From Polytrichum commune (lineage: Eukaryota > Streptophyta > Polytrichopsida > Polytrichales > Polytrichaceae), in contig OX485805.1 in the NCBI GenBank assembly GCA_950295325.1, forward strand, positions 46,212,758 to 46,276,757: a stretch of 64,000 bases of DNA, given 5' to 3'. A program made the translations under genes and the position numbers. Position 1 is the stretch's first letter; every line of letters begins with the position of its first letter. This document shows positions 1 through 64,000 of this stretch, one piece after another. Under the pieces are notes generated by a model that was not told where the DNA came from, did not search any database, and was given only the letters and a program-made list of their open reading frames with translations.

Positions 1-54
1 TTCGGGGAGGATTTGCAGAGGTGTTGATGATGCTGAAGTTGAACAAGCATCTAA

Positions 55-219
55 TGCCATACGATCTTGAAAAAATTGATCTTGCTGGACAATTCCGATT
101 GGGAGAATCACATTCTAAAACATCCTATTTTCGATGAGGAGCTGCAAATAAAGGATGACGACGGTTCATTGGTAGAGAATGGCGAGCAACATGAAATAGA
201 CATTGATGACCATGAGTGA
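55..219 (+). pseudogene. 3' end of an unidentified coding sequence with acidic tail
   Basis: A frame is open from about 55 to a TGA at 217-219 and ends in a strongly acidic tail (around DDDGS and EIDIDDHE). The same frame has several stops just upstream, and neighbouring frames look coding-like before 55, so this is probably the frameshifted end of a gene or transposase whose body lies outside the window. I do not recognise the family. Confidence 0.25.
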
Positions 220-338
220 TTTCGACTGATATGAAATATGATTGTATTGATGAAACGGCTCATTGAATTCGACATGTGAGCTAGTTGAGTTAGTTTTTTA
301 GGTCACCTAGCCCAACTATATGGTTGAAAACGGTACCT

Positions 339-476
339 GCTAGCCCAACTATGGCTAGATCGAGGCTTCAAAAAAATGGGCTAGCCCAGCTATGCCTAGA
401 TTGAGGCCTGAAAAATATGGGCTAGCCTAGCTATGGCTAGATCGAGGCTTCAAAAATATGGGCTAGCCCAACTAGC
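339..476. repeat. 41-bp tandem repeat, about 3.4 copies
   Basis: Units at 339-379, 380-420 and 421-461, then a partial unit. Each begins GCTAGCCCA/GCTAGCCTA and continues with CTATGGCTAGAT and a GAGGCTTCAAAAA segment. Copies differ at a few positions. Confidence 0.8.
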
Positions 477-1640
477 TAATGGGCTATAAAAGGTCTGCAA
501 CCTTCATCCAAATAATGGGAGCATGCATGCAAAACTGAGCCTACTCAACATAAATCCTGAGGTTCTTATCTTGAACCGCTATATTATTATGATTATTATT
601 TTTTGAATGGCTCACATTAAAAGTCTACCCACCTTAGTTGTAATGGGATTGTAGATTTTGTACAATCCCTACAAAAAGAGTGGTGCCGGATGATTGAAAA
701 CCGGCTTTTTAGGTTGTCCGACCAGGATGGACTAGCTTGCATAGGCTGAATTAAGATTTAGGGTAGCATGTCCCATGCACGTACCTTATTGTAGATCTAG
801 AAATTCTATCCCGTTTCGTGAGATGAAAAGAGGTGGTCCCAAAAGTTTCACCCAACTTTCACGGCAGGCTCCATTTCACGATGAGCTAACGAGCTCTTAA
901 TAGAAAATATTCTCAAAGAAAGATCAAACCTACGGTTTCGTCCCCTTTGAGGGATTTTATGGATAACTCTAATAGGTAACACCATTTGGAGGCTGGGGCT
1001 ATGTGATTGTTAGTGCTTGACTGTAACAAACAAACAAACAAACAAACTTATCTTGAATTTGACATTATGTAACTCTTGAATTTGCATTTGCAATGCTGAA
1101 ACTACAAATGTCAATCTTCCTGCTTTGCAATAATTTGCTAACCACATCAATAACAAGTTTCAATCCGACCATTCCAATGGCCAAAACTGTTTGTGGAGTT
1201 GGAAATGGCCAGAACACATCAGCTAGACATAACTTTCTACCAAATGGTTGCTTTGATCATGTATAAAAGTGACTCAATGAAAGAAGAAAAAAGAAAAAGG
1301 CCTTGCTATTCACTGACAATTTGATATTATGTTGGCAATGAATACCAATTAGATTAAGTATGGAGGCCATAATAGTATTATATTTTGAGCACACAGTCCA
1401 ATGTCTTTTGAACACATATCTTTTTGGTGTCTGTTCTTGGAGCCACACCAAACCCAACATTACTCAAATATAATGTTCTGTTAAGAAAAGTAGATGAGTG
1501 ACGCACCTTCTCTATCTAATATATTGTGGCAACATGTATGGCTCTGACATGGCATGTGGGATGTGGTGCTTCAATTGGGGACATGTCTTAGACATGTAAC
1601 TAATGAGAACATAAGATTGTGTAGTGATCCACCCCCAATT
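477..1640. other. Intergenic, no gene seen
   Basis: AT-rich sequence without a convincing frame. The part at about 1250-1490 resembles 1690-1860 (both carry a segment on the theme of CAATTTGATATTATG), so part of it is old dispersed repeat. Confidence 0.5.
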
Positions 1641-2219
1641 GGACTTTTCTAATTTTTCTTGTAGTGATATTTAGCTAGTTGTAGGCCCAAATGTGATGCA
1701 ATTATGTATAACAGTGAACCAATGACAACGAAATCTTTGTTATTCACTGCCAATTTCATAATATTATGCTGGCAACATGCATACAAATCCATGACGATCT
1801 CATGCCTACAATGTGCTCTTGTGTATGTACGAGGTACAAACCCATCTAAATAATTTAGAAACAATCAATTATTTCAAGTTGAGCACATGCATGTCAATTA
1901 TACTCAAGATAACACAACTTGCTTGAACTAGAGATTGAGGAGCGTGACGTTTAAGATCGAAGTGTCATTTGTATTATTCAAATTGGAAGTAGAGTGGGAT
2001 CCAATGTGATCCAATAATGCTTGAAGTATGTATACATAATGTACAAGGTTGTATGAACTTTTGCTCATACAACTGTTTGCTCAATTTCTAGGCATCTTAA
2101 GATGATGCTTGAGATTTCAAATGACAACTAAGAATTTGCAGTTATCAATTCATGTTGATCTGCTTGGCCTCAAACTGATGCTTGTTTATAATATTTCAAG
2201 CTTAATCCTCATTGGAAAT

Positions 2220-3407
2220 CTATTGGATTCCCCATTCCATTGGATCGGCAGGCAATTGCAACATTGCCATGAAATTTGGGGAATCGATATCTAGTAGGTT
2301 TTCAACTGGATTCTTTTCGTCCAGTATTTGTTCACTTGGTTCATCCGGAACGTCAGGTAATTCCATCATTTCCATGAAGCTTGAGCAATCGATATCTTGT
2401 ACCTCAACTGGATTAGTTTCGTCCAATATTTGCTCACTTGCTTCTTCCGGAACATCAGATAATTGTACCATTCCCATGAGAGTTGAGCAAGCGATATCTG
2501 GCATCTCAGCCAATTTGATTTCCTCCAGTGTTTGATCATTTGCCTCTTCCGGGGCGTCAAGTAATTTCCACATATCCGTGAAGCTCGGGGAATCAACATT
2601 TCGCAGGTGCTCAACTGGATTATTTTCCTTCGATGTTCGTTCACTTGCTTCTTCCGGATCGTCAGGTGATTGCATCATTTGCATGAAACTTAAGCAATCC
2701 ATGCCTGGTAGCTTTGCGAGATTAATTTCGTTCAATGGTTGTTCACTTGCTTGTTTCATATTATCACGTGATTGCATCATTTCTGGGAAACTTGGGGAGC
2801 CTATGTCTTGGAGCTCATCCCAATTAATCTCGTCCAAATTGCTTTCTGCTTCCGTTTGCGGAACGCCACGCGATTCCATCAATTCCACGATACTTGGGGA
2901 ATTGGCATTTGGTAGCAAATTTGAACCAATTTTCTCCAACATCTGTTGGGTTGGGTGTTCCGGGATATCGACAGCTTGTGCCGAACGATTCCTGTTCGGA
3001 CTTCGCCGTCCTCCGTACGTGAAGGATGTTTTACAAGCTTCACATTTGTAACGCGGTTGTCCGACGTTGCCATTATTGAAGTACAGGAACTTGGAAGCTC
3101 CGATGTTTCCGCAACTTGGGTTCGGACATGGAACGTCTGTAGTGTTTGGGAGTAATTCTGCGAATGCAACCGCAATCTTCGCGTAGCCTCCAGGATGTTT
3201 CTTCCTTCGAGAGGCAGGATTGTGAGTAAAATATTTGTTGCACCCCAAACATTTATATCTGGGTTGTTGAATGTTTTTGTTGTTAAGGAATTTATACTCC
3301 GCGTTGGTGGAGCTGCAAAACGGGCATGTCTTTGTGACAGCCACGTACATGGCAGGCTCCACAGCTCTCTTGGGCCTCCCCATTTTGGCAACCAACTCCT
3401 TCGTCAT
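2220..3407 (-). CDS. Double Dof-type zinc finger protein with C-terminal acidic repeats (copy A)
   Basis: Single-exon frame of 395 residues starting at ATG 3407; no in-frame ATG lies further upstream. Finger 1 has Cys28, Cys31, Cys53 and Cys56, an exact C-x2-C-x21-C-x2-C Dof spacing, with the Dof-like words STN, NN and QPRYKC. Finger 2 has Cys94, Cys99, Cys122 and Cys125 (C-x4-C-x22-C-x2-C) and again NN and QPRYKC. The Dof aromatic after the last Cys pair is F, not W. A basic stretch GRPKR (10-14) precedes finger 1. Residues about 164-395 form seven acidic repeats of about 34 residues. Dof proteins bind AAAG-type DNA in the nucleus, so a DNA-binding regulator is likely; the acidic repeats could be activation modules (inference). 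Two fingers in one chain is unusual. The paralogue at 15986-17173 has the same length and start. Confidence 0.75.
   Translation of the reverse strand: MTKELVAKMGRPKRAVEPAMYVAVTKTCPFCSSTNAEYKFLNNKNIQQPRYKCLGCNKYFTHNPASRRKKHPGGYAKIAVAFAELLPNTTDVPCPNPSCGNIGASKFLYFNNGNVGQPRYKCEACKTSFTYGGRRSPNRNRSAQAVDIPEHPTQQMLEKIGSNLLPNANSPSIVELMESRGVPQTEAESNLDEINWDELQDIGSPSFPEMMQSRDNMKQASEQPLNEINLAKLPGMDCLSFMQMMQSPDDPEEASERTSKENNPVEHLRNVDSPSFTDMWKLLDAPEEANDQTLEEIKLAEMPDIACSTLMGMVQLSDVPEEASEQILDETNPVEVQDIDCSSFMEMMELPDVPDEPSEQILDEKNPVENLLDIDSPNFMAMLQLPADPMEWGIQ
2223..2918 (-). repeat. Seven 34-residue (102-bp) coding repeats, copy A
   Basis: Within the Dof-like gene, each repeat follows the plan DIDSPSFMEMMQ, a P-E-E-A-S-E-Q stretch, then a D-E-x-N-P-V-E ending. 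The last repeat ends the protein in EWGIQ. Acidic residues alternate with a compact hydrophobic F-M-x-M-M core. Confidence 0.8.
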
Positions 3408-3639
3408 GATGGATGTTGGGACGTCTGAGAAATATTGAAAAACGAGAATGAACTTACCAGGAACTTAAGAACTCACAATATGTGAGATGAAATGGCTTGT
3501 CTGTAATGCTCCTCAATGAAATCGAGAGGCTACAAAATTGTTTCTGTTCTGTGCGAGAGAGCAAGAGGTGGGAGAGTGCACGAGTGAGAGAGAGAGACTG
3601 CACGCGAGAGAGAGAGAGGTACCGCGCAAATGATTCTGT

Positions 3640-3790
3640 GTTTCACTGGGAGCGTTTTTAAAATGAGCGCACAAACAACCACAGCACGCCACGTGGCTTT
3701 TGAGATGGATGAAGACGCATTGTACGATATTCATCCAGGAGTGCTGATCTAGATGGATGAAACCACGTCATTGGGTGCTTCTAGAATGAA
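3640..3790 (-). promoter_or_regulatory. Promoter of Dof-like gene A
   Basis: Contains a perfect G-box within GCCACGTGGC (3688-3697), a CCACGTCA element (3762-3769) and a heat-shock-type TTCTAGAA core (3779-3786), all at matching places in the copy B promoter. The TATA position of copy B (TATAAA on the minus strand) is degenerate here (TTTAAAA near 3656-3664). A GA/CT-rich leader lies at about 3575-3620. Confidence 0.5.
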
Positions 3791-3799
3791 TTATTGGTT

Positions 3800-4685
3800 T
3801 AACCCTAGATTATCGCCATACAGGTAAGGTGCTTCTCAACGGAGAAGAAGCCATTCTCAAGGCCGGATCACACTCGTACCAAGCCCTAAGCCTCACTCTT
3901 AATCTCTCGTTTCTCGGTGCTGTGGAGTTCTCTCTGTTTGCATGTGTTTCTAAATGGTGGAGAGCAGCTAAGTTCATCACTTGCAAATCACATTGGAGTT
4001 CGTGGGGATCAGCACGTTCTCATTTAGGCGACAAGTGGTGTCCTTCATCGTCAAAGAGGATTTTGCAACAGGTACCTAGATTTGAATTACCTTTCGACTC
4101 ATAACATTAATTAGTTCTGATCCCTCGTTGTCGTGGAGCATGCGTGCCAGAATGCATGTAGAATGGACGCCATGCTCCTCCAAGAGACATTCTCGGAAGT
4201 CGCAGAGCTCGTCTCCGCTCAAGATCAGCGGGTGCGAGGAAAACTCTACTCCCGACCACCACCCGGCCACACTGACACAAGATGACGTTGAGGTCATGGT
4301 GCTAAAGGCAGATTTGCAACTCGCTCACTTGCATGCGTCACACGCTGAAGGACTCTACAACTTACTGCAATAGCAGTCGGATCTGAGGGAGATCATCCCC
4401 GCATTGTGAAGCTCATTCAGGTCATCGTGCTTGCAGAGAGCCACGAGATATCGAATACACCTCTCGGCAAATACACGTTGACATACACCCGCATCATAAC
4501 CACAAATATTTTTCATTATTTTGCACTCCGCGGACGACAAATCTGACGGCCAAGTCAGAAAGTACAGCCGCCAACATTAGAGAGATGGAGCCAAAGGTTG
4601 AGTCAAGAAAAGTAAGTAATCTACACCAACCAAATTACAGGTGTAGGGGCTAGAGCCAGTTAGGGTTCCCGCTTTTTGTTCTTGG
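3800..4685. other. No gene recognised
   Basis: Short open frames on both strands with no family match I can name. GC content is higher here than in the flanking repeats, so this may be a decayed gene or element fragment. Confidence 0.35.
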
Positions 4686-4689
4686 TGTT

Positions 4690-5645
4690 TTGGTTAATGG
4701 TGGACTTATTTGTTCTACGAGCCAAGAAAGGATGGACTCTATTCTTCAAAATTTAGACAAAACCTTCAAAATCACTCGCGGTGATTCGGGATACTATATC
4801 GGTTTGAAGGTAACTCGTTCTATTGATCGCGGCACCACTCTCCTACATCAAACGCGGTGTACTCACCGCGTTCTCAACAAAGTGGGTATGCAAGATTGCC
4901 ATCCAGTCTCTACACCAATTATTGAGCTAACTATTCATCCTGATTCATGCAAGAGTACTACTCCAATTCATGTTCCTTACAAAGAGGTCGTCAGATCTCT
5001 TATGTGTCTATCTACTCTTACTCGTCCCGACATAAACTACTTTGTCAACACAGTGGCTAAGTATTCCAAAAACCCTCGTGTTCAACATTGGACTGCTGTG
5101 AAGCGAATTCTTCGATACCTCAAAGGTACTGTTCATTTTGGTATTGTTTATTCCAAAAATTTCGTTTCAGACACAGTTCAAGGGTTTTGTGATGCAGATT
5201 TTGGCGGTGGCATAAATACAAGTTTGCCGGTCCCGCACAGGTTATGCGTTTCAACTCGGGGTAGGTTTGATAGCCTGGAACAGCCAAGGCCAGAAGTGAA
5301 GTGTTGCTTCTACTACAGAAGCCGAATATATCGCAGCATGTACTGCCACTAAGGAGGCTATGTGGTTAAGAAGATTACTTTGTCATGTTGATTTACCGCA
5401 GGAGTCGCCTACTCGTATTCTTGAGGATAACCAAGCCGCAATCCGTTCAGTCAAAAATCCTGAGTTCCATAAGCGGACCAAACATATCGACACCCAAAAT
5501 CATTTTATTTGCGAGAAGTACCAACTATAGGAAATTGATATTTGCCTATGTATCTCCACAGAACCAGGTCGCTGATGCGATAACCAAACCCTTGCCTACG
5601 GATAAATTTTCGACACTTCCGCAATCTTATGCACATTCATTCTAG
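4690..5645 (+). pseudogene. Ty1/Copia pol fragment (end of RT plus RNase H)
   Basis: The frame from 4690 reads as the C-terminal half of Copia reverse transcriptase and connection (YYIGLKV, RPDINYFVNTVAKY, the HWTAVKRILRYLKGT landmark) and runs into RNase H (FCDADFGG). At least two frameshifts follow near 5220-5300. The downstream RNase H landmarks STTEAEYIAAC, EDNQAAI and RTKHID are still readable to about 5520, then VADAITKPLP near 5570-5600. gag, protease, integrase and the RT active site are absent, and I could not find LTRs. It is an inactive remnant within the 8-kb tract that splits Dof A from Tim A. Confidence 0.85.
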
Positions 5646-5649
5646 CCAG

Positions 5650-7920
5650 CAAGTCGATGCGATTATTGCCAAAGGAAGTACAAAGGGACAAGTTACTTAT
5701 CTCTGTGCTGACAATGCTGACACGCTCATGTCTCTCCGCAATTGATCCATGGCGCTTCGCTCATTTTCCCATCCCTCGACATCTCTCATCGCCAATTCTC
5801 ATTGACACTTCCTCACCATCTCTCCTTGCCAGTTTCCTGCATTCTCAAGCACCTCACGGATATGTTTTTGAACAGTATAGGATGCACACTCACAAAAGAT
5901 ATGCATTCAGTGGGAGTTGGTTTTATTCTTTTATGCAACCCTCTCACAAGCAACCTTTCTTTTCTTTTCTTGTGATCTGGGAGTTCCATCATGAAGTGGG
6001 AGTTCACATCGACAATGGGAGTGTCACTGCGTTCAGCAACCCAACTGTCTGCTTCAACATGTGGCAACCTCTCCTCAACCCGTCGTCCTCAGCATCAAAT
6101 CTGCTCATTAGTTTGCTTTATTCTGTCTTATCAGTGGCTTCGATTCCTAGTTTCATGTTTTATTCAGTTTTATTCTTGTAATTAATCCCAAACACTTTCA
6201 CCATGGAAAAATCCTATACTCACTATGTTCACTCGGTTCTCCCTCGTCCAAAGCTACTCCTAATGTTCAAGCTTTGGAATTTTGGTGAAGAAACCAATCG
6301 TCCAAAGCCATCTCCTCCTCCATCTCTTCATCTGGGACGAAGGTAGTATGTAGAGTTCGATGCACTGGTGAAAAGCCTTGATTACGGAGATTGCGAATTG
6401 CCTCTAAATACTGCATACCAATGCACTTCATATAAATACTTTCAATTGATGGCCCACCTGACACTCAGAAAAGTCGATCGTCACAAGTAAGAAACACTCT
6501 TCATATTCATATGAGGAAGAATAACTTTAATGTGCTTCGATTATTTTGGCACATGTATGGGTCGCAGAAGGCGGTCACCATGCTGGCCAAGTTCATTGGT
6601 GAAACTAAGGACAAGTATCAAGCCTTGATGGATGGATGGATGGATGGATGGATGGATGTGGATATTGGAGCCTGGGTCCGGAGTGGCTAGTTTAATATTC
6701 TTAACTTCCAAGTTAATCAAATGATTTATTGACAGTTTCACTTTGGAAATGAAATCCCAATCAATTGCTTATTTACTAAATGGCAACAAACACATATATT
6801 GGATTTTGAACTTTGAAGGTAAGGTGCGCTCAATATGGGTTTTGTGGACAAGCAGCCTTTAAGAATGCAAGGGCAACTTATATATATAAAATATTTTTTT
6901 GAAGCAGGGCAAGACAATCAACATTTTTTGGTCATTTTCGTTCAAAAAAACTAGAAATTTTCGTTGGGGGCTACATGAGGGGATGTGGGTCGTGGGCTCT
7001 GGCCCTTATCTCAGTAGAGACCCCTTCCCCTAAAACTTCATAAGGAAGGGGGGGGGGGTGATTTAGTGTCCACCAGTTCATATACAAGAAGCTATAAATC
7101 GAACGGTCCAAGTGATGATATATGTTGATTTTTTGCAAGGGATCACAAAGGCTTTCAAATTGTGTTGTGATCTAGTTAATTGTTTGTTGGTGATCATTTG
7201 TTTTCTGCTTCGATTCATGTATGCTTTGATGATCATGAAAAATTAATGAATTAATGAATTAATATTATATTTTTCAAATAAAAAACTATCAAATCATATT
7301 TATTTCATTATTTGTTGTGATTCAACCTACATTGATATGTGTGATTAGGTTGCCTTCACCAATAGGTTGCCTCTTACCCATGCAAATTACCTTGGATCAA
7401 ACATAGATTTGAAAGAACTGACAACTTTTCTCTTCGTCCGTATATCAACCACAATAAAAACATATTGAATCTTGTATTTTATTACTATGATAAGGGTGTG
7501 ATAATAGATATTCAAAGTAGTTACTATATAATTGCTAATATATTGACGATCCACACTATTTTGAATAGTTAGTGTCACATTAATATAACACACAATCCAC
7601 ATTGCTTTTTGTGTAACTAATGTGCAATAAGCAAAGTTGATTTGTTTCTCTAATTCATAACTTATAAGTAGACCTTGAAAGTTGCTCAAAGCTTGTTGAA
7701 TTGACATATACAACACCAACACATAAACAAAGCCAGGAACACCTTCTTTCTTCATATTTCCTTCATGATGCATTTAACCTGTATCTAATCAAATAATGTG
7801 AGGTCTTTTTTACGACCCTATTTGGGTTTATACTAAGGACTTGTGACCTTCAAAAGACTTTGGTTTGTTACTTATGGACTTCTCTATGCCCTCATCCAAA
7901 AAGCGAGCTACCATGGTCAG
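5650..7920. other. Intergenic repeat-derived sequence
   Basis: Follows the Copia fragment. A 174-codon frame at 5657-6181 has no recognisable domain. The tract also contains a GATG microsatellite at 6627-6657 and a G run at 7048-7058. I see no gene. Confidence 0.4.
6627..6657. repeat. (GATG)n microsatellite
   Basis: About seven to eight perfect GATG units. Confidence 0.9.
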
Positions 7921-7924
7921 TTAA

Positions 7925-8690
7925 GAGCCATTGTGGCCTAATGCATTTGGTGTAAACATGTCCTTAGGATGTGAAACACTTAATGAGATTAAATATGATG
8001 TTAGTGCATGACCCCCTTGGGGGGGGGGGGGGGGGGCGGGGTGAACTCTTCTTACCATGTACAAACTAATGCGACTGTAGAAAGAGGTGTTATTTGAGAT
8101 ATTAGCATACATAGTATACATAAAGGGGGAGGAGGTATTCTTTTTCTCTAGTCTTTACATTCAAAAGGCTTTTAAGAAACTTTAAATAAAGGTACGCAAT
8201 GTACAAAGGGGCCCCTAACGTTTAGAGAAAAGATTGACAATAGTTGTATTAGTTTCATTTTATTAATACATTTTCATCATTTTTGTCATATGGTAATGAT
8301 CCCCAATGACCACCATGCCCATTCTTGTAGGGTTTTGTATATTATGCCACAAAGGTCTATTTATTTCATGATTTATGATTGATGTGGAGGCATTTATCAC
8401 ATTAGATTGAGAACATTGTATAAATACATGGGCCACAAATCTAGCTTACCACGTATGTACACATTTCGTTTTCTCTATAAATTGCTTGTTTGGATGCAAA
8501 TACATACATTGTATTTTGATCATCAATGCCTAGTAGGAGTATATTTTTAATTGTCTCCTCCACATAAGACAATGTACGTTGTAAGGTTGCAAACACATAG
8601 ATATATAAATTATGATTTATGAACTTGATGAAGCCCGCATAAATTGTGTATATGGTCTTATATTGAGACCATGTGTACATCCTTTAAGGG
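7925..8690. repeat. Dispersed repeat, related to 47130-47960
   Basis: Both tracts share, in the same order, a segment around GTATACATAAA, one around TTTTTCTCTAGT, a CATATGGTAATGA-like block and an ATAAATACATG block. They are diverged copies of one non-coding repeat. Confidence 0.6.
8019..8040 (+). repeat. Long G homopolymer run
   Basis: Eighteen consecutive G, then C, then GGGG. It may form a G-quadruplex or mark an assembly-uncertain homopolymer. Confidence 0.85.
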
Positions 8691-8704
8691 TTAATGCACG
8701 GTCG

Positions 8705-8940
8705 TTGGCTTTGGACTAGATAACCATAGAGAGGAGAGTGGATAATGAGTTGCCGGAGCAGCAAATCATCCACCTACTTGAAGATGGTCATAAAGTCATA
8801 TTCGATTAGATCATGGACGACATTTGAGAATTCTTGATAATGTCGTGCTTGCATGGATGAAACATTATGACGAGTTTTGGAAACCAGGTGTACACTCTTG
8901 GATGAGCAATTGGTTATGTAACAAGGTACTTAGTAGATGG
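8705..8940 (+). pseudogene. Relic of Tim17-family intron 4 (third copy)
   Basis: Clearly related to 13380-13590 and 19180-19390, the start of intron 4 in the two Tim genes. Shared landmarks in order: GATAACCA, GAGAGGAGAGTG, GATGAGTTGC-like, ATCCACCTACTTGA, GGTCATAA, CATGGATGAAACATT, GACGAGTTTTG and CTCTTGGATGAGCAA. It is more diverged than the other two are from each other. No Tim exon is recognisable next to it. Confidence 0.65.
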
Positions 8941-9439
8941 CCAAGAGTTCGTGGTAGCAATGTAAACTCATTCATTTGGACTTTAGGTGAAAGATGCTCT
9001 AAAACCCATATATGATTGTTTTTGGATTAGATAATGAAATTTGATATTAGAAATCTCCAATTAATCTAGTGGAGTGAGTCACTTGAAATAAATTGACCCT
9101 CCACCTTGTAGGGGGCATGTTTTCCTATATTAGCCCCTTCATCCACAATGGGTGAGTTTACATATCCGATGACACAAACCCCATTGAATTAGGACATGCC
9201 ATGGATGAAGTAGAGAGACATCCAAGTATATCAAACCGAGGTTTGATTTTCCATTCGATTTATTCTTACTATAAAGTCCATCTAATAAAGATGTATGCTA
9301 AATGGGTGTTGAATGTGTCTGGTGGAAGCAAAAAAACCAACAATTACAAATGTCAAATGTACACATACACGTAAAATTTTCTTCAATGTATCCAACTTTA
9401 TCAAAACTAGGCTCTTCTTTTCTTTTTCTTTTTGAGACC

Positions 9440-9790
9440 ATGGTATTTTTGGAAAGAAAAATTATTCTTCCTTTAGTAAGGTCCCTAGAACTTGGCTCCT
9501 CCTTCCGGGTATTACTTTACTGGACCGTTTGGTTTGAAAGAAATGACCAAGCTTTTAACAATGTGTGGTGGGATGTGAAGAAAGTTCTACAACTAAATGG
9601 CAAAGGCTCCAAGATTATGCTAGGATTGCTTGGGAGAGCATGTTCAAAATGTCATAATTTGTTTCACCAATAAGACAATATTATGGCGTGCTTCAATGAA
9701 GAGTGCGGGCGGACAACAACCTTTTTGTATCATTGCTCCAACTCTAAAATCTCTCAGATAGTCAAGCTACTAGTACATGGCTTACTTAAT
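9440..9790 (+). pseudogene. LINE C-terminal (zf-RVT-like) remnant
   Basis: The frame around 9500-9600 reads VLLYWTVWFERNDQAF followed by NNVWW. This fits the W-x-I-W-x-E-R-N-x-R-x-F signature of the zf-RVT tail found in plant L1-type LINE and related reverse transcriptases. A stop at 9671-9673 and a lack of upstream RT motifs mark it as a fragment. The call rests on this one motif. Confidence 0.45.
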
Positions 9791-10489
9791 CATGCTTAGG
9801 TGTCTAATCCTCTTCAAGGTCATGTGGTTTCACTTGGTGCACCCGATAGAGTTATGCCGCTCTCTATTTCAAGTCCTCCAAAAACTCAAACTAGGGTTTA
9901 GTATTGCTGTGATATGCAACCATTGACAAATGTTCTATTATTATGTGTTTAATTCACATCTTCTAACTCATTAAAATTTGGGGTTCTCATTTCAGAAAAC
10001 ATCAAATCATAAAATCAAATTGAAGACTTTAATTGGTGTAGACAAAGTCATACTAGGAATGATTTGGATGATGGTTTATAGACTACATTTGTTTAGTTGA
10101 AACAAACATCATTGACATCCCTAATCTTCACCAAATCACTTTAGAAGCACTTCCTTTTAATAGATAAGTAATAATCTTAAATGAATTAATTGAAGCACTT
10201 GAGCATCGTTGTGAGTGGCTAAAATCTCAATCACACCAAGTTACATGCCTCAACAAAACCCACCTTACCATGCATAAGTTGCCCTATTTCATTCCCTCCT
10301 TAGGTTGGGTACTAAAATATGCGGGTGTGATTTGCTAACTTTTTTTTTCAATTGAACGCTTATATTTGATTGGTGTGTGGTTAGGGAGGATAAAAAAAAA
10401 ACACCATAATAACACATGTTTAAAATAGTTTGGATTACAACTTTCATCTTTATTAACTACTCCACACTCTATAGTTTTTTATTTTTATT

Positions 10490-10675
10490 TTTTTGAGACA
10501 GAAGGCCAACATGCCAACGCCAAAGCACAGGCGGCAGTTCACCACCTGGCAAGTTTTCCGTCAAGTAGAGAGGAGATTTCACAGTCGGGATTCGGATCGC
10601 CAACCTCTTTCTTGAGATTTGGGTATCCCTCTACCATCACCCGGCAGTTTAAGGTCATCTCGGACCATCCACACT
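10490..10675 (-). mobile_element. tRNA-derived SINE-like repeat, copy 1
   Basis: On the minus strand an A-box-like TGATGGTAGAGGG (10627-10639) is followed about 30 bases on by a B-box-like GATCCGAATCC (10588-10598), the internal Pol III promoter layout of a tRNA. Sequence on both sides of the boxes matches the copies near 21.8 and 28.5 kb, which argues for a SINE and against a tRNA gene. Confidence 0.5.
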
Positions 10676-10679
10676 CTAT

Positions 10680-11234
10680 AGTGACTCACACAATTGGGAG
10701 GACCTATGTGTTCGATTAAGAAATCAACAAACATGCACTTTGGATTACCATAACTAAATTTGGGAAGGTTCTATTTTCGGAAGCCTTATTGGAAGTTAGG
10801 GCCACTTCACACACGAGCCAAGAGCCATGACCATGAAATTGTGGGAGCCCAAAAGAAAGTGTCCAAAGGCCGTTCCAAGTCACCTCCAAAATCATGTAGT
10901 GTGGTCTTAGACCCTCAAGCGTAGTGCGAAGTCATATGTGACCAGGCCTCAGCCAAATGCTATTGTAATGAATTCATATTCATGCGGGTCCTCATGCATG
11001 ATAACATAGAACAAGAAAACGGTAGAACCGTGAGGCTCTGTCCTTTACTATGAAAGACTACAATTGTAGATGTCCACTTTGCTCATGCCAATCCATGGCT
11101 ATTCACTATACAAAACCTTCCTTGGATTTTGTGCACCTTCTTCTCAAATGCGGGTCAAGGATTGAAGCTACTCATTTATCACCCGAAATTTTTAAAATGA
11201 ATAATCAAGAATTGCCGAAATAACTATAGTTAAC

Positions 11235-11276
<42 letters not shown>

Positions 11277-11756
11277 CCACATTAAATAAAGTAGACCAAA
11301 AATAACAAGAACAAGTAAAGTTCAAGTATGAACGCAAAGTGGTTAGGAAATTTGCTCTTGAAACGAAGAAGTTGATGCATAGGCTCTGTCCTACAAACAG
11401 AGCCAATAAATGAACGGTTGTGAATGTTTCGAGTGAAATGGTCTCCCAGTTTTGTGTTAAGCCTACCTTCAAGAGGTGGTTTTTGAAAATAATCCAAGTG
11501 ACCATGAAACATGATCCAATTGATGCCATGTAGGAATTCATGTTGACTTCACATCCATCTTGCATTCACATACTCCGTTGGTCCCTCAAGCGTAGTGTGA
11601 AGCGAACTTGGACCGGCTCCGCCTTTTCCACCAATGAGAGTGCTTGACGTGAAATGGTCACGGGCAGTGGGGCACTCAGTCTCATGTGTGAAGTGGCCCT
11701 TAGAACCCAACCAAGTGTGCAAAATGGTGAAGATTGTATGCAATTTGGGAAACAAG
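10680..11756. other. Intergenic, no gene seen
   Basis: Two short related segments (CCCTCAAGCGTAGTG near 10912 and 11585) show internal repetition. A GA microsatellite lies at 11235-11274. Open frames here are short and antisense to each other. Confidence 0.4.
11235..11274. repeat. (GA)n microsatellite
   Basis: About twenty uninterrupted GA units. Confidence 0.95.
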
Positions 11757-11803
11757 GAATAGAAAAATCCTTTGAAGGAGTGAACGTAGGATTCAATCCC
11801 AAA

Positions 11804-11823
11804 AGCCCTAAACCCTAAACCCC
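11804..11823 (+). promoter_or_regulatory. Double telo-box upstream of Tim gene A
   Basis: AGCCCTAAACCCTAAACCCC lies 50-70 bases before the ATG. Telo-boxes (AAACCCTA) are typical of plant promoters for translation and organelle-protein genes. It is identical in copy B at 17602-17621. Confidence 0.65.
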
Positions 11824-11873
11824 ACCTCTATTCCGCATGCACAGCAGGTTGCGATCCTTGAAGCCTCGCAGCG

Positions 11874-14169
11874 ATGGATGCCTCCGTGCCACCGCAGGTA
11901 TTTTTCTTTCAATTCTCTCGTCACTTGCAAAATCGCTACCACTTAACTATTCATCAATGCATCTTCAATGCGTCGCCCCGCAACCACGTTCTTCATCCTT
12001 GGTCCTTCTCTTTGCCCTCGATGCATTCTACACTTCTGTCATAATGTTACACTCTGTGTAAATCTTCATCCGGGATATCTTCAAATTGTTTCTGTCTGTG
12101 TCGCAATCAGGAGGTGGCCATGTCGCCGCTTATGAAAGCGGAGTTCGAGGAATGGGGCACAAAAACCACCGTCGGAGTGATGGCAGGCATGATGTATGGT
12201 GGTTTGCGCGAGGCTGCCGCTTCTGCTGTAAATTCCATTTCGAACCCTTTTCTTCTGATTTCACGTCTTTGATGCGTACCTAATGTCGTCTTAGTAATTA
12301 ATGGGCACTTTCAGCTGCACTAAATCAGCTTTGGTGGTTTGGTTTAGGGTTTAAGGTGTAGGGTTTAGTGATTCATGTAGTCTAGTATGGTGCCTTTATG
12401 TTGTTTTATTGGGGTGCTCCAATTATTAAAATATGTATGATTGTGATTGGTTCGGCAGCAAAAGGAGCAATCTCGGCTGCCATTCCCCCATGAAGACAAG
12501 ACTCTGCGTAGGAAAGCAGTGAGAGATATGACAGAGAGCAAAGTTCTGAGAATTGCTCGTGGCTCTGTTGTTGGGGGCGCAAAGCTCGGGGCTTTTGCAG
12601 CTCTCTTCAGTGGTGTACAACATGGACTAGCTGTTCAGCGGAATATTCATGACATGTACAACATAGTGGCTGCAGGAACCATCACTGGGGGGGCGTTTAG
12701 TCTCACATGTATGGCCCAATTCCTTACCGTTGCTTCAATCTTGTGTTTATTCATCTACATTGTGGCGAGGCCACATTTCTGATTGTTATCTCGACTGCAA
12801 GTGATTGGCATTTAATGTTGAGTTAGTGTTAATACATACCCTTCAGGGTGTGATATATTTGCAGTGCTAACTAAACAGCATTCACCTTATATTTCATTCA
12901 ACATTGAGTCAACTCGAAACTCAACCTTTTAGGTCTTGCATCTTTAAACATAGAACAAACGATCTGAATTGCAAGCCTATTTTTTGGTAAGCAATGATTC
13001 AATGTTGAAGTTTGATGTGATTTGAGTCATTGTGGAATCAGTGTTGGTATGTGAATTTAGAGGTCTGTGATGATATTGTAGTGATCTTCCACCTAATAGC
13101 ATACTAAGATTCCAACGAGATGGCTCTGGCGGATATATAATGTAAATTGGGAGATCAGGGCAAAATTATAGAGGGTATGTGAAATTACCACTTCATCAAG
13201 GAGTGCCAACAGATATAATGGATTGACAGGATGAAGTGGATTCTGCACACGGGCAGTACCAGGTTCACTGCTGACTCGCTTGACAACCGCAGCTTTCGGC
13301 TCTGTTCTTGGGGCAACATTGGCTCTGCCTCTAGGTAAGCATGCAAATGCAGTGGCATTGATTTCTGGGTTGGAAGTTTGTGGATTGGATAACCAGGGAG
13401 AGGAGAGTGGTGATGAGTTGCAGGAGCTGGGAGCCATCCACCTACTTGAGCTGGCTATTGGTCATAAGCAATCAGCTCATGGACAGAATCGGGGAAATGT
13501 ATTTGATATCTTGCCTTCATGGATGAAACATTGTGACGAGTTTTGATAAGCAGGCTTTGCTCTTGGATGAGCAATCAGTTATGGTACAACGGAGTAAACA
13601 TCTTTGAGTCATTGTATATGGATGAGTCGAGGCGATGGGTCTCAAGACTCATTACACTAGGGGTGGTGGTGGTTGTGGTTCACTTTCTTGGGTCATTCAT
13701 GAAAAAAATAATTTAAATGATAACCACAACAACGACCACAACCGCTCTCTATCCCATCAACCCAACAACTCTGCATGGTTAACAAGGAACAAAGCTGTGT
13801 AGGTACACTTGCTAGTATGATTTGTGTTGTTATGCAATTTCTAACATTGGTGATTGGTCACAGCAAGGGTAGAATGAAATCCTTGTATCTGGTATCTTAG
13901 TTATGGGGATAAATAAAGTAACACCGATAACCATCTTTGTGGAATATCAAGATTCGCTAAATAAAATTCTTCTATTTGTGTTTTCAGGATGGGTGCAGAG
14001 CAGTCTCCAGGAGGAACTTGCCCCACTTAAGGAACAGGAGGTAATGCAGGCACAAATGGCAGAAGCTCAGAGACAAAAATTGATTTTGGGTGATGGTGAA
14101 GCAGTTGATGCTGTGATAAGGCGTCTTGAGGGTAGAGTACCTGACCAGGCTGCGAAACCAGACAAGTAA
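11874..14169 (+). CDS. Tim17/Tim22/Tim23-family membrane protein (copy A, intact)
   Basis: Five exons with GT-AG borders: 11874-11897, 12111-12227, 12459-12708, 13293-13334 and 13988-14169. They join in frame to 204 residues. Exon 4 may instead start at 13263, in the same frame, giving 214 residues. The N-terminus reads MDASVPPQ. Four short hydrophobic Gly-rich segments follow: GVMAGMMYGGL, GSVVGGAKLGAFAALFSGV, AAGTITGGAFSL and AAFGSVLGATLALPLG. This is the four-helix GxxxG plan of the Tim17/22/23/OEP16 superfamily, which acts in organelle membranes, usually in protein or metabolite transport. A hydrophilic, helical C-terminus (KEQEVMQAQMAEAQ, ending AAKPDK) is appended. I cannot assign the subfamily, or mitochondrion versus plastid. 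Its proximal leader and telo-box survive, but the distal promoter shared with a Dof gene in copy B lies about 8 kb away here. Confidence 0.8.
13661..13742 (+). repeat. Hairpin-forming GGT/ACC inverted repeat in Tim A intron 4
   Basis: A GGTGGTGGTTGTGGTT arm at 13661-13680 and an AACCACAACAACGACCACAACC arm at 13722-13743 can pair with few mismatches around a loop of about 40 bases. The same feature is in copy B near 19460-19545. Confidence 0.5.
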
Positions 14170-15324
14170 GCTATGGGTTTGGTTTTGACAAGCCCTTGAT
14201 AATGGCCAGTGTTTGGCTCTGAGTTACAGATGATGCGGCTTCTGATTATCAAATATCCAGACAAGCATGTGTTGCAGTACCAATGTGGTATATGGTCTCG
14301 ATTACCTGGATCCTGCTGAGAGCAGAGTTGAAGTCCATGAGCCACATGTGTCATGAGCCAGAATCTAATAACTTTTGCAAGAGACCTAGGGAAAGTTCAG
14401 AAACAATGTGGGACAAGACAATTAAGGTTTAGGAGTTGACAAGCTCAAATTTCTGTTAGACCAAGAGGATGGATACCATTGCCCATGCCAGTACTGAAGA
14501 AAGGCACACATTATCTTGAGAAAGCCCCACTGATATGGTGGTTACTTGTTCAACCCATATTCCAAGCTACACCATCAAAGAAATTTTGATAATGCAATTG
14601 ATATTTTTTGCATTTTGTATTACAAGGAAGCATGTAGAGCAGACTCTATTGAGAACATAAATTGTGCCTTGACTACAGTAGTTAAAAGTTGTATTTGTAC
14701 TTTGATTTTTAGGTGATAGTGATATTTTGCTAGTTGTAGGCCCATATGTGATGCACTTATGTTTAAGTTTCAAGGTTGAATACTCATTTAGGGTTTTGTG
14801 AGGATTGAAGGCATCAGTGATGGGTGAGATTTTTGGTGATAGTCGGTTGATATTGTTGTGTTTGCAAGTCCAACCGGTTACATGTTGACATCCTTTGGTT
14901 TTTCTTTATTAAACTGAGGTATATTCTATATATTTCTCTAAATTGAGGAGTAAGTTTCCTTCAGTCTTGGACTTCAACCGGGTATTTCTCAAACTCACCC
15001 GGTTCATTTGTAACTAACTGCCAGTTCTCCCCCATCATTGGAAGGCATCCCTAAAGTTTGCATCCATCCAAAGAGGGCCCAAGATGAATGCATACATTCT
15101 AAGCCATAAAGGTATGGCCAACACTAGAGAGATGGAGCCAACGGCTCATCTAACTGCAAAAGAAATTAAAGTGAAAGGTATCAAGGATGAATCGTCCAAC
15201 ATAATTTTGATCGGATCATGTCTTGGAAGAATTTCCGTCCTCCCAATCTGAGAAGGAGTCTGCTATAGAAACACCAGAAAGGCTCAATTTCAAAACAAAA
15301 ACACTCCGAGAAAAATCCCTCCCA
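14170..15324. other. 3' flank of Tim A and spacer, no gene seen
   Basis: The first 540 bases match the 3' flank of Tim B. The rest is unassigned spacer before duplication copy B. Confidence 0.5.
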
Positions 15325-15985
15325 TGTTCAAGTACCTAGAATGAACTGATATAAAAGGTTCTTTGGTGAAACATTCACGCTGATTCCAAGCATACACCTT
15401 CCAAATGCCCACAACAGATTAGCAGGAAGTACCTTTTTGCCAAACAATTGTCGTTGTGAAGCTTTGATCATGTATAACAATGACTCAATGACAACACAAT
15501 CTTTGTTATTCACTCGCAATTTCATAATATTATGCTGGCAACATGAATACAAATCCATGACGATCTCATGCCTACAATGTGCTCTTGTGTATGTACTAGG
15601 TACAAAACCATCTAAATAATTTAGAAACAATCAATTATTTCAAGTTGAGCACATGCATGTTAATTACATTCAAGATAACACAACTTGCTTGAACTAGGGA
15701 TTGAAGAGCTTAATGTTTAAGATCAAAGTGATGTTTGTATTATTCAAATTGGAAGTAGAGTGGGATCCAATGTGATCCAATAATGCTTGATGTATGTATA
15801 CATAATGTACAAGCTTGTATGAACTTTTGCTCATACAACTGTTTGCTCCATTTCTAGGCATCTTAAGATGATGCTTGAGCTTTCAAATGACAACTAAGGA
15901 TCTGCAGTTATCAATTCATGTTGATCTGCTTGGCCTCAAACTGATGCTTGTTTATAATATTTCAAGCTTAATCCTCATTGGAAAT

Positions 15986-17173
15986 CTATTGGATTCCCCA
16001 TTCCATTGGATCGGCAGGCAGTTGCAACATTGCCATGAAATCTGGGGAATCGATATCTAGTAGGTCTTCAACTGGATTATTTTCGTCCAGTATTTGTTCA
16101 CTTGGTTCATCCGGAACGTCAGGTAATTCCATCATTTCCATGAAGCTTGAGGAATCGATGTCTTGTAGCTCAACTGGATTTGTTTCGTCCAATATTTGCT
16201 CACTTGCTTCTTCCGGGACATCAGATAATTGTACCATTCCCATGAAAGTTGAGCAAGCGATATCTGACATCTCAGCCAATTTGATTTCCTCCGGTGTTTG
16301 ATCATCTGCCTCTTCCGGGGCGTCAAGTAATTTCCACATATCCGTGAAGCTCGGGGAATCAATATTTCGCAGGTGCTCAACTGGATTATTTTCCTTTGAG
16401 GTTTGTTCACTTGCTTCTTCCGGATCGTCACGTGATTGCGTCATTTCCATGAAACTTGAGCAATCAATGTCTGGTAGCTCTGCCAGATTTATTTCGTTCA
16501 ATGTTTGTTCACTTGCTTGTTTCATGTTATCACGTGATTGCATCATTTCTGGGAAACTTGGGGAGCCTATGTCTTGGAGCTCAGCCCAATTAATCTTGTC
16601 CAAATTGCTTTCTGCTTCCGTTTCCGGAACGTCACGCGATTCCATCAATTCCACGATACTTGGGGAATCGGCATTTGGTAGCAAATCTGAACCAATTTTC
16701 TCCAACATCTGTTGGGTTGGGTGTTCCGGGATATCGACAGCTTGTGCCGAACGATTCCTGTTCGGACTTCGCCGTCCTCCGTATGTGAAGGATGTTTTAC
16801 AAGCTTCACATTTGTAACGTGGTTGTCCGACGTTGCCATTATTGAAGTACAGGAACTTGTAAGCTCCGATGTTTCCGCATCTTGGGTTCGGACATGGAAC
16901 GTCTGTAGTATTTGGGAGTAATTCTGCGAATGCAACCGCAATCTTCGCGTAGCCTCCAGGATGTTTCTTCCTTCGGGAGGCAGGATTGTGAGTAAAATAT
17001 TTGTTGCACCCCAAACATTTATATCTGGGTTGTTGAATGTTTTTGTTGTTAAGGAATTTATACTCCGCGTTGGTGGAGCTGCAAAACGGGCATGTCTTTG
17101 TGACAGCCACGTACATGGCAGGCTCCACAGCTCTCTTGGGCCTCCCCATTTTGGCAACCAACTCCTTCTTCAT
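15986..17173 (-). CDS. Double Dof-type zinc finger protein with C-terminal acidic repeats (copy B)
   Basis: The frame is open upstream to 17242, but the first ATG is at 17173, giving 395 residues starting MKKELVAKMGRPKR. The cysteines sit where they do in copy A (28, 31, 53, 56 and 94, 99, 122, 125). Finger 2 reads CPNPRC where copy A has CPNPSC. Both fingers keep the NN and QPRYKC words of the Dof consensus. Seven acidic repeats of about 34 residues fill residues 164-395 and are slightly more regular than in copy A. No stop or frameshift separates the paralogues, so both have stayed open since duplication. The gene stands head to head with Tim copy B over about 500 bp between the two ATGs. 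A nuclear transcription factor is the likely role; targets are unknown. Confidence 0.75.
   Translation of the reverse strand: MKKELVAKMGRPKRAVEPAMYVAVTKTCPFCSSTNAEYKFLNNKNIQQPRYKCLGCNKYFTHNPASRRKKHPGGYAKIAVAFAELLPNTTDVPCPNPRCGNIGAYKFLYFNNGNVGQPRYKCEACKTSFTYGGRRSPNRNRSAQAVDIPEHPTQQMLEKIGSDLLPNADSPSIVELMESRDVPETEAESNLDKINWAELQDIGSPSFPEMMQSRDNMKQASEQTLNEINLAELPDIDCSSFMEMTQSRDDPEEASEQTSKENNPVEHLRNIDSPSFTDMWKLLDAPEEADDQTPEEIKLAEMSDIACSTFMGMVQLSDVPEEASEQILDETNPVELQDIDSSSFMEMMELPDVPDEPSEQILDENNPVEDLLDIDSPDFMAMLQLPADPMEWGIQ
15989..16684 (-). repeat. Seven 34-residue (102-bp) coding repeats, copy B
   Basis: Same repeat plan and copy number as copy A. Typical units carry DIDSSSFMEMMEL and then PDEPSEQILDE. 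Confidence 0.8.
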
Positions 17174-17289
17174 GATGGATGTTGGGACGTCTGAGAAATA
17201 TTCAGAAGCGCGAATCAACTCATGAGGAACTTCAGAATTCACAAATTGTGTGGTGAAATGGCTCGTCTGTAATTTGCCTCAAAGAAATC

Positions 17290-17395
17290 CAGAGGCTACT
17301 GTTGTGCGCGAGAGAGGAAGAGGGTGGTGCGAGAGAGTGCACGAGAGAGAGAGAGCACGAGAGAGAGAGCACGAGAGACAGAGAGTCTGTGATTC
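17290..17395 (-). promoter_or_regulatory. CT-rich leader of Dof-like gene B
   Basis: The plus strand shows repeated GAGAGAGAG and CACGAGAG blocks, so the minus-strand transcript would have a (CT)n-rich 5' leader between the TATA box and the ATG. The leader is present but shorter in copy A. Confidence 0.45.
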
Positions 17396-17404
17396 TCTGG
17401 CGGC

Positions 17405-17530
17405 GTTTATAAAAGGAGCGCACCACCAATCACAGCATGCGACGTGGATTATGAGATGGATAAATACTATCTTCATCCACAAATGCCTACCGAAATGGAT
17501 GAAACCACGTCATGTGATGCTTCTAGAAGT
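17405..17530. promoter_or_regulatory. Shared bidirectional promoter of Dof B and Tim B
   Basis: A TATA element readable on both strands lies at 17406-17414 (TATAAA minus, TATAAAA plus). A CCAAT box is at 17426-17430, ACGT elements are at 17441-17447 (GACGTGG) and 17505-17513 (CCACGTCAT), and a heat-shock-type CTTCTAGAAG at 17520-17529. The Dof leader leaves leftwards and the Tim leader rightwards. The ACGT and TTCTAGAA motifs are kept in copy A, which supports function. Heat or ABA/bZIP control is inferred from the motifs only. Confidence 0.5.
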
Positions 17531-17601
17531 TTTAACTCCAGTCTCAGGTCTGGTTCACTGAAAAATCCTTTGGAGGAGTGAACTTAGAATTCAATTCCAA
17601 A

Positions 17602-17621
17602 AGCCCTAAACCCTAAACCCC
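17602..17621 (+). promoter_or_regulatory. Double telo-box upstream of Tim gene B
   Basis: The same AGCCCTAAACCCTAAACCCC word as in copy A, ending 50 bases before the ATG at 17672. Confidence 0.65.
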
Positions 17622-17671
17622 ACCTGTGTTCCGGATGCACAGCAGGTTGCGATCCTTGAATCCTCGCAGCA

Positions 17672-19967
17672 ATGGATGCCTCCATGCCACCGCAGGTATT
17701 TTTTTTTCAATTCTCTCGCCACTTGCAAAATCGCTATCTCTTAACTATTCATCAATGTATGGTCAATGCGTTTCCCCGCAACCAGGGTCTTCATCTTTGC
17801 TCCTTCTCGTTGCTCTCGATGCATTCTACACTTTTGTCATAATGTTACACTCTGTGTAAATCTTCATCGGGGATATCTTCAAATCGCTTCTGGTCGTGTC
17901 GCAAGCAGGAGGTGGCCATGTCGCCGCTTATGAAAGCGGAGTTCGAGGAATGGGGCACGAAAACCACCGCCGGAGTGCTGGCAGGCATGATGTATGGTGG
18001 TTTGCGCGAGGCTGCCGCTTCTGCTGTAAATTCCATTTCGAACAGTCTTACTTTTATTTCACGTCTTTGTTGCATTCCTAATGTCGTCTTAGTAATTTAT
18101 GGGCACTTTCAGCTGCACTAAATCAGCTTTGGTGGTTTGGTTTAGGGTTTAAGGTGTAGGGTTCAGTGATTCATGTAGTCTGGTATTGTGCCATTATGTT
18201 ATTTTATTGGGGTGCTCCGATTATTAAAATATGTATGTTTGTGATTGGTTTGGCAGCAAAAGTAGCAATCTCGGCTGCCATTTCCCCATGAAGACAAGAC
18301 CCTGCGTAGGAAAGCAGTGAGAGATATGACAGAGAGCAAAGTTCTGAGAATTGCTCGTGGCTCTGTTGTTGGGGGCGCAAATCTCGGGGGTTTTGCAGCT
18401 CCCTTCAGTGGTGTACAAGATGGACTAACTGTTCAGCCGAATATTCATGACATGTACAACATAGTGGCTGCGGGAACCATCACTGGGGGGGCGTTTAGTC
18501 TCACATGTATGGCCCAATTCCTTACCGTTGATTCAATCTTGTGTTTATTCGTCTACCTTGTGGCGAGGCCACATTTCTGATTGTTATCTCGACTGCAAGT
18601 GATTGGCATTTAATGTTGAGTTAGTGTTAATACATACCCTTCAGGGTGTGATATATTTGCAGTGCTAACTAAACAGCATTCACCTTATATTTCATTCAAC
18701 ATTGAGTCAACTCGAAACTCAACCTTTTAGGTCTTGCATCTTTAAACATAGAACAAAAGATCTGCATTGCAAGCCTATTTTTTGGTAAGCAATGATTCAA
18801 TGTTGAAGTTTGATGTGATTTGAGTCATTGTGAAATCAGTGTTGGTATGTGAATTTAGAGGTCTGTGATGATATTGTAGTGATCTTCCACCTAATAGCAT
18901 ACTAAGATTCCAACGAGACGGGTCTGGCGGATATATAGTGTAAATTGGGAGATCAGTGCAAAATTATAGAGGGTATGTGAATTTACCACTTCATCAAGGA
19001 GTGCCAACAGATATAATGGATTGACAGGATGAAGTGGGTTCTGCACACGGGCAGTACCAGGTTCACTGCTGACTCGCTTGACAACCGCAGCTTTCGGCTC
19101 TGTTCTTGGGGCAACATTGGCTCTGCCTCTAGGTAAGCATGCAAATGCAGTGGCATTGATTTCTGGGTTGGAAGTTTGTGGATTGGATAACCAGGGAGAG
19201 GAGAGTGGTGATGAGTTGCAGGAGCTGGGAGTCATCCACCTACTTGAGCTGGCTATTGGTCATAAGCAATCAGCTCATGGACAGAACCGGGGAAGTAGAT
19301 ATGAAATCTGGCCTTCATGGATGAAACATTGTGACGAGTTTTGATAAGCAGGCTTTGCTCTTGGATGAGCAATCAGTTATGGGAGGACGGAGTAAACATT
19401 TTTGAGTCACTGTATATGGATGAGTCGAGGCAATGGGTCTCAAGACTCATTACACTCGGGGTGGTGGTGGTTGTGGTTCACTTTCTTGGGTCATTCATGA
19501 AAAAGATAATTTAAATGATAACCACAACAACGACCACAACCACTCTGTATCCCATCAACCCAACAACTCTGCATGGTTAACAAGGAACAAAGCTGTGTAG
19601 GTACACTTGCTAGTATGATTTGCGTTGTTATGCAATTTCTAGCATTGGTGATTGGCCATGGCAAGGGTGGAATGGAATTCTTGTATCTGGTATCTTAGGT
19701 ATGGGGATAAATAAAGTAACACCGATAACCATCTTTGTGGAATATCAAGATTCGCTAAATTACATTCTTCTGTTTGTGGTCTCAGAGTGGGTGCAGAGCA
19801 GTCTCCAGGAGGAACTTGCCCCACTTAAGGAACAGGAGGTGATGCAGGCACAAATGGCAGAAGCTCAGAGACAAAAATTGATTTTGGGTGATGGTGAAGC
19901 AGTTGATGCTGTGATAAGGCGTCTTGAGGGTAGAGTACCTGACCAGGCTGCGAAACCAGACAAGTAA
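17672..19967 (+). pseudogene. Tim17/Tim22/Tim23-family gene copy B with nonsense codon
   Basis: Exons 17672-17695, 17909-18025, 18257-18506, 19091-19132 and 19786-19967 match copy A in length (24, 117, 250, 42 and 182 bases) and all splice sites are kept. The third codon of exon 3 is TAG (18263-18265) where copy A has GAG, so translation would stop after 49 residues, following the first hydrophobic segment. Further changes include Gly to Glu at the exon 4/5 junction (PLEWV for PLGWV). Unless exon 3 is entered at a later acceptor or translation restarts at a downstream ATG, no full protein is made. The promoter, in contrast, looks complete. Confidence 0.75.
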
Positions 19968-20599
19968 GCTATGGGTTTGGTTTTGACAAGCCCTTGATAA
20001 TGGCCAATGTTTGGCTCTGAGTTACAGATGATGAGGATTCTGATTATCAAATATCCAGACAAGCATGTGTTGCAGTACCAATGTGGTAAATCATCTCGAT
20101 TACCTGGATCCTGCTGAGAGCAGAGTTGAAGTCCATGAGCCACATGTGTCATGAGCCAGAATCTAGTCACTTTTGCAAGAGAACTAGGGAAAGTTCAGAA
20201 ACAATGTGGGACAAGACATATAGGGTTTAGGAGTTTGTTGACAAGCTCAAGACCTGTTAGACCGACAGGACGGTGTGTGTTCTGTGTGTTCTGTCTCTTT
20301 GAGAGAGGTTTAGGTTCATGATGATCTGGGACCACACACAGTTGCATTCCGCATCTTTCATCAGCTTGTCCCTTCACGTGAGTGAAAATTGCAATAGGTA
20401 TTTGATAATTGAATATGGATACCATTGCCCATGCCAGTACTGATGAAAGGCACATATTATCTTAAGAAACCCCAATTGATATGGTGGTTACTTGTTCAAT
20501 ACATATTCCAAGCTAAACCATCAAACAAAGTTTGATAATGCAATTGATATTGTTTGCATTTTGTATACAAGGAAGCATGTAGAGCAGACTCTGTTGAGA

Positions 20600-20890
20600 A
20601 TGTAAATTGTGCCTTGACTACAGTAGTTAAAAGTTGTATTTGTACTTCTTTGATTTTTAGGTCAGAAATTCATAAGCAATTGACATGGTGTTACAATATT
20701 TAATCTTGTGATGATGAACAACATCTCACTTCCAAAGGAATAACTGTGATGTGGTTGATTTTGTAACCTTGTGTTCTAGGGCAGTGATCAGAGGGTTGCA
20801 TTTGATATGCTTTTTTATAAACTTCATGGCTTTCCCTTTGCAAGCTAATATTTATAATTTTTGTGTGTTTCATTATAAAATACAACCATC
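20600..20890. repeat. Dispersed repeat family R1, copy 1
   Basis: Related to 25470-25755 and 50720-50985. All contain, in order, AATTGTGCCTTGAC, TACTTCTTTGATTTTTAGGT, CAATTGACATGGTGTTA, CTCACTTCCAAAGGA, CCTTGTGTTCTAGGG and TTGCATTTGATATGCTTTT. No coding potential is seen. Confidence 0.75.
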
Positions 20891-21624
20891 TTTTGGGCCC
20901 CACCAACTTTTTCGGTTACTTATTAGCTATTTAGATTTGTGTAGATTCTAATCTAGCCTAGATTAGAACCTTTACCGCCACTTGGAATTGGTTTTGTCTT
21001 AGAAATCAACATAGTTAGTTTTAAGTATTGAAAGCAATCATCCGAATGGATTCAAAATAGCCTAAGAGAAACTCATAGCTAACACTACTTTTACTAGAAG
21101 AAGAGGATGAAACCAGCGTGCATGGGTTTAATGCTCTTTTGAGAAGGTTGTTTCGAGCTTGTTACTTAATGTTATGTATTGCACACCTAAATAATCATGT
21201 TTCCAAATTCGTCCTTGTATAAGTGGTTCCCTATGTTTCACTAGATGGATGAAAGGTATGGTTGTTGCAATACTCCATGTGGTCATAGTGGAGGATTTAA
21301 TTGATAATTTGTGCTCATATGGAGGCATACACTAACATAGATCAGAATGAAATCATACAGTTTAAAAGCCTGAAATTCGTTCTTGTGGGTAAAATATGTT
21401 CTAAAAGCAACCATTGAGGTTTGTACCAAATGTTGGACAAGGAACCGGAGGAAAATTATGGTTAATGGAAGATAAATGATAACCTTATCTCCCATTCGCT
21501 GCAAAGGCCAGTAAGTGCAAGTGACATTAATGGCCTGTGGCGAGAAGAATAATAACCTCACCCTGGCCCTTATGGGAAAAGAAAGAAAGAAAAACTTGTA
21601 GTCATCCTTATTATACCTATGCAT
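20891..21624. other. Intergenic, no gene seen
   Basis: The segment near 20880-20915 resembles 28255-28290 and 57220-57250 (CATCTTTTGGGCCC and CAACTTTTT). Otherwise unassigned. Confidence 0.4.
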
Positions 21625-21862
21625 AATATAACTTACAACATCGGGCAATCCGACGTGAATTTGAGCTTGTTGGCCCTACCATGTTCAAGGATCCCTTTGG
21701 TGCAGAGTGGGGTTTACTACCTACCTTGTAGTGGGGTAGTTTCTTGGTTATTCTGTCAAGTAGAGAGAAGATTTCATAGTCAGGAATCGAACCGCCAACC
21801 TCTCTGTTCGGATTTGGGTACCTCTCTACTACCACCCGGTGGTTTAAGGTCGTCTCAGACCG
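21625..21862 (-). mobile_element. tRNA-derived SINE-like repeat, copy 2
   Basis: Minus-strand A-box-like TGGTAGTAGAGAGG (21821-21834) and B-box GGTTCGATTCC (21783-21793) at tRNA-like spacing. The body is shared with 28400-28620 and, near the boxes, with 10560-10675. Confidence 0.55.
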
Positions 21863-22545
21863 TAAACCTATGCATTTTTAAAATTGGCCACCACTTTCAA
21901 TTATTTGGATTGCCGCGCTTACTCTTTGAATAGCCGTGGATATTGTGACTACCCTTTGGCTATGTGTGGTAATTGGAGTGATTAACCCTTGGATATCCGT
22001 GATTATCCATGACTACCCATTGGACATCCACGGAGAGTGGTGTGATTACCATTTGAATGTCCTTGGTCATTTGTAATTGCCTTTTGGACACCTATAGGAA
22101 ATTCTAAAGGGTGATCTAATTACCTAATCTAGCATAACCTCTAGACCTTGCAAGGATAGCTCCAAGCTTAAACGCTAAAGGTTCAAACAATCCTCAATAC
22201 CCCTAAACCTTCATTCGCAAAAACTTTTCTTTGAAAGGATTATCCTTCACTTGTTGGCCGCCTTGAAGAAGATGTTAATTTACGTTTCGACGGGAGCTCA
22301 ATATTATTAACCACTTGACATTGATACCTACATGCAAATTTGTCTATAACTAAATGTCATCAATTATGTTAATGACTGTAGTCACCCACACAATGGGTTC
22401 CTTGAGGTCCTAATCTTCAACTAGTTGTAGAAATGAAAGGTTGCTAGTATGCAAAAACATATGGTTTCACTCGGTCCAATCTCTCCAGAACAACTCCAAA
22501 TTTAACCTACTATACAACCAATCTTTTATTTTCCTAGGTAAACTA
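21863..22545. repeat. Duplicated downstream flank of the NB-ARC gene (uninterrupted copy)
   Basis: Collinear first with 28620-29177 and then directly with 38460-38740. It therefore shows the site without the LINE. At 22254-22420 it includes the stretch that is duplicated on both sides of the LINE. Confidence 0.75.
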
Positions 22546-24560
22546 TTATAGGTACATACACTTATCTCGGGGGGTGCATTGAACTAAACATGTACGAGTA
22601 TACGTGAGTGCACAGGAGGGGTATTGATTTGGACCTTGCCATATTATGTATACATATGGTATACATGTTATAATTTATAGTTACGTACATATATGGAAGG
22701 CCTTTAAAAAACATACAATAATTGTACTTGTATGGTACTGTTACTATACTACATATCATAAGTTTTCATATTGGATGAAATTAGGATTAACTAGGATTAA
22801 CGATTTTCGTTAGCAACCTTATAGGGTAGTATGAACCATGTACAAGGTGTCAAGGTAATATCGGGGAAAGAGGCAGTATTAGGGTTTTGAAATGATTCGT
22901 TCAGCTCAAAGTAACAAGGAGATTGGTTTATGTTGGTATCAAAAAGAGGCTAACAACAAGTGGACATATGATGTTACTAATCATTTGATGGTAGACTTAG
23001 AGACAATAATTGCATTGGCTACAATGACATGTATTGGTGAATCAAATGTTTATGAGTTACATCCGGGAGATGAAAAAGTTTTCAACGACTTTGCTGATGA
23101 AAGCTAGGATGTTTTGCTATACATATTATAGGGGTTGATTATTGTTCAAAAGTATATTTGTATACTTATGTTAATGACTATATATGAATGGATGTTTTTA
23201 TGTGTATACATATTGTCACTTGTATATTTATTGTTGCAATTGTATGTGTATTACTTCATATCACAAAAAATAACTTGTATATAGGGGGTTTTTAGAGTAT
23301 GCAGTGAACGCATGTGATTCTAGGTTTTAATGAAAGGTGCACCCCCCGAGACACTTATGCATCTACGCCAAGCTAATGTTGGGCCGGGGATTCGTGACAC
23401 TCATGGATTCTCAATAATGAGAGTTCATTCATCTTTGCGGATGAGATGAACCACTTTAGATACTTCCATACGTCGTCAGCTCCTTGTCTCGAGGGTTTCA
23501 AAAATACCAAGTTTTAGTAATTTTAAAAATCCCAGTCTAATCTAATACTTATGGCAACAATACAAAGGGGTATAGACATTAAAAAAAATGGCCTCATATA
23601 GAAGCAAGTGGGTGCAAATAAATAATGCCTTATATAGAAGCAAGTGGCTGTAAAATTAAATAATACCTTACGAACTTACGGAGGTATCAAATCCTGGTTG
23701 GGGCAACCCTCTAGAGAAATTTTCTAAACCCGACTAGAAATTATTGTTTGCCTTGCCCAACTTCAAAAAAAACCATTGCCCTTTCATTCTTGAAGGCCGC
23801 TTAACTACAAATCCCATATTAAGTACACTTCACCTTCAAGGTCTAAAATCCAATGTATATGTATATATATATATATATATATGCACTTCCAATTAGTAAA
23901 TAAGCAATTGATTGGGATTTCATTCCGGAAGTGAAACCATCAATGAAGCACGTAATTAACTTGAAGGTTAAAAACATTGCAAAATCCTCATTAACATTAA
24001 GGTTATAATTTTGTGACTTACCAATTTAAATTATCTTTGTCATTCTAATCATATATTAGTACAAGTGTTCATAAGATGAGAAAAATGAAACAATGAAGAT
24101 AGAAAATAAAACATATAACAAAAAATTATATAAGAATCAATTATATTTTACTTTGAGCAATTATACCCATGTAAAATAAATGAATTATGAAAAAAATAAA
24201 TGTCTGTGACAACACGTCATAATCATATGTTGCACACGTTGATAGCTTGCGATATTTATCAAAATAACCATGTGGAAATCAAAGCCACATCATGGCCTTG
24301 GAAACAACTCATGGGATATTAGAAAATAGGCTTAGAGCATCCAAAGCCACATCATTGCCTTTTGCCAACTAATTGATATTTACAAAATAGCTAGTAGTTC
24401 ACAATAACTATGAGGGAGAAAATAAGTCTTACATGCCACCTCGGAGGCGTTTCACTAAAGTAAGCTCCATCCGAGCTTCTTGATAGACTCATCCGATTTT
24501 TGTTACTGGATGACTTTACTTGAGTGCCACGAATCCCCGGCTGCTAATGTTGTGTATCAT
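22546..24560. other. About 2-kb insertion relative to the 38.7-kb paralogue, no gene seen
   Basis: Paralogy with the NB-ARC gene flank breaks near 22545 and resumes near 24565. Between lies AT-rich sequence with a 71-codon frame at 22892-23107 of no known family, and an (AT)n run at 23865-23882. I could not find clear terminal repeats. Confidence 0.45.
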
Positions 24561-24577
24561 ACCAAGGAATATCTATC

Positions 24578-24956
24578 CTACTTCAAATCGAAACCTAAAA
24601 ATTGTGGCACACTCAATGTGCCTAAACGACAAGAATTTTATCCAGGATTGTCAACTATGTAGCGTCCGCATGCTAGGAGAGCTTTCTCCGCATCTTTGTG
24701 CGCTTCGTCTTCATGACCTAGTTGGAAGTTCACATATGCTCGATGCTTTGGAATTTCGTAATCATCCATCGGTTCGGCCAACTCAGAAGCACGGTTTAGA
24801 TCCTCCAATGCCTCGTCATAATTGCCCATGAGCTCTTTGAGTACACCTCGCTCTTGCCAAGCTAGTGGACTATTTGGATCCGCTTCCAGCGCTTGATTAA
24901 TACTTTTGAGTGCTCCACTATAATCCCCTATCATTGTCTTGGCAAGACATACGTTC
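24578..24956 (-). pseudogene. Orphan duplicate of the TPR exon of the NB-ARC gene
   Basis: Same length (379 bases) as the last exon of the gene at 38754-39132, with the same acceptor site (GTGTAG before 24956). It still encodes the TPR-like words GDYSGAL, WQERGVLKELMGNYDEALEDL and LGHEDEAHKDAEKALL. The codon after NPG is TAA (24638-24640) where the gene has TAT, so it would end early. Paralogy extends upstream to about 25320 (intron sequence), but no ARM or NB-ARC exon follows. Without the rest of the gene it is probably dead. Confidence 0.7.
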
Positions 24957-25439
24957 CTACACACATTTTGCATAATGAAAATTTCTAGTTGAATATGTGT
25001 ATTGAATTTTTCTAACCAAATAATCATATGTGAGCAGTGTTCCAATTGGGGCCATTTCCTAGGTAGAGGAGGCCCTTAATTATTTAGAAATTCAACACCA
25101 ACAATTTTGAGAGCAAAGGGGCAATACGAGGGGGTATGGAAGAAAAATTGGGGTTGGAACTTGCTAGTTTGTGTGCTCATTCCTTGGACAACCACGACTA
25201 TTAAATGTTGCATTGGACAACCGAAGTTGTCAATGCGTATTCCATGTGTTAAGAAGTAGGTGCTTGCATTTTAATGTTGATTGTCTCATTGCTTCTTGCA
25301 TGCCTCTACTCTTCCTTAGAACACATAGTCATCACCAAAGCTTACTTGAGCACCATATAAATGAGCTCAAGGGATTCCGTAAGACCCACGGACATAAGGT
25401 AGGAAGGAGGGGAGAGATAGGGGGAATGTATACAAGAAA

Positions 25440-28345
25440 TGTTTTCACTGCCTTATACTCCTCCAAATCAAGAACATAAATTGTGCCTTGACAACGGTAG
25501 TTAGAAGTAGTATTTGTACTTCTTTGATTTTTAGGTAAGAAATTTACAAGCAATTGACATGGTGTTAAAACATTTAGTCTTGTGATCGTGAACAATACCT
25601 CACTTCCAAAGGATTAACTGTGATGGGGTTGACTTTGTCACCTTGTGTTCTAGGGTGGTGATTAGAGTGTTGCATTTGATATGCTTTTCATCAACTGCAT
25701 GGCTTTTCCCTTCACAGGCTAGTGTTCATAAATGTTTGTGTGTTTCATCATAACTATGTCTCATTGTAATATTTGTAACACATCAATGTTAGGGAAAGAA
25801 ACATAACCTAGGGTGATGTTTTCATTGTTCTTGAATGATAATTGCTGATGTGTGGTATTATAGTTTCCAAAAGAAATTTATAAGTTATGCATAAGTTGGT
25901 AGCCTAAACATGGTGAATGCACAAAAGAACTCTAGGAATTGCATAAGGTAGACGTGCCTAATTCAATCGAGTAATCTCAATTGGACACCTCTATTCGAGT
26001 GGTATGTGGCTCCCACAACACCAACATCAAGAAGACGTGTATTCAAAGAGATTTGGACTACATGCTCAAAATATGTTATTTAGTCTAGGCTCAATAGTCA
26101 ACATAAAGGAGGAGGGGGAGCAATATGATTGTTCAATGAGCGTAAGATTCTTCACTTTTAATAATGAATAAGATGTTCATAGGAGCCCCAAACATTATGA
26201 GGAAAGTGGGTGTGGAGTTCATTTGGATTTGCTAACCATCTCGTATCCATCACGTGTTTCACATCCTAGAAGAAGTAGGCTAGCCAAAAAAAAGTTACCA
26301 TTTGATACTCTATGGAACTATATCACTCCACTATAATGTAATACAATCGTAAAGAGGTACTACACTAAATATTGTATTAAGTGTCACTTACAATACGGAG
26401 TTACAAAATGCTATATGTTTTTACTATTAATTTTTGCAACCAATTAAAGATGCTAATGTTCTATAATGCCCAAACAACCAATTTGAACTTTGTTAAGCAA
26501 AAAAAATGGGTTGTACAATAAATTGTTATAGCATTGCATAATTCCAAATAGTAAGTGACACTAAATGCAATATTTAGGGTAGTATGGCTTTGGGCACTCC
26601 TATGGTAACCACGCCCTGTCCAAAACATTAACTCCTAAATGCCCAAGCCTTCACGCTCGATTTTCGGGTAGGGGCAACATCGGTGCTTCAAATTTTTGTT
26701 ATGTAGCCACAAAAACTCTAGTTTTCTTAATTTCAACCGTATGGATGTGAACTAGACTACCAAATATCCATGTCGAGAATATTTGGAATCAATCGGATCA
26801 CATTTTCTAGGTCCGATGGACATGTGAACAAGGCCTTTGTTAAGAGGCAGCTAGAGAGAACTTTTTTTTTTTTTTGTTTTGTTTCATGGCCATTTAGGTC
26901 AAGCCACAAATTTTTGATAGATGGAAACTTTGCCATAACATATTACGTGGTTGACAATTGAGCTACTACCAGAAAATTGGGGTTTTTTTAAAGAAAATTA
27001 GTCCATCCGAGTCCATCACCCTCAAAGTTGAAGGGTCGCATAAGGAAATTTGGGGATATTCACTCTTTGATTGGGAGTAAGCAACATGTGGGTGCAAGCA
27101 TAGTAAAGTGGACCCAAAAAGTGCTTCATTACACTAAATCCATAATTTTTTGGGGGTCAAAGGTGTAAAAGTAGTAGCATGGTGTTGTTTAAATTGGATT
27201 TTTTAATATTTTTCATTATGACCTCTATTGTTGTGTTAAATACTCAAATGTAGAATATCAAGATGACATCTTCAAAACTTATCATTTAAGGTGACGCTCA
27301 AAAGCACATGGTTAAATTTGGTTTTGAACGTACATTTCATGACCTTAAATATTTTGAAGTTGGAATTTCTTTTCATATTCCTTGAGTTCATTATACACTT
27401 AAGGGATTCATCACAAAGCTTTGTAGAAAACCATCAATTTAATGTAATTTTTTTGTATTTTAAACAAATTTTAGACAATTACTTGTTCAATATCACCTAT
27501 TTGCACACCACTTGCACCGTCTTCTAAAACATGTAGACCATTCTTGGAGTTTTTTTGGTTGTTATAAATTGCTTGGCATTTTATCAATATGTCTTTTTTA
27601 TATGTCTAATAATATTTTCTTTACAAAATTCAAAGTTAGTGTATAATTTTGCATCACTTTCACTTAAGCCTAGGCATGGATTAGGAGCTGTCCACTTTAA
27701 TGTGCTTGCACCCATATGCACTAGAAAAACTCCAAATTCATTCGGTCAAGTTGTGCACAATCATCACCTGGTCCTAAGGGGGAAAAATTCCCATCCAAAC
27801 TCGGCATCTTATGTGAAAGATATTGGCTCCTAAATTTTGGTAGCTAATGGGACTGACTCCCAAAACAAGCAATCCCAAATTAATAAAAAAAAAAACCCTA
27901 CATCCTTGGAGTTTGAGGTTTTCATATGTTATTTTGGCCCACTTGGTAGGGGCACCACCCTACACAAGTAGATACCTTCCATCCACGTAGATTGCCACCT
28001 AGTGGGTCGCAAACCCCACTAGAATATTCGGTGGCAACCTATTTTGGTTGGCATGAGCATTTAAAGGTTTAGTAGCAATTCTAGTGGGGCACCCTTTGGC
28101 TACCCGCAATATTATCTTGACATGAAGAGAAAAGCTTGCACAACAAGGGTGAATGAATGGGAGACTAATAATAATAATAATAATAATAAAGTAGTGTTCA
28201 AAAGGGTTCAAGAAGGTTTCCAATGCAGATTTCGGAGGTCTTTTTCAAAAAACACAACCATCTTTTGGGCCCCATCAACTTTTTGGCATGTGTTGAGAAG
28301 AACAATAACCTTACTCTTGGCCTTAATATAGGAAAAGAAAGAGAA
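25440..28345. repeat. Large non-coding duplication, copy 1
   Basis: Collinear with 50665-57330. Copy 1 lacks both the 3.4-kb LTR insertion (its empty site is at about 26831) and the MITE (empty site at about 27823). Short frames in it repeat in both copies but have no recognisable domain. Confidence 0.85.
28147..28170. repeat. (TAA)n microsatellite
   Basis: About eight units. The homologous array at 57115-57151 is longer. Confidence 0.9.
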
Positions 28346-28399
28346 CCAAAAAAAAAACTATCAGTTATTCTATTATACCTATGCATAGTATATATACAA

Positions 28400-28620
28400 C
28401 ATCAGGCATTCCGACGTGAATTTGGCCCTACCTTGCTCAAGATCCCCTTGGTGCAGGGTGGGGTTATACTGCCTACCTTGCGGTGGGCGGGGGCTCTTGG
28501 TTGTTTCGTAAAGTAGAGAGAAGATTTCACAGCTGGGAATCAAACCGCCAACCCCTCCGTTTGGATTTAGGCACCTCTCCACTGTCATCCGGTAGTTTAG
28601 GGTCATCTCAAACCATATAC
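28400..28620 (-). mobile_element. tRNA-derived SINE-like repeat, copy 3
   Basis: Minus-strand A-box-like TGACAGTGGAGAGG (28574-28587) and B-box GGTTTGATTCC (28536-28546). Collinear with copy 2. Confidence 0.55.
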
Positions 28621-29012
28621 GTGTGCAATTTTTTTGTAATTGGTAACCACTTTCAATTATTCCGATTACCATGCTTACCCTTTGAAATATCCGTGGTCAT
28701 TGTGACTACCCTCTGGCTATGTGTGGAAATCGGAGTGATTAACCTTTGAATATCCGTGATTATCCACGACTACCCATTGCATATCCACGGAAATTGGTTT
28801 GATTACCATTTGAATGTCCTTGGTTATTTGTAATTGCCCCTTGGATACCTATAGGACTATCTAAAGGGTGATTCAATTACCTAATCTAGCTCAACCTCCA
28901 GACTTTACAAGGATAGCCTCAACCTGACCTGCTAAGAATTCAAATAACCTTCAATACCCCTAACCATCATTTGCAAGAACTTCTTTCTTGAAAGGATTAT
29001 CCTTATCCTTCA

Positions 29013-29177
29013 CTTGTTGGCCACCTTGAAGAAGACGTTAACTCCCGTTTCCATGGGTGCTCAATATTATTAACCACTTGACATTGATATGTACAGGCAA
29101 ACTTGTCTATAACTAAATGTCATCAATTGTGTTAATTACCGTAATGAGTTCCTTGAGGTCCTAAACTTCAACTACTT
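29013..29177. repeat. Left copy of 165-bp LINE-flanking direct repeat
   Basis: Runs from CTTGTTGGCCACC to TTCAACTACTT. Compared with 38460-38624 I count three substitutions in 165 bases. It fits a very long target-site duplication. Confidence 0.8.
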
Positions 29178-29305
29178 TTTTGAATATTTTTTGTTTGTCT
29201 GTGATGCTCGGATTGTTCCAAAAATCGTTTGATAGCGTTTTGTCAATATCTTTGTTGTCGAGCCACTTGTGTAATTGATGTGTTTGGGTTGCTATAATGG
29301 ATAGG

Positions 29306-30694
29306 TTATGTTTTTTTATCATGTTTAGCGATGTATTTACCAAGGTGTCGCATGGGGCCTTTATCTGGTGTTTCTTGCATTGAGTGCCACCAATCTTTCT
29401 GTAGGTAGTATGGCGTGGGGTGTGCATGTTCATATGTGGTTATGGCATCTCTATGTTCGAGTTCACAACCCATTTTGACTAATTTGTCCGCTTGTTCGTT
29501 ACCACTAATGTTTGTGTGAACTTTGACTTTATGGAGTGTGGTGGTTTGTGTGCGGGATTGCAACATCTCAACTATAGATTCGAGTATCTTTTTGTCCGGG
29601 TGGCTATTATGTAGGGTTGGGTGTTTTGTTTGTGTGTTTAGTAGGTATAGCACATTAAGACAATCTGTGAAGATGTGTGCCGGTTCGTTTTGATATGTAG
29701 TAGTGAGGAGGCGGAGGGTATGGTGTATAGCCATTAGTTCAGCTCTTAGTATATTTTGGAGTCCGGGTAGTCTTTCTATGATTTGGAGGTTTTTAAAAGG
29801 GTTATATATGCCATATCCTGTTTTTTCTCGTTTCCAATGTCCTTGGGTTATTTCTTTGGGTGGGATGAATGATCCGTCTGTGTAATAGCATAATTGTGGT
29901 TGATATTTGAGGGGGAGGCATATGTCTTGGTTTGTGATTATGGGGACATTAGTAACTGGGGTCGTAGGCGGAGGAGGGTATGTGAGTTGGGACCATTTCT
30001 TGCTACGGTTTACTAGGGTGTTTATTGGTGTGGGTGGTGCCGTTGTGCTAAATATAGTGGGTATTTGTAAGGTATTGCCAATAATGCCCATTTGGTGTGC
30101 ATAATTTCTCGGGCCGAGTGATGTGGTTTTGTGGTGTATGCATAGTATGCGGATGTCACGGCTTTCTGTGCGGGGTTCAATTCGTAGTTTTGGTGGTATT
30201 GTGGTTTCATCGTATATAATGGTGTTCGCTTTAAAGTGTGTGATGACGTGTGAATCTGGAAAAGGGCCTACATGGGGTTGAAGGTTGTGGTACCAATTTG
30301 GGTCGGTTGTTATGAGTATTGTAATTGTATCTGGGTTATTTTGGGCTGCAAGTCTTGCCCAGTGTAGGGCTTGTTGTGTGTCATCTTCTGTGTGTGGGTG
30401 GGCATACCCGTTCCCTATCCATTTATGTTGGAACGCTGTTCCTATTGATCCGAATACTTTGTCTCGGGTAAATGGGGAGGAGAATTGTCTTAGCGTGGTA
30501 GGGCATGTTACTGGTGACGAAAAGTAGGAGTGGGTGATGTGGAAGGAGTTGATGATGTTTTCAATGATGGCATTTGGGAGGGTGTATTGTGCGAATTTGA
30601 GGGGGTCATTTTTGGGCATTCTATATTTGTACCTTTGGTACAACCATGCCACTTCTTTTTCAAATGTTTGTATGGGGGGTTCTAAGTTATGCAT
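29306..30694 (-). pseudogene. LINE ORF2 C-terminal part: methyltransferase-like segment plus RNase H
   Basis: Frame of 462 codons. Residues about 45-175 (30170-30562) carry FGSIGTAF..KW (81-92), GYAHPH (96-101), a helix with ALHWARLAA (109-117) and a strand ITILITTDPNWY (124-135). This order resembles PCIF1/Dam-like adenine methyltransferases, with AHPH where NPPF/NPPY would be catalytic. Residues 268-408 are RNase H: D273 in YTDGSF, E319 in RAELMA, D344 in FTDCLN, and H393/D403 in the HTNISGNEQAD block, so all catalytic positions are kept. A second frame at 29161-29433 carries what looks like the true C-terminus, implying a frameshift near 29330. RNase H is firm; the methyltransferase reading is a hypothesis. 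Confidence 0.7.
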
Positions 30695-31029
30695 TTTGGT
30701 TATTGCGTCTTGGTATTGTTCCCATAACCATTGTAGTCTTTGTTCCGGGATGATAACTAGGTGGCGGCCATTGTTGTCGTAAATATGTGATGCGCCATGT
30801 TGGCTTTGAATGGTATGTTGTGTACATGCGATGTCATTGTCAGGATTACATTCATTAATGTGGATATGACATAGGGGTATGTTCTGTGGGGGGGGGGGAT
30901 GTATCTTGTATCTCTCATTTGTTCTACATTAAAGTTTAGTTGTAGGATGTAGGTGAAGTGTTTGTGTTGTTTTTGGGTATAGTATCGTGTTAGGAGTAGT
31001 ATGTTATGGTTTATTGTGTCTTGGTTGTT

Positions 31030-31461
31030 TCATGGGAATAAGTATCGTTGTGGGAGCCATTTGTTGTAATTTGTTCCGTTTTGAAGTTGCCATTGACATA
31101 GATAGGATGTATATTTTTTTGTAATTTTGTTTGTATCTTTGGAGGTGTGAGGACGGTCATTTATTATAGAGTGTATTGGAAATTGGGTGTGGTTTTTTTG
31201 GATATGCGGGGGAGGTTTTGGGTACTCCGGTGGTGGAGGTGGCGGGGGGTGTGGGTTATGTCTATTAGTTCTTGTGTGGATGTGATGGTTTTGTATCTTG
31301 TATGCGTTCTTGAGGGTATTTGGTATGGCATGTGCTGTGCAATTGTTTGGGCATTGATTGTGGCATGTTGGTTCGCAAAAGAGCACTCGTGCGTGTTCTA
31401 GGGCGGCTTTAATTGTTTTAGTGGGGGAGGTATAATAGTGTTTGAAATCATCATTCGTCAT
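31030..31461 (-). pseudogene. LINE ORF2 Cys-rich and Pro-rich linker
   Basis: Contains CEPTCHNQCPNNC, a compact cysteine cluster, then a His/Pro-rich stretch. It sits between RT and the RNase H part, where many LINEs have a zinc-binding segment. The frame differs from its neighbours. Confidence 0.5.
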
Positions 31462-31569
31462 TAATTGTATGCCATTGGGGTGTGTTATGTGTTTGAGTTC
31501 GGTTATGTTTTGTAGTATTAATTTATGTAAGTAGTTTAGGGAGGTAGTGGGGGTTAGCGTTGGGATATT

Positions 31570-33400
31570 TTATGCTTGGCTCAACCATTGTGTCTCTAAT
31601 GGTGTGGGGACGAGGGGGAATTTTTCTAGTGTGCTTCTAAGGTGGGTGTTACTAGTGGTTTTGAGTAGGAATAGTGTTCTTGTGATTGGTGATCTTAGGC
31701 AGTCGTGTTGGGTTATGCGTGGTATGTTGAGTGATCCGCCATGTTTGGCAAGTATGTGATTGATTAAGCTATTATAGATTCTTCCTAGTCTACCTTGGTC
31801 ATTGAGGGTGTTGATGAGTTGTTCACCTATACATGTTATATATGCGTTTTTTAGTGAGAAGGCTTCAGTGCCGAACATATTTTGTGGTAGTTGTGTAACG
31901 GCGTGAGATAGACATTTCGGGAGACCACATATGGTTTTGTGGAGGGCAATTATTATTTTTATCTAATTTTTTGATGGCGGGAAGTGAGTATGGTACGGCG
32001 TAGAAGTTGTAAGCGATACCGGCTCTTATGACTGTATCGACCATTTGAATTTTTTGCTTCATGATGGCTGGGCATGTGGTTAATAGTTTGCATTGTTTGA
32101 TTAATTTAGTTGTCGTAATGTGTATTTGTGTTTTCCATTGTAGTGATGACACTAGATTGATTCCGAGGTAGACATATGGTTCATGTTGGCTTAGGATAGG
32201 TATGGATTGGTTTCGGAAATTTATGTTAATGTTTCTAAGGTGTGTTTTGAAGGCTTGGGGATTTAGTTTTGATTTATTGGGGCACCCTGTGATGGCGCAT
32301 TTTGGGATTCCGATGTCCATGCATGCCCATTTACAATATTTGTCTAGTTTGTTTAGTTGGTGTTGTAGGGATGTTATATTGTTGGATATGGCCGCGAGGT
32401 CATCGGCGTAGGCTGCGGAGCTTAATTTTGTGTTGGAGGTGTTGAAGGTATATCCGTTATTACCTTGTTGTAGCCATCTAAGGAGTGGTTCAAGAAAGAT
32501 GATAAAGAGGTATGGGCTCAAGGTATCGCGTTGTATTGTTCCTCTTTGTATAGGTATTGGTTGTGTTTTGTCGAAATGTTCACCCATATATATTGTATTG
32601 GATTGTGAGTATATATTACCTACTAGTGCTACGACATCTTGTGGGTAGCCTAGGTCTTTCATAATGACAAGAAGTCTAGCATAGTCAATGGAGCCAAAGG
32701 CATTTTTGAAGTTTATGTATAGGATATAGATGTCTTGGTTGATAAGTCTTGTATCTTCTAATGATGCGATGATGGTTTGTAGTTGTCTGGCGGTGCATCT
32801 TTCAGCTCTAAAGCCCTCTTGACTATCGTGTAGAATTTGGTATTTTTCTCCGTATGAGGAGAGTATACTCGTGAATGTACTAGTGAATAGTTTATAAATT
32901 GTATTGGCGAGTGCGATTGGTCGGTAATTAGTAAGTTGGTGGGGATTTCCCTTTTTGTATAGTAATATTGTAAGGCTTGTTTTCCATGCTTCTGGAATTT
33001 GTTTTTGTTTGTAACAGTGGGTGAAGAATAGTAATAAAAGCGTATGGAATCTTGGCGGCATGTTTTTTAATATGGTGTTAGGTGTCTTATCGGGTCTGGG
33101 GGTTTTACCATTGGCTAAATTTTTGAGGTATATATCATATGTTTCTTGGTCTAGATATGTGTGCAAGGGAATTAGGGCCTCACCTATCTTTTCTAGAGTA
33201 TATCCATTTAGGTCGTGCCATGGGTATTGTCTAACTCCGCATACACATTGTTGTATATGATCTGGTTGGTAATAACATGTTGGAACGGTTGGCCTATTAC
33301 TGATGGATTGTTGGGCATGTATTTCTTGTGCAATGGCCTTTGGGCTTGTAAGGATATTGTTGAATCTATTTATGAGACAATCGAGTGGGGGGGTTTCCAT
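31570..33400 (-). pseudogene. LINE ORF2 reverse transcriptase
   Basis: Main frame 31865-33400 (511 codons), continued in another frame at 31570-31878. RT landmarks in order: GKTPRPDKTP (98-107), NYRPIALANTIYKL (158-171), SQEGFRAERCTARQL (193-207), motif A YINFKNAFGSID (228-239), motif B GTIQRDTLSPYLF (287-299) and YADD (331-334). Motif A has Asn230 where the metal-binding Asp is expected and Gly236 where the second Asp (KAFD) is usual. Motif B has R for G. These changes should abolish polymerase activity. Confidence 0.85.
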
Positions 33401-34049
33401 GTTTTTGAAGACTTTTCTGTTGATTTTTTTGGGACTCTTAACATAGAGTTGTTGGTATTTTGATATGTTTTTTTTTATTTGTTTGGTAATATAGTCGGTT
33501 GTGATTTTGCGGGCTTTGTTTTTTGCTTCTTTAGCGATATTTGCTAAGTTTTCTATCCATGTTTCATTTGTGTGGGGGGGGTGTTTGGTGGTGAGGGTAT
33601 CGTGGCGTGCCTATGGTTGTTAATTTCTTGTGTGATAATGGGATGGGTATACCAATTTGGATTGTTTTTTATAATGTATATGGCTTTCCGGATGAGGTGA
33701 TAGGTAGAGAGATGTGTTTTACATTCTTTTTGGGATTTCTTTGGGAGGTATCCACCTTGCTTAGTGATCCTATGTGGCAGTGTGGGAATGGATGGGCACT
33801 GCATGTCTCGAGGACTATGGAGGTAATATTGTCGGTAAGGGTGTTTAATGAATTGCAAGCTTGTTGCCATTGTTCGTTTGTTAGGTGGTTATTTTTTAAT
33901 AGGTGTATAAGCTCATCTATTTAGTTGGAGTTGTTTTCGAAGAATTTGGTGTGGAAGTTTTGTAGTTTTTCTTTTGGAATGGGGTTGAGTATTCTTGGTG
34001 GCGGTTCGGAGTTTGTAGTGGGAAATTTGGCGATTAGTGTGTTTGGGGG

Positions 34050-34772
34050 AATTTGTAGTTGTATGTGTAAATGATCAGAATTTAATTAAATATTTTGGTT
34101 TGTAGTTGAGGTATACTGATGGTTTTGAGGGGTTCTGATGAAGAATCCATCTATTAAGCTGTTTTGTATGTAGTTATGTCCTCCTTGTCTTGAGAAAGTT
34201 GTGTTTGTTGGGACATATGATAGTTTAAGGCCGGTTGTAAATGAGCGCCAATTGTAGTCTTCCGTTTGCGGTGGTGTGGTTTGTTGGTCATTTTGTCTGC
34301 CAATTAGAGCTATGTCCCTATTGAAGTCACCGCATAGGATATATGTGTGATTAGGATATACGCCTATTTGATTAGTTATAGTGGTTTGTATGATGGGGAT
34401 GAGGGGAAGGTCCTCCTCATGTGAAGGCATGTATAGATTAATTAGGATCCAGGGTTGTAAAGATTGATTTGCTATGCGTGTTATTTGGAGGAACGGGGAT
34501 ATGTCTGCGGGGGTGGGTATTTTGGAGAGGTTCCCTGGGAATGCATGTTTATTATGGATTAGTAGGAGTAGGCCTCATCTATATCCTTTGTATGTCATCC
34601 ATTGGCTCGCGACCCTTGTGATGTTATGCGTATTATTAAAGAAGAGTTTATATTGAGGGAATAGGCGTTGTATGTGTTTTGTGGATTTAGTGGCGGACAA
34701 TTTGGTTTCTTGTATGGTGATAATTGACGGGGGTTGTTGGTGATGTATAATTAGATCTTGTATGCATGGCAT
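34050..34772 (-). pseudogene. LINE ORF2 AP endonuclease
   Basis: Motifs in order on the minus strand: IQETKLS (metal-binding Glu), CGDFNRD, IDGFF, then NSDH at about 34071-34082. These are the core of APE-type endonucleases that nick the target in LINE insertion. A TAA lies between the IDGFF frame and NSDH (34086-34088), and there is a frame change near 34575-34430. Confidence 0.75.
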
Positions 34773-35252
34773 GGCGGTGTTAAGTGATGATGCGTTCTAG
34801 GTTATGGCATATGTGTTTTGGCTAGTTAGTGGGGTTGGATTATGCGAGGGTGTTGAGTTTTGAATTGGTGGGGGGTTAGGGCGTGTGTATTCATTTATGG
34901 GCTCGTTAATTCTTAGTGCCTCTGTTAATAGTTGTCTTGGTAAGTATGGAAATGCTTCTTGTAGATTTTGAATATTAAGTGAATCATGGTTTTGGTGTAT
35001 GTAATCATATAGTTTGTTGTGTATAGTGTTGGGTGGGGTGATTGTATCTCTATATATGTTACGAAATTGTGTATATGGATGTGGTGTGTTTATGTGCCTT
35101 TCCGGTGGGTTAGTTAATCTTGTCATTTTGTCTAATAGTTGAGTTGTCCAATTTTGTGTAGGTTGTTGTTGTAGGTACGTGTTGCATATTATGATTGAGG
35201 GGCTAATTGTTACGATCATTGCATATATTATCCGAGGGGGGGGGGATGGTTA

Positions 35253-35712
35253 TTATGTTGTTGTATGTAGTTGTATAGGTATGGGAGTGAGTTTATTGTT
35301 TGTGTGTGTAGGGGTGTGTATTTTGAAAAAGTTTTTGAATGTATTGGCTAGATGTTGGTATTCCGACTGAAGTTTGATCGTGCATGGTAAGAAGTATGTT
35401 GTTTGGCGTCTTTTGTGGGAGGTAGGGTGTGCTTGTAATAGGTTAGGCATAGGGCCTGGATTAGGGTGGATATCCCCACATTGTAATATGAGGAGTTGTA
35501 TTTGAGCATGGTGTTTTGTAAATATGGTTAGTTGGGGTTGCTTGTTGTGTATTTGTGTTATATGTTTGGGTTGATTCACGTGGGGTGATGTTAGTATTTT
35601 GGTTGTGTCTTGTGGTATATGTGGTGTGTTGTATTTTAAATTTGTGTGTAACAATATGGAGTTTGTTTTGGGAGGGTATACATTTGTGTTTTTGGTGTGT
35701 GATTACAATCAA
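35253..35712 (-). pseudogene. LINE ORF2 N-terminal region with 2A-like motif
   Basis: The frame ending at 35253 contains ILQCGDIHPNPGP. The core GDIHPNPGP lies within 35451-35480, residues 59-68 if ATG 35654 is used. Ribosome-skipping 2A sequences have the form D-x-E-x-N-P-G-P; here His replaces Glu. Such motifs occur near the start of ORF2 in several LINE clades (CR1/L2 type). The surrounding protein is rich in Thr, Asn, His, Pro and Gln. Confidence 0.6.
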
Positions 35713-36479
35713 TGTCTTTAGTTGCTTTAGTTTGTGTGTTATTGTGGATATATGTGGTTGGTTTTGTGGAGGGTATTTTGGGAGTATTAGTGTGTGGCGG
35801 TTTAGGTGGTCTATTTGTTTGGTGGTGTTAAGAGGGTTTTGTGTTGGGTGGGTGGAGCATAATCGTCCTTGATGTTTATAGTGTATATTGGGTGTCGCTA
35901 TGTTTGTGGTAAGGTGGTATGTTTGTCTTTGGGTGTATTCTTTTAGGGGGTTTCTAGTAGTGTGTGAAAGTGGCCCCGGGTTGAGTTGTATGTCGCCACA
36001 TAAGAGGATGAGTGTAGAGTTATTCCATGTGAGGTATTTTATGATTATTGTTTTTGGATTTTTAAAATGTAGATGTGTTGTGTATCGGATATTTCCTATG
36101 TTGGTTATATTATTGATTAGTATGTGTGGGGGGGGGGGGTCCTTGCGGCGTTTTTTGTTTGTAATTGGTTTTGGTAACCCATGTGTGTGTGTAGTGGTGA
36201 TGAGGGGAGGTGGCGGCTAATTTATGACTTAAGAGATTTGTGTTAGGTATGGGTATAATTGTGTGAGGTGTGTTATGCTATGCTAGTGTGATGAAGAATG
36301 TGATTGCTAGGTTATGCTTGTATTTTATGGGGGGTGAAGTTTTGAATATGGATGCGTATGTGGGGAGTCTTCCTCCTATGTTGAACACTTTGGGCACAAG
36401 TATTAGTCTTTTATTTATGCGAGAAAGAGTGGTACATAGCAAGTGTATGAGTAGCGTCCATGTATGTACTAGATGTATA

Positions 36480-38451
36480 CTATTCATGTGGATGGTGATG
36501 TCCTTTGTGGAGGCTTGATGGTAAGTTCCTATAGTGGGCGTTTTGGAAGCCCGGTGGCGCTAGTTGTGGCACATTGTTGTCTCCTCCTTGTGCGTTGGCC
36601 ATGGATGTGCTCGGGGTGTGCGGTAATCTTGCCATGTTGGGGGGGTCCGGTGATGTGGCGGCTAGAGTTTGCATGATGTTGTGGATGCGATGGTTGGATT
36701 GTTGAAATTCCATTGCCATGGCACTCATGATGTTGTGTATGTTCGTTGCATGCGTCTTGAGGGTGTCCGTGGAGGCTTCGACGTGCATATCCGTGTTGAG
36801 GTTAATGTTGCTTGTAAGTGCGGTAAGCTTATCGTCCATCGTGGCGGTTAGCTCCTTCATGACTTTGTTGAAGAGTTTCTCAGACACTAAGGGAGAGGAT
36901 GCGGTTGTGTTACCCATAGCGTGGACTTTTTGAGCGATGACTTCTCGTACGGGGGCTTGTGCTAGTTGGATAGCGGTTTGGTTCGGTGCGGTGCCGTCGA
37001 TACTCCCTTTGTGTGGAACAAAGTCCACTCACCTCCCTATGATGTATGTAAATTTGTGAAGCCAATCTGTGTAGACCGCCGCGTTCAAGCATTGGATATG
37101 GCACCATCCGGCTTGGTGATCATCGTCTTGGTTGGTCTTCTATCCAAATGTGACCCCGGTGATGTTCTCCTCTCCAAACAACCTCTTGAGGGATGTGGTG
37201 ATTGTTGATTGTGACTCCCGTTGTGGTAAGTTATTAGCAACTAGAGTAGTGCTAATTCTTAGTTCCGAGAGGTTTCCCGAGTCCTTGTCTTTGCTGATGC
37301 TTGCCTTGAGCCTTTCGGATTGAAATGTGAGGCCATTGGTGAGGATGTCATCTCGGGCTTCCTCGGTGGTGAGGGTGATGAAGGCGAAGTCCTTCTCTAC
37401 TCCCGCCTTGGTGAGAGAGAGAATTTTGATTTCTCTCCCGTCGTAGTATGAGCGTTGCATGAGGTTGCGGAGTATGTCGAGGGCCGTGTTGTTGCGGATG
37501 GCTTCGCCCTTGAGGTGTAGTCTCATGTTTTTTGCCTTTGTAATGAGCTCAAAACCTTTTTCTACCTTCCCTATGATTTTTTCTCCATCTCCCATTGTCA
37601 TGACAAAAGCACGGTCTCCTCGGAGTAGAGCTAGGCCATCCTTCTTGGGGTCTTGTAGGTGAATTTTGACAAAACCGGCCCAATTCCTCGTGACCGTGTT
37701 GATGCCTATGTCGATGGGATTGGAGTAGGTGGTCCCGAGAGGCATGTTCATGAGTCGGAGACGCTCCATGCATGCGGCCTTGACTTCTTTTCGGCTAAGT
37801 TTCTTGTACTCTCCATCAAACCGAATGGTGACATGAAAGCCTTCGGTGAGGCCCGTGTCTTGGGATGTCTTCTCGTACATGGGTATTTGTGTGAAGTGTA
37901 GGTGTTGACTGGGCACCGCATCCGGTCTTTCAATGGGATAGAGAATTTGCTTGATCCTTGGAAAAGCTCGCCTTAGTGACCGGAACTCTTGGATTTCGCT
38001 TGTGGGTGTGTTGGTGATGGCGAATTCTTCATCGGTGCGTTTCTCCTTCAACTCCTTCTTACCTCTTTGTGTAGCTAGCAAGCATTTCATGCATTTGGAA
38101 TCCTAGCCACATGCATCCCATCATATCAATGCCAAGGGTGGCCATCCGTCGTACCTTTGTGTGTGATGCCGGTGTGGTGATTTTGTGTGGGATGTCGGGT
38201 GTGGATGTCGCGGTGTAGTCATCCGCTTTCCTTCTCTTGGTAGTTTGGCTCTCTGATGCGTCTTCAATTCTTGGGTTGCGGTATTGGAGTGTTGGGGGCG
38301 TGCTCTCGGTGTTGTGCAATGTCTTGAAGAGGGTGGTTTTGGCGGATTGTTGTGGATTGTGTTCGTAGGTCAATTGTAGGGAGCTACCACCTCTCTCCGG
38401 GGACACGTTCTCCAATTGCGCGTCCATCTCGAGGTCTTCTTCGGCGTCCAA
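36480..38451 (-). pseudogene. LINE ORF1-like (gag-like) region, frameshifted
   Basis: Three overlapping frames read as one protein: 38059-38451 (start MDAEEDLEMDAQ, KRRK basic patch), 37140-38090 (mixed charge, with strand-like blocks such as FHVTIRFDGEYKKL, WAGFVKIHL and DFAFITLTTEE that suggest RRM-type folds), and 36480-37028 (helical, ending in a Pro/His-rich tail). Frameshifts lie near 38075 and 37030-37140. In position and style it matches the RNA-binding ORF1 of LINEs; I cannot name the domain with certainty. Confidence 0.55.
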
Positions 38452-38459
38452 GTCATGAG

Positions 38460-38624
38460 CTTGTTGGCCACCTTGAAGAAGACGCTAACTCGCGTTTCCA
38501 TGGGTGCTCAATATTATTAACCACTTGACATTGATATGTACAGGCAAACTTGTCTATAACTAAATGTCATCAATTGTGTTAATTACCGTAATGAGTTCCT
38601 TGAGGTCCAAAACTTCAACTACTT
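38460..38624. repeat. Right copy of 165-bp LINE-flanking direct repeat
   Basis: Partner of 29013-29177. The host sequence continues without a break into 38625-38750, matching the uninterrupted paralogue at 22405-22545. Confidence 0.8.
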
Positions 38625-38753
38625 GCATAAATGAAAGGTTGCAAGTATGCAAAAACATGTGGTTTCACTTGGCCCAATCTCTCCAGAACAACTCCAAATT
38701 TAAACTACTATACAACCTGATCTTTTATTTTTCCTTGGCAAAGAAAATCTATC

Positions 38754-41700
38754 CTACTTCAAATCGTAGCCTAGAAATTGTGGCACACTCAATGTACCTA
38801 AAAGTCGAAGGTTATATCCAGGATCGTCAATGAAGTAGTGTCCGGGTGCTAGGAGAGCTTTCTCCGCGTCTTTGTGTGCTTCGTCTTCGTGACCTAGCTT
38901 GAAGTTTACATATGCTCGATGCTTTAGAACTTCATAATCATCCACCGGTTCGGCCAACTTAGAAGCACGGTTTAGATCCTCCAATGCCTCTTCATAATTG
39001 CCCATGAGCTCTTTTAGTACACCTCGCTCTTGCCAAGAGATTGAATCAGTTGGATTCGCTTCCAGTGCCCGATTAGCACTTTCAAGTGCTCCACTATAAT
39101 CCCCTATCATTGTTTTGGCAAAACATTCGAACCTACACACATTTTGCAGAAGGAGGATTTCTAGTGAATATGTATATTGAAAGTTTTCTAACCTAATTAG
39201 AATATGCGAGCCGTGTTCCAAGTGGGGCCATTACCTAGTTAGAGGAGGCCCTTAATTAATTTAGAAATTCAATACCAACAATTTTTGAGAGCGAAGGGGC
39301 ATTAAGAGGGGGTATGGAAGCAAAATTGGGGTTGGGACTTTCTAGCTTGTGTGCTCATTCGTTGGACAATCACGACCATTGAAACTAAATGAAGGGTTGC
39401 ATTGGACAACCGAAGTTGTCAATGAGTATTTCATGTGTTAAGAAGTAGGTGCATGTTCTTTAATGTTGGTTATCTCATTACTTCTTGCATGCCTCTACTC
39501 TTCCTCTAGAATTTTCCTTCTCTCCAATTTATAGGGTATTGGGAAGGGGGGTCCACTAATGGAACAAAAGTGGGTGAAATAAGCAGAGAAAATATTGTGC
39601 ATGTAATTAACGACACAAGTGAAACCTAGCAAAGTTTAAGGTGCAAAGGTCTTACGATTTATGAATACTGTCATTATCCGGATCATCGAAGTCGGCCGAC
39701 TCAAAATCTGCAAGGGCTTCCTTGTAGAGTTTGAGTTCCATGTTGACTTGCCCCCGGGTCACCTTTGCTGCGATCGAATTCAACTGGACCTTGTTATACT
39801 TCTCGGGGTCCATATAAGTCAGTATACGAATGGCTCCACATTGCATATCATCATCGACGTCGTCATGCAGGAAATTCTCCAATGTGGCCATGATCTCTGG
39901 ATTTTGAGTTGAAATCAAGGCCCGGTTCATCTTGTTGGCAGCAACGAGAGTCGACAAGCAAGTGATCAACCACATCGGTGTCAAAAGGGCGTCTTCCTTG
40001 CCATGCGTGGCTTCCAAATGCCAGCCAAGCACGGAAACCAAGCTGGTCGAATTCATGAGTTTTAGCGAAGTCTCCTCGTCGTCTGCAATACGTAACAAGG
40101 CAAAAGCCACTCTGGTTTTTAGCCGAGGCTCGTCTTCGGGTTGGTCCATATCAAGCGCACTCACCAATGTGTCGATAAGCCCTTCGATGCTCGCGATTTT
40201 GATTCGCGTGCTTTTGGATCTCACCAATTGACCTAAGCACTTAATAGCGAACGAGTGAATCTTAATATCGCTCTTGTCCGGTTGAAGTATGGCTTCTAGT
40301 AGTGTTTGCAGCACTGCAACATTGTCCAAGATGGAGTCGCAATTTGCAGAATGGGCGAGGCTAGATAATGCCCAAAGCGCTATGATTTTTAGGTCAGCCG
40401 GTACTTTGGGTGAGAGCATATTGACCAACCTTTCGTGAGTGAGTCTTGTGTGTATGGTCAATATGGGCTCCACTGAATCCCAAACCCGCGACATAGCTAT
40501 CAAAGCTACACACACCTGAGTGAATGTTTCCTTCTCTTCGAGTAATTTTGCGCAACTTTGATCGTCCAGCTCCATTTGAGTGATGAACCTCATAATGACC
40601 TGCACATCAATAGTAGAAAAATTGATTAGTCTTTATGTGGTTGTGAATACGAGGAAGTCCTCAAGATAGCAAGAGGAGGATTCTTAGAGAGAAGTTCTTA
40701 TTACACTGACTATGGTAAACACTGTGGGTCATACTATTCAACTTATTTCCACATGTGGATGCACAATGTGTACACCCAAAAGTTTGGGGATAATATTGTG
40801 GATGCACAATATTTAACATAAGAGGTTCGCGCTGTAGAGTACAATATATCTATTGGGTTGATAGTAGTGGGCATAAAAAAGACTTAAAACTTAAGGGGAG
40901 AAAGTGGGTACATCACAGGGCAATGACAAGTGTAAATAGGGCTAAACACAAATACGTGCACGATGCTCGATATTGTGGGCCACATTATATGGTTGCCAGG
41001 GTCAGTAACACTAAACATACGCCCACGATATTTAACATAATTTGTACAATCATGACAAGGGTACAAGTGTCAAAGTACATCAGTGACTCAATTCCAACAC
41101 AAGCAGACAACTATGTCCTTCAAAAAAAATTACTGATGGCATTATGCTAAGGTTCGAAAACACAACACTATCTGGATTTTGTATTCTGGTTCTGTCGGGG
41201 CTGGGGCAGATTATGTACCCAATTTAGATCACAAAGGACCTTGGAATATCGTTGATCATATCAAAATCACGCGTTGTTGAAATTTCATGAACTCAACATT
41301 GACTCCAAATGACGGATTCGCTACTTTCAGTAACTTCCGTGAAATGATTCGAGCACATTAAGCTTCTCAAGTGCTCAATGTGTCCATTACAGGTGCTTCA
41401 TTCAACTTGTCCTCTACACACATCTCTACTTCAAAGATTATTTGTGCTAGATCTCAATTCAAGCAAAATGGTATGAAGGGGTCAAGAGAAGCGTATTCAC
41501 ATCACCTTTGACGCAAGCTGATGAATTCGTATTTTCCAGTTGTCTCCATTTTGTGAAGGTAGTAAAATGTGGACAAAATGTCGAACGGCTTCCTTTAGGT
41601 TCTCGATCCTTACGTGTTGCTCGAGTGGAAGATTGAGCGTCTTGGAGACCTCCATTATCGTCTTGGAAGCCTCAGCAGTGAAGATATCCTTCTTTGGGTT

Positions 41701-43680
41701 GGCATAGAGAACAGAAAGGGCTCTCGCAAGTTCGCTCTCTTCGCTTAATACGTCATCACCAGATGTCATGTTGTTGTGTACCATCATACTGCAAAGTATT
41801 TTGCTAACCTCATCCTTGAATTCTTTCAAAATCACGTACGGGAGGAGGCCCTTCATCGTCCATTCATTTTCGAATTTGACCTGAATCGGGGGTTCCGACA
41901 TGGAAATCTCAACCAAGCTGACCGAAATGAAATCGCAGTCCTTGAGGTGTTTGAGGGACGTCTTGAAAGCAACTCCAGAGTATTTGGGAGTGATGTGCTT
42001 GAAGAAGATCACAAGAATAGGTTCTGGCAGAGCTTCAGCTTCACAAAAGGCCATACAAAACAAAAGGTTTTGAGCATCAGATGGCAAACCTTTGATGGCC
42101 ATGACATACGCCGCAATCACATTGTCATATCTCACATGCCCAAAAACATTATCCTCGTCATCGTCATCATTTTGTTGGATTGACATACGCTCATAGAAAC
42201 CTTCATAGACCTCAGTCCAGGAGCTACTATCATCCGGGTTATGGTCAATTTGTCTTCCAATAGTTTTAAGAGCCACAGGCAGCGAGTCTGCTTTTGATAT
42301 TATGTTGTCTGCAACATCCTGTAAAACACCAACTTTTGAAAACTGTTAAGATTGAGTCGATTCACTGGATTTAGAAGTTCAAAATCTGGACATGGTGCAA
42401 TATGGTAGACTCGTGATGTATGTCACCTAATTATATGACTTCAACAAGTTGTCAAATGATTTGAAGCGTGAACTTCACGGATGTGTTTTTTCACATGTAG
42501 AACGTGTCACAATTGGAAATGCTTTAGACACAATAATACCAAAGGTGCATAAGAATCGGATACTCACTTGAACACTGCTGGGAATCTCCCCATTTGGCAA
42601 GTTCGAAACATAGTTACCGAGAATTTGACGTGCTTCCTCGAGTGTAGGTTTCTGCATGTGGACTTCTGTTGCACCGGGACAAATTCCTCTGCCACCACGA
42701 CCGGAGGTGATAAGATACTTCACCTTCTTTGCATCCAAAACCCTGAGATCCCTCACCAGTTTCGCATCATGCACATCATCGAGAATTATGAGAAGATTTA
42801 ACTCGAGAAGCCGTCGTTGCAGTTTTTTGAGATGAGACAAATCAGTCTTGCCTTCTGGATTTGAATCCTTCCTCAAATCACCTTTACCCTCTTCATTCGA
42901 CTCAGATGTAATGTCAAACCCCAAATTCTTCAGCAACTTGATACAGACAGAGCCACTGTTTGCTTTCGGACCACATGGTAGAAATTGTACCCCATCTGTA
43001 AACAATTGCGTGGATGGTCCTGACTCTGGTGAAGATTTTGCAATTTGTCGGTAGTGTTGAGCTAGGGATTTGGCAAGACAAGTTTTACCTGACCCGAGAC
43101 CTCCATACAGAGTGACAACTTGATTCCCTTTCATATCCTCCAAATGTTTCTTCACCGATTCTTCGGTCCCAGACAGTTTCACAATTTCCTTGTCCAGAGT
43201 ATTTTGCAACATATCTGGAAGCTCGTCAGCAATCCTTTCAAACATCAAGTCAGCCTCCTGCTTCTCTCTAATTCGTGAAGGTATTCTTTCGAACGCGCGA
43301 ACCACTTTGTCCATGCAATCTTTCAAAGGGATCGGAAACGCACGTGCTTTGAACATGAATGACAGGCAAGGGATTTGGAAAGCGTGGCTCGCCTTGTACA
43401 TGAATGAGAGACAACCATTGCTTTGCAATTCCTCCAATTTCTTGCTCTCTTCCTGGAGGCATTTTACGGCGATCGCGAGTGGCTCCCGCACAATTTCTTC
43501 TTGTGCTAAACCATTCCTTCTTATGGCTTCCACCCACCAGACTTTCCTCTCTTCCATTTTGGCTTTCAGGTCTTTGAAATCTTCCAAATCCTTTGAGGCT
43601 GCGTACCACTCATCCTCACCGTCTTTTACAATTTTTGTAGCTTCTATTGCTAATGTTCCAAGTAATGTGGATATGTCCAT
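38754..43680 (-). CDS. NB-ARC receptor-like protein with ARM-like and TPR-like C-terminus
   Basis: Four exons on the minus strand, 43680-42568, 42318-41506, 40599-39656 and 39132-38754, all with GT-AG borders, join in frame to about 1082 residues. The start is the ATG at 43680 (MDISTLLGTL); an extra 5' exon cannot be excluded. Residues 1-185 are helical and unassigned. NB-ARC motifs: P-loop GGLGSGKT (193-200), kinase-2 LLIILDDVHD (296-305), RNBS-B-like KYLITSGR (321-328) and a GLPL-like SLPVA (383-387) at the start of exon 2. I see no clear MHD motif. Exon 3 (643-957) is made of helical ARM/HEAT-like repeats (ALWALSSLAHS, IKCLGQLVRSKS, VAFALLRIADDEE). Exon 4 has TPR-like units (GDYSGALESANRALEANP, GNYEEALEDLNRASKL, LGHEDEAHKDAEKALL). 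No LRR is seen. It is probably an intracellular STAND-type immune or signalling switch. Confidence 0.8.
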
Positions 43681-43699
43681 ATTTCGGAGCTTCAAAACA

Positions 43700-45860
43700 C
43701 ATGATAAGTTGTAACAAAGTCAGTATACTACTTACTCAGCGCAATGTAGTGTTATTAAAGAAATTGAGCACTACGTAAACTTTGTTGAAAAATCAGCAAC
43801 ATGATGGACCAAGATGAACTTGACCGACTATTTGCAACTCCCCACCCCAGCCATACTGATCCACTTAGTGGGTTGATTGGAACCTGAACCTCTAATGATG
43901 ACCTTCTTGGAACTCTGCTCTTCTAGTGAAGTTTTCAATACCCCAACAAAGCATTCGAGGTTTAACCCCACTCGATCATTTGTCAATCACAAAATTATCG
44001 TAAGTTCACAATATTTAGAAGTTTGGGTGTGACGAGGAAACCCCCCTATTCTGACTACAAATACTAAAAAGCTCAAGAAAATATATACTCATCAAGGCAA
44101 AGGTTTCAGAAACTCAACGTAAACTCTGTAGAGTTGTATAACATTCTCTAGCACCAAGGAAGCTCAGTGCGGATTATGTTAAGAACCTCATGCAAGTAGT
44201 GAGCAGAAAGCACTTGTGTATCCAAACAATGAAACCCACCTTACCCAGGACTCTTTGGAAAATTATTTTAATTCCACAAATTCCTTAAAGCCCATCTGAT
44301 TCTCCCTCCACCAAAGGGATATGGAAAACGTCACAAGTAACCCAAATATGTGCAAAAGCATCCACAGCTTCCTCTTCACTCTCAACTCACTGTCACCAGA
44401 AACTCTTGCTTGCAAATCCTTAACTCTCAACACTGTCTTCACATTGTGCAGACAATAAAATGCCACAACACAGAACGATGGACACAAGTGGAGTGGAAGT
44501 GTAACAGACGTGCCTTGTCCTTTTCAGGGGAGACTATTAGCAGACGCTGCAACAGTGGCAACTCCGGACAAACAGGAAGGCGCACGTAAAATACAGTAGA
44601 TGTGCCTTTAGATGGATACTTTTCTACTTCAAATTTACGCCCACTTCTCGTAGAATACTACGAATCACGCAACTAGTGCGAAATGCTAAGCTAATCCAAG
44701 TGCTCCCTGTAGCCATTTCTCTGGAGCTCGTATGAATATCTTATGCATTATCAAAGTAAAGATTCTTGTACTCATCAAGTGGTCATATACTGGAGGTCCC
44801 ATCAATCATGTTGACTATTGAGCAAGCTAGAATGGGTAGCATCTTTTGAGAGCGTAGTCCTCTCTCCTTTCAACACGTGTATTATTGGTGCCAATTCTTA
44901 GATCCACACCTAACCACATACAACTTAAATATAGGTGTCCAAATTCGTGTTGTGTTGGATTTAGGCACGACTACGTTGTGGCCAAACTTATGTTTGGTGA
45001 GTTATGCCAAAGGGTGAAAGTTCCTGATATGACATAATAGTGACCTACCGGGGGAGAGGACAACTTGGGGTGAAAGTGTTGATTATCATTGTAGGAGCTT
45101 GGTGTTTGTTATTTCTAACCAAATTAACCACTAAATCAGAGTCACGGGCCATGAATTATTATAGTGAGCTTGAGCTGGGATGAATTTGTAAGCAACCTAG
45201 AGGGGGCATGCTTTTATTATCACCTTCGGTAGGTGTTACAAAACCAAACCCCATGCATAAGCTCAATTTATGGCAATGATAATATCATGATGGAGCAGCA
45301 TTGACAAAAGGTATTGAACTTTCAATACGAAAGTGAAAAGGTTTATCTGAGAAAGATCTTGTATGTTTCTTAATTATAGGAATGTATGGCAAATATTGAT
45401 ACAAATGTGCCTTGCAGTCAAACATCCACTCAATTGGTCATGGCACTAGAAGAAATGATCATGTCCAAATGAACCCCACATGGTAGTTCTTTTTGCTCTG
45501 AAAATTGGCCCCAGTAGTTGTTTGGTGTAAACTTGCATCTCAATTGAGATGGCCAAGTGGAACCCTCGGTAAGATAGTGGCCATGTCACTTGTTTTGGTG
45601 GCCTCTATTGTTTTGAGGTGACCACCACCCATGTCGGTTTTGTACACCATTCGCCAGACATACCAATTGAGGGTGGATAGTCTGGGTAGCACCGTGGAGC
45701 CCTCCAACCTTGGTTGTGTGATTGTTCATGATAGGGGTGCGCAAGAGGGAGGCAAGGAGTTGTAACCTTACCCACATGGTGTGATATACCTTGACGAAGA
45801 GACTTATTGATTGAATTATGCAAGAATGAAAGACTAATCATACCGAGTTGTACTTATAAG
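43700..45860. other. Upstream of the NB-ARC gene, no gene supported
   Basis: A 74-codon minus-strand frame at 44263-44487 has one hydrophobic stretch (LLHIFGLLVTFSISLWW). Its surroundings are related to 49650-49900. It could be an upstream exon or leader of NB-ARC genes, or chance. The rest shows nothing. Confidence 0.3.
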
Positions 45861-45869
45861 CATATGGTG

Positions 45870-46880
45870 TTTGTATTCAAACAACTCCAAAAGACAAAAT
45901 GCAACAGACAACCCAAGACAAAATGTTGTACAAGGGCTAGACAACCCATGAAGGAATATTGCATGGGGGGTAGATAGCTTCCGATGGAAGATCTTTACAT
46001 TAGAGTTACACAACTCCAACTAGGAGTTAGACACCTCCTTCTTAAAGATTTTTCTAGAAGAGTTAGACAACTCCAACTAGAAGATATAAATCGGAGTTGG
46101 ATAACTTTCAACAAATGGATGTTATTCATTGGAGTTGGACAACTCAAGGCGCAAGCATGATCAAGTGGATAGTTCATGTACCTTGCATAGGTTTAAGTGA
46201 AAGTGATTCAAAACTAGACACTAACTTTGAATTTTGTGAAGGGAAAAATCATAAGCATTTTAAAAACACATTGATCTACAAAGCCAAGAAACTTATGTTG
46301 ACAAAAGTTTTTTCAAGAAAAGTGTACATATGTTAGTAGACCGTGTAAGTTGTGTACAAGTAGATGATATCGAACAAGTAATTTTCCTAAATTAGTTCAA
46401 AATATGATACAATTACATAAAATTCATGTTTTTCTTCAAATTTTTATAATGGTGCCCTCAAGTTCATAATACATTCAAGGAATATGAAAATAATAATAAT
46501 AAATAAGTCCAACTTCAAAATATTTAAGGTCATGAAATCTACGTCCAAAACCATATTTGGCCATTATCTTTTGAGCATCACTTTAAATGATGATTTTTTC
46601 ATATTTCATCTTGATATTCTATGTTTGATTATCTAACACAACAATAGAGGTCGGCATGGAAAAAAAATCTATTCGAACAACACTTCGCTACTTCTTTTAG
46701 GCATTTAACCAAAAAAACGATTTTAGAGTATCATGAGCATTTTTTTCATACACTTGACCGTGCTTGCTCCCCTCCCAATGATTCATAGATTCAATAGATG
46801 AATCAAGTTGGAATTAGACAGTTTCAACTAGAAGAATAGATGAATGAATCAACTTGGAAGTAGATGGTTCCAACTAGATG
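45870..46880. repeat. Cluster of degenerate GAGTTGGACAACTCCAAC-type motifs
   Basis: Variants of AGTTAGACAACTCCAACTAG and its reverse recur at about 46000-46145 and again near 46805-46880, separated by the inverted repeat copy described below. The units are self-complementary in part. Confidence 0.45.
46360..46680 (-). repeat. Inverted third copy of the 27.2-27.5-kb segment
   Basis: The reverse complement matches 27215-27470 and 55830-56085, sharing CCTCTATTGTTGTGTTA, ATATCAAGATGA, GACCTTAAATATTTTGAAGTTGGA and CATATTCCTTGA in order. Confidence 0.65.
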
Positions 46881-47129
46881 ATTGTGATTGAGCTAGATGA
46901 TGGAAGATGATTTTAGAAGAACCAAAGATAGAAGATTTGAAATAAAACCAAAGATAGAATAATGAGAAGAATGATTTTTTGTATGACAATTAGAATTTAA
47001 AAATAATGCCTTTGGCATATAAGCAAGCTTGGAGGAGGAGAGAGGATCTTTTGTCTCTCTCCTACGGTCGGGTGATTTAAGCTCATAGGCAATTACAACA
47101 TTGTGGCTAAGTTTTTACGCTTTTGAAAA

Positions 47130-47960
47130 GTACAAAGTTTGAAAGTTCACAATGTTAGTGATGCATGTGCATTCATAATTGTATTCTCTTTTTGGTGTAA
47201 AAGAGGAACTTGACACATGGTCACCAAAGGTGGGTTGGCCTAGTCATTGTTGTATCCATGTATGCCGCAACGGTTGTGGGCCAGTTACCATAGAGGTGGC
47301 ATTGGTTACTCGTGAGTGGATGCCACTCATGGGAGATAGACACTTCATAATACATATTGTATGAACTAACATCATGAGTGTAAGAAGGAGTATTATTTGA
47401 GGCATTGGCATACATAGTATACATAAATGAGAGGTATGATTTTTTCTCTAGTGTGTACATTTAAAAAGGCTATCAAGAATGTTGAAGTAAAGGTAGATGT
47501 ACAAAAAGGAGCCCTTTGGGTTTAGAGAAAAATTGACAATAAATATAATTCCATCTAATTCATGTCTTCATTCATAGTTATCATATGGTAATAACCCTCA
47601 ATGGCTGCCTTGTCCATTCTTGTTGGGGATTGCATATGGGTTCTAGGTTTTACAAAATGCAAGCTTGACATGGGCTCCCTTGAGTTTTGCTCTCTGGATT
47701 GTGGCTAATTTATTGTGCTCTTGTCTTTGCTTGCTTGATGCAATCATTGAGTTACATGCTATGGATGAGAAAACTTTCTTATTGGATAGTGAAAGTGGAT
47801 TTTATATGCAATAAATGACTATTTAATTCGAGCTTTATATTATGTATATGTAGTGGAGGCAATTATTACATTACATTGAAAAACTTAGTATAAATACATG
47901 CGTCCATTTTCTAGCTAGCAATTAATATGTATGCACTTGTTTCCCTCTATAAACTTCTTG
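47130..47960. repeat. Dispersed repeat, related to 7925-8690
   Basis: Diverged non-coding partner of the tract at 7.9-8.7 kb. Confidence 0.6.
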
Positions 47961-48154
47961 AATATAGGTGATTTAATTTCATAGTGACCCACGCACATCA
48001 TTTAGGTTTCCAATATAAGGTCCAAACCCTAGGGTGCCACTGAGGGTGGTCAATGGGTGAGGGTACGTTGATATCGAGTTGGTGTGCATTAGTGTTGGAT
48101 GGGTGTTGAGTGGGGGTTAGGTGGGTATTAAATGGGCGTTGAGTTCGCGTTGGA

Positions 48155-48245
48155 TGCCAATGGGTTAGTAATGGGCGCCAATGGGTTGAAGTCAAAATGC
48201 CAATGGGTTAGTACATGATGCCAATGGGTTGGTGTTGGGTTGGAA
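48155..48245. repeat. Degenerate tandem repeat of GCCAATGGGTT
   Basis: Four occurrences of (T/C)GCCAATGGGTT(A/G) spaced 20-30 bases apart. Similar GGGTGTTG words precede them. Confidence 0.6.
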
Positions 48246-48249
48246 TTGG

Positions 48250-50650
48250 TAGGTGTTATGGGGTTTCTTTGGCACATTACGTGCAAATCCCAATTATTCT
48301 AAAAGCATTTAAAAAAAAACATTTAACCTCCTTCGCCTTCAAAAACCCAAACCCCTCCACAAATGAAGGATTTGGGCTTTAAAATATGCATCCAAAAAAT
48401 TGGACGTCAACAATCACTTCACCTCCTACACCTTCAAAAAACCAAAATCCACAAATATTAAGCACGTGGACTTCAAAATATGCATCAACATCAACATACA
48501 TTTAACCATTAACACATCCAAAAAAAAACAAAACCCACAAAAATTAAGCACTTGGGCTTCAAAATATGCATTACAAATTGATCATTAACATACGTATGAC
48601 CTCCAATATTGAATCAAAGAACCAAGCAAAACCAAATAAGAAAGAAAGAGAAGAACTTACCTTGAAGATGGCCAATTGACTAAGAGCACCAACGTGACCA
48701 AAGGAACCAACACCATGTGTGGCAAGCGAAAGAGGAGAGGGGGAGAGAATAGCAACACTAGAGTTGTTATTCTCACTAGTGTAGTCGCTGTAGTGTTGAG
48801 TTCAAGATGACAATGGCATTTAAGATTGAAGAATCCATATGCATCGCACTCTATGGCAACAACTAACCTCCCACAGTAATTGTGCTAAAAAATACAACCC
48901 AGTGGTCACCCTACGACCCCAGATATATATCCTTAACACATAAATTACTACCTAGTGGCTACAAGAGTGGTATCATATCATGTCCACGTATACCATCAGT
49001 GCCAAAATACATATTAATCTTTATCACAATATTGAAATTATCCTAATGTCAACCTTGTTCTAGTCAAAATTGCACTCAAAATGGTTGTACCAATCACAAC
49101 GAAATGGAAATGGAATTGGTAGAGATGGCTATAGTGAACCCAAAAGCAATTGGCACCACTTGCCACAGGTCATTTGCACACAATTTCAATTGCGTTGAGC
49201 TCATGTTTTGTACCTTAATTATGATAAATGTTGTGGGTATATGTATTGAAATCAAATATTTTGAAGTCTACCTTCTATTCCACTTTGCATATATGAAAGA
49301 ATCCAAAAACTAAACTTTTCATTGCATTTGCAAGTTCTATATGTCTAAGATTTCAACAATGCTACATAATGAAAAATACGACCTCACCAAGGACCTCCTG
49401 AGGGTGGAAGGCGTGAGTGCGGGTGGATAGCCTTAAGAGAGGGAATAGCCAAACTCAATTTGATTTGTTTTCGGCAAGCTTGATCAGGAGGTAGATGACT
49501 CTTGCTTTTGTAGATTACATGTAGTCATCTTTCTGATGACCTCATACCTCTATAAAAAATTCTATCTCTAAATAATTATTGGATATTGTTAAGGGAGTCC
49601 ATTGTTGGAAGCAATGATAAAAAAAACAAACATTTGGCTTGTTTCACTCGGGGAGCCCTATTAAAGACTTGCAAAGTATATAAGAACTTCAGGCAAGGAA
49701 AGCACAGAGAAGAAACACAACAGCAACCAAAGACCATTTCTCACACTTGTATATCCAAACAATACAAAGCCATCTTAGAATATGTTTACACCCACAAAGT
49801 CCTCAAACCCCATCCGATTCCCTCTCCACTACAGGGTTATGAAGTACGTAAATCACAAGTAACCTAAATAAATGCAAAAGCATCCACAATTCACTGTTGA
49901 CAAAATTGATTAACCTCTCACTTGGGAATTCCTAACCTCAACTTAGGTCTTTGCATTGTGCACACAAATATAGAACGATGGACACAAGGTAAGTATGTTG
50001 TTGCTAATCACAGAGAAAAGGGGTGGGCACATGGCCTAATTGTGTTGCCCCACAACTGTTTTTAGTCATTAGAGAGGTCGGGCAATCGGGCCAGCGGCGG
50101 TACAACACAACAAGAAGTGGTTGTTGCCAAGGCAAGCCACCATAAAAGCTATGTAATGTTGAAAAATAAAGCCTGCATTTTGTCTCAATGTAATAAACAC
50201 ATTGCCTATGTTCTACCCGACGGTCAATTCATGTGTTTCTATCACAATTTTTTACTATCACCTCCAATATTTATTTTTTAATTGTCGTAAGCCAGGTCCT
50301 CCAAGGGCCACCCCGGCTATGGAAGCGGAGGCCATGTGCCCAGCCCTAGAGCTTTGTCAAGCAAAGTGTTGGATTTATACAACTCTTCAACGACAGCTGG
50401 GAATCTTGTAACTTTTTGTGCCAATGTGCAAATATGGTAATATGTGCGGGCCAATTTTTGGCTTCAAAAATTCATAGTAAATTCAATTTTAAGGAATAAA
50501 ATTACCAAAAAATTTGAAATCTTGCTATTTTAATGCTAAAAAGAGCTAAGGCATGATTAGAATTTATTGAATTTATCGTCTAATGAAACCTTTCTAGTAT
50601 AAATTTAATCAAATTTGTGTATATTTTTTCAAGCTCGTCTCCTTCTCCGA
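48250..50650. other. Intergenic, no gene supported
   Basis: AT-rich sequence. The part at 49650-49900 is related to 44200-44420 (upstream of the NB-ARC gene). Short frames at 49104 and 49586 have no recognisable domain. Confidence 0.4.
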
Positions 50651-52071
50651 ATTAGTCCACAACTTTCACATATACAAGAAATGTTTTCACCACCTTATAC
50701 TCCTCCAAATCAAGAACATAAATTGTGCCTTGACAACGGTAGTTAGAAGTCATATTTGTACTTCTTTGATTTTTAGGTAAGAAATTTACAAGCAATTGAC
50801 ATGGTGTTAAAACATTTAGTCTTGTGATCATGAACAATACCTCACTTCCAAAGGATTAACTGTGTTGGGGTTGACTTTCAAACCTTGTGTTCTAGGGTGG
50901 TGATCAAAGTGTTGCATTTGATATGCTTTTTCATCAACTGCATGGCTTTTCCCTTCACAGGCTAGTACTCATAAATTTTGTGTGTTTCATCATAAATATG
51001 TCAATCGTAATATTTGTAACACATCAATGTTAGGGAAAGAAACATAACCTAGGGTGATGTTTTCATTGTTCTTGAATGATAATTGCTGATGTGTGGAATT
51101 ATAGTTTCCAACATAAATTTATAAGTTATGCATAAGTTGGTAGTCTGAATATGGTGAATGCACAAAAGAACTCTAGAAACTGCATAAGGTAGACGTGCCT
51201 AATTCAGTTAAGTAATCTCAATTTGACACCTTTATTTGAGTGGTGTGTGGCTCCCACAGCACCAACATCAAGAAGACGTGTATTCAAAGACATTGGACTA
51301 GATGCTCAAAATATGTTATTTAGTCTAGGCTCAATAGTCAACATAAAGGAGGAGGGGGACAAATATGACTGTTCAATGAGCATAAGATCCTTCACTTTTA
51401 ATAATGAATAAGATGTTCATAGGAGCCCCAAAAATTATGAGGAAAGTGGATGTGGAGTTGATTTGGATTTGCTAACCATCTCGTATCCATCACGTGTTTC
51501 ACATCCTAGAAGAAGTAGGCTAGCCAAAAAAATTTACCATTTAGAACTCTTTGGAACAATGTCACTCCACTGTAATGTAATACAAGTGTAAAGAGGTACT
51601 ACACTAAATATTGTATTTAGTGTCACTTACTATATGGACTTACAAAATGCTATATTTCTACTATTAATTTTTGCAACCAAGTAAAGATGCTAATGTTCTA
51701 TAATGCCCAAACAACCAATTTGAACTTTGTTTAGCAAAAAAAATGGGATATACAATAAATTGTTATAGCATTGCATAATTCCAAATACTAAGTGACACTA
51801 AATGCAATATTTAGGGTAGTATGGCTTTGGGCACTCCTATGGTAAGCACGCCTTGTCCAAAACATTAACCCCTAAATGCCCAAGCCTTCACGCTCGATTT
51901 TTAGGTAGGGGCAACATCGGTGCTTCAAATTTTTGTTATGTAGCCACAAAAACTCTAGTTTTCTTAATTTCAACCGTATGGATGTGAACTAGACTACCAA
52001 ATATCCATGTTGAGAATATTTGGAATCAATCGGATCACATTTTCTAGGTCCAATTGACATGTGACCAAGGC

Positions 52072-55000
52072 TGTGAGCCTGAATCCGTGCCCACAATTCA
52101 CTTTAAAACTTTAAAAGTTCAAAACATTAGGATTGACAATTGTTTAGGTTAGTTAGGGGTTAGGAAGGATGACATGATCAAAAGTTTAGTTTGAGTTGAA
52201 TTGGAATTAGTGAGTTGAGTGCAATTAAAATAAAAAACCATTAAATGTTTGTTTTGAAGTAGGTGGATGTTCGTTTAAGACAGGGGGTTTAGTCCCAAGT
52301 TAGGATTAGGCTACGGGTAATCCGGATCAGGAAGGGGGGCCCCGAGAACTCTCGGACTGCGCCGCATGTTTTCTCCCTTGTTGTTGGTTTTCCGACGCCG
52401 TGACAAGAGGGTTGCGGCGGAATCAAGGATTTTTGAATGGCAACAGGGCTGGGATGAGGGCCGTCTCACCAATGCAGAGAGCAGGTCGGTACTGGAGCTC
52501 AAGTAGAATGGAAGGAGCTGGAAAATGGATTGGATGTGCTGGATTGAATTAGATGTGTGGCCGAGGCAGCTAAACTGCATTCGGCGAATCCTTACTCTTA
52601 CTGTCTGCACTGGATGGAACTCAGCGGCAGCAGATTCGGTGAAGAAGGCGGATTAATTGAGAGAGAGAGAGCAACAACAGAGCCTTGCTCCAGCATTGAG
52701 CACTGGGCATTCAACATAGCCGGAGTGAATGTTGGGTAATTCGGTGGAGGGTGGCCTCGAGTAATGTGAACCAAGCGAGGAAATTAAACTGGGCACGCTG
52801 AGTCGTCCTGTTGGAAGCTGGCTGGGAGACGTGGAAGAAGGTGATGTCAGGATGGTGGTGGGATTCACTGCTGGTCGGGAGGAATTCATTTGGCGAGGTG
52901 CGCTGAGCATCCATGCTCAATCTGAACGGCGGGAGGAGAATATGATTGGTATGAAATTCATGTGTGTGTCTGAAATTGAGGTTTGGGTGTGAGCTCCAGG
53001 GAATTGTGGTTGCCTGTAGCGGAAAAGCCAAAAATGCGGCTCAACGCAGTGAGAATTCCCTTTCAGTAGCTAGTGCAAGAGAGTTTGGCTCTCTCGAGTT
53101 CACAGAGCGAGTGTAGTAGAGGTGGAAGGAGACTGGTTGAGCTCTGAAGCCGATGTCTGCCAAGCAATTCGGCCATGAGGAATTTCAGTGACCAGCTTAG
53201 AGCTCAAGGATCTGCCCTTGTCAGCCTTAAACCCCCACCCTTGTGCGTCGTAGTCCGGGTAGGAGCCTGAGACTCACACATGCTAAATTGCTTGTACTCA
53301 ACCTTCACTTCATGATTCCAAATGACTCAGGATTATGAAGAGAAACCACACAATTTTTATTCAAGAGTAAAGGTTCAAAGTATTGAAAAATACTCTATGC
53401 ATCGGTGGCCATTGCAACCAATATAATTTGCTAAACCCTTAAACCTCCCTCCTAACCTAAAAGATAATTAACTGTCCTAATCTAAATCCTAATGGCCTTA
53501 GGTTTCACCATTACAAGGTGACCAACCAAGCCCCTTAATGCATATCCAGCTAGCTTTCTGATATTTTTCCCTTGCCTCTGCACTAAGTGATTTCAGATCA
53601 CCGTAATCCAGCCTCCACATTATATAGCTTCGGTCCTCTCTGAGCTCAACTCGATCCTCTTCACTGCCCTGGTTGGGTGGCCATTAACCCCCTCTCCGTT
53701 GCTGGCCTATCTCGCTCCTTCTCGGCACCCTGAATGGTTAGCCTGTGGTCTCCTCGTAGCTGCTGGAAGCTCAGCTCCCTGCCACTCAACATTCCACTGA
53801 CTCTAATCTGCCTTGTGGCTGCCCACTGCAGTCACCGCTCCAGCATTGCCGAAATTGGGAGGTTATGCTTGTAACTAGCAGCTGCATTGTGGGGGCTAAG
53901 CAAACCAGCAGCTGTTAGGATGGAAGATCTCAGTCCGGTGAACCATTCGACCTTACAAGTGAACCAGGCGCCTCCTTGTAATAGCCCTGCTTCCATGATT
54001 CTCTTCTCACCTACTCGTCAGTTCAGATCCCCTTCCTGGTTGTGCATTGTTGCCGAGTAGTGATAGCCGCATCCTGTTCGAATCCACCCTTCCCTCTACT
54101 CATCTGCAGCCTTTCACATTGTGGTGAGTGGTGGCTTCCACCATCAGAAACCACTCAACCAAAAGCAACGAACATCTCCCCCCTAGTAGCAGGTGAATTT
54201 AACTCAAAGTTAGAAATTTTGGCAGGGGCTCTGCCGCTGCTGCCGCTCCGTTTTTTTTCCTGTTGCTTCCCGAGAGAGTGTTCTCCCTCCTGGCTTGCAG
54301 TCGAGCCCCCCCCCCCCCCCTTCCTTAGCTCTCCGAGTATCCAGCATTGATAAGGATCTCACCCCTTCCCCGCATGAGCTGGACCCCCTGGGATTTAACC
54401 ATTTCCTCTGGAATCGCTAAGACCGACCGGGCTAAGTACCATCCCTCTAATCCCACATTCCTATTCCCCAAAAAACCACACTTGCAACCGCCCCACCCAA
54501 TTCTAAATCCTACTAACACCCCTGCCTTACAAAACCAATGGTTGCCTGGAACTAAATCACACCTTAAGTATTACCATGATTGTGCCCTCACACTTACTTC
54601 CCCAACCCTCAACTTCTAGGGCATGCATTCAACTGCTCAATGTCAATTCCAATCTAAAAATCAAAGCTTCACTCTTTTTATCATTTTATATATTTGAGTT
54701 AGCATCAACGCCTAATCTTTAATAGTTTTAAAGAGCAAACCCTCATGTGGGCACCATATTGGGCTCACAACCCTGTTTGGCCAAGTGGAGGGAAGGTTTT
54801 GAGGGAGCCACAACTCCCGTGACTAGTGCAACTGCCAAGGGAAGTCTCCAGCAGACAAGGTAATTCATAACTGGCTCCGAGGTGGGGAGCTGGAGTGACA
54901 CAGAGGTTCTTCACCGAGTGCATGTAGCGGGAATCTCACATAGAGGTTGAGGGGTTTGAACTGGCTGGGATTTGGAGCAGTGGCCTGGCTGGAAGGAGGG

Positions 55001-55458
55001 GAAGGAGTCCCGGTCCAGGGCAGTTGAGGACAACCTGGCATTTAGTTGTAGGAGGCGTGACAGTAGTTGGTATGAGTTTAATTACTAAGATTTGGGATTG
55101 CTAGCAGTTAGAGTGGTGGGGAGTAATTAGTGATCCGAGGCAGGGGGCGTGGCCAAACTGCTTGTTAATTAGGTGTTGGCATTGAATTAACTTAGGGTAG
55201 GGACATTAGCAAACTGTAGGGTTTAGGCTTGGGTGTTGAGGTTTAAGGAGTGAGGGTGTTGGCGACTCTTCACATGATTAAGAGTATTCCTAAATACTCA
55301 GACCTTGCGTGGTTTGAATAAAAGATTTGAGTTGGATATTTACACTGTTGGGCATTGGAAGTTCAATCACAAGTGTTGGGAGGTTGTAGCTGATTACATG
55401 TGAGCCTTAGACTCTCACCCGGACTACAACGCATAAGGGTGGGGGTTTATGGCTGACA
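52072..55458 (+). mobile_element. Solo LTR (outer), interrupted
   Basis: Starts TGTGAGCC and ends GGCTGACA. It is flanked by a perfect 5-bp duplication AAGGC (52067-52071 and 55459-55463), and copy 1 shows the empty site. Without the inner insertion the LTR would be about 1.83 kb. No gag or pol frame is present, which fits LTR-LTR recombination. Confidence 0.75.
53219..54769 (-). mobile_element. Solo LTR (inner), inserted in reverse into the outer LTR
   Basis: On the minus strand it starts TGTGAGCCC (54769) and ends GGCTGACA (53219), 1551 bp. The flanks GCCCT (53214-53218) and ACCCT (54770-54774) agree at four of five bases. The first and last 40-60 bases resemble those of the outer LTR (GTGCCCACA near the start, a GTAGTCCGGGT complement near the end), so it is the same family. 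Confidence 0.7.
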
Positions 55459-56438
55459 AAGGCCTTTGTTAAGAGGCAGCTAGCGAGAACTTTGATTTTT
55501 TTTGTTTCATGGCCATTTAGGTCAAGCCACAAATTTTTGATAGATGGAAACTTTGCCATAATATATTATGTGGTTGACAATTGAGCCACTACCAGAAAAT
55601 TGGGTTTTTTTTTAAAGAAAATTAGTCCATCATCCTCAAAGTTGAAGGGTCGCATAAGGAAATTTGGGGATATTCACTCTTTGATTGGGAGTAAGCAACA
55701 TGTGGGTGCAAGCATAGTAAAGTGGACCCAAAAAGTGCTCCATTATACTAAATCCATAATTTTTTGGGGGTCAAAGGTGTAAAAGTAGTAGCATGGTGTT
55801 GTTTAAATTGGATTTTTTAATATTTTTCATTATGACCTCTATTGTTGTGTTAAATACTCAAATGTAGAATATCAAGATGACATCTTCAAAACTTATCATT
55901 AAAGGTGACGCTCAAAAGCACATGGTTAAATTTGGTTTTGAACGTACATTTCATGACCTTAAATATTTTGAAGTTGGAATTTCTTTTCATATTCCTTGAG
56001 TTCATTATACACTTGAGGGCATCATCACAAAGCTTTGTAGAAAACCATCAATTTAATGTAATTTTTTCGTATTTTAAACAAATTTTAGACAATTACTTGT
56101 TCAATATCACCTATTTGCACACCACTTGCACCGTCTTCTAAAACATGTAGACCACTACTAGAATTTTTTTGGTTGTTATAAATTGCTTGGCATTGTATCA
56201 ATATGTCTTTTTTATATGTCTATTAATATTTGCTTTACAAAATTCAAAGTTAGTGTATAGTTTTGCATCACTTTCACCTAAGCCTAGGCATGGATTAGGC
56301 TCTATCCACTTTACTGTGCTTGCACCCATATGCACTAGAAAGACTCCAAATCCATTCGGTCAAGTTGTGCACAATCATCACCTGGTCCTAAGGGGAAAAA
56401 ATTCCCATCCAAACTCGGCATCTCATGTGAAAGATATT

Positions 56439-56776
56439 AGAGTTATCCTTTAACTCAACTGGAATTTTAGTAGGGAGTTGGTTGTTTTGCATGCATAACT
56501 TTCCATGTTCGGTAAGTTGTGGGTGCATGCTTGGAGTCAATGTGGAGGTTTGAACGAAGGACCTTCCATATTGATTCATTGGGTATCAAACTCATTTTGG
56601 CGTCTCTTGGCATGCCAAAATGAATTTGGTACCCAATGAACCAATATGGAAGGTCCTTCGTTCAAACCTCCACATTGACTCCAAGCATGCACCCACAACT
56701 TACCGAACATGGAAAGTTATGCATGCAAAACAACCAACTCCCTACTAAAACTCCGGTTGAGTTAAAGGATAACTCT
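56439..56776. mobile_element. 338-bp palindromic MITE
   Basis: Two arms of about 160 bases, nearly perfect reverse complements (termini AGAGTTATCC and GGATAACTCT), around a loop of about 15 bases near 56605. Flanked by ATT (56436-56438 and 56777-56779). Duplication copy 1 has the empty site at about 27820-27825. It is non-autonomous with no coding capacity; the superfamily is uncertain, though the 3-bp duplication fits PIF/Harbinger-like insertion. Confidence 0.8.
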
Positions 56777-57114
56777 ATTGGCTCCTAAATTTTGGTAGCT
56801 CATGGGACTGACTCCCAAAACAAGCAATTCCAAATTAATTAAAAAAAACCCTACATGCTTGGAGTTTGAGGTTTTCATATGTTATTTTGGCCCACTTGGT
56901 AGGGGCACCACCCTACACAAGTAGATACCTTCCATCCACGTAGATTGCCACCTAGTGGGTCGCAAACCCCACTAGAATATTCGGTGGCAACTTATTTTGG
57001 TTTGCATGAGCATTTAAAAGTTTAGTAGCAATTCTAGTGGGGCACCCTTTGGGTACCTGCAATATTATCTTGACATGAAGAGAAAAGCTTGCACAACAAG
57101 GGTGAATGAATGGG

Positions 57115-57115
57115 A

Positions 57116-57151
<36 letters not shown>
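57115..57151. repeat. (AAT)n microsatellite
   Basis: About twelve units, versus about eight at the homologous site at 28147-28170. Confidence 0.9.
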
Positions 57152-57153
<2 letters not shown>

Positions 57154-57683
57154 GTAGTGTTCAAAAGGGTTCAAGAAGGTTTCCAATGCAAATTTCGGAG
57201 GACTTTTTCAAAAAACACAACCATCTTTTGGGCCCTACCAACTTTTTGGCTTGTGTTGAGAAGAACAATAACCTTACTCTTGCCCTTGTAGGAAAAAAAA
57301 AAAAAAAAAAAAACTATCAGTTATTCTTATTATACCTATGCATACCGTACGTGATAGGCCAGTTCGATAGTAAGGTGTCGAATAATTAATTTAATTTTCA
57401 CTTTTTGCATTCGACAGATGAAACAGTATTTTCATCAAAATTCGACGGATGTGAGTAGTAATTTCTCATTCATTCGATTGTTCCTAACAAACTGTAACGG
57501 AATTGCACATTTCATGATCATAATTGGTTTGTTACAAAAATCTACTAAAAAAACTCTAAACCTTTGAGAGCATTTCTTGTATTTGCTTAGGGTTTAGAAC
57601 ACAAACTCTTTACTGTAGTGTTTCTCCTCCTTTTGCTGTAGGAAGTCATAGCTTCATAGTCTTGTGTATGCCAAGTAGGAGCA

Positions 57684-59300
57684 ATGGCGTTTGGTGAGAA
57701 GAAACAAACTATGTTGACTTCTATATTTACTAAGATCTCTTATGAGGAGAGAAAGTGTGTTGTTGCAAAAGAATTTGATCAATTAAAAGTCATAGCTGCA
57801 ATTGAGAGGGAGATTCAAGGAGAAATTGTACAGAAACGCCAAGTTGGACGCCAAGGAAAAACACCATGCTTATATGCCCAAGCACAATCAAACAAGAGGA
57901 GGAGCATGATGCAAGGAAGAAAAAATCTCAACATTTACAAAAGAAGAGTCATTCCTACAACATGTGGTTCACCAACGACATGTTTCCACTAATTCAAGAG
58001 GTAGTTAAGAGGTATGGAAGGACACAACCTGCAATTCACTACTTGGAAATTGCTTTTAGAACACATGGAGGTCCTAGTCATTACAAAAAAATTAGAAAGA
58101 TCAAGCTTGTATGATTGGTTTGATGAAAAAAGAGAATTACAAGCTAATTATAAGGAAACAACAAACCTAGGACATCACCCAAAGAAACAATATCAAAACT
58201 TGCCAATTCTAGAGAATTACCCTATGTTCGTGATCAACTTGTATCCAAGTTGCAAAAAATGAGAGAAGCTGGACAAAAATGAGGAATGTTTGAGGCTCTT
58301 GCTCTTCAACTTCTTGATGATAGACCTGGAGGTTTCACAGTGTCAAGACAATGGATAAATTAATTCATGACAATTTATATGAATTGAACAATTAGAAAAG
58401 GTACTACTGCTGCAAGTAAATTACCATTAGATTGGATGGAGCAAGGACTTAACATGAATTATAGGGTAGCTTACCTTGCTAAAGTTTATGACATCTCATC
58501 ATCTCTTGTGGTCAATTTAGACCAAACGGGTATCCATTTGGTACCTGCAGCAGGGGGCAAAACATGGGATGCAAAAAGTACAAAAGATGTCAAAATTTTA
58601 GGCATGGAGGATAAAATGTAGATCACATGTGTTATATCCTCTAGTGCTAGTGGAGAGCTTTTGCCAATTCAAGCAATATTCACAGGGAAAACAATAAGAT
58701 GCTTACCAAAACAAAGTGATGAAAATATTAAATGCATGGAGGCAGAATGGCATTTTACCTTTTATCCAAATCATTGGAGTACACTCCATACCTCTCAACA
58801 ATTTGTTATAGAGATTTTAGAGCCCTACTTGGCTTCCAAGATTGCCTTGCACAATCTCCCAAAAGACCAGAAGTTAATATGGTTGATTGACTCATGGTCT
58901 TGCACAAAAGTTCAGAATTTTTAAATTGGATTAAATCCAAGCATGCAAATATCCTAGTGATATTTGTTCATGCCAATTATACTTCTAAGCTACAGCTAGC
59001 TGATGTTATTTTTTAAAGGCCATTTAAACATACATTTAAGTTAGAATTTCACAATTGGACAACAGCATAGGTAAAATTACAAATTGAAGCCAATGGAGAA
59101 CTTGAAGTTGATCTAAGCATGAGTAACTTAAAACCACACATCCCTACATGGTTGTTCTCAGCTTGGGCACATGTCAAAAAGATGGAAGCTATAATACAGA
59201 AAGGGTGGCAGAAATATGGGTTTGAGAGAGTTTTCTTACCTACATTCTAATGTAAGGCAATGGAGGTGAATGCTGAATCTCCTCTCTTTACTGTGAACCC
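57684..59300 (+). pseudogene. DDE_1 (pogo/Jerky-like) transposase-derived gene, broken
   Basis: Successive frames read as one protein. The N-terminal part starts MAFGEKKQTML; then come a helical block with VVKRYGRTQPAIHYL and the DDE core: NLDQTGIHLVPAAGGKTW (first Asp), KDVKILGMEDK, LLPIQAIFTGKT, HFTFYPNHWS, KLIWLIDSWS (second Asp) and an F-V-H-A-N-Y-T-S-K-L-Q-L-A-D segment (third Asp region, about 58965-59000). At least four stops or frameshifts interrupt it (for example TAG 58618-58620 and TAA 58921-58923). No terminal inverted repeats were found. It is a dead transposase or a dead gene derived from one. Confidence 0.7.
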
Positions 59301-59314
59301 AGGAATGCTATCTT

Positions 59315-59370
59315 GTGAGCGGTGAGCGGTGAGCAGTGAGCGGTGAGCAGTGAGCCGTGAGCCGTGAGCA
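59315..59370. repeat. 7-bp tandem repeat GTGAGCN, eight units
   Basis: Units GTGAGCG, GTGAGCA and GTGAGCC alternate without gaps. It lies just after the end of the transposase homology. Confidence 0.9.
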
Positions 59371-60815
59371 GAAAATTTGAATTTTTATTCTTCAAAATTT
59401 TCAATGAAATGTATGATATAGACCCTATGACCGTGGAGAATTTATGGTTTCATTCTATAAAATCTGCATATTATTTAACAAAAATTAATCAAGGTCCTAT
59501 TCCCGCGGAGGGATTTTTGCAGTTCACACAAATGAATTTTTTTGGAAAGACCTTGTAAACAAAAAAAACACCTTTGGTACATTAGAATCTCCCAACATGG
59601 CATATCAACATGGTTGAATTTTTTTCAAATGGCCCAATTTAAATAGTCATCATCTAGACATTAAAGTGGTTAATAAAGTACGCATCCATTTAAGTACGCA
59701 TCATGGTTAAGTGCGCAATTTTTTTTTAACAAAAATCAGGGTTTGTATTTTATTGTTTGAATATGTCATGCAGAGTCGTTTGTCGCGAATGGATGAATTT
59801 TTTATGCTTGACATTAAATGTCAGTTTGTTGACGTTTTGCTAAAACGTCTCAAACGATCATCACAATTCATCATACATATGTCTAGCTTCCGTTTGAACA
59901 TCGGAGCAAAGCAATTGGTCGTCGATGTCGAGGACAATGCTATGTAGAGCTTCAAAGCCTTTAAAGTCAGTAACACTTTCAGATTCAACAAATGTGATGG
60001 ACTCCAGAGCACCTAAAGTACGTACCAGAATTATTCACTTTGAGCAATTAGTCACGGCAGTTGTCTAAGAAAGTTGCACGAAAGTTAAGCCAAACATTTG
60101 ACCTAATGCTCAGTGGGTATGCACCTACCTTGCACAAGTGGCAGATTTTCAAATTCAAGCTCCATACACGAAGTTTGAGAATAATTAGCTCCGGCGTTCC
60201 CTCGAAAACAACTTCAAGTCAAGAAAGAAATTAGAGATTCTGGTGTGAAGACTCTGATCGATGTTACTCAAGCTCACAACTAACTGGATTGTACTGATAT
60301 CTTGCTCCATCACAATGTTGTCTTTATATTCGACGCACATGTTACCAATGTGGGAATGTTCAATTTGGAAACCCCCGGATCACCTTCCTTGATTTGTGAA
60401 TAGGAGACAAAAGTCCACCTTATTGGAAACTGCTCCAACGTATTGTGAAATTAATATTCTCAAGCTGGTCAACCTATCACTCACTTTCCCACATCGATAT
60501 GAGATGAAGCCAGGCTTGCATCAAGAAGCTTGACAATCTCCACTGCAACTTCATTATGCATTAAAATAATCATGGTTTTGGCTCTTTGAATTGATGTTCA
60601 GGATGGCTAAGTTGGGCCGAGGGAAGGCTCACTGGGAGCTCACTCAATTGTTATCCCTCATGCAAGGGAAGCTCTTTAAGCAGAAGCGTTGACTCAAGTC
60701 CACAAGGTAGTTGTTTGGGATAATCTCCATTCGTGAAAAAATCCAAGGTTCATAAAAATAAAAATAGATCATATATTAGAAGGAAATACACATATTTTTA
60801 TGTGAAGTGCTTCAA
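59371..60815. other. No gene recognised
   Basis: Short frames (for example 59711-59947 plus) have no family match. Many stops follow in every frame. It may be decayed coding sequence, since weakly coding-like stretches recur around 60600-60720. Confidence 0.35.
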
Positions 60816-61940
60816 TGATCACAAAGACATTTCAACATCATTAGAAGTCTCAATCCATCCTTCCTCGCTATCACTGTCACTAGATGATCCATCAACTTCT
60901 GCAGAAATATGGAAATATTTTTCTACGGGACGGCAACTACTATGTTTTTTCTGGAGAAGGGTCTGGTGATGAAGTAGCTGCATACGCTTCTGCAACAATC
61001 TCAGCATGAAAAGGAAGCTGAAGAGGTCTAATAGGGCTTCTAATCTTACTGATATAGTGTGAGAGATTGCTTCCATCATACTTCATCATAGAGGACTTCA
61101 ACGCTTTCTTGCGCCATCTATAAACAAGTAAAAATCAACCATTTAAAAATGTTGGTAAGAAAAATTGAGGAAATGTTTAAAAATTTGAAGATAGTGTAGA
61201 CTTACTTACAAGCTCGCTTGGCAACAGTCTTCTTCTCTGGCTCATCTGCATTATCCAAAGGGCGTTTCTTCTTTGGAGAAGACCTTGTAACTTTGACTGA
61301 CTGAACTTCTTCAGCTTGGGGAAGAAGAGGAACCAATACCTCTTTGTATAAGATACTGTCATATTCAAATGCAATAATATGACGATGAAGACTCTTTGAT
61401 GCCTGTGAGGCCAAATCCACCACCCTTAAGCGTCCTAGTCCGGGTGATGGCTTTGAGAATCACATGTATCTCTTACAACCTTGAACCATGTGCAAAGAAC
61501 GCATATTGTTTTCACTCATCGTGCTTTATTAATGTTAGCCTCTTGGCTTGTGCTAGATGTAGCCTTCTCAAGAGTCCACCCCGCGGCTTTAGCCACACAT
61601 GCCCTTAAGGACATTCCCCTTGCTCGTTTAACCTTCACTTCCTTTTTCTTGTCATCGCAAGAGTCTTCCACCTTCTCCATTAATAGTGCAAGTGAGTTAT
61701 TTTGACCGGGAGCTTCAAGTGTTGAAAAACACTTTACTCAACGGCTACACACACTCATACAATCCCACACGTAGCACAACTAGCCTAATAGGTCTAACTA
61801 CTTATCCACCCCTAAAATGGTCTAATGTAACCTAGTTTTTTTCTATATGCTAACACCCACTAATTGGGTGTAGCCTTGCTAACCCCTAAATATCCTTAAC
61901 GGTAGTTTGTTGTTAAGCAACTCCAAGCCAGTTGGCCTAG

Positions 61941-62100
61941 GCCTTGCTGCCTAGTAACCAGAACTCCACCAGTGGACGAGGCCTTGCTGCCTGTAACCAG
62001 AACTACAACCAGTGGCCGAGGCCTTGCTGCCTGTAACCATAACTACAACCAGTGGCCGAGGCCTTGCTGCCTGTAACCAGAACTACAACCAGTGGCCGAG
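61941..62100. repeat. 40-bp tandem repeat, four copies
   Basis: Units at 61941, 61981, 62021 and 62061, each GCCTTGCTGCCT followed by GTAACCAGAACTACAACC and AGTGGCCGAG. The first unit is the most diverged. It is internal to the solo LTR. Confidence 0.9.
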
Positions 62101-62444
62101 GCCTTCAATTACCCGAATGAGTAACCCCCTACTAGTTGCGCATTAACACAACCCCCTTCATTCACTAACCAAATGTTTTCTAAGTTTCTCTCACTCTTTC
62201 CTTTCCCTTGCTCCTAATGAACTAATCTAACACTCTAGTTTCACTAACTACTAACTAATCAACACATGCAACCCTACTCCTAAGAGCTCACTCACTTGGG
62301 AGGTATTGAGAGAGAGAGTTATCCAATTAACTTCACTAAAAACTAATAAACCACACACGTGGCTCAAGCTCTTAAGAGCTTGCTCCCTTGAGAGCGCTTG
62401 ATGGAGAGAGAGGCAAATGAGAGAAAAAACACCTTAAGTAGCAA

Positions 62445-62476
62445 AGAGGGAGAGAGGGAGAGAGGGAGAGAGAGGT
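62445..62476. repeat. GAGAGAGG-type low-complexity run
   Basis: Repeated GGGAGAGA units inside the solo LTR. Confidence 0.8.
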
Positions 62477-64000
62477 GAGGATAGGGTGAGAGGATTAACA
62501 CCTCCAATCACAATCCTTTAACCCTCTCCTCCAAAGTAGGGACTAATCCCCATCCACCAAGCTTCCTTCTTCCTAAACTACCAAGGTGGATCCAAAAGTG
62601 GGCATTTAACCCGCGGAGCTCACCTTGCTTCACCTTACCCCCCACTCACATAATCAAGGCATCCTCTTATTGAAATCAAACCTTGAAATAACTACACAAC
62701 ACCTTCTAATGCCTAAACTTAAATCCACACCACACTTCACTCTTTTTATGTTTTGTGAATAATCATAACACATCAAAGTCAAACTAAAATTGGTTTCGAA
62801 GAGTTAATCACCACATGTGGGCACCATTTTGGGCTCACAATGCCCGAACAGAAGCACCTGAAACAAACAATACCATTTAGTACTTGGTATAAATTAATGA
62901 CAAAACATATCAAAAGAAAAATATAGGGAAAAAATAATACCTATGGAGGCTGTGAGGTCCATGACAATGTCATCTTCAACCGTGCAGAGATCAATAAGAG
63001 CCATGAGTAAATTAGAAGACTTCTCCCGTGCACCTCTAAATGGCATTCTATTCTCCGACTGAACAGTTAGAGAATCAACATCAATGAGGTTTGTGAGATG
63101 TCCATCTGATGACAACTTGATGCCATGTGCAAGAAGTTCAGGACGGTCACAAAACACAAAATTGGACATTGGAACTTCTTCATTCGGATTTTCCTTTCTA
63201 ACAAAGCATTTCACCATGAAACACTTGTGCGTACGGGATGGATGATCCGGGACAGTCAAAGGAAGGCCGTTAATTGCAAATCACTTGGATTCCTCCTGAA
63301 AATTTGCCCAATCCGCCCAAAATAAAAGCTCATTGGATATAAACTTTGAATCAAGATAAAATACAATGAGGGTACCATCATCTTGAAGAAACTGCATGGC
63401 AAACTCAAAATGCCTCTTGATCCATATGGATTCCACTTTTCCATCTATACCCTCTGGTTTAGTCTTTGGATGACGGTTCTAAGGTGGAATTTCACCAGCA
63501 ATACCAAGTCCAGGAACAGGTAAATCCTCCGGAACATCAAAGATAACAAGATCAACTACATTGTCAGCTTCACAACCCGCATAGTTTCGAATCTTTTTAC
63601 CTTGATGATCTTTAATTCATGCCTTCATACGCCTCCAAATCTTTGGCTCATCACTCTCAGTAACATTATCAAACAAGTCCAAAATACTTGAAGGACTATC
63701 ATTGATGATCTCTATCCCACTCTCTACATCATCCAACTGCGAGCATGGGATAGTATACACCGTTTGTGAAGGAAAAGGGGCAACGGAAAGAGGCACCTGA
63801 GAAACCAAAGGAGTAATAGTAGCGGGCGTGCTACTGCCTGAAGGAGAAATACCCACATAAGAAAGAAGTTTCTCTTGCCCTTTCTTTAACACAAGCTTCG
63901 CTAACTCTTTGTTCCGTGCCGCAACCTTCTTCTTCAACTTTATTTCCTCCTCCTTGCCTTTTTTCTTTTCTTTTTTCTCCTTCAAACGAGTTTCAACCTT

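Follow-up and report, generated by a model that had tools for sequence, protein, structure and literature searches.

The minus strand of a 64,000-nucleotide stretch of Polytrichum commune DNA, here called the window, carries four exons that, spliced in phase at GT-AG sites, give a reading frame of 1082 amino acid residues, with the ATG at 43680 and the stop codon ending at 38754 (Table 1). We propose, with somewhat better than even confidence, that these exons make up one intact gene of a small tandem family, and that its product is a STAND-type NTPase switch in which a partner-binding superhelix of ARM/HEAT-type repeats and TPRs occupies the place of the LRRs. The span is exactly the one given in a preliminary description of the window, and the four-exon, in-phase joining made there also holds: coordinates, phases and GT-AG sites all fit. 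That description further assigned a single module to each exon. The order of the domains stands, but the match of exon to module is incomplete, the TPR array beginning inside exon 3 with a unit at residue 918.

Table 1. Exons and introns of the gene, and the remnant of a further copy, in window coordinates.
Feature	Position	Strand	Content
Exon 1	42568..43680	-	aa 1-371; helical N-terminal region and first part of NB-ARC
Intron 1	42319..42567	-	GT-AG, 249 bp, phase 0
Exon 2	41506..42318	-	aa 372-642; remaining NB-ARC, winged-helix-like part, linker
Intron 2	40600..41505	-	GT-AG, 906 bp, phase 0
Exon 3	39656..40599	-	aa 643 to split codon 957; ARM/HEAT-type alpha-solenoid, first TPR, probably the start of the second
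Intron 3	39133..39655	-	GT-AG, 523 bp, phase 2
Exon 4	38754..39132	-	split codon 957 to aa 1082, including the stop; remaining TPR array and short tail
Fifth-copy remnant	24578..25321	-	exon 4, preceded by the 3' stretch of intron 3, and nothing else of the gene; DNA identity about 87%; exon interrupted by a single in-frame stop

Joining exons 1 and 2 turns two Pfam matches to NB-ARC, of 34 bits in exon 1 and 17.9 bits in exon 2, into a single match of 61.2 bits (cut-off 23.5; profile positions 6-239 of 248), and this gain supports the exon 1/2 junction. The exon 3/4 junction appears to draw modest support from the TPR scores, TPR_2 rising from 47.8 bits in exon 4 alone (cut-off 27) to 50.1 bits in the joined exons, while TPR_9 gains as well, going from 31.4 to 34.5 bits. 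Of the three junctions, that between exons 2 and 3 is the least secure. Its basis is phase, splice sites and co-linearity, and the last of these is not independent support, since the copies that share it are recent segmental duplicates. An additional exon upstream was considered and rejected: two short upstream minus-strand frames have no Pfam match, and conservation there is uninformative, the copies being alike for kilobases.

The N-terminal region, up to about residue 165, is predicted to be helical. No Pfam match listed for the protein starts before residue 160, the single-sequence structure model of exon 1 is too poor for a fold to be named (mean pLDDT 37), and comparison with the CC/RPW8-type domains of the same genome, a weak three-sequence test, gave an hhalign probability of 0.1. 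The Pfam scan of the window protein returned no TIR family at E <= 1; a TIR was detected in another NB-ARC locus of this genome, L009. The NB-ARC domain has a P-loop, GGLGSGKT, at residue 193 (window 43104-43081, exon 1), a Walker B motif, LIILDDV, at residue 297 (window 42792-42772, exon 1), and SLPV at residue 383 (exon 2) in place of GLPL. All three intact copies of the gene retain the P-loop lysine and the Walker B aspartates. None of these three copies has a canonical MHD motif: the corresponding residues are VHN or EHN in the MAFFT alignment and FEN by a strand-context reading, the alignment being uncertain here. All 14 other NB-ARC rows aligned from the same genome (12 of the 19 sampled loci described below, with L023 and L024) have [MIV]HD. 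The altered MHD-type site suggests that the switch may be held differently. Among the aligned rows, L004 gives the window gene its best long match, at 25% identity (E 2e-8). Searched by sequence against solved structures, exons 1 and 2 gave weak matches alone, with E values of 0.11 and higher.

A solenoid follows the NB-ARC domain, extending from about residue 643 to 917, where the first TPR takes over. Pfam scores for exon 3 lie under their cut-offs (ARM_ARMC5, 27.5 of 79.9 bits, E 2.5e-6; Arm, 17.3 of 20.6 bits), and sequence comparison with solved structures gave no match at E 0.01 and one at 0.27. An AlphaFold2 model of the exon (mean pLDDT 62) was compared with known structures by Foldseek. 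Designed armadillo proteins, Vac8, karyopherin/importin-alpha, APC or Armc8 account for 46 of the 50 listed rows, the best E value among the matches listed being 7.8e-5, and the titles of the other four (4rzp, 4rv1 twice, 9ijj) name no fold. With VIA-align, CAND1 and WapL come out level with the armadillo chains at a Z of about 15, a value that helical repeats easily reach. ARM and HEAT are not separable on this tie, and we therefore use the wording ARM/HEAT-type alpha-solenoid, which is the safe description of the exon 3 model. No relatives of exon 3 were found in prokaryote genomes, in a search tuned to close relatives, or in plasmids.

The TPR array comprises about four units and ends near residue 1056. 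A simple scan places TPR-like units at residues 918, 987 and 1023, each with five of eight consensus positions; a fourth unit, spanning the exon 3/4 junction, was read by eye, and the scan favours another register for it, at residue 963. The nearest TPRs to those of the gene belong to TPR-rich genes on the same chromosome, with 35-37% identity in the four best rows. One such TPR-rich gene also carries a kinase domain. In a Pfam scan of the joined protein, taken as two halves, no LRR family appeared at E <= 1. Four minus-strand frames downstream were scanned for an LRR exon and contained no LRR, and the terminal stop lies at the same place in all three intact copies. The chain of domains given in the preliminary description and the absence of any LRR match are both borne out, and its reading of the gene as a STAND protein with ARM and TPR repeats in the place of the LRRs is the best account of the anatomy.

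Whole-genome protein searches (E <= 1e-5) place exons 1, 2 and 3 at four loci, always together; the four share a strand of C3 and fall in a segment of about 125 kb. Besides the window copy, two are open over 1082 residues with the same splice dinucleotides. The fourth, L003, is broken: exon 1 contains a stop, and both exon 1 and exon 2 lie in fragments that have been displaced. Exon 4 occurs at the same four loci, and the window holds a fifth instance of it, interrupted by one stop, at 24949-24581. Upstream of the gene, the likeness to the window copy continues for more than 5 kb in L001, for more than 4.3 kb (the extent fetched) in L003, and piecewise in L002, which marks the copies as recent segmental duplicates. 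Nowhere in the genome was the ARM exon found without the NB exons at E <= 1e-5.

Counts of coding constraint cover the three intact copies; the broken copy, whose exons are gapped, was left out. The exons of the three are of equal lengths and align pairwise without gaps. Introns have 11 gap events in 1678 bases (window-copy length) and exons have none (Fisher P 7e-6); 21 exon gaps are expected from the intron rate, and 8.7 for exons 3 and 4 alone, which likewise have none. From 159 changes in 3246 bases 5.6 stops are expected and none is observed (P 0.003). Applied to single exons, the stop test loses significance (P 0.38, 0.12, 0.18 and 0.51 for exons 1-4; 0.09 for exons 3 and 4 pooled). Taken together, the exons are under coding constraint. 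Pairwise dN/dS for the whole gene is 0.71, 0.71 and 0.91, with values from 0.97 to 1.49 in exon 2 and of 0.23, 0.31 and 0.85 in exon 4; the gene as a whole is either weakly constrained or combines constraint with diversification. Exon 1 differs less among the copies than exons 2-4 do, at the protein level and likewise in DNA (P 8e-5 and 7e-6), a contrast that may be mutational or may stem from gene conversion. As the DNA shows the same contrast as the protein, the pattern of a conserved executor and a variable sensor cannot be put down to selection here. Judged from these sequences, the pattern of birth and death (copies of recent origin, one of them broken, together with a solo remnant and pairwise dN/dS of 0.7-0.9) would sit more easily with an immune or self/non-self function than with housekeeping.

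The genome's other NB-ARC genes were surveyed by scoring 126 of 466 candidates, the window's own NB-ARC not being among the 126, and 19 loci (L004-L022) were picked from these by hand, as a non-random sample. LRRs follow the NB-ARC in all 19, as called by Pfam in eight (L008, L009, L010, L013, L015, L019, L021 and L022) and by eye in the other eleven. Class labels were assigned by Pfam for L004 (kinase), L009 (TIR), and L019, L021 and L022 (RPW8/Rx_N), and by eye for the other rows. These kinase-, TIR- and CC-NB-ARC-LRR genes share with the window gene an NB-ARC with P-loop and Walker B, but they carry LRRs (19 of 19 sampled) and an MHD-type motif (in the 12 aligned), and the window gene has no LRR match and no canonical MHD. 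The kinase-NB-ARC-LRR genes among them indicate a moss, kinase-NLRs being reported from P. patens (PMC7145615). A twentieth listed NB-ARC place, L023, and a further locus, L024, both on C2, come closer: each has NB-ARC, LRRs and then ARM-like repeats in a single open frame, the ARM scores lying below or near the Pfam cut-off. In these two, unlike the window gene, LRRs separate NB-ARC from ARM within one exon, and no TPR is listed. A genome search with ARM_ARMC5 gave 35 rows and is a poor net, listing one of the four known copies. Ten of its loci were examined besides the gene itself, with the best-scoring row excluded; for eight loci (L025-L032) the frames of the fetched stretch held no P-loop pattern, bar one spurious 30-residue frame, and the other two are L023 and L024, with their NB-ARC-LRR-ARM order. 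No further NB-ARC-ARM-TPR gene beyond the four copies was seen in these shallow searches, which took in 126 of 466 NB-ARC candidates and, on the ARM side, caught one copy in four; further NB-ARC genes with weak scores could have escaped the survey.

Both halves of the architecture have precedents. According to Castel et al. (PMC12512272), plant genomes conserve CC-NB-ARMs, and one of these proteins, rice RLS1, may regulate immunity; titles in the reference lists of that paper and of a review (PMC10586772) tie RLS1, an NB-ARM protein, to cell death and leaf senescence. In PMC7145615 the NB-armadillo proteins are set apart as a class, NB-ARM proteins are reported from Selaginella and kinase-NLRs from P. 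patens; in Kourelis et al. (PMC8559963) the integrated domains of Selaginella are predominantly ARM-type repeats. The same review places ankyrin, TPR and ARM repeats among the NLRs of non-flowering plants and describes TNPs (TIR-NB-ARC-TPR). Given these accounts of CC-NB-ARMs conserved in plants (PMC12512272) and of NB-ARM proteins in Selaginella (PMC7145615, PMC8559963), the lineage-specific receptor class put forward in the preliminary description is not demonstrated.

Like the CC-NB-ARM proteins in those accounts (rice RLS1, Selaginella NB-ARM), the window gene combines NB-ARC with ARM repeats outside the NB-LRR plan. The likeness drawn here is one of architecture, and the window gene differs in that its solenoid runs on into about four TPRs, its predicted helical N-terminal region gave no CC match in the Pfam scan and the weak hhalign test, and it sits in a recent multi-copy cluster. 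With the TNPs, as the review outlines them (PMC10586772), it shares an NB-ARC with C-terminal TPRs, but it has no TIR match and has an ARM/HEAT-type solenoid between NB-ARC and TPR. Set against a plant NLR (NB-ARC and LRR), it has the NB-ARC and lacks both a C-terminal LRR match and a canonical MHD motif. NB-ARC, ARM and TPR in one protein were not found in the literature searched, whose coverage of plants is limited. NB-ARM and NB-TPR being already known separately, ARM followed by TPR after an NB-ARC is, as far as those sources go, an apparent new variant of a rare known architecture.

For the mechanism, we suggest that the ARM-TPR superhelix would bind a protein partner, either a host protein or a pathogen product, and would help to keep the NB-ARC inactive. 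Binding or loss of the partner would lead the NB-ARC to exchange nucleotide and assemble, and the N-terminal helices would then relay the signal, as in plant NLRs. By analogy with the NLR family, sensing would be done by the ARM/TPR surface. A more specific version, that the family is a class of STAND receptors restricted to a moss lineage, with an unbroken ARM-TPR superhelix as the sensing surface instead of the LRR, a nucleotide switch that operates with no canonical MHD latch, and tandem birth and death as in NLR clusters, is a tentative proposal that we think possible and would not ourselves bet on.

The gene may instead encode a regulator, an RLS1-like NB-ARM protein whose ARM-TPR part docks a fixed cellular partner and whose NB-ARC controls entry into cell death, senescence or organelle turnover, while the protein itself senses no pathogen. 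Docking is a common task of scaffolds built from ARM and TPR domains. The altered NB-ARC control residues, with no canonical MHD in three of three intact copies against [MIV]HD in 14 of 14 rows, count on the same side, as does the association of rice RLS1 with leaf senescence, cell death and possibly the regulation of immunity in PMC12512272 and PMC10586772. A conserved regulator would not usually come in tandem copies of recent origin, one of them broken, under weak constraint, and we regard a regulatory role without sensing as rather unlikely.

The remaining alternatives concern whether there is a single working gene at all. Two adjacent genes could be present, namely an NB-ARC gene that ends just past exon 2 and an ARM-TPR gene that starts within exon 3. 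The exon 2 frame meets a stop two codons beyond the donor in all three intact copies, the third codon of exon 3 is ATG, and intron 2 exceeds the other introns in both length and divergence (the intact copies differ in it by 77 substitutions and 8 gap events). Against such a split stand the phase-matched GT-AG pair present in each intact copy, with a T-rich tract 5' of the acceptor, the confinement of the ARM exon to loci with NB exons, which is not independent evidence among segmental duplicates, and the NB-ARM fusions that PMC12512272 and PMC7145615 record from other plants; we consider the split improbable. That the family is decaying, with the window copy open by chance and no working protein made any more, seems to us very improbable: it is true that only three of the four full-length copies are intact and the fifth copy is reduced to a remnant, that dN/dS of 0.7-0.9 indicates weak constraint with single-exon stop tests short of significance, and that the canonical NB-ARC control motifs are altered, but the lack of any stop where 5.6 are expected and of any exon gap where the intron rate predicts 21 argues against decay.

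If the single-gene reading, with a STAND-type switch and an ARM/HEAT-TPR superhelix, is right, this moss has, next to its LRR receptors, an NB-ARC switch bearing two stacked solenoids that are not LRRs. Such a protein would bear on whether sensing in plant NLR-like proteins needs LRRs, and the cluster, with its three intact copies and one broken copy, provides ready-made material for identifying what binds to the ARM-TPR surface.

The NB-ARC-ARM-TPR gene has a solo remnant in the window, which retains about 87% DNA identity to it and carries one in-frame stop. By eye, the short frame upstream of the gene looks like the last part of a histidine-kinase ATPase domain; a Pfam scan of this frame returned no match. 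The two Dof-type frames read by eye as near-alike, and their Pfam matches score 68.7 and 68.9 bits against a cut-off of 26.6.

Features in the window and on C2 and C3 of the same genome
Feature	Location	Strand	Remark
Long frame, two Dof-type zinc-ribbon stretches	window 3464-2220	-	
Long frame, two Dof-type zinc-ribbon stretches	window 17278-15986	-	
Solo remnant of the gene	window 25321-24578	-	intron 3 end and exon 4
Non-LTR-type retrotransposon-like frames	window 38484-29306	-	adjoin the gene's 3' end
Reverse transcriptase frame	window 31868-33610	-	within retrotransposon-like region
PCIF1_WW match, then RNase H	window 29309-30928	-	further retrotransposon-like frame
Short frame upstream of the gene	window 44657-44439	-	
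NB-ARC-LRR-ARM gene L023	C2:19500-27500		close to one C2 end
NB-ARC-LRR-ARM gene L024	C2:49800-58000		close to one C2 end
TPR-array gene L036, single exon	C3:54742600-54746400		protein kinase domain at its end
TPR-array gene L037, single exon	C3:56793900-56797600		

Several places resembling the TPR-array genes L036 and L037 lie on the same chromosome, C3. On C2, the frame upstream of L023 looks by eye like an alpha/beta-hydrolase, with Pfam giving only E 0.06-0.25; GHGLG stands at the expected site of the GxSxG nucleophile motif.

The minus-strand frames 3' of the gene look like those of a non-LTR-type retrotransposon and would form a single element, and base composition is strongly strand-skewed at 30-36 kb of the window, within this region. 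The PCIF1_WW match scores 39.1 bits versus a cut-off of 31.1 (Pfam), and a PCIF1-like stretch inside a non-LTR-type element is unusual.
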